DNA from: a virus
Direction: 5' to 3' (one strand)
DNA length: 22,509 bases
IMG/VR virus record: IMGVR_UViG_3300043464_001401
Location: 1 to 22,509 of that record
Part shown: in pieces, positions 1 to 22,509 of the stretch
Numbering within the stretch: position 1 is the first letter of the stretch
Layout: the number at the start of each line of letters is the position of its first letter
The notes under the pieces: model-generated
The model's input: the letters and a program-made list of their open reading frames with translations, nothing else
Told to the model about the DNA's origin: nothing
The model's database searches: none
Made by a program: the position numbers and the translations under genes

Positions 1-1152
1 ACCAGTGTTGAAGTAACTATTTAAAGCAACACTAACGCCCTTGATTTTTACATTTCGAGATAAGTTAATGATATCTGCTCTCGCAGAGTTTGCAGAGGCA
101 TTACCGTCATGAAGGTTGACTAAGGCCGTCACTGGTAGCGTAGTTCCGGAAGCAGCGCCGGTTAATGTAACGGTTTCAGCGTGCCCGATCTGGCCACGTA
201 CTGTAGATGCAATAGCCACAACATCACCAGACTCCCAGGAAGTTGAGTCATTTGTTGTCATTGATGTCTGGCCGGGGCCAACATTTGAAGCGAGAGTTGT
301 TTTTGTGGTTTTGACAGCACCGTATGTCTGAATGATGCCGCCAGTGCGATGCACAAGACCATATTGCACGTTAGACACGCAGTCAAAAACAAGAGAGGCA
401 GTTGAAGTGCTTGGTATTGGTGCGGATAATTGCCCCATTCTAAAAATACCGTCTTGGTTGACTGTCAAGTTTCCGTCTAAAGTTAGCAAAGAGTTTGTCG
501 AAGCTGATGTTGTATATTGCAGAACGCCCTTGCCACTGATTTCAATTGCAGGGGCACCAACGACGTTAGGACCAAAGACTGTTGCGGCTGTGTTATCAAC
601 CGTTACTGTCAATGTCTGGAACACGTTGAAACCTGTATTGAGACCCGTAATGATAATTTGATCAGTAGCGGATGGCACGTTTGCAGTAGTTGTGACAAGT
701 CCAAATGTCCAGTTTGCTACTGTCGCATTTTTTCTTTGAAACGAAGCGCTGGATGCTACGTTAGATAACATCTGAATATTGTAGTTTGTGGCTGTATTTA
801 AAGTAATCGGAGCAGCAAATTTGAAATGCACCCACGAAATACCGTTAGGCATATCAAGCACGTCCACAGTCACAACAGAACCCGCCACTTCTGCTGCGGC
901 TGTTGCGTTAAAAATGCGAAGCGTACATGTATTCCCAGCAGTTGTTACCCTTGAGCCAATTTTAACAAGAACGCCTTGAAGCGTCTGCGTGGTTGGTACA
1001 GTGAAGTTGGCCGATGCTTGATATGCCAAAGTCAATGCAGTCACGCCAGTCTCTTGAATTGCGAGCGTCTGACTCCAAGTCGATGCTTCAACTTCTGCCC
1101 ATGTTGACGAGGATGACCAATTGCCTGTTGCTACGTTTGTCAAAATTGCCAT
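1..1152 (-). CDS. G8-like / beta-helix virion adhesin, 3' end beyond window
   Basis: The frame is open without a stop from the ATG at 1152 to the left edge (384 codons), so the C-terminus is missing. The N-terminal ~130 residues are Thr/Ser/Ala-rich and look like a beta-sandwich. Later comes a pattern I recognise from G8-domain / PKHD1L1-like proteins: a stretch with SWESGDVVAIAST followed by INLSRNVKIKG near residues 310-375, which in that family leads into a right-handed beta-helix. Such domains occur in surface adhesins and large phage receptor-binding proteins, so a role in host binding is inferred. It starts 3 nt after the stop of the preceding small gene, in the late operon. Partial; the domain call is from pattern memory only. 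Confidence 0.8.
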   Translation of the reverse strand, partial: MAILTNVATGNWSSSSTWAEVEASTWSQTLAIQETGVTALTLAYQASANFTVPTTQTLQGVLVKIGSRVTTAGNTCTLRIFNATAAAEVAGSVVTVDVLDMPNGISWVHFKFAAPITLNTATNYNIQMLSNVASSASFQRKNATVANWTFGLVTTTANVPSATDQIIITGLNTGFNVFQTLTVTVDNTAATVFGPNVVGAPAIEISGKGVLQYTTSASTNSLLTLDGNLTVNQDGIFRMGQLSAPIPSTSTASLVFDCVSNVQYGLVHRTGGIIQTYGAVKTTKTTLASNVGPGQTSMTTNDSTSWESGDVVAIASTVRGQIGHAETVTLTGAASGTTLPVTALVNLHDGNASANSARADIINLSRNVKIKGVSVALNSYFNTG

Positions 1153-1155
1153 TTG

Positions 1156-1353
1156 TTAATCCTCAATCAAAACTTGGTTTTCGATGTTAAATATTTCAGC
1201 ATCGGCTATTTCTTTAAGTTCATCAACCGATGGACCTGGATATGTAAAACTTTTTTCAATTCTGTAAAAAATGCCATCAGGGCTTGTTAAAAGAAGCGTG
1301 TATCCAGTGTAACTAGGCTCTATTTGCGGATTGATCCAAAGTTTTTGCCACAT
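1156..1353 (-). CDS. Small hypothetical protein, 65 aa
   Basis: The ATG at 1353 has a good ribosome site (GAGG six bases upstream). The product starts MWQKLWINPQ and is a soluble 65-residue protein with alternating aromatic and polar residues and an acidic C-terminus. No family is recognised. It lies between the 77-aa protein and the G8-like adhesin with gaps of 8 and 3 bases, so it is in the same late transcript and probably makes a small virion or assembly component. That role is inferred from position only. Confidence 0.7.
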   Translation of the reverse strand: MWQKLWINPQIEPSYTGYTLLLTSPDGIFYRIEKSFTYPGPSVDELKEIADAEIFNIENQVLIED

Positions 1354-1361
1354 TTTTTACC

Positions 1362-1595
1362 TCAAAAAACTTCCCAAACTTCTTCGTCAAGTCTGTATTT
1401 GCCAGAAACTAATGTATAATTAAAAGTACGTTGTAGCGTTGACCCAACTATTTCTGATGAATATTCTATCACGCTGACTCGTTCGTCACAATTTCCAAAG
1501 TCCAAGTATGTGTAGTTTACAACTTTGTCCTTGGCCATTAAGATTTTTTCGGTAATCTCTGAAACTTGAACTGATTTTGCGCTAATGGTTGTCAT
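1362..1595 (-). CDS. Small hypothetical late protein, 77 aa
   Basis: The start codon overlaps the stop of the upstream gene (TAATG at 1593-1597), the usual sign of translational coupling, and an AGGA lies about nine bases upstream. The protein is soluble and mixed alpha/beta, with an N-terminal helix (residues about 10-25) and a beta-rich C-terminal half. No family is recognised. Its place directly after the 127-aa virion-type protein suggests a neck, connector or fibre-associated function, which the sequence alone does not prove. Confidence 0.7.
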   Translation of the reverse strand: MTTISAKSVQVSEITEKILMAKDKVVNYTYLDFGNCDERVSVIEYSSEIVGSTLQRTFNYTLVSGKYRLDEEVWEVF

Positions 1596-1978
1596 TAAGC
1601 TATTTCCTCGACCACTAACTCGGCAGTGGCATTCTCACATTTCGCATAGATTGCAATGCTTTGAGAGATATCGTAATAACGCTCGTTTCCATCAAGCAAA
1701 ATCACCCCATTAAACCCAGCGACGGTATTGCTGTAATTAAGTTTAACTGTTTGGCCTGAGTAGTTTTGGATAGCGACCGCGTTTCTATTTGCTAATGCTA
1801 CGGCTGGCAATGCGGTCCAGGTGGCGTCGTTTATCGTGACGGTAGAAACACGCCCACCAATGGTGAGGCCCGATGTCTGAATTGTACCTTCAACGCTAGT
1901 GCGAACACGGACAAGGCCGTCGCCTTTATCCTCAAACTTGTCGTACTCGCGGTCTTGTAGGCTTTTCGGTAATGACAT
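1595..1978 (-). CDS. Small beta-rich virion-associated protein, 127 aa
   Basis: This 127-residue protein has a polar N-terminus and a beta-sandwich-like C-terminal half. The segment NRNAVAIQNYSGQTVKLNY, then a Gly-containing turn and a YYDISQSIAIYAK strand, resembles a small domain common next to capsid and portal genes of many podo- and siphophages (decoration, stabilisation or adaptor-like). The function is inferred from this resemblance and the location two genes after the capsid. The start lies inside the upstream gene (47-nt overlap, different frame). The stop overlaps the next start (TAATG). Confidence 0.75.
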   Translation of the reverse strand: MSLPKSLQDREYDKFEDKGDGLVRVRTSVEGTIQTSGLTIGGRVSTVTINDATWTALPAVALANRNAVAIQNYSGQTVKLNYSNTVAGFNGVILLDGNERYYDISQSIAIYAKCENATAELVVEEIA

Positions 1979-2165
1979 CTGACTCTACCTTTTTAGCTTT
2001 AACGTCGCCTGTGAAGTAGGCTGCGTGGCGTGAGCCGTATGGGACAATGAAATGAATCTTGATAGGAGTTCTGATAGCACGAAGCTGGTTAATTAAATCC
2101 TGAGGATCATTACCAACTACAAATCCCATCGTGTCATATGGGTTTAACGAATCAAAAGCAATCAT
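1932..2165 (-). CDS. Small hypothetical protein after capsid, 77 aa
   Basis: The open frame extends to 2207, but I place the start at the ATG at 2165 (product begins MIAFDSLNPYDTMG): the upstream extension runs through a hairpin region, and a GGGG lies a few bases before this ATG. The central part (about residues 20-50) reads as helix-turn-strand, with a basic C-terminus rich in Lys and Arg. No family is recognised. It overlaps the following virion gene by 47 nt and is separated from the capsid by a UUCG-capped hairpin, so its expression may be stepped down relative to capsid. Confidence 0.6.
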   Translation of the reverse strand: MIAFDSLNPYDTMGFVVGNDPQDLINQLRAIRTPIKIHFIVPYGSRHAAYFTGDVKAKKVESDVITEKPTRPRVRQV

Positions 2166-2177
2166 AAAGGCCCCAAG

Positions 2178-2205
2178 AAAAATGGAGGCGAGGCCCGAAG
2201 ACCTC
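2178..2205 (-). terminator. UUCG hairpin after the major capsid gene
   Basis: On the minus strand GAGGTC-TTCG-GGCCTC forms a six-pair stem (one G-U) closed by the very stable C(UUCG)G tetraloop. An imperfect T-run (TTTTTC) starts 7 nt after the stem. It begins 14 nt after the capsid stop. It may be a partial terminator or an mRNA-stabilising 3' hairpin that raises capsid mRNA relative to downstream genes. The gap before the T-run makes full termination unlikely. Confidence 0.5.
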
Positions 2206-2218
2206 ACCCCCTCTCACA

Positions 2219-3079
2219 TTAAGCTGCGAGGACTTTAATACACTTGTTTCCGCCTTGGATACCAAGGGCAGTTCCGAAAATCAAGTCAACTGAGAGCATG
2301 TAGCCATGCTTACCAGTTGGGTGAAGATCGGAAACTTTGATAGCAAGTTCTTTCGCCATGACGAGGTGAACTGCGTCAGGGTGGAAGAAGTAGCCAACAT
2401 CAGTTGCAAGGCTGTTGTCTTCAAAGATCTGGAATCCGTAGCGACGAAGGCCAAGCTTACCAGAGATAACTGGGGTATCAGCTGCGCCGAAGTCAGAAGA
2501 AACCAAGCTTTGAGAAGCCAACACGTCGGAGTAGTAAGAAGGATCGATCAGGCCATACCAACCCTTCATTGTGTCCCACTTAGCGGCAGCAGCCAATTGA
2601 CGGATCGCGAGCAATTGGGTGTTGTTGAGGTCTGTCACGCTGTTAAGCAAGTGATCAGGTGCCGATGTAGATGGAACCATTGCAGTGTAGAGCGCTGTGT
2701 TGACAGCTTTTTCGACTGCAAAAACAAGGGACTGAACAACTTCAGGATTTCCTTGGTTAAGCAAAGACATCAGTTCAACTTCGTCAGCGATTTCATATGC
2801 AGCAGTTACGTGCTTGTTAGCAACGATATCGACATAAGAGGTCGATACTGCAGAGGGAGTGAAGACGTTGGAGTTCGTTGTGCCAATAGTCGTAGTCGAT
2901 GCCGAAGGAGCATTGACTTGGTACACGCGAACGGTATCGCCGCCACGCTTCAATTGACCTTGGTAATCTTTGTTGACCAAAGCGCCGAGAAGCAGGCTCT
3001 CACGAAGCTGCTTCATAGCGACTGGTGCCCAGTATTTCTCTACTTGATATTGTACATCGCCCAAATTTGTACTTGCCAT
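2219..3079 (-). CDS. Major capsid protein
   Basis: A 286-aa protein with the sequence character of P22/HK97-fold major capsid proteins. The N-terminus has a helix and a 'LLLGALVNKDY' stretch, then a GGDTVRVYQVNAP strand near residue 46, a Thr/Ser-rich loop, a helical segment (about 95-135) and a C-terminal half with YGLIDPSYYSDVL and AVHLVMAKELAIKV blocks typical of the A-domain. It would self-assemble into the procapsid around the scaffold. The ATG at 3079 follows AAGGAG at seven bases. It sits directly after the scaffold-like gene, the expected order. No prohead protease is present nearby. Confidence 0.88.
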   Translation of the reverse strand: MASTNLGDVQYQVEKYWAPVAMKQLRESLLLGALVNKDYQGQLKRGGDTVRVYQVNAPSASTTTIGTTNSNVFTPSAVSTSYVDIVANKHVTAAYEIADEVELMSLLNQGNPEVVQSLVFAVEKAVNTALYTAMVPSTSAPDHLLNSVTDLNNTQLLAIRQLAAAAKWDTMKGWYGLIDPSYYSDVLASQSLVSSDFGAADTPVISGKLGLRRYGFQIFEDNSLATDVGYFFHPDAVHLVMAKELAIKVSDLHPTGKHGYMLSVDLIFGTALGIQGGNKCIKVLAA

Positions 3080-3114
3080 TGTTTCACTCCTTGAAAGTTG
3101 GCTTTTGTTTTAAA

Positions 3115-3702
3115 TTAAGAACCCCAAACGATTTGATCTGGCTTCCATTTGTTCATTTCGGCAACCGTCTTGAGACTTTTCCACTCGCTTTCGCTGATCT
3201 TTCCACCACTGTTTCCTTGCGGAGCATTGGGTGGAAGCGTTGCTTTTCGCTGGATCATCTCTGGCCATTGTTTTTTGAGTGACTCAGCCACTCTCGCAAC
3301 GGTCATTTGGTCAACTTCGCCGGTGTCTGGATTTAAGGCCACATCGTCAGTTTCAATCAATCGCAACCACTTCTGATCTACTTGCCCGCCCAGAGCATCG
3401 ATAACAGCGTTGATCTTTCGGCCAGTGTTGATGCGCTCAGTAAGCTCCTGCCTTTGAGCACGTTCCTTAGCCAGTTCTTCATCGCGTGCCTTAAGTAAAG
3501 CCTCGTAGTCGCCGCGCTTCCTTGCCTCGGCATCTTCGCGCTCTTTATCCTTGGTGAGCAAGGCATCAAGCTGGGCCTGAACCTTTTTCTTCTCATCAAG
3601 TAACTTGCGGTGAGCTTCGTAACTAATCTTGCCTGTTTCTTGATTCTCTGGCGCGGCCACAGGCTCACCAGACTGTCCCTCAGGGACTTTCTGCTCGGTC
3701 AT
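3115..3702 (-). CDS. Scaffolding-like protein
   Basis: A 195-residue, highly charged protein with a long predicted coiled coil (about residues 27-95, rich in Lys/Glu/Arg with few aromatics), a disordered acidic N-terminus and a basic or polar C-terminal tail. It lies immediately before the major capsid gene, where phages encode the internal scaffold that shapes the procapsid and is later expelled. No protease active-site motif is seen, so it is not a fused protease-scaffold. The ATG at 3702 follows AAGG at about six bases. The function rests on composition plus position. Confidence 0.8.
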   Translation of the reverse strand: MTEQKVPEGQSGEPVAAPENQETGKISYEAHRKLLDEKKKVQAQLDALLTKDKEREDAEARKRGDYEALLKARDEELAKERAQRQELTERINTGRKINAVIDALGGQVDQKWLRLIETDDVALNPDTGEVDQMTVARVAESLKKQWPEMIQRKATLPPNAPQGNSGGKISESEWKSLKTVAEMNKWKPDQIVWGS

Positions 3703-3731
3703 TGTTCACCTTCCGTGGTTATGACTGTTCA

Positions 3732-4247
3732 TTATTTTATCACATTTCTTTTTCTTAGCAAATCCCCGAAGGTCTTGCGATAGAATCTTACAGTCTGTTT
3801 AAATTCTAAGCTAGATAAATTCATAAATATTCTTTTTGGACGTCCACGCCCACCTTGCTCATTATACCGAGCGATGTCTTTGTTCCGCTTGCCGTCGTCT
3901 CTTGTACCAGATGGCGCAATCTCAACAGTGTTTCCTTTGACCACGGAGCGAATGCTGTCAAGCATCTGACTTGTGCGAGTAAGGTTGGACCTCTTGGCAG
4001 TTGTCAGGTCTGATAGGCCGTCAAACATCTTTCGAGATTTGATATATCTTTGTGACAATGGTGCAAGCTTTGCTTTTTGGCCAAGACTTTGCTCAACTCC
4101 GTAGCCAAGCCGGGTGCGCTTTACAATCAATTCAGTGGCAAATACGCCGACATCAACCAAGGCAGTGCGTGATATGGCCTCTTTAACGCTTGCTTCAAGG
4201 CGTTTGATGATGCTTTTCATAGCCAATGAACCAAGTTTTTTCGCCAT
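3732..4247 (-). CDS. HK97 gp10-like / virion morphogenesis (neck) protein
   Basis: A 171-aa basic protein. The middle has LAPLSQRYIKSR, then LTRTSQMLDSI, a VEIAPSG strand and an ARYNEQGGRGRPKRIFMNL segment. The sequence 'sample-peptide loop, MLDSI helix, beta-strands, G-x-RP-R-x-F' is the usual layout of gp10-like / virion morphogenesis proteins, which join the head connector to the tail. The start codon overlaps the stop of the similar upstream gene (TAATG). The downstream gap of 29 nt to the scaffold gene is short. The family assignment is moderately sure; the exact structural role is inferred. Confidence 0.7.
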   Translation of the reverse strand: MAKKLGSLAMKSIIKRLEASVKEAISRTALVDVGVFATELIVKRTRLGYGVEQSLGQKAKLAPLSQRYIKSRKMFDGLSDLTTAKRSNLTRTSQMLDSIRSVVKGNTVEIAPSGTRDDGKRNKDIARYNEQGGRGRPKRIFMNLSSLEFKQTVRFYRKTFGDLLRKRNVIK

Positions 4248-4684
4248 TATTGACCTTTCACATAGTCGATAATCTTAGCAAGTTCACGTTCTGTGATGCC
4301 CAAGAAGTCGCGCGCTTTGCCTGGGATCGGCTTTGACTGGCCGTAGGTGCCACGGATGTTACCGTCAGCTTTGGCATTCTCGTCACTGTCTGGCTCAAAC
4401 CCAATGGTAATGGAACGCCTTGTCACATCTAATGCTTCAATAGCGGCAAGCATATCGCCTGAAAGCTGGAGATCAACCTTGCCTGACTTGCCTGCCACCT
4501 TGAAATCAAGGCTATCTTTGTAGGCTTTTGAGTAGCCAGCGAAGCGTTTGCCGTCTTTGTCTTTGCCTTGAGTTGTGCGCTCGACAATCCTTTCAATGAC
4601 AAGATCGGCCACCTCAGCGCGTTGATCTTCATCAAGCCCAAGGCCGGTCAAATCAACTTTGAACTTCTGCCACTTGGCTGGCAT
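4247..4684 (-). CDS. Second gp10-like / morphogenesis protein
   Basis: 145 aa. It shows KDKDGKRFAGYSKAYKDSL, an LQLSGDMLAAIEAL helix, a SITIGF strand and a C-terminal ARDFLGITERELAKII, the pattern of phage neck or tail-completion proteins of the gp10 / virion-morphogenesis type. It shares this layout with its downstream neighbour (3732-4247), suggesting two related connector proteins or an old duplication. Start and stop both overlap neighbouring genes by one base (TAATG), so the pair and the portal are translationally coupled. Confidence 0.7.
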   Translation of the reverse strand: MPAKWQKFKVDLTGLGLDEDQRAEVADLVIERIVERTTQGKDKDGKRFAGYSKAYKDSLDFKVAGKSGKVDLQLSGDMLAAIEALDVTRRSITIGFEPDSDENAKADGNIRGTYGQSKPIPGKARDFLGITERELAKIIDYVKGQ

Positions 4685-6354
4685 TATTTCTGGGCCTCAG
4701 GTTTTGTTGAGACGTTACCTTGTACAGCTTTAGGAGCAAATCCATTTCCAATATTTGCCAAAATGTTATTAGCGACGGAATCATCAAGACCAAACGCCAT
4801 TTTAAATAGTTCTCTTGCTGAGTCTCTTGGTATTTGACCAATCGCTGCGGCGGTCAAAATCTCAACAGCAGAACTAACTTGTGCGCCATTTAACACAGTA
4901 TCTTGGACATTTGCCGCATTTTGTTGGCCAGCCATTGATTGGTCTCCGGTTTGATTAGTGTTGTCTTGCTCTTGACTCTCTACTGGCCCAGTTTCACCTT
5001 CGCGAGCTTCTAAATTTATGCCACGTTCTTCGTCTATTTCCATTTCAAGTTCTTCAATCTGAGAAGCAGACATCTGAGGGTTAAGCGCTGAAATTGCACG
5101 GCTTCGAGTAGTAAACCCTGCCGCATACTCGTCACGCTGCTCTTGGATCAACTGGCTGCGCTGTGTTCCAACCGGAACAACGGCAAACCGTGTTAACACT
5201 TCTGCCGTACTTGTAAACATGGTGCGGTTCTCGACAAGCCCTTGGCTGACCCAGACTGGGTGCATGTTACGGAAAATCATTTCCCATAGCTCATGCTCAG
5301 CTTCTCCAAAAAGAACCGTCTGCGCTTGGCGGACGTCAAACGTGTCTGCCTCATCGATGACTTTGGCAATCCCTGACGCCGCTTGATCTACGTTTAAAGC
5401 GCCGACGCTACCTGTCTTGATACCCTTTGAGCCAAGCCACAGCGAAAGCTCTGACTGAATCAGGTTTAAGACCTCTTGGTAATCAACCTCAGGTTTCAGT
5501 GTGCCGATCTCTACGTCTTTTTCAGGGTCGTCAGCTTTCAAAAACCAAAGAGCATTGGGTGCATATGTCGGGTCTGAGACCTCGCCATTCTTGATGTAAG
5601 TCATCGAGAACGAAGCAAAGCAGGCTGCCAGGTTGAGGTCAGTCAACGCGGCTGGGACAAATTCGGCCATGCGAATTGAATCGTAATCGGGCACGGGAAC
5701 AAGTCTAAGATGGCTTTGGTTAGTGTAAATAAATGGCAATATGCCGTAAGGGTTTACGCCGTCGGCAAGGCCCATTTCTTCCATTGCTTGGAAGTCAATG
5801 GATTCGTCTGATCTGATGACTGCAAACTCTGAATCAGTATAAACCCAGTAGATCTCCCTGCTTTTTTCGTCTTTGCCTGCAAGCAAGATGACCATAGTAG
5901 GCTTTGTCGGCTCGATTGGATCAGTGGAGGCGACGACAAATCTGTCATTTGGGATGACGCGCAAGGCCGGGCCATCTTCAGTAATGTAGGGGTGGATCAA
6001 AGAAGATCGGCACGCGTTAAACAGCCTGTTGCTCTGGTGCATAACGGAGTTCATATGCAGTTCTTTTTCATACCAGCCGAGAAGTTCCGAATCGGCCTCG
6101 TTACCGCCTTGGACCTCGCGAGAAACGCCAGTCTGGTAGATATTTGAGAGCTTATCTACATACCGCGGGATAATATTGATCGGCACCATGCGCTCAAGAG
6201 CGTACTTAAGAACCCTTGGTGACAGAAGACGCTCAAGGTTTCTTGTGACGTACTGCTCAAGGTTGCCCTCTAATAGATCAATCATCTTGTAATTGGCCTG
6301 AAGTGACTCGCCTTGCGCTCTCACTGCCGCAATCACTGCCTTTGCATTAATCAT
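4684..6354 (-). CDS. Portal protein
   Basis: A 556-aa protein directly downstream of the large terminase, with the composition of a phage portal. It has an N-terminal helical region including ERMVPINIIPRYVDKLSNIY, then a wing/stem region with repeated beta-strands (residues about 150-250), a long helical portion with SLWLGSKGIKTG near residue 310, and an acidic, Gln-rich C-terminal tail. Portals form the dodecameric vertex ring through which DNA is pumped. It starts 11 nt after the terL stop, with GGGAG near the ATG at 6354, and its stop overlaps the next start. No MuF fusion is visible. Confidence 0.88.
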   Translation of the reverse strand: MINAKAVIAAVRAQGESLQANYKMIDLLEGNLEQYVTRNLERLLSPRVLKYALERMVPINIIPRYVDKLSNIYQTGVSREVQGGNEADSELLGWYEKELHMNSVMHQSNRLFNACRSSLIHPYITEDGPALRVIPNDRFVVASTDPIEPTKPTMVILLAGKDEKSREIYWVYTDSEFAVIRSDESIDFQAMEEMGLADGVNPYGILPFIYTNQSHLRLVPVPDYDSIRMAEFVPAALTDLNLAACFASFSMTYIKNGEVSDPTYAPNALWFLKADDPEKDVEIGTLKPEVDYQEVLNLIQSELSLWLGSKGIKTGSVGALNVDQAASGIAKVIDEADTFDVRQAQTVLFGEAEHELWEMIFRNMHPVWVSQGLVENRTMFTSTAEVLTRFAVVPVGTQRSQLIQEQRDEYAAGFTTRSRAISALNPQMSASQIEELEMEIDEERGINLEAREGETGPVESQEQDNTNQTGDQSMAGQQNAANVQDTVLNGAQVSSAVEILTAAAIGQIPRDSARELFKMAFGLDDSVANNILANIGNGFAPKAVQGNVSTKPEAQK

Positions 6355-6364
6355 TTCCGCTCCC

Positions 6365-7720
6365 TCAGAGGATAATTGACCGTGAATCTGGCCGATTTAA
6401 TTGCTTATGGTGCCTTACAATACCATATCCCAGCGCCGTCGTGACGTGCTGGAATTTTTTGGAGTCGTCTTCTATCAGGTTAGCACCTTTTTTAAACGCT
6501 GTCAGTCTTAGGCCCTCGTCAAGGGTCGGGCAGTTGTGGATAAACAGACGCACATCACCGAGATCATTGCGGCACAAAGCGTTAATGGTGTTATGCCTGA
6601 GCCTGATTGCCGGGTTTGAAAGCGGAACTTTGTAAGAATACTTGATGTTATTTCTATCAAGAGCTTCTTTTATGATCTCATAGTCACTACGCTTTGAAGA
6701 CGTATGCCTTGCCTTGCCGCTGGCGTCACCGTCAATCTCGTAGGTTTTTCCTTCCGTGATGATGCCACGCTCTAAAAACTCTTTGACTGCTTCCTCTGTT
6801 CGAGCTCCTTCAATGATGACTTCCGCAAAAGCGTGATAACAGCCGTCTTCGTATGCCACGGCACAGGCAGACAAAGGCTTGCCGTCTCCGATGTTAAAGT
6901 CCCAGCAAATCATGATTGGGGTTTCTGGCCGTGGTTTCCAGTTGGCTTTACTATACTGAGATGCCGAGTCGTATTGGTAGTAGATGACTTCTTCTGCGAT
7001 CTCAATCCACTCGCCGTAAAGCATACGCCTGGCCCGCTTGGGGTCGAGGTCTGTTTTGAGCTGTTCAATGTACTGTTTAGGGAGGAAAGGATTGTCCTCA
7101 GTTCTTGAGTAGTACACATGCCGAGTAGGATGTTTTGAGCCGCCACGATTGGGAACAATAAAATGTTTGTAAGCCCAGTGACTAGGAGAGTCTGGGTTAG
7201 TTGCACTAATAATGAGAGGACAAGCAATATGCGGAAGGCGACCAACACGCATCTTAATTTCATGGTAAGCATTTTCGTCGTCTCCATTGTTCTCCGTTAG
7301 TTCTTCAATCGCTGCTCCTGAGAGTTCTAGCGAGCGTAGTTTACTATAACGCTTATCAGCCCATGATTTTGAGATAATCTCGCTGCCGTTGACAAACCAA
7401 ACCTTGCCGATGTTATGCCACACGCGGTAATAGCGAGAGTCAATGCCTTCGAGGTGTTCAAGTATCTTGAGATAAAGCGTGTCCTTTAAGTCAGGCAAGG
7501 CGCGACGGCCTATGAGAAACCTTGCACGATTATTCTCAAGGCAATGGCGGATGATAATATGCGCCATGAGAATTGACTTGGCCGACCCTACCGAGCCGGA
7601 CAATAAAACCTCATGCGTACCTTTTGAGTAGTCATATGAGGCTATATCGTCAATAACCTGGCTTTGAAACGGAATGATCGTCGGATCAAACTCTGTAAAT
7701 GTTGGAGTTGAGCCGATCAT
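6365..7720 (-). CDS. terL: Terminase large subunit
   Basis: This 451-aa packaging motor has an N-terminal ATPase with Walker A SGSVGSAKS (about residues 41-49), Walker B AIEELTE (about 137-143) and coupling motif ISATNPDSP (about 172). The C-terminal RNase H-like nuclease has an ICWDFNIGDG first-acidic strand, EIDGDASGKARH second and FQHVTTALGYGI third. The length is typical. It cuts concatemeric DNA and drives it into the procapsid through the portal. Its ATG overlaps the TGA of the methyltransferase gene (ATGA), which places that gene firmly inside the late operon. Confidence 0.93.
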   Translation of the reverse strand: MIGSTPTFTEFDPTIIPFQSQVIDDIASYDYSKGTHEVLLSGSVGSAKSILMAHIIIRHCLENNRARFLIGRRALPDLKDTLYLKILEHLEGIDSRYYRVWHNIGKVWFVNGSEIISKSWADKRYSKLRSLELSGAAIEELTENNGDDENAYHEIKMRVGRLPHIACPLIISATNPDSPSHWAYKHFIVPNRGGSKHPTRHVYYSRTEDNPFLPKQYIEQLKTDLDPKRARRMLYGEWIEIAEEVIYYQYDSASQYSKANWKPRPETPIMICWDFNIGDGKPLSACAVAYEDGCYHAFAEVIIEGARTEEAVKEFLERGIITEGKTYEIDGDASGKARHTSSKRSDYEIIKEALDRNNIKYSYKVPLSNPAIRLRHNTINALCRNDLGDVRLFIHNCPTLDEGLRLTAFKKGANLIEDDSKKFQHVTTALGYGIVRHHKQLNRPDSRSIIL

Positions 7721-8754
7721 CTAAAAAACTGTCTCTCAATTTGATCCGCAACACGCTGCATCATAAATGGAGGCACGGACATGCCACAGAAATATCCAAT
7801 ATCTTGTTTCCCAAAAATATAATCATCAGGAAATGTTTGTATTCTTTTACATTCATCATCAGATAAAAATCTGTCAGAATTATAAAAAATATGTCTATTT
7901 GAAGCCGTCAATGTTTTGCATGGTTGATCTAAAATAATTCCTTTATTTGCAAAGAATTTTTCTTTTCCAAAATTTTTTATAGCCCATTTTACAACTTCAT
8001 CTGTATTATTTTGTGCCATCCATTGGCCTGCACCAATTAAACTTTTAGGCACTGATTTTGCATTTTGATTTATCAATCCATTAAAAGCATATTTTAATGA
8101 AATTTGATTTTCATTAAATTGAAGTTTAATTTTTTTACCTAACCTATTAGCAATAAAAAATGTCCGTTCCCTTTTTTGAGGGACCCCCATTGCTGCCGCG
8201 TTTAAAAGAAATAACTGACAATCATACCCAGCATCTCTAAATGCTGCAAAAATTTCTTTCACATAACCGCGAGCATTTCCTTGAATTAAACCCTTTACAT
8301 TTTCGGCCACTACAACTTTTGGCTGTAGTTTTTTTGCAATCGCAATAAAATCAAAAAACAAGTCATCAAGAACCTGTTCAGCCTGACCCTCTCTAAATTT
8401 CTTTTTTTCTCCCCAAGCCTTTTCTCTGCTTCCAGCCATTGAAAAACTTGAGCACGGCGGTGAGCCGTCAAGAATATCTAACTCAAATAATTCCTTTGGT
8501 AATTGGTCATCAGGAATATTTTTAAATTCTTGTACGCCCATTAGATAAGAATGCTTTGGATTATGATTTGCGCGGTAAATTTTCATCATTTCTGGGTCAA
8601 TTTCAACCCCGCCCAAGACCTCGTACCCAGCAAGTTTATAACCCATTGTAGAACCGCCGCCACAATGAAAGCATGAAAATACTTTTAAGCCATTTTTTGG
8701 AACGTCTTTAAGTTCTGTTAAATTCCATGGCCCAGTTTTTAGTTGAGCAACCAT
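7717..8754 (-). CDS. C5 cytosine-specific DNA methyltransferase
   Basis: A 345-aa protein with the ordered motifs of C5-MTases: motif I SCFHCGGGSTMGY (about 27-39), acidic VEID (50-53), catalytic GSPPCSSFS with Cys101, ENVKG (151-155) and QKRERTFFIA (193-202). A variable target-recognition region follows, then a C-terminal GMSVPP (about 324) in place of the usual GNSVPP. It probably methylates phage DNA against host restriction or marks packaging sites; no cognate endonuclease is nearby. Base composition is clearly more AT-rich than terL and portal, suggesting separate acquisition. It overlaps terL by 4 nt and the ParB-like gene by 1 nt. Confidence 0.9.
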   Translation of the reverse strand: MVAQLKTGPWNLTELKDVPKNGLKVFSCFHCGGGSTMGYKLAGYEVLGGVEIDPEMMKIYRANHNPKHSYLMGVQEFKNIPDDQLPKELFELDILDGSPPCSSFSMAGSREKAWGEKKKFREGQAEQVLDDLFFDFIAIAKKLQPKVVVAENVKGLIQGNARGYVKEIFAAFRDAGYDCQLFLLNAAAMGVPQKRERTFFIANRLGKKIKLQFNENQISLKYAFNGLINQNAKSVPKSLIGAGQWMAQNNTDEVVKWAIKNFGKEKFFANKGIILDQPCKTLTASNRHIFYNSDRFLSDDECKRIQTFPDDYIFGKQDIGYFCGMSVPPFMMQRVADQIERQFFR

Positions 8755-9254
8755 TATTCACCGTCAAATTCAAAGCCGCATTTTGGGCATTTATGATCAA
8801 AGTTTTGAAAAGCTTCTTCGCCGTATTCTTTTGATCCGTTTATTTCTTTAATAACGTCTGTTTCAAAAAGTTTTTGATATTCTTGATCATTAAAACCAAT
8901 TGTATCTAAATCCCACCCAGCGTCTTTTAACTCTGTCAGCGTATCACCCAACTGAACGTCATCCCATGCCGCCAGTTCTGCCGAGCGGTTGTCCTGGATC
9001 GCGTATGCCTTGGCGTCTTCGATTGATTTAAAACCGTCGTCGTTCACCCAAATCTCAGTCCATCCAAGACGCTTGGCGGCCTGTAGCGTACCGTTACCAG
9101 CGACGACCATGTCCGAGTAACAGACTATAGGCTTGCGCTGGCCGTGACGTTCTAGGCTGTCCATAATCGCCTTGATGTTGCGTTCGTCATGCTTACGTGC
9201 ATTAGCCGGATCAAATCGAAGTGAATCGATTGACACCATTTTTTTATTGCTCAT
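8754..9254 (-). CDS. ParB-like nuclease-domain protein with C-terminal zinc ribbon
   Basis: 166 aa. The N-terminal ~95 residues match the ParB/sulfiredoxin fold: SIDSLRFDPANARKHDERN, then QRKPIVCYSDMVVAGNGTLQAAKRLG, where the VVAGNGTL block is the hallmark. The C-terminus carries a CPKCGFEF zinc-ribbon half. Phages often pair such domains with a DNA methyltransferase, and here the two genes overlap by one base, so a joint role in DNA modification is likely. The 5' part has the composition of terS, and the 3' part (below about 8940) is AT-rich like the methyltransferase, suggesting a mosaic joint within this gene. Confidence 0.85.
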   Translation of the reverse strand: MSNKKMVSIDSLRFDPANARKHDERNIKAIMDSLERHGQRKPIVCYSDMVVAGNGTLQAAKRLGWTEIWVNDDGFKSIEDAKAYAIQDNRSAELAAWDDVQLGDTLTELKDAGWDLDTIGFNDQEYQKLFETDVIKEINGSKEYGEEAFQNFDHKCPKCGFEFDGE

Positions 9255-9627
9255 CTGTCAGTTCTTTAGGCTTAGGTTGATACGCCAAAACAATCGGAGC
9301 AATGTTCTCTGGCAGGTTCCAATTTTCTTTCATGCCCATGTAATTTTTCGATAGCCAAATCATCATAGGAACATTGCCACTCATGGCCTTCTTATACATC
9401 TCACGTCTTAGAGATGACTTACCGCCTTCAGCAGACTTTTTATAAAAGTCAGAGAAATGTTCGCCTAAATCACGCTGGCAAGCAGCTTCGAGTGTTTCAG
9501 GTGTTGTGTCAAAAATGTGGCAGATTTCATTTTGTGAGCATTGAACGTAAGCGGCTTGTTTGATTTTTTCCCAATCAAACGTCTTCGGTGGCCGCCCTAA
9601 AGCGCGACCTGTTGGCTTCCTTGCCAT
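9244..9627 (-). CDS. terS: Terminase small subunit
   Basis: The frame is open further upstream (to 9717), but the ATG at 9627 has GGGAG six bases before it and starts the conserved protein (MARKPTGRALGRPPK...), giving 127 aa. An N-terminal basic arm precedes a helix-turn-helix with CSQNEICHIFDTTPETLEAA, and the C-terminal half has MYKKAMSGNVPMMIWLSKN, a pattern common in small terminases that bind packaging sites and load TerL. It is the first gene of the packaging operon and overlaps the ParB-like gene by 11 nt. Two inverted repeats lie in its leader. Confidence 0.83.
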   Translation of the reverse strand: MARKPTGRALGRPPKTFDWEKIKQAAYVQCSQNEICHIFDTTPETLEAACQRDLGEHFSDFYKKSAEGGKSSLRREMYKKAMSGNVPMMIWLSKNYMGMKENWNLPENIAPIVLAYQPKPKELTDEQ

Positions 9628-9639
9628 ATTTATCTCCCT

Positions 9640-9674
9640 GGCTCTCAGAGCCGCGTGAGTTGCTTCACAGAAGC
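9640..9674 (-). promoter_or_regulatory. Two inverted repeats in the terS leader
   Basis: GGCTCT-C-AGAGCC (9640-9652) and GCTTC-ACA-GAAGC (9662-9674) are perfect dyads whose centres are 22 bp apart, about two helical turns. The first sits one base from the terS ribosome site (9634-9638). They could be paired operator sites or two short mRNA hairpins that modulate terS translation. Confidence 0.4.
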
Positions 9675-9702
9675 GGTTATTTGTCAACATTGTCTCAATT
9701 TT

Positions 9703-9730
9703 TTGGCTAACGCGCAAGCTGTGCTAAAAT
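9703..9730 (+). promoter_or_regulatory. Rightward promoter candidate
   Basis: TTGGCT (9703-9708), 16-bp spacer, and TAAAAT (9725-9730) preceded by TG-C, an extended -10. It points away from terS into the 9731-9969 region. The same TGCTA-type -10 occurs at 10285 and 16922. Confidence 0.5.
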
Positions 9731-9762
9731 GAGGCAACTGCACAATACCCACAGGGGACGCA

Positions 9763-9774
9763 TATCATATGATA
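9763..9774. promoter_or_regulatory. 12-bp perfect palindrome downstream of the promoter
   Basis: TATCATATGATA is a perfect dyad about 33 bp after the -10 box at 9725. Position and symmetry suit a repressor operator. A chance AT-rich palindrome cannot be excluded. Confidence 0.35.
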
Positions 9775-9855
9775 GCCATAAGCCCTAGTAAATTCAATGG
9801 CTTTGCTGTACTAATAAAATCAACAAGTTACAATAAACCATTATTAAATGCTTAA
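9769..9855 (+). CDS. Possible 28-aa leader peptide
   Basis: ATG at 9769 opens a 28-codon frame (starts MIAISPSKFN, ends at TAA 9853-9855) with AGGGG eleven bases upstream, following the promoter at 9703-9730. The spacing is long, the composition is unremarkable, and the start lies inside a palindrome, so it may be noise. It is recorded because nothing else explains this stretch. Confidence 0.2.
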   Translation: MIAISPSKFNGFAVLIKSTSYNKPLLNA

Positions 9856-9910
9856 AATCCTTAATAGTTCTATATGGTTATAAAATAAACTAAATTATTT
9901 TATTAAAATG

Positions 9911-9937
9911 CCGATAAGTGTATATAACACTGATCGG
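9911..9937. promoter_or_regulatory. 27-bp interrupted inverted repeat, operator candidate
   Basis: CCGAT-A-AGTGT-ATATA-ACACT-G-ATCGG: two nested arm pairs around a central ATATA. The centre doubles as a TATATA -10-like box (9921-9926), so a bound dimer would block transcription of the gene at 9970. It could also be a leader hairpin. The interval 9856-9910 is AT-rich with no other structure noted. Confidence 0.5.
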
Positions 9938-9969
9938 GAATGACCCCGACAATAACCAAGGAGCAACTT

Positions 9970-10206
9970 ATGGACGCCATCAGCAAAATTAAATCGGACC
10001 TAATGATTTTACACAACATTGAGTTTGATCAACAAAACGTAGCTAAATTGAAAACGACTATTGGATTGTCAAACGGATTTGATTTTAGGCCAGAGCTAAG
10101 GATTACCAAGTTATCCGGAGGATTTCAGGCAGCTATATGGGTTGGAAATAATCAAGTCGGAATCGCTAGATACTACAAAGAAGACGGAACTCTAAGCGGA
10201 TTTTAA
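9970..10206 (+). CDS. Small hypothetical protein, 78 aa
   Basis: An earlier in-frame ATG exists at 9940, but AAGGAG with a six-base spacer precedes the ATG at 9970, so that start is preferred (MDAISKIKSD...). The product has an N-terminal helix (residues about 2-30), then beta-strands including FRPELRITKL and FQAAIWVGNNQVGIARYY. It is soluble, with no membrane segment and no recognised family. It is monocistronic: a palindrome-overlapped promoter region lies upstream and a strong terminator 40 nt downstream. This isolated, regulated unit between late and early blocks suggests an early or regulatory protein, by inference only. Confidence 0.7.
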   Translation: MDAISKIKSDLMILHNIEFDQQNVAKLKTTIGLSNGFDFRPELRITKLSGGFQAAIWVGNNQVGIARYYKEDGTLSGF

Positions 10207-10246
10207 TTTTAAATAAAGGCATAGAATTATAGAATACCAAGACTAG

Positions 10247-10268
10247 CCCACCTTCCGGTGGGTTTTTT
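10247..10268 (+). terminator. Rho-independent terminator
   Basis: CCCACC-TTCC-GGTGGG is a perfect six-pair GC-rich stem followed directly by six T. It ends the transcript of the 78-aa gene 40 nt downstream of its stop. Confidence 0.9.
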
Positions 10269-10284
10269 ATTTGCAGCTCCTCTG

Positions 10285-10293
10285 TGCTATCAT
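10285..10293 (+). promoter_or_regulatory. Extended -10 promoter candidate
   Basis: TGC-TATCAT, an extended -10 right after the terminator and 27 bp before the phosphoesterase ATG. The -35 region is weak, which an extended -10 tolerates. It resembles TGCTATAAT at 16922 and TGCTAAAAT at 9722. Confidence 0.45.
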
Positions 10294-10319
10294 TAAGCAA
10301 TCATACACGGAGGCCCGCC

Positions 10320-11057
10320 ATGAAGACGTACCTCGTGCTACCTGACTTACATTTTCCGTTCCACTGCCCAAAGTTTGTGCGGCTTGCTACCAAGATCATC
10401 AAAGAATTTCAACCGGAGGGGCTTATCCAACTTGGCGACGCCATCGATGCCTTTCAAATAAGCACATACAGCAAAGACCCCGCAAGACGAAACACCCTTA
10501 AGGAAGACATCGAAGACTACAAGCTGCAACTCAACGAATGGAGTCGTCATCTAAAACGCGGCGCTGCAATTCATTTACTCGAAGGCAATCACGAACACCG
10601 TTTAAAACGGTTTATAGCGTCACAGGCGCGAGATCTTCACGGATTGATACCAGACTGGCCAACACTACTTGGAATCGATTTGAGGACCAAATGCGGCCAT
10701 CACAAGTGGCATTGGCATCCTTACACAAAATGGGACTCATGTCATATAGGTGATTGTATATTATTACATGGATTCTATTACAATCAACACACCGCTATGA
10801 CCATGCTTGCAAAATACAAGTGCAATACGATTGCTGGCCATACCCACAGGGTTCAGTATGTCACGGACGGTGTGCACTACGCAGCGACTCTTGGCCATGG
10901 GTCAAACGAGATTGAGACGGCACACAATCCAGTTCCTACAGGCTGGCAACAGGCCATGGGTTTACTGAGAGTTGATCATGCCGGGAAAACCAACTTTGAG
11001 ATTCTCATTGTGAAAGCCGGAAGGACGGTCATAAATGGCAAGCAAATCTCCGTTTAA
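10320..11057 (+). CDS. Calcineurin-like metallophosphoesterase
   Basis: 245 aa from the ATG at 10320, which has GGAGG six bases upstream (an in-frame GTG at 10284 is less likely). All family motifs are present: DLH (9-11), GDAID (39-43), GNHE (89-92), LLHG and GHTH near residues 148 and 174. These ligate two metal ions for phosphoester hydrolysis. Phage members are often annotated as DNA-repair-like or protein phosphatases; the substrate cannot be told. It is cytoplasmic, with no signal peptide. Its 3' end overlaps the HExxH gene by 23 nt, so the two are co-transcribed from the promoter at 10285. Confidence 0.88.
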   Translation: MKTYLVLPDLHFPFHCPKFVRLATKIIKEFQPEGLIQLGDAIDAFQISTYSKDPARRNTLKEDIEDYKLQLNEWSRHLKRGAAIHLLEGNHEHRLKRFIASQARDLHGLIPDWPTLLGIDLRTKCGHHKWHWHPYTKWDSCHIGDCILLHGFYYNQHTAMTMLAKYKCNTIAGHTHRVQYVTDGVHYAATLGHGSNEIETAHNPVPTGWQQAMGLLRVDHAGKTNFEILIVKAGRTVINGKQISV

Positions 11058-11340
11058 CAGGCCACGTCCTCCGAGAGTCGTTCATATCTGCGGCCAGCGG
11101 CTTAAGGTAAAAGTCGTGCCTTATCTTGAGGCAGATGGCTGTGAGCTCGTTGGCGCGTTCAATGGCGAAACTAAAACCATTTTCCTCACGAAAGGTTGTG
11201 ACTGGAAGCCCGTGCTCCTGCATGAGCTTACACACGCGATCTTCTGCTTCACAGGCGCCGGAGAAGGTCTGACGATGACACGCGAGGAACAATTGTGCCT
11301 TGCGATTGAACACGCTCTCGCTCCCTTGCTTTTTTCTTAG
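11035..11340 (+). CDS. HExxH putative metallopeptidase
   Basis: A 101-aa protein with the zinc-protease signature HELTH (residues 63-67) in a helix, preceded by an AFNGETKTIFL strand pair. Glu at 84/85 or 92 could be the third zinc ligand. This compact layout is common in small phage peptidases of the SprT/ImmA-like gluzincin type. The substrate is unknown; proteins controlling the host or a repressor are usual guesses. It is coupled to the phosphoesterase by a 23-nt overlap. Its last 92 nt overlap, tail to tail, a minus-strand zinc-ribbon gene. Confidence 0.72.
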   Translation: MASKSPFNRPRPPRVVHICGQRLKVKVVPYLEADGCELVGAFNGETKTIFLTKGCDWKPVLLHELTHAIFCFTGAGEGLTMTREEQLCLAIEHALAPLLFS

Positions 11341-11536
11341 AGTCTTTGCGTGCTCCAACGATTGTCATCAGTTCAAGACTCGGACAACTTGGGCAACGTT
11401 CAATGTCAATGAACCCTGCTACCTTTGTTTTTCCCCAGCGCTTTTGACAGTGAGGACAAACGCTGCCGTACTTCGCAGGGTCATTTTGCCGGTAGATGTG
11501 ATGGCATACGTCGGATTTTCTAAAACTTGTTCCCAT
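11249..11536 (-). CDS. Small zinc-ribbon hypothetical protein, 95 aa
   Basis: Residues about 26-52 carry two Cys pairs, VCPHC and CPSC, spaced like a zinc ribbon. The C-terminal ~35 residues are strongly basic (Lys/Arg-rich), suggesting nucleic-acid binding. It follows the 109-aa gene by 12 nt on the same strand, with only a weak ribosome site (GAAAG). The last 92 nt are antisense to the HExxH gene, so the basic tail could be partly a shadow of that gene. No family is recognised. Confidence 0.5.
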   Translation of the reverse strand: MGTSFRKSDVCHHIYRQNDPAKYGSVCPHCQKRWGKTKVAGFIDIERCPSCPSLELMTIVGARKDSKKKARERERVQSQGTIVPRVSSSDLLRRL

Positions 11537-11548
11537 TTTTTATAGCTT

Positions 11549-11878
11549 TCAATCTAAATCAATTTCATCCTCTAAGCTGTTTTTTAACCTGATAACCTCA
11601 TCACGTTTTTTCTCTTTTCCCAAAACTCTTTCGGCATCTGAGTCAAGAAATAACAAACCAGATAACAGTAGTTTCCTTTCTATTCTATATGTCTTTTTAT
11701 TATCTTCATCTATTTCTAATAAGATATAAAAATAATCATCTGGCATTCCTCCCTCATAACAACATATTTCTAAAGTTTCATTAGAGTATATTGTTTGACT
11801 ATCATTACATTCAGTAATTAATTCAGATTCTAGTTTTAAAATTGGAAATCTAATTTTTATGTCTTCATGTCCACTCAT
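11549..11878 (-). CDS. Hypothetical protein, 109 aa
   Basis: A soluble acidic protein. It starts MSGHEDIKIRF, has a beta-rich first half with a CCYEGG turn, a strand FYILLEIDED, and a C-terminal helix pair rich in Lys/Glu ending EDEIDLD. No family is recognised. The coding sequence is AT-rich like its upstream neighbour and unlike the phosphoesterase block, so these small minus-strand genes may be a separately acquired cargo cassette. The ribosome site is weak (GAGG about 11 bases away). Confidence 0.6.
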   Translation of the reverse strand: MSGHEDIKIRFPILKLESELITECNDSQTIYSNETLEICCYEGGMPDDYFYILLEIDEDNKKTYRIERKLLLSGLLFLDSDAERVLGKEKKRDEVIRLKNSLEDEIDLD

Positions 11879-11884
11879 TTTAAA

Positions 11885-12088
11885 TTAAACCTCTATTTCA
11901 ATATTTTTAGTAATAGCCCAATTATTCATAATATCGAAAAACATGCTCCAGTTCTGTTTATTTATGTTGCACATAATAGTCATTATAGGGATGTCTACCT
12001 CAAACAAAGTTACATAACTTCCAACGTAGTTTTTAATACAATAATCTAAAAACATAGATTCAGCTTGTTCTAGTGAAACCTTTGTCAT
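11885..12088 (-). CDS. Hypothetical protein, 67 aa
   Basis: The ATG at 12088 is preferred over an in-frame GTG six bases upstream because GAAAGG lies five bases before it. The product (MTKVSLEQAE...) has an N-terminal helix, a YVTLFEVDIPIMTIMCNI strand pair and a short C-terminal helix-strand. No family is recognised. It is the first gene of a three-gene leftward unit, with a promoter candidate at 12121-12149. Its ribosome site partly overlaps a CACC/GGTG dyad (12092-12105). Confidence 0.6.
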   Translation of the reverse strand: MTKVSLEQAESMFLDYCIKNYVGSYVTLFEVDIPIMTIMCNINKQNWSMFFDIMNNWAITKNIEIEV

Positions 12089-12120
12089 ACGCACCTTTCA
12101 CGGTGTTAATGGTTGAAAGT

Positions 12121-12149
12121 TATTTATTTTTTCCGCTCGAAAAAGTAAA
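12121..12149 (-). promoter_or_regulatory. Leftward promoter candidate for 12088-11249
   Basis: On the minus strand TTTACT (12144-12149), a 17-bp spacer and TAAATA (12121-12126). It lies 33 bp before the ATG at 12088 and diverges from the structured RNA region. The match is moderate in AT-rich DNA. Confidence 0.4.
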
Positions 12150-12155
12150 CTAAAA

Positions 12156-12609
12156 AAAGGCGAGTAACCCAAAAGCCTTTAAACTGGGTAGACAAAATAA
12201 AATCTGTTTTTGTCATCGCGCCGAAAGACGGCAACAGTTGAGCGTGCTACCAAAGCGGCACGAGTTTCGTGGACGGAGTGAGTAACTAGACTGGTAGAGG
12301 TACCACCTAGCGAAGGGGGCCGAGAAGCGGACTAATTGCCTGAGAGAAAACAGGCGACTTATTCAAACCAATCCTGTTACAGGGCTGGGAGTTCTGAGAA
12401 GTCAGAGCTGGTTTTAGGTAAGTTACTGAGTCTGATCAATGGGCCTGCCGGCGGCTACCTTGCTGCCTAGCGGCAGCCCAATACTCTACCGCAGTAAATC
12501 AGATTGAGTTATTTACCTACAACTAACGGAATGAATATGATTGATGGCTATACGGGCCTAGCTATTCCTCTGCGGATCTCTGCAGGTAAGTAAGGGAATA
12601 TAAAACCCT
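12156..12609 (+). ncRNA. Candidate large structured RNA of unknown class
   Basis: No credible gene lies in this stretch, but it contains consecutive and nested helices. These include an H-type pseudoknot (12156-12189), hairpin 12191-12214, GCCG/CGGC (12220-12232), CTAG+TGGTA capped by GAGG (12286-12310), GCCTG/CAGGC (12338-12355) and a three-way junction closed by AAACCA/TGGTTT (12365-12414) with a TCTGA-GAAG-TCAGA arm. A 21-bp long-range stem follows (12416-12436 with 12498-12518, two mismatches) enclosing TGGG-C-CTGCCG/CGGCAGCCCA (12440-12480). At least five pairs are G-U when read as plus-strand RNA and would be A-C on the other strand, which supports this orientation. It may be an independent RNA or the leader of the gene at 12636. 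It does not match tRNA, tmRNA or RNase P hallmarks. Exact ends are uncertain. Confidence 0.7.
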
Positions 12610-12635
12610 GGTATGCTTTACTTTGGAGGATTCAT

Positions 12636-13004
12636 ATGCCACTAGAAAAACCAGAAGAATATTGCATTTTATGCAAGGATTATGTGAAAGGTGACAAAGT
12701 TGCTTTTGAAGTGAAAGTGAAATCACCTGTGGATGGTGGCGCATCTACATGGTGGCAACTTGGAACAATCTGCGGAAGCAATGAAAGAACTTTCTTTTAC
12801 GAAACCGAATCAGGAAGGTTAGAGCCTGTTGAAAATTGTTCTGTTGCTTATCGACTTCCTTGGGCTGATGAACTTGTCCGCAACCTGCTTTCAAAAATAT
12901 ATTTGAAGAAAAAATATAAATTTAAACTTCCAAAAAGCTACGCTGCGGAATATTGCCGGTTAATATCACGCAATAAAGATAAGCCAACTTACCAATGGCG
13001 TTAA
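12636..13004 (+). CDS. Hypothetical protein with CxxC, 122 aa
   Basis: The ATG at 12636 has a strong ribosome site (GGAGG, six bases). The product begins MPLEKPEEYCILCKDYVKG: a CxxC pair at residues 10-13 and a further Cys near 45 could bind metal. A strand VAFEVKVKSP and an STWWQLGT segment follow, then a basic C-terminal helix region (IYLKKKYKFKL). No family is recognised. It lies directly downstream of the structured RNA region, so it may be controlled by it. It converges with the endolysin gene, 30 nt away. Confidence 0.7.
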   Translation: MPLEKPEEYCILCKDYVKGDKVAFEVKVKSPVDGGASTWWQLGTICGSNERTFFYETESGRLEPVENCSVAYRLPWADELVRNLLSKIYLKKKYKFKLPKSYAAEYCRLISRNKDKPTYQWR

Positions 13005-13034
13005 AATTGCAAACTTGTTGCTTCAAAGAAAAGG

Positions 13035-13490
13035 TTACATACTACTTTCAACGATGGACCAGAGTGTTAGCAAACCCTGTTCCTTGGCTATTTTCTGGGC
13101 TTTTTGGGTGCTCAGTCCACCTGTGATCTGAAAGTGTGGGCGCTCAAACTTTAAGCTACTAAACCCGTGACTGATCATTATTTGTTCAATCCTATCGTAA
13201 TCAATAGACCAATCCCACTTGCCGTTAGTCTTACCCACGATATCCCCTGCGAGGCCGTATTGGTGCCACGACTGGCCTGCTTTCGCGTGAGTAATGATCT
13301 TACCAGGCTCGGTCCTTCCCTGCGCATATAGTTGATTCTGGCGCGTTTCAGAGCGATATCCCTCAAACAACTCAACCTGATACCCCTCAGCTTGACATTG
13401 TGACAATGCTGTGCGTAATTTTTGAGCAAAGAAGGGTGCAAGGTCATCAAAATTTCTGTTGATTAACTGTTTACTTTTTTGTGATTGCAT
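13035..13490 (-). CDS. Endolysin, M15 L-Ala-D-Glu / D-Ala peptidase type
   Basis: 151 aa from the ATG at 13490, which has GGGAG nine bases upstream (the longer frame to 13520 adds an unlikely N-terminus). The M15 fold signature is clear: EGYRSETRQNQLYAQGRT (43-60), SWHQYGLAGDIV with zinc ligands His76 and Asp83, and ERPHFQI with His119. Enzymes of this type cleave the peptide stem of peptidoglycan and release progeny. There is no signal peptide or membrane segment, so export would need a holin. It stands alone on the minus strand, between plus-strand genes. Confidence 0.9.
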   Translation of the reverse strand: MQSQKSKQLINRNFDDLAPFFAQKLRTALSQCQAEGYQVELFEGYRSETRQNQLYAQGRTEPGKIITHAKAGQSWHQYGLAGDIVGKTNGKWDWSIDYDRIEQIMISHGFSSLKFERPHFQITGGLSTQKAQKIAKEQGLLTLWSIVESSM

Positions 13491-13539
13491 TATAAAAGAC
13501 TCCCACAAAATGCTAACCAATTACACAGGAGTGACATGA

Positions 13540-13731
13540 ATGAACGGGCCAACTGATTATGAACGTATTGCTGTCATCGTCCCAAAGCCGGTCAAAGCTG
13601 CCATGGTCGATTATAGCAGAATGACGGGACGCAACCTAACGTGGTGCATCAACACTTTGCTGGCAAAGCTGCTACGCGGGGAAATCAACCTTGATAGCAC
13701 AGAGACAATGAACCGGAGGGCAAAGTCATGA
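13540..13731 (+). CDS. Ribbon-helix-helix-like DNA-binding protein, 63 aa
   Basis: The short protein has a strand YERIAVIVPKP, helix VKAAMVDYSRMTG, and second helix LTWCINTLLAKLLRG: the beta-alpha-alpha order and spacing of Arc/MetJ-type repressors. It would bind operators as a dimer through its N-terminal strand. The ATG at 13540 has AGGAG eight bases upstream, and its end overlaps the recT start by 4 nt, so it heads the recombination operon and may autoregulate it. It is divergent from the endolysin gene across a 49-bp gap. Family call from pattern, moderately sure. Confidence 0.7.
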   Translation: MNGPTDYERIAVIVPKPVKAAMVDYSRMTGRNLTWCINTLLAKLLRGEINLDSTETMNRRAKS

Positions 13732-14549
13732 CAGATTTAATACCGTGGGATCAAATGCTACCGGCAGCGCAAGGCTGGACTCTAATGAAACAGCAGGCTG
13801 GAGAGTTGATCAAGTCTGGTTTTCTACCGGCAGGAATCAAGACTCCCGAGCAGGCGGTGGCAATCATGCTTAAGGGCCGTGAGCTTGGCATCCCTCCGAT
13901 GCAAGCTTTAAGTCACATTCACATCATCAACGGCAAGCCTACGATGTCTGCTGAGTTGATGCTTGCGCAAATCATGCGTCTTCACCCAAAGACAAAGATT
14001 AGTTACCCGGTTCGGTCTGGAGAAAAATGCGAGGTCAAGGTTACGCGGGAAGGATCTGAAGCATCGGTCTTTTCATTCTCAATTCAAGATGCCCAGGCTG
14101 CTGGCCTTCTCAGTAATCCGACTTGGAAAAAATACCCAAGAGCCATGCTTCATGCTCGCGTCGTCAGCGAAATGGCTAGATCTTTGTTTCCTGACGCAAT
14201 CAGTGGCGTTTCCTACACACCAGAAGAAATGGGGGCATCTGTAAATGAGGACGGTCAAATTATTGAAGTTGAGTCACGAGAGGTCGTTGTTGTCACGCCT
14301 CATAAACATGTTGTGGCTGAGGCCACGGCTGCGCCTATCTCCGTCACTGCCCCTAGCGTTGAAACATTCACAAGAACGGGAACGCAGTTAAGACAGATTG
14401 CTGCTTTCCTAACGTCAAAAGGTCAGTTGAAGGCTTTAGATACATTCTGCTCTGCACTTGACGGCAAAGAATTTACTCGCACTAACATTAACGCCGCTTG
14501 GGATGCTATCAACCCAGAGGCCCCTGACAAAGCACCGGAGGGCGCATGA
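13728..14549 (+). CDS. recT: RecT-family single-strand annealing protein
   Basis: 273 aa. The N-terminal half has AVAIMLKGRELGIPPMQAL, INGKPTMSAELMLAQIMRL and WKKYPRAMLHARVVSEMAR, then FPDAISGVSYTPEEMG, all characteristic blocks of RecT-like annealing proteins. It binds single-stranded DNA and pairs homologous strands in phage recombination and replication. The C-terminal ~90 residues are variable and Ala/Pro-rich before a helical end. No partner exonuclease (RecE or YqaJ type) lies in the window, though the VRR-NUC protein at 18220 is a nuclease. Translation is coupled on both sides (ATGA). Confidence 0.9.
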   Translation: MTDLIPWDQMLPAAQGWTLMKQQAGELIKSGFLPAGIKTPEQAVAIMLKGRELGIPPMQALSHIHIINGKPTMSAELMLAQIMRLHPKTKISYPVRSGEKCEVKVTREGSEASVFSFSIQDAQAAGLLSNPTWKKYPRAMLHARVVSEMARSLFPDAISGVSYTPEEMGASVNEDGQIIEVESREVVVVTPHKHVVAEATAAPISVTAPSVETFTRTGTQLRQIAAFLTSKGQLKALDTFCSALDGKEFTRTNINAAWDAINPEAPDKAPEGA

Positions 14550-14716
14550 GATTTATAGAACTTCACAAGCGTGACGGCGAGCCAGTGCTGATTAACGTAC
14601 ATCACATTTTGGCGATTAGTCGCTTTGATGAGGAATCAACGGACATCACAATGTCTGACGGAATTACGTTTGTTAAAGAAACGCCCGACGAAATTCTTTT
14701 AAAGATAAGGGGATGA
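14546..14716 (+). CDS. FlbD-like small protein, 56 aa
   Basis: Start overlaps the recT stop (ATGA) with GGAGG close upstream. The product, MRFIELHKRDGEPVLINVHHI..., continues with an ITMSDGITFVKETPDEIL block. This alternation (short strand, 'G-x-x-x-x-I', then strand pair and 'V-x-E-x-x-E') resembles the flagellar FlbD family and its small phage relatives, which have unknown function in phages. Here it sits between recT and membrane ORFs; a role in DNA metabolism is only a guess from location. Confidence 0.75.
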   Translation: MRFIELHKRDGEPVLINVHHILAISRFDEESTDITMSDGITFVKETPDEILLKIRG

Positions 14717-14717
14717 C

Positions 14718-14900
14718 ATGCATGAAAAAAAACGCACAAAACATAATCGTCTATGCCGTATCTTATACTGCGGCGGTAGCAATCATGATCTTTGTAATAA
14801 CGGTGAATGCCGTGCTTTGGAGCTATGGACGTTTTTCATTTTTGTTATCGCGCTCTGCGCGTTCGCAATCTTCCACGAAATCACAGCAATAGGAGACTAA
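14718..14900 (+). CDS. Small protein with C-terminal membrane segment, 60 aa
   Basis: One of two overlapping frames. It has a basic, Cys-rich N-terminal half (CRILYCGGSNHDLCNNGEC) and a strongly hydrophobic end (LWTFFIFVIALCAFAIFHEI). AAGGGG lies five bases upstream of its ATG. The stop at 14898-14900 is immediately followed by ssb. The alternative frame starting 4 nt later encodes a different membrane helix over the 5' half, so the real product may be frame 14722, this one, or a frameshift fusion of both. Confidence 0.45.
   Translation: MHEKKRTKHNRLCRILYCGGSNHDLCNNGECRALELWTFFIFVIALCAFAIFHEITAIGD
14722..14892 (+). CDS. Overlapping alternative frame, membrane protein, 56 aa
   Basis: ATG at 14722, nine bases after AAGGGG. 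It starts MKKNAQNIIVYAVSYT, continues into AAVAIMIFVITVNAVLW (a single hydrophobic helix, residues about 8-33 with a positively charged N-terminus), then has a Ser/Arg-rich tail that looks non-native. A helix with a Lys-rich N-terminus is the classic shape of a small inner-membrane protein. The tail may be replaced by a -1 shift into the other frame, which would add a second membrane helix. Confidence 0.45.
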   Translation: MKKNAQNIIVYAVSYTAAVAIMIFVITVNAVLWSYGRFSFLLSRSARSQSSTKSQQ

Positions 14901-14901
14901 T

Positions 14902-15324
14902 ATGCCACATTTAAATCAATGTAATTTCATCGGCCATGTAGGCCGTGACGCGGAACTAAAGACTTCGAGAGATCAATCAAAACAATGGTGCGAGTTCAAC
15001 CTTGCCGTCCAGCTCGGCAATAGCACAGTCGATAAGGCCGCCTGGGTGAAGTGCTCAATATGGGGAAAGCACATTGAAAAAGCTGCGCTTCTGATCAAAA
15101 AAGGAGACGCTATCTTTGTGACCGGCCGAATCACAAAACTTAACGCTTACGTTAATAAAAACAATGAACCGGCTGTTGAGTTCCAGATGTCTGTCTCCGA
15201 GTGGCAGCTTCTGACAAAGAAGGACCGCGCTGAAACCGATGCCTTCTATAACCAAAATCCAGCCCTTGCGAGTACAGTGCCGCCAGGGTCTTTAACCGAT
15301 GACCTTGGGGATATTCCGTTTTGA
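14902..15324 (+). CDS. ssb: Single-stranded DNA-binding protein
   Basis: 140 aa with the OB-fold of bacterial and phage SSB: NFIGHVGRDAELK (residues 8-20), EFNLAVQL, WVKCSIWGKHIEKAALLIKKG and IFVTGRI, with an acidic C-terminal DDLGDIPF tip that recruits replication and repair proteins. The ATG at 14902 has AGGAG six bases upstream. It partners RecT in the same operon for replication and recombination. The stop overlaps the next gene's ATG (TGATG). Confidence 0.93.
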   Translation: MPHLNQCNFIGHVGRDAELKTSRDQSKQWCEFNLAVQLGNSTVDKAAWVKCSIWGKHIEKAALLIKKGDAIFVTGRITKLNAYVNKNNEPAVEFQMSVSEWQLLTKKDRAETDAFYNQNPALASTVPPGSLTDDLGDIPF

Positions 15325-15572
15325 TGGGCTGGGGATGTCCATGCTGCTCGCAGCGTATGTATGACGGTGGAAAGGGCCGTTATTGCGCTTCGTGTGGCTA
15401 TATTTGCTACACAGGGGAGAATTATTTTGAACGACTTAAACAAGATAAAGAGCAGACTAGGGTCATTGTCAAAGACGAAACTGGCAGTGTTATCACCAGC
15501 GGCATCGAAGCTTCTGACAACGGACATGCCGAGACTGATCTCAGAGATCGAAGCAGCAAGGGAAGTAATTAA
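15324..15572 (+). CDS. Zinc-ribbon protein, 82 aa
   Basis: Start is coupled to the ssb stop (TGATG). The N-terminus has two Cys pairs, CPCC (about 5-8) and CASC (about 22-25), spaced like a small zinc ribbon, with an aromatic GYICYTGENYFERL after it. The remaining residues are polar and low in complexity. From 15427 on, its sequence overlaps a second frame with a strong ribosome site, so only the N-terminal ribbon may be under selection. Function unknown; it is possibly a protein- or DNA-binding adaptor. Confidence 0.55.
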   Translation: MGWGCPCCSQRMYDGGKGRYCASCGYICYTGENYFERLKQDKEQTRVIVKDETGSVITSGIEASDNGHAETDLRDRSSKGSN

Positions 15573-15654
15573 CTCCCTGCGATTTGACGAGCAAAGAATC
15601 AGTTGGTTTGTTCACGAAAGGCTTCACTTTTATGACAAAATTACAAAGAGTTAA
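15427..15654 (+). CDS. Hypothetical helical protein with TTG start, 75 aa
   Basis: AGGGGAG stands seven bases before a TTG at 15427, inside the previous gene in another frame. The product (L/M)NDLNKIKSRL... contains MPRLISEIEAAREVINSLR, a helix pattern typical of small phage accessory proteins whose core is a short coiled coil. Overlap with the zinc-ribbon gene is 146 nt. The two frames cannot both be strongly conserved over the whole overlap; this one is favoured for 15430-15654. No known function. Confidence 0.55.
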   Translation: MNDLNKIKSRLGSLSKTKLAVLSPAASKLLTTDMPRLISEIEAAREVINSLRFDEQRISWFVHERLHFYDKITKS

Positions 15655-15838
15655 ATTTTCGGTGCCTCAAATCAAAAGCGAACTTACGTTAGAAGTTTCT
15701 GTCGGAAAAGATGAAAATGGTAATCTATATTGGATACCTTTAAATCATTTGCACCCGGAATTAAGATCCGTGGCTTTAGAAATTTATAATCGTGAAAGTA
15801 AAGGTGTTAGGGTGAATAGAAACGAAGCGAGGCGGTGA
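15632..15838 (+). CDS. Hypothetical protein, 68 aa
   Basis: ATG at 15632 with AAGG upstream, overlapping the previous gene by 23 nt. The product (MTKLQRVKFSVPQ...) is beta-rich with LTLEVSVGKDENGNLYWIPL, then a helical PELRSVALEIYNRES and a basic tail ending NEARR. The tail is encoded by the first copy of the junction repeat shared by the next genes. No family is recognised. Confidence 0.6.
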   Translation: MTKLQRVKFSVPQIKSELTLEVSVGKDENGNLYWIPLNHLHPELRSVALEIYNRESKGVRVNRNEARR

Positions 15839-16065
15839 TGAAGCTAGACTTGGACGAAATGGAAGCATCGTTAGGATTTATGGCAGGTTGGAAACTTCTT
15901 ATCGAAGAGGTAAGACATTTGCGGGAAGTGGCTGAGGCGGCTAGGCCTCTTATTCGAGGCTTAGAACTCGTGCAAGAACTTGGCGAGCCAACAGAAAAAG
16001 GTTGGAGAAAAGAATTGAAATTGCAACAGGCTTTATCACAATTAGACGAAGCGAGGCGGGGATGA
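15838..16065 (+). CDS. Small helical protein, 75 aa, DEARRG tail
   Basis: Starts in TGATG after the previous stop (the in-frame GTG three bases earlier is less likely). The protein is almost entirely helical, with EVRHLREVAEAARPLIRGLELV and LKLQQALSQLDEARR, typical of phage proteins rich in 'LREVAEAAR' heptads. It ends DEARRG, encoded by the second copy of the junction repeat. Function unknown; probably an Ea22-like or accessory protein. Confidence 0.65.
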   Translation: MKLDLDEMEASLGFMAGWKLLIEEVRHLREVAEAARPLIRGLELVQELGEPTEKGWRKELKLQQALSQLDEARRG

Positions 16066-16068
16066 TTA
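16043..16068 (+). repeat. Junction repeat, copy A (26 bp)
   Basis: TAGACGAAGCGAGGCGGGGA-TGATTA, identical over 26 bp to 16222-16247. It encodes a DEARRG end, carries the GAGG/GGGG ribosome site and contains the ATGA stop/start overlap. A shorter related copy lies at 15829-15841 (GAGGCGGTGATGA). Confidence 0.85.
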
Positions 16069-16244
16069 CATTAGAAAGAAGGTTGTGCATCAGTACGGGT
16101 GACGGCAAGGTTGTATACTTAGATGAACTAGAGGCACTAAGAGAAGTAGCTGAGATGGTTCGCAAAGCATATAACGAGGACTATGATGTTCCTCCTTTTG
16201 TCATTGAAGCACTGGACAAACTAGACGAAGCGAGGCGGGGATGA
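16062..16244 (+). CDS. Small helical protein, 60 aa, DEARRG tail
   Basis: ATG at 16062 overlaps the previous TGA; GAGGCGGGG supplies the ribosome site. The product starts MITLERRLCIST, with a strand pair and then ELEALREVAEMVRKAY, and ends FVIEALDKLDEARRG. Its helix resembles the previous gene's LREVAEAAR helix, so the pair may be diverged relatives. The longer frame beginning at 16002 is an extension into the neighbour and not preferred. Confidence 0.6.
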   Translation: MITLERRLCISTGDGKVVYLDELEALREVAEMVRKAYNEDYDVPPFVIEALDKLDEARRG

Positions 16245-16247
16245 TTA
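16222..16247 (+). repeat. Junction repeat, copy B (26 bp)
   Basis: Identical to 16043-16068 and used the same way: last codons of one gene, ribosome site and ATGA start of the next. The inner 13 bases GAGGCGGGGATGA recur at 16324-16336. Confidence 0.85.
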
Positions 16248-16336
16248 TCATAACCGGAGCAGAAATGGTGAAGGCGGTGCTGGCGGTCGGCATTGTACTG
16301 GTATTCACCATTGCCCATATACGGAGGCGGGGATGA
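16241..16336 (+). CDS. 31-aa single-pass membrane peptide
   Basis: ATG at 16241 overlaps the previous TGA, GAGGCGGGG before it. The 31-residue product is one hydrophobic helix (VKAVLAVGIVLVFTIAHI, about 9-26) with a basic RRRG end, a positive-inside topology. It is too short for most gene callers but is locked between two coupled genes with the same stop/start rule, which supports it. Function unknown; it may be a tiny inner-membrane effector. Confidence 0.55.
   Translation: MIIITGAEMVKAVLAVGIVLVFTIAHIRRRG
16324..16336 (+). repeat. Junction repeat core, third exact copy (13 bp)
   Basis: GAGGCGGGGATGA, giving the ribosome site and ATGA overlap between the 31-aa peptide and the zinc-binding protein. 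Its flanks differ from copies A and B, so only the translational core is shared. Confidence 0.75.
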
Positions 16337-16554
16337 GCATATACCCAGTGCGAATCAACGAGTGGTATGTAAAAGATAGGCCCTTCGATGAAGAAGTGGA
16401 ATCTCTTGAATGGATGCTTCCGCATTTAAAATGCGAGACATGCAAAAAGACTATTACTTGGAACGAAGGCTATGTTATGCACTCCATTACTTACGGCGGC
16501 CCATCCGAAGCATGGTGTAGCGCGCTGTGTTTGTATGGTGAAAGATATGAATAG
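16333..16554 (+). CDS. Small zinc-binding protein, 73 aa
   Basis: Overlaps the previous gene by ATGA. The second half has CETCKKTITW and later a WCSALC pair, the spacing of a zinc ribbon or treble clef (two Cys pairs about 29 residues apart), framed by GYVMHSITYGGP. It is the last gene of the coupled operon. It ends convergently with the nuclease gene across 41 nt holding no clear terminator. Function unknown, probably a binding adaptor. Confidence 0.65.
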   Translation: MSIYPVRINEWYVKDRPFDEEVESLEWMLPHLKCETCKKTITWNEGYVMHSITYGGPSEAWCSALCLYGERYE

Positions 16555-16595
16555 CAGTGGTGTTGTCTGTGTGCGGCCAAGCTATTATTGATTAT

Positions 16596-16922
16596 TTAGT
16601 ATTTGCTTTTATCAGCGCAACCAAGGCGGACCATTTCGTCGTTAATGTCGAGGTCGTCCGTTTTTCTTATTAGTGCACCGTAATATCTACCGCACCGCTC
16701 TTTGCCATAGCAAATAAGCTTAACTTCTGCGCCGAGGCACAAAGCAGATAGTTGAGACTTGGATACTTGTCCTTCGACCGTGTAAGTCTCGGCAGCGTCA
16801 ATGCCAATTAGTCTTATCGTGGTAAGAATCTTGATATCAAAACCCAACTCAACAGAGACTTCACAAGTGTCTCCGTCAATAATCTTTTCTACCCTGCAAT
16901 TTTCGTATGTGATTGGCGTCAT
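16596..16922 (-). CDS. Staphylococcal-nuclease-like (SNase) protein
   Basis: 108 aa with the OB-fold nuclease order: DGDT (16-19), IRLIGIDAAE with Arg37, Asp42 and Glu45, and ERCGRYYGALI with Arg79; these match the catalytic Asp/Arg/Glu/Arg pattern of thermonucleases. There is no signal peptide, so it would act inside the cell on DNA or RNA. The ATG at 16922 has no ribosome site, and a -10 box ends seven bases upstream, suggesting a leaderless message. It ends with a tail-to-tail gap to the zinc-binding gene. Confidence 0.83.
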   Translation of the reverse strand: MTPITYENCRVEKIIDGDTCEVSVELGFDIKILTTIRLIGIDAAETYTVEGQVSKSQLSALCLGAEVKLICYGKERCGRYYGALIRKTDDLDINDEMVRLGCADKSKY

Positions 16923-16930
16923 GCTATAAT
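16922..16930 (+). promoter_or_regulatory. Extended -10 promoter, rightward
   Basis: TGC-TATAAT, a perfect extended -10, 28 bp before the ATG at 16959. The -35 is weak (TTCGTA). It overlaps the leftward -10 below by two bases, so the two promoters should compete for polymerase. Confidence 0.65.
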
Positions 16931-16957
16931 TGTAATCACTACATAGCAGGAGGTCAA
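16929..16957 (-). promoter_or_regulatory. Leftward promoter for the SNase-like gene
   Basis: On the minus strand TTGACC (16952-16957), 17-bp spacer, TACAAT (16929-16934): five of six matches at each box. The predicted start falls at about 16922, the A of the gene's ATG. Confidence 0.65.
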
Positions 16958-16958
16958 C

Positions 16959-17159
16959 ATGGCGATTCTGCCTTACTTACCAGCAATCCTAGGTGCATTG
17001 GTTCAACTGGCAAAGCTTCTCTATGACTTAGCTAAGGAAAAGTCAGGAGATTCTATCAGAGATTGCGCCATCGCAATTGATGAGGCACGGAGAACCGGCG
17101 ACACGTCAAAGCTCACAACCATCATTGATCAGATGAAAAGAGGTAAGTCATGCGAGTAA
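16959..17159 (+). CDS. Small hypothetical protein with hydrophobic N-terminus, 66 aa
   Basis: The ATG at 16959 has AGGAGG, a perfect ribosome site. The first ~25 residues (MAILPYLPAILGALVQLAKLL) are hydrophobic and amphipathic; the rest is polar and helical, with an internal DEARRTGD. It could sit at the membrane (holin-like or anchor), but one short segment is not diagnostic. It shares a transcript with the exported protein downstream (10-nt overlap), with the promoter at 16922. Confidence 0.65.
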   Translation: MAILPYLPAILGALVQLAKLLYDLAKEKSGDSIRDCAIAIDEARRTGDTSKLTTIIDQMKRGKSCE

Positions 17160-17926
17160 TTTTCTATGTTGCTTGTGCCATCACGCTTTTGTTCATGGCT
17201 TCCTTGTCTAAAGCAGACTCAAACGAATTGACAGCAAAAGATTACCGACTTGCATGGCGCTATGGGTATTCCGGATCTGATCTGAGGGAAGCTCACCGGG
17301 TTGCAAAAAAGACAAATACTCGGACAATTACTAACGATTTCATGCAGTCACTTGAGCATGACGAGTTTGACGCAGCACAACAAGCTGATCAAGCTATGGA
17401 TCAATTGATTCTAACAGCCGGAATTTATCTGAGAGCAGAAGGACACGACGCCCTAGCTGACGAGATCGGCCTTGATTATCAGCTTAAATACCGGGGCAAT
17501 TTTACTCGCATGTTTCTTAGCGAAAAAGAAATCGGTGATCATCCTCCCGTCAGCCAGTGGATTGAGACTATCCACGCAGAAATCCATGAAGCTATCGGTG
17601 ACTGGCTCTGTCAGGGTAGTCATCTCCATGACATGTATATTTTAAATCATGGAAATGTGGTCTTTAAACCTTCAATGGCGACTGATCTGAAAGACTACAA
17701 AGACCACTTTGCAGGGCATTTGATATGGGGCTGGTACTGGGAGCATCACGGTTTTGCTGGGGTAGTAAGCTACTGGCTTGTCAATGCTGCGTGTTCTGCC
17801 GCAACGTCAGGCATGGGCTTAGTTACATTCGCTTGCGGGCCTGTCTCTGGGTTCGCTGAGAACCAGGTTGATAAGCGGATCGCACCACCCATCGCCGAGC
17901 GAATCTGGAAGCGTCGCGGCGAGTAA
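17150..17926 (+). CDS. Exported hypothetical protein, 258 aa
   Basis: A Sec-type signal peptide is clear: Arg near the start, hydrophobic core FYVACAITLLFMASL, and a likely cleavage after SKA near residue 22. The mature protein is about 236 aa, acidic and His-rich in the middle (DHPPVSQWIETIHAEIHEAI, then HLHDMYILNHG), with a hydrophobic HLIWGWYWEHHGF stretch and a Cys/Gly-rich segment before a basic end. The His clusters might bind metal. No family is recognised. An exported protein beside lysis-type genes suggests host-envelope interference or a lysogenic-conversion factor. AGAGG lies six bases before the ATG. Confidence 0.78.
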   Translation: MRVIFYVACAITLLFMASLSKADSNELTAKDYRLAWRYGYSGSDLREAHRVAKKTNTRTITNDFMQSLEHDEFDAAQQADQAMDQLILTAGIYLRAEGHDALADEIGLDYQLKYRGNFTRMFLSEKEIGDHPPVSQWIETIHAEIHEAIGDWLCQGSHLHDMYILNHGNVVFKPSMATDLKDYKDHFAGHLIWGWYWEHHGFAGVVSYWLVNAACSAATSGMGLVTFACGPVSGFAENQVDKRIAPPIAERIWKRRGE

Positions 17927-18160
17927 CTCTATGCTACAAGCCATGGCGTCAGCAATGCACTTGGCTTCTACCGTTAAAAAAGCGTTTTTTCGGGACCGGT
18001 CAAGTAACTTGGTCCCAAAAACTTCCTCGATTTTACGAAGTCTTTGACTAATTGCAGGCTGTGTCAGGCACAAAAGCTTGCCGCAATTTGTGACAGATGA
18101 TCCATTTACAATGAGGATCATCACTAAAAAATCATCGATGTCTAGTTTTCTGAGTGACAT
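17819..18160 (-). CDS. LysR-type HTH-only regulator, 113 aa
   Basis: The N-terminal ~65 residues form the winged HTH of LysR-type regulators: LDIDDFLVMILIV, CGKLLCLTQPAISQRLRKIEEVFGTKLLDRS, with the TQPAISQRLRKIE recognition helix at 33-45. The usual 200-residue effector domain is absent; a short helical tail follows and the stop is at 17819. The last 108 nt are antisense to the exported-protein gene. It likely acts as a small dimeric repressor or activator in the phage, and a TGATA-N6-TATCA dyad lies on its own promoter. There is no Shine-Dalgarno before its ATG. Confidence 0.75.
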   Translation of the reverse strand: MSLRKLDIDDFLVMILIVNGSSVTNCGKLLCLTQPAISQRLRKIEEVFGTKLLDRSRKNAFLTVEAKCIADAMACSIELLAATLPDSLGDGWCDPLINLVLSEPRDRPASECN

Positions 18161-18162
18161 AG

Positions 18163-18178
18163 TGATAGAATCGTATCA
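18163..18178. promoter_or_regulatory. LysR-type dyad over the regulator's own -10
   Basis: TGATA-GAATCG-TATCA, a perfect 5-bp dyad with the T-N11-A spacing typical of LysR binding sites. It overlaps the -10 box of the promoter at 18175-18202 and lies three bases before the gene's ATG, fitting negative autoregulation. Confidence 0.55.
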
Positions 18179-18202
18179 TAACATCATGAGATTTTTCTCC
18201 AA
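18175..18202 (-). promoter_or_regulatory. Leftward promoter of the LysR-HTH gene
   Basis: On the minus strand TTGGAG (18197-18202), 16-bp spacer, TATGAT (18175-18180). Transcription would begin about eight bases before the ATG at 18160, giving a very short leader without a ribosome site. Confidence 0.5.
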
Positions 18203-18213
18203 TAATAACGAAG

Positions 18214-18240
18214 ACCCGTCTAATCTGCCAGGCGGGTTTT
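18214..18240 (+). terminator. Weak terminator / shared 3' hairpin
   Basis: ACCCGTC (18214-18220) pairs with GGCGGGT (18231-18237, one G-U), followed by only four T before C. It overlaps the 3' end of the VRR-NUC gene, so it may serve either strand as a weak terminator. Nothing else explains 18203-18219. Confidence 0.5.
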
Positions 18241-18552
18241 CATTTGACTGGCACCAATCACAAAATCCCTGACCTCATTTTTTGTGCGCAAGACGACAGC
18301 CATCCCGCCGGTGTGATTGAGCTTTGTGATCCACTCAATTTGCTCAGAAGAAAGTTTACCTTCTGCCGCTTTCAGTTCGATCGCAAAGAAGCGCCCGTTT
18401 GGCATGACGCCTGCGAGGTCAGGAAAGCCCTTGATAGGAGACTTCTTTAGGACGCCGCCATGCTTTACCGGGCCATTGGCAACACGCCACCAGACGAGTC
18501 CTGACTGTTTTAAACAGGTGATTGCAAATGAGAGTAGTTCAGATTCTTTCAT
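18220..18552 (-). CDS. VRR-NUC domain nuclease
   Basis: 110 aa with the PD-(D/E)XK core of the VRR-NUC family: VWWRVANGP, GFPDLAGVM with Asp45, FFAIELKAAEGKLSSEQ with Glu59, Lys61 and Gln71. Family members are small structure-specific DNA nucleases. Here it may serve DNA processing with RecT and SSB, or resolve branched DNA before packaging. The ATG at 18552 has GAGG four bases upstream. A strong hairpin lies between it and the preceding minus-strand gene. Confidence 0.85.
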   Translation of the reverse strand: MKESELLSFAITCLKQSGLVWWRVANGPVKHGGVLKKSPIKGFPDLAGVMPNGRFFAIELKAAEGKLSSEQIEWITKLNHTGGMAVVLRTKNEVRDFVIGASQMKTRLAD

Positions 18553-18568
18553 AACACCTCAAATGCGG

Positions 18569-18595
18569 AAGCGGGGCCGTCAAAGGCTCCCGCTT
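18569..18595 (-). promoter_or_regulatory. Strong intergenic hairpin without T-run
   Basis: AAGCGGG-GCC-GTCAAA-GGC-T-CCCGCTT gives a ten-pair stem with one bulge. No T-run follows on either strand, so it is not a standard terminator. It may be a processing or stability element between the two minus-strand genes. Confidence 0.45.
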
Positions 18596-18614
18596 GGCTG
18601 GTGTACTAAAGGTA

Positions 18615-18944
18615 TTATGCTTTAAGTTTTTGCACCAGCGCGTATATCTTGATGCCTATTTCTAGTGCATCTTCGATGGCCATCTCAATTTTGTCTTGAG
18701 GCAAATCAAGCTCGTCTTTGATCATTGCAACAAGTGCCGCAACTTCGTCTTGCGAAAGGTCAGCAACCTCTCCAGGAATTTCTGCAATCCCGTCCGCTGC
18801 GGAAGGAAGCTTATAGAGAAGCGGCACAAGGTGAGCCGCGTCGCCAAGAGTAACAGAGCCGTCTTTGGCAGCTTCGCCGATACCGTCAGCCAAAGCGCAT
18901 ACAAACTTCAACATTTCGCTAAGTTCTTTCGTTCCCTTTTCCAT
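18615..18944 (-). CDS. Acidic helical hypothetical protein, 109 aa
   Basis: The frame runs open to 19016, but the ATG at 18944 has AAGGG eight bases before it and follows the previous stop by one base, so this start is chosen (MEKGTKELSE...). The protein is acidic and helical, with CALADGIGEAAKDGSV near the start and several Leu/Ala helices ending IKIYALVQKLKA. There are no membrane segments and no recognised family. It is coupled to the membrane/coiled-coil protein upstream, so the two may act together (lysis control, or virion or membrane assembly). Confidence 0.65.
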   Translation of the reverse strand: MEKGTKELSEMLKFVCALADGIGEAAKDGSVTLGDAAHLVPLLYKLPSAADGIAEIPGEVADLSQDEVAALVAMIKDELDLPQDKIEMAIEDALEIGIKIYALVQKLKA

Positions 18945-18945
18945 T

Positions 18946-19170
18946 TTATTTACCCTTCCATGGTTTTGTTTTTTCGATCTCGCGAATACGTAATTCATGA
19001 TCCCTTGTAATCTCATTTATTGTACCCATTTTTGTGTTCAGTTGGTGCACAGATATCGCCATCTGTTGCAAGTTTTGACTCATGTCACCAATAAACGAGA
19101 CGCCAAGAGATGCGATACCGATAATCATGGCAAGCATCAGGTGGTTGATATTGTCATGTAAATATTTCAT
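18946..19170 (-). CDS. Membrane-anchored coiled-coil protein (holin/XhlA-like candidate), 74 aa
   Basis: One hydrophobic helix (HLMLAMIIGIASLGVSFIG, residues about 10-28) followed by a coiled coil rich in Gln/Lys/Glu to the basic end. This anchor-plus-coil shape is shared by XhlA-like phage proteins and some holin partners. It is the best membrane candidate near the tail-fibre end, but the endolysin is 5 kb away. The predicted transcription start of the promoter at 19177 falls on its ATG, and no ribosome site is seen. Confidence 0.6.
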   Translation of the reverse strand: MKYLHDNINHLMLAMIIGIASLGVSFIGDMSQNLQQMAISVHQLNTKMGTINEITRDHELRIREIEKTKPWKGK

Positions 19171-19176
19171 GACTTA

Positions 19177-19206
19177 ATTATACGTCATAACTGCCCAGCA
19201 ACCCAA
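19177..19206 (-). promoter_or_regulatory. Leftward promoter candidate
   Basis: On the minus strand TTGGGT (19201-19206), 18-bp spacer, TATAAT (19177-19182), inside the lipoprotein gene's 3' end. The predicted start is at about 19170, the ATG of the next gene, implying a leaderless message. Confidence 0.45.
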
Positions 19207-20048
19207 GCCGCTATAAGGAAATCAACCCCGTCATGAGTCTGGCCTTTGTCACAAGGCCCCCAGTCAGAGGGATTATTATCTCGCTGCCAAAGATACTCTT
19301 CACATCGGTCTGCTGAAGTTGGTAGCCTATCAGCCGGAAACAGGCTTTCATCAAGCAAGATGTCTATGGTTTGCTGTTGGTTTCCGTCCCGATATTTTCT
19401 ATACAAAGCGACAAATAAAGCATTTTTTGGATTAGCATCTGCATACTTACGTATTTCTTCATATTGAATCTGATCTAATCCACCACCGAGCATTCCCTTC
19501 GTGAGCAAGTCTATGGCGTCAAGGTGCTTCTCGTAGCCAGCCTTAGCGACTTCTTTTGAGCTATTAGGAAATTCCGAAACGTTGATGCCAATAAGGCGTT
19601 GAAGTAAAAAGACCATCGGAGGCGTCATGAATGTCCGACTCAATGGCCCACGTCCCATGACGTTGCCGTTAGATTTTCCGTACTCATATATCTCCCGCAA
19701 GTTTTGCTTGTCACCTGTAGCATAGAGATACGGGAACAACATCATGAGCATGTCTTTACTTATATCGCTGGCAGATTGTCTAAGGTCATAGCAATCATGC
19801 TCCGGTGAGCGATACCATCTCCCTGGCTCGTCTTCCGCTTGCATGATGTCTGCCTCACTACATCCACCTGACAGTTTACAGAGAGATGTAAACCCTAAAC
19901 TGTCGCACTTGTCGTGCGCCCATCCTTTGTGTAGAGATTTATATAGCTCCGCTTTGGCCGCCACTTCTGGAGAACGCTGCTTCGTATCCTTTGCCTTTTG
20001 TTTGGCGCAAGATACGATCAGTAGAATTGTGAGGATGTAGTGCATCAT
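19185..20048 (-). CDS. Phage-encoded lipoprotein, 287 aa
   Basis: The N-terminus is a short signal with a lipobox (IVSC, Cys14) directly after a hydrophobic stretch, so signal peptidase II would cleave before Cys14 and lipid-anchor the protein. The mature part has conserved-looking Cys pairs (KCDSLGFTSLCKLSGGC and CEEYLWQ/WGPCDKG), helical repeats such as LREIYEYGKSN and FVALYRKYRDGN, and an Asp/Trp-rich end. No family is recognised. A lipoprotein next to a tail fibre could cause superinfection exclusion, phage-receptor masking or lysis timing; this is inference. The start may be the ATG at 20048 or the next at 20045. Confidence 0.75.
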   Translation of the reverse strand: MMHYILTILLIVSCAKQKAKDTKQRSPEVAAKAELYKSLHKGWAHDKCDSLGFTSLCKLSGGCSEADIMQAEDEPGRWYRSPEHDCYDLRQSASDISKDMLMMLFPYLYATGDKQNLREIYEYGKSNGNVMGRGPLSRTFMTPPMVFLLQRLIGINVSEFPNSSKEVAKAGYEKHLDAIDLLTKGMLGGGLDQIQYEEIRKYADANPKNALFVALYRKYRDGNQQQTIDILLDESLFPADRLPTSADRCEEYLWQRDNNPSDWGPCDKGQTHDGVDFLIAAWVAGQL

Positions 20049-20072
20049 TTTTTGCTCAGTCCAAATTTGAAA

Positions 20073-22509
20073 TTAATAAGCCCATGTGGGTTTGCTATCT
20101 AGTTCAACATCACCAGAAATACCCCAGTTATTTGCACCTGACGAACTAAAAAATCTTATTGTGTTTGTAGTGTTATCACAAATACCCTGAACTGCTGCTG
20201 GAGCAGAATTATTAGCAACTGAAGCAGGTTGATATGCAATAGCTCCACTGCTTTTAAAAGTAATACCGGTTACTGTTAAAGTGCCTGAGATTTGATTAGC
20301 AGCAAAAGCTACTCCAATATTAAATTTCATCCTCCAAGAACCATCAGCCATTTGATAAGGTATAAATTTATAGGAAGATGATGTTGGAGAAACAGAAGGA
20401 GTAACAGTTAAAGTAACTCCACCATTATAAGTTGACCCTCCAAGATACTGCATTAAGCCAAGCTTAGTATTCCCACTGTAATTATCAGTTGAGTTGATAA
20501 GAGCAATGTTAGCAGGCGCAATTGGATATCCTACGGCTGCGCCGCCGGAGACTTTGCGGACACGCCACCTGCGTGTAGTCTGCACACCCCAATCTGATCC
20601 TACTGCGCCATATACACCGCCAGCGTCTCGTTTGTATCGTCCGAACCGGACACGAGCTTGTGTGGCTGAGGTAGGTGTAACATAAACGCCGTAGTTGACA
20701 CCTGTAGTCTGGCGAGTGTATGGCTGCACATCAATATCATCTGTTAATCCGTCAAGTTTTGACCACGTGAGTCCTGAGTCGTTTGACACTTCTAAAAAGA
20801 TGTTATCTGTCGCCAATATTGGAGTTGTAAATTGTACAATTTTGTCAATGTTAGTAGAGGCAACAGCAGCTTGTGGAAATAATGAGCCTTGTGGCCCGTA
20901 TCCGAATGATGATAATGCCGTAGTATTGCTTGTGTCTGTTGAGTAAACATACTCCTCAACCGCCCTGTCAGCCATTGTGACGTTGGAAGTCCACTCGGCG
21001 ATAGGAATTACAATCTCGCCGGAAAATTCTGTTAAGTTTGAACTGAAAAATAATGTGTTCCCAGCTAATGGGCTAAAGGCGTTATTTGCTATGGTGAACT
21101 CGTCTGCACCAAAAGTTAAATAGGACTGCCCAGGAGTTGCAGAAACAACCCCACCTTTAAAATTAGAGGCACTGCTGTTAGACTGACCCCACCTTCCGAC
21201 TAATTGCATGCCCGACTGGCCAGCAAATTGCCCAATCGTCACGCCGCTAGGCAAGCCAAATTGCGCTTGCGAAGCTGTCACTGTTCCAGTGACAAACCTG
21301 CCGCTGATATGCATGAAACCGCCAACACGCCGCCACTGGACGTTTGACGATCCCAAAGTTCCGAGCCCTTGTGTATTTAAAGGCGTGTAAGGCTGAGGAT
21401 CAGTAACAACCGCACCAGTCCCAAGAGACTGCGGCCCAACGAACAAGCTATCAATCTGGAAGTCGTCATTGACTGCAAGAATTTTTCTGATTCTGACAGA
21501 GTAGAAATCTGTCTGCGTGTTGCTTGAGACAAAGAATCCCTTGAATGTAGTCGTACCAGTCGGAAGCTTTGCACTTGCTGGAGATCCTGCCGAAGCGTTT
21601 CCAGCTACAGAAATAGTCTCTTGGTATGTCCCAGAGCTATTGTAGCGAATCACTACTACATCGTAGTTTCCATCAGCAGCGTTTCCTGTGATGTCAAAAG
21701 ACAAAACAACCGCTTTGCTGAGGTCAACTAAGTCAAGGTTAAACATCGGAGACTCGACAAAAGCACCGGCAGTAGTCGTGCCGCTGTCGATCAAGAAGTC
21801 GCCAGTCTCGCGGAGTGGAAGTGTTGCATTATTTGCAATAGTTAGATCAGCAGTAGCAGAAGCGCCCCAGCTTGTCTGAGATGAGGTGCGGTTTCCTGTT
21901 GATGTTAAGCCAGTGACGACTGTGCCGACAGGGTTAAGGCTTGTGTACCAGGCTGATAGATAGTTTCTACCGGCAGCACCGCCAGCGCCTCCGCCGATCT
22001 CATTAAGAGTAGAATCATAATCGACATAAAGCTTCTTGGTATCTGTACCATAAACCATGGTAGCTTCTTTGCGAGTCAAGGCATCAAGAACCGTCTTTGT
22101 AGCTTTTGGAATTGTAAAGCGTGACGTATTGCTTGCCGTTCCACCGTCAATGTCTTTATTTGTCAGGGCCTCAGTACCAGCGAGTGTCGCCATGGTTCCA
22201 GAGGTTGGCAATGTGATCGCTGTTGCTGCCGAAGTAGTAACATTTAAATCAAAGTTACCTGTCCTCGTTAAAGTTGCCGCGTCATTGTTTGATACACCAG
22301 TTCCGCCTTTGCTTGGGGCAATAGCTCCTGTGACCATGGCAGATGTTAGGTTGCTGATTGTGTTGAGAGAGCCGTCAATCGTTTTATTTGTCAAAGCCTG
22401 CGCTGTGGACTTATCGACAATCTCAACCTCTGCTCCTAGTAAACCAGCCTTAAATTTAGTCGCCGCCGCAGAATCATAGATTAGACTGCCAGCGGTTCCT
22501 GATGTTTGA
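20073..22509 (-). CDS. Tail-fibre / receptor-binding protein, N-terminus beyond window
   Basis: The frame is open from the right edge to the TAA at 20073 (811 residues visible); the first ATG-like starts inside are not used because the frame continues upstream. The visible N-terminal part has the fibre-type repeats ALTNKTIDGS and EALTNKDIDG, a GGTGVSNNDAATLTRTG block, then Ser/Thr/Gly-rich beta domains and a C-terminal receptor-binding-type end ending in Trp-Ala-Tyr. It would form a trimeric fibre contacting the host surface. It lies in the same minus-strand order as the lipoprotein, 24 nt downstream. Confidence 0.88.
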   Translation of the reverse strand, partial: QTSGTAGSLIYDSAAATKFKAGLLGAEVEIVDKSTAQALTNKTIDGSLNTISNLTSAMVTGAIAPSKGGTGVSNNDAATLTRTGNFDLNVTTSAATAITLPTSGTMATLAGTEALTNKDIDGGTASNTSRFTIPKATKTVLDALTRKEATMVYGTDTKKLYVDYDSTLNEIGGGAGGAAGRNYLSAWYTSLNPVGTVVTGLTSTGNRTSSQTSWGASATADLTIANNATLPLRETGDFLIDSGTTTAGAFVESPMFNLDLVDLSKAVVLSFDITGNAADGNYDVVVIRYNSSGTYQETISVAGNASAGSPASAKLPTGTTTFKGFFVSSNTQTDFYSVRIRKILAVNDDFQIDSLFVGPQSLGTGAVVTDPQPYTPLNTQGLGTLGSSNVQWRRVGGFMHISGRFVTGTVTASQAQFGLPSGVTIGQFAGQSGMQLVGRWGQSNSSASNFKGGVVSATPGQSYLTFGADEFTIANNAFSPLAGNTLFFSSNLTEFSGEIVIPIAEWTSNVTMADRAVEEYVYSTDTSNTTALSSFGYGPQGSLFPQAAVASTNIDKIVQFTTPILATDNIFLEVSNDSGLTWSKLDGLTDDIDVQPYTRQTTGVNYGVYVTPTSATQARVRFGRYKRDAGGVYGAVGSDWGVQTTRRWRVRKVSGGAAVGYPIAPANIALINSTDNYSGNTKLGLMQYLGGSTYNGGVTLTVTPSVSPTSSSYKFIPYQMADGSWRMKFNIGVAFAANQISGTLTVTGITFKSSGAIAYQPASVANNSAPAAVQGICDNTTNTIRFFSSSGANNWGISGDVELDSKPTWAY

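Follow-up and report, generated by a model that had tools for sequence, protein, structure and literature searches.

A structured RNA of an uncatalogued family occupies the place of a replication initiator gene in a group of uncultivated tailed phages

The ColE1 replicon needs no initiator protein; its replication primer, RNA II, is non-coding, structured and about 500 nt long (PMC5043065). Some cluster A mycobacteriophages (viz. Alma, LadyBird and RedRock) lack the RepA of their relatives and have a transcribed, non-coding prophage origin of about 400-500 bp, and such RNA origins alternate with RepA among related phages (PMC7157519). In the Lactococcus phage c2 (Ceduovirus), the promoter of a non-coding transcript, PE1, lies close to the lysis genes, where two divergent gene blocks leave a gap; this origin works without phage proteins, and the origin types vary among related phages (PMC7150918). 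The locus described here is similar to each of these systems, although it is not a recognisable homologue of any of them. With ColE1 RNA II it shares a structured non-coding RNA of similar size and a replicon in which no initiator protein of its own was recognised; however, the R-loop, the RNase H cut and the antisense RNA I of ColE1 have not been shown for the phage RNA, and there is no Rfam match in the region. As in the mycobacteriophages, a non-coding putative origin of similar size is found in phages that lack the initiator of their relatives, but the Alma origin matches neither our profile of the RNA (nhmmer, E<=10) nor our covariance model R1, and no parABS cassette was recognised beside the phage RNA. 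The likeness to phage c2 lies in a non-coding transcript near lysis genes, which here is inferred, like its promoter, from sequence alone, and in the variation of the putative origin type among relatives; however, the c2 origin gives no sequence match (nhmmer, E<=10) and no R1 match, the best R1 match in c2 lying outside the origin (E 0.03). No covariation model of the PE1 transcript was found. A fourth system for comparison, the lambda-like origin consisting of a DnaD/O-type initiator with iterons inside its gene, occupies the same slot in sister phages, but it is a protein gene with repeats, which is replaced here by the RNA.

The DNA that was analysed (the window) is a virus record of 22.5 kb from an uncultivated tailed phage, whose contig is incomplete. 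Its terminase, capsid and scaffold genes are on the minus strand; other genes encode RecT, SSB and a nuclease of the VRR-NUC type, and the terminase shows only about 25% identity to those of cultured phages. A C5 cytosine DNA methyltransferase (7717-8754) adjoins an ORF of 166 aa, which we take to be ParB-like and for which Pfam gave only a weak rhodanese match; a small LysR-type HTH protein (17819-18160) is found in this phage and also in the related phage G001 (L160:7826-8173). The GC-skew minimum of the window is at 12101, but it was not used as evidence because the switch in gene direction is also located there. The initial annotation had described 12150-12620 as a region without genes, richer in GC than its flanks, that contains a large structured phage RNA of unknown class. 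The region is indeed gene-free, the only overlapping ORF of at least 60 aa being 12562-12744 on the minus strand, and its GC content is 0.477, compared with 0.417 upstream and 0.458 downstream. We consider it probable that the replication-initiation locus of these phages is formed by a free-standing non-coding transcript, about 465 nt long and with its own promoter, and that this transcript starts replication, likely as a primer; the transcription, the replication role and the priming are all inferred. The broader inference that this RNA has some role in replication initiation appears to us highly probable. What the analysis demonstrates is an RNA with a conserved fold and a strand bias, which occurs in five phages and stands in the slot in place of the initiator gene.

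Relatives of the window phage were retrieved from IMG/VR by means of its terminase, metallophosphoesterase, endolysin and M12-like proteins. A profile search revealed homologues of the RNA in four other IMG/VR phages, viz. L027, L020, L021 (the same as L022) and L019 (the same as L003, and cut by the contig end). The sample thus comprises five members, one of them partial, and consists of metagenomic contigs. From 5' to 3', the RNA contains the pseudoknot, H1, a GAAA hairpin (in one subgroup only), H3, H4, H5, H6, H7, H8 and H10. Its features in the window are as follows.

12123-12151, + strand: promoter-like element TTTATT-N17-TAAACT (consensus TTTAYT-N17-TAAACW)
12156-12620, + strand: the whole structured RNA, from comparative folding and covariation
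12156-12189, + strand: 5' H-type pseudoknot (S1, 12156-12161 with 12175-12180; S2, 12167-12171 with 12185-12189)
12191-12214, + strand: hairpin H1 (12191-12197 with 12208-12214), double changes at 5 of 5 compared pair positions
12220-12232, + strand: hairpin H3, GCCG-AAAGA-CGGC, double changes at 4 of 4 pairs, loop RAMGA kept
12240-12618, + strand: closing stem P1 (12240-12248 with 12610-12618), from the MFE fold, the least certain helix
12312-12319, + strand: GAAGGG block in arm H4, invariant in 5 of 5 members, 133-156 nt past the start of the pseudoknot
12338-12355, + strand: hairpin H5 with an A-rich loop (12338-12342 with 12351-12355), double changes at 5 of 6 pairs
12368-12388, + strand: hairpin H6, from the fold of the window; a CCUGC/GCAGG hairpin is at the same place in L019, L020 and L021
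12390-12409, + strand: hairpin H7 with a GAAG loop, loop unchanged
12411-12523, + strand: arm H8 (outer helix 12411-12420 with 12514-12523; inner helix 12432-12436 with 12498-12502), from covariation
12421-12431 and 12503-12513, + strand: internal loop of H8, 11x11, its sequence partly conserved
12437-12497, + strand: apical insertion of H8, absent in L027
12564-12599, + strand: 3' arm H10 (12564-12568 with 12595-12599 and 12570-12573 with 12582-12585), from covariation

In its carriers the RNA is always in the same slot, and by both the profile and R1 (of which H5 is the core) it is absent from all other relatives; a search with R1 over the whole contigs of 27 relatives recovered the known members only. 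A sequence search in phages and plasmids gave no match, and due to this no cultured relative can be named. The pseudoknot pattern was met in 31 stretches of viral contigs, of which all except the known members lacked both the pairing of S1 and the sequence that is conserved downstream, and in 18 stretches of bacterial genomes, all of them chance occurrences as judged by R1 and the profile. When a descriptor combined the pseudoknot with GAAGGG, the right spacing was seen in known members only. No prophage was found in bacterial genomes by alignment of the metallophosphoesterase, and when relatives were finally sought with the adjacent M12-like protein, none that turned up carried the RNA. Comparison with every family of Rfam 15 (including GOLLD, ROOL, HEARO, OLE, raiA and ARRPOF), a check that the initial annotation had proposed together with a test of covariation, found no family at the gathering threshold; a permissive search (E<=10) gave nothing beyond chance, the best match at the RNA (E=6) being to unrelated human lncRNA families. 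The RNA is a new, uncatalogued family. A group I or II intron and RNase P were also considered; neither has an Rfam match, and the RNA lies between genes. A tRNA or tmRNA was likewise rejected, as ARAGORN detected none in the window.

The covariation test revealed strong compensatory change among the homologues, which together with the absence of an Rfam match bears out the description of the region as a large structured RNA of unknown class, and we have hardly any doubt that this structured RNA is real. Between the window and L027, 14 of 43 pairs are changed on both sides (shuffled mean 7.1), and among L020, L021 and L019 this is true for 17 of 77 pairs (shuffled mean 6.7); in neither case did any of 500 shuffles reach as high a number, and both tests were run on alignments built from sequence only. 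The cells of the named helices can pair in 97.6% and 99.0% of cases in the two alignments, compared with 30-45% when slid by 1-3 columns, and the compensatory changes exceed those in all slid controls. The column-shuffle z-scores from RNAalifold were -9.2 for the window with L027 and -11.9 for L020 with L021, with no shuffled alignment folding as well; these are two-sequence alignments, whose columns were shuffled within classes without keeping dinucleotides. Double changes are also seen at 41 of 89 positions in a hand-made list of 15 helices. However, that list was picked by eye, and the objective tests are the RNAalifold shuffles and the compensatory-change tests. The folding energy of the single sequence is -160.6 kcal/mol on the + strand (z -3.5; none of 100 shuffles as good) and -136 on the minus strand (z -2.5). 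This energy is not decisive, since among 186 stretches of 240 nt along the contig the one at 12361 is only the second best on the + strand (z -4.5). The best of these, at 18481 (z -6.4), holds a GC-rich hairpin between convergent genes (18568-18600), which is probably a two-way terminator.

As the alignments give good folding scores on both strands, and as a DNA element would also suit the location of an origin, one may ask whether the conserved structure is one of single-stranded DNA (e.g. a single-strand origin or a primosome site) rather than of RNA. We regard this as very improbable. The initial annotation had pointed to G-U pairs on the plus strand, and, counted over all members, the supported helices contain 11 G.U cells and only 1 A.C cell, which fixes the + strand as the functional RNA. 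Further, the terminal loop at one site is CUUG in some members and GCAA in others, on a stem that covaries, and such switching of tetraloops is typical of RNA; the promoter-like element upstream also speaks against a DNA structure.

Several of the individual helices proposed earlier require correction. The 5' pseudoknot had been overlooked; the inner pair of its S1 is G-C, U-A or A-U depending on the member, and the outer pair of S2 covaries between C-G and U-A. The "21-bp stem" (12416-12436 with 12498-12518) does correspond to covarying helices, of 10 bp and 5 bp, but it is not continuous, as the 11x11 internal loop of H8 separates them. The 10-bp stem at 12440-12480 belongs to a peripheral insertion that is missing from L027 in the alignment, whereas the arm with the GAAG loop could be retained at 12390-12409 (H7), where 3 of 8 pairs are changed on both sides. 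The stem with the GAGG loop (12286-12310), a prediction from the single sequence, sits in a fast-changing arm. The equivalent of P1 is a perfect helix of 9 bp in L020 and contains a mismatch in L021. H10 carries a conserved GTAAGTAAG (12586-12594 in the window) or GTAGTAGG. Within the apical insertion of H8, a block with the sequence CCTGCCGGYGGC (12441-12452), which contains a near-palindromic GCCGGC/GCCGGT, is common to the window, L020 and L021 and is absent in L027; it might act as a loop for kissing or for dimer formation.

The element TTTAYT-N17-TAAACW is present once each in the window, L019, L020, L021 and L027, directly 5' of the RNA, and it was not detected in any of the nine RNA-less relatives that were scanned. 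In the window and L027 the pseudoknot begins 2-5 nt after the end of the second hexamer, which is close for a sigma-70 start, and hence the reading of the element as a promoter is counted as inferred. At the other end, the window RNA stops shortly before a ribosome-binding site and an ORF (12636-13004), so that the RNA could be taken as a cis-regulatory leader of this gene. To this we give almost no credence, and it was rejected because the downstream genes are not conserved: L020 has no + strand gene downstream, L021 has an HNH gene on the minus strand, L027 has an unrelated ORF, and the ORF at 12636 has no homologue in any relative. A homing element associated with HNH can similarly be set aside, as HNH is found in L021 only.

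The slot in which the RNA is found is bordered in the window by two genes.

11249-11536, - strand: zinc-finger-like gene, left edge of the slot, whose homologues flank the RNA or the initiator gene in relatives
13035-13520, - strand: VanY-type endolysin, right edge of the slot

The slot holds the RNA and an orphan ORF in the window, the RNA alone in L020, the RNA and the HNH gene in L021, and the RNA, small ORFs, DnaB and a protein of 133 aa in L027. A replication initiator of the DnaD-like or O-like kind fills the slot in L018, L029, L026, L002/L097, L101, L102 and L096, and L094 has there a divergent initiator with the same kind of C-terminal part (a weaker match, E 2e-6); an initiator is thus present in 8 of 8 RNA-less relatives with a readable slot. 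The PHROGs matches are to DnaD-like helicase loader, O-like and replication initiation families, with E down to 1e-26 (L018, L029, L026 and L002), and the initiators of L096, L101 and L102 were recognised by profile and BLAST. DnaB is also present in L026, L094 and L096, and L102 has the initiator next to the zinc-finger gene, with the endolysin located elsewhere. The RNA and the initiator never occur together (4 vs 8 of the 12 phages with a readable slot; Fisher p=0.002, a nominal value because the phages are related). A tandem array, in which a unit of 11-12 bp is repeated 4.5-7.7 times, is present within seven of the eight initiator genes, and L094 has only a weak one. These arrays, which encode repeated peptides, are probable lambda-O-like in-gene origins of replication and are located as follows.

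L018, 8049-8110: array in initiator gene
L029, 13850-13941: array in initiator gene
L026, 13140-13189: array in initiator gene
L164, 262-320: array in initiator gene
L163, 14578-14639: array in initiator gene
L102, 9623-9673: array in initiator gene
L096, 7227-7279: array in initiator gene

No such array is present by the slot in the RNA-bearing phages, and no convincing DnaA boxes or direct repeats were seen near the RNA. An array of about seven copies of TAGAATGGTA is present in the RNA-bearing phage G003 (L168:1665-1733), far from the RNA and upstream of its packaging genes. In the more distant L031, L032 and L087, neither the RNA nor a DnaD-like gene was seen in the stretch covered, so other solutions than these two exist.

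The exchange at this slot is most directly seen in pairs of sister phages. G001, with the RNA, and G009, with the initiator, are 89.5% identical in DNA over 27.6 kb; the exchanged stretch corresponds to 2452-3140 in G001 (RNA) and 34040-35042 in G009 (initiator gene), and homology restarts about 10 nt beyond the 3' end of the RNA. The remaining differences are in the metallophosphoesterase region and the tail-fibre genes. Similarly, G002 (RNA) and G008 (initiator) show 85.8% identity over 23 kb and differ at the slot. Both sister pairs are well supported in the terminase tree, whose well-supported branches force at least three changes between RNA and initiator. The existence of sisters with about 90% identical terminase and portal but no RNA rules out a packaging RNA (pRNA).

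GOLLD, ROOL, HEARO and OLE, to which the initial annotation had hinted at kinship, are likewise large and complex RNAs, some of them in phages. It is conceivable, but in our view unlikely, that the present RNA is an ornate RNA like GOLLD or ROOL (a cargo or oligomeric RNA whose benefit is unknown) and reached a variable slot by chance, replication depending on genes that were not recognised or on the host alone. The comparable size and complexity, the CCTGCCGGYGGC block as a possible kissing loop, and the restriction of the RNA to some phages of the group are in accordance with this. However, no Rfam covariance model of these families matches, there is no tRNA in the window, and the genome context is different and points to replication initiation; a chance landing also does not account for the finding that in every case it is the initiator gene which is replaced, nor for the mutual exclusion of initiator and RNA.

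The reading of the RNA as the starter of replication rests on the consideration that the job done in the sisters by the initiator and its iterons needs doing, and that the RNA occupies their place. However, the replacement in the slot is an association and should not be interpreted as demonstrating function. Among the criteria for an RNA-based origin are a replicon without its own initiator protein and a conserved non-coding transcript with its own promoter. The first is met, as the initiator profile found nothing on the contigs of the window, G001 and G002 and only a weak match in L027 (G003), to a C-terminal-like fragment of 133 aa (E 2e-4). For the second there are the conserved + strand structure and the promoter-like element, which are evidence from sequence alone. 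PHROGs detected no initiator, helicase, primase or polymerase in G001, only RecT and SSB; however, an estimated 2 kb is missing from G001 next to the terminase and many of its genes are of unrecognised function, hence an unrecognised initiator is not excluded.

In the mechanism that we propose, the + strand RNA would be transcribed from its own promoter, substituting for the DnaD/O-type initiator gene of the relatives and its internal iterons, and would fold co-transcriptionally. At or close to the 3' end of the RNA, the transcript may then stay paired with its template in an R-loop and be trimmed by host RNase H; the trimmed transcript would prime leading-strand synthesis by a host polymerase, and the opened strand would load the host helicase or, in L027, the phage DnaB. 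Priming of the ColE1 type is proposed because it is the simplest mechanism, known from ColE1 and proposed for phage c2.

The phage L027 counts against the origin reading, as it has kept DnaB and, possibly, a fragment of a loader along with the RNA. That fragment (L027:5851-6252), the 133-aa protein, is similar to DnaD-like initiators in their C-terminal part only (hhalign prob 53%, E 1e-4). The combination of RNA, DnaB and such a fragment could instead indicate that the RNA acts not as a primer but as an initiator that recruits host DnaB, PriA or primase directly, and its elaborate conserved fold, with a pseudoknot and conserved internal loops, also exceeds the needs of a simple primer. We know of no system in which an RNA recruits the replication machinery directly, and no evidence presented here distinguishes recruitment from priming; we regard recruitment as quite unlikely. 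In its fullest form, to which we attach equally little weight, the folded RNA would take over the opening of the origin and the recruitment of helicase or primase from the DnaD/O-type protein and be freely swapped between near-identical phages, and in L027 it would work with the helicase and the helicase-loading half of a lost initiator.

If the reading of the RNA as the starter of replication is correct, then a family of RNAs that is not catalogued, and whose secondary structure is resolved, would join the very few RNA-based origins of phages. The sister phages would, in addition, be near-isogenic pairs provided by nature, one member having a folded RNA where the other has a protein initiator and its iterons, and it would become testable what the structure of a transcript must provide in order to replace an initiator protein.
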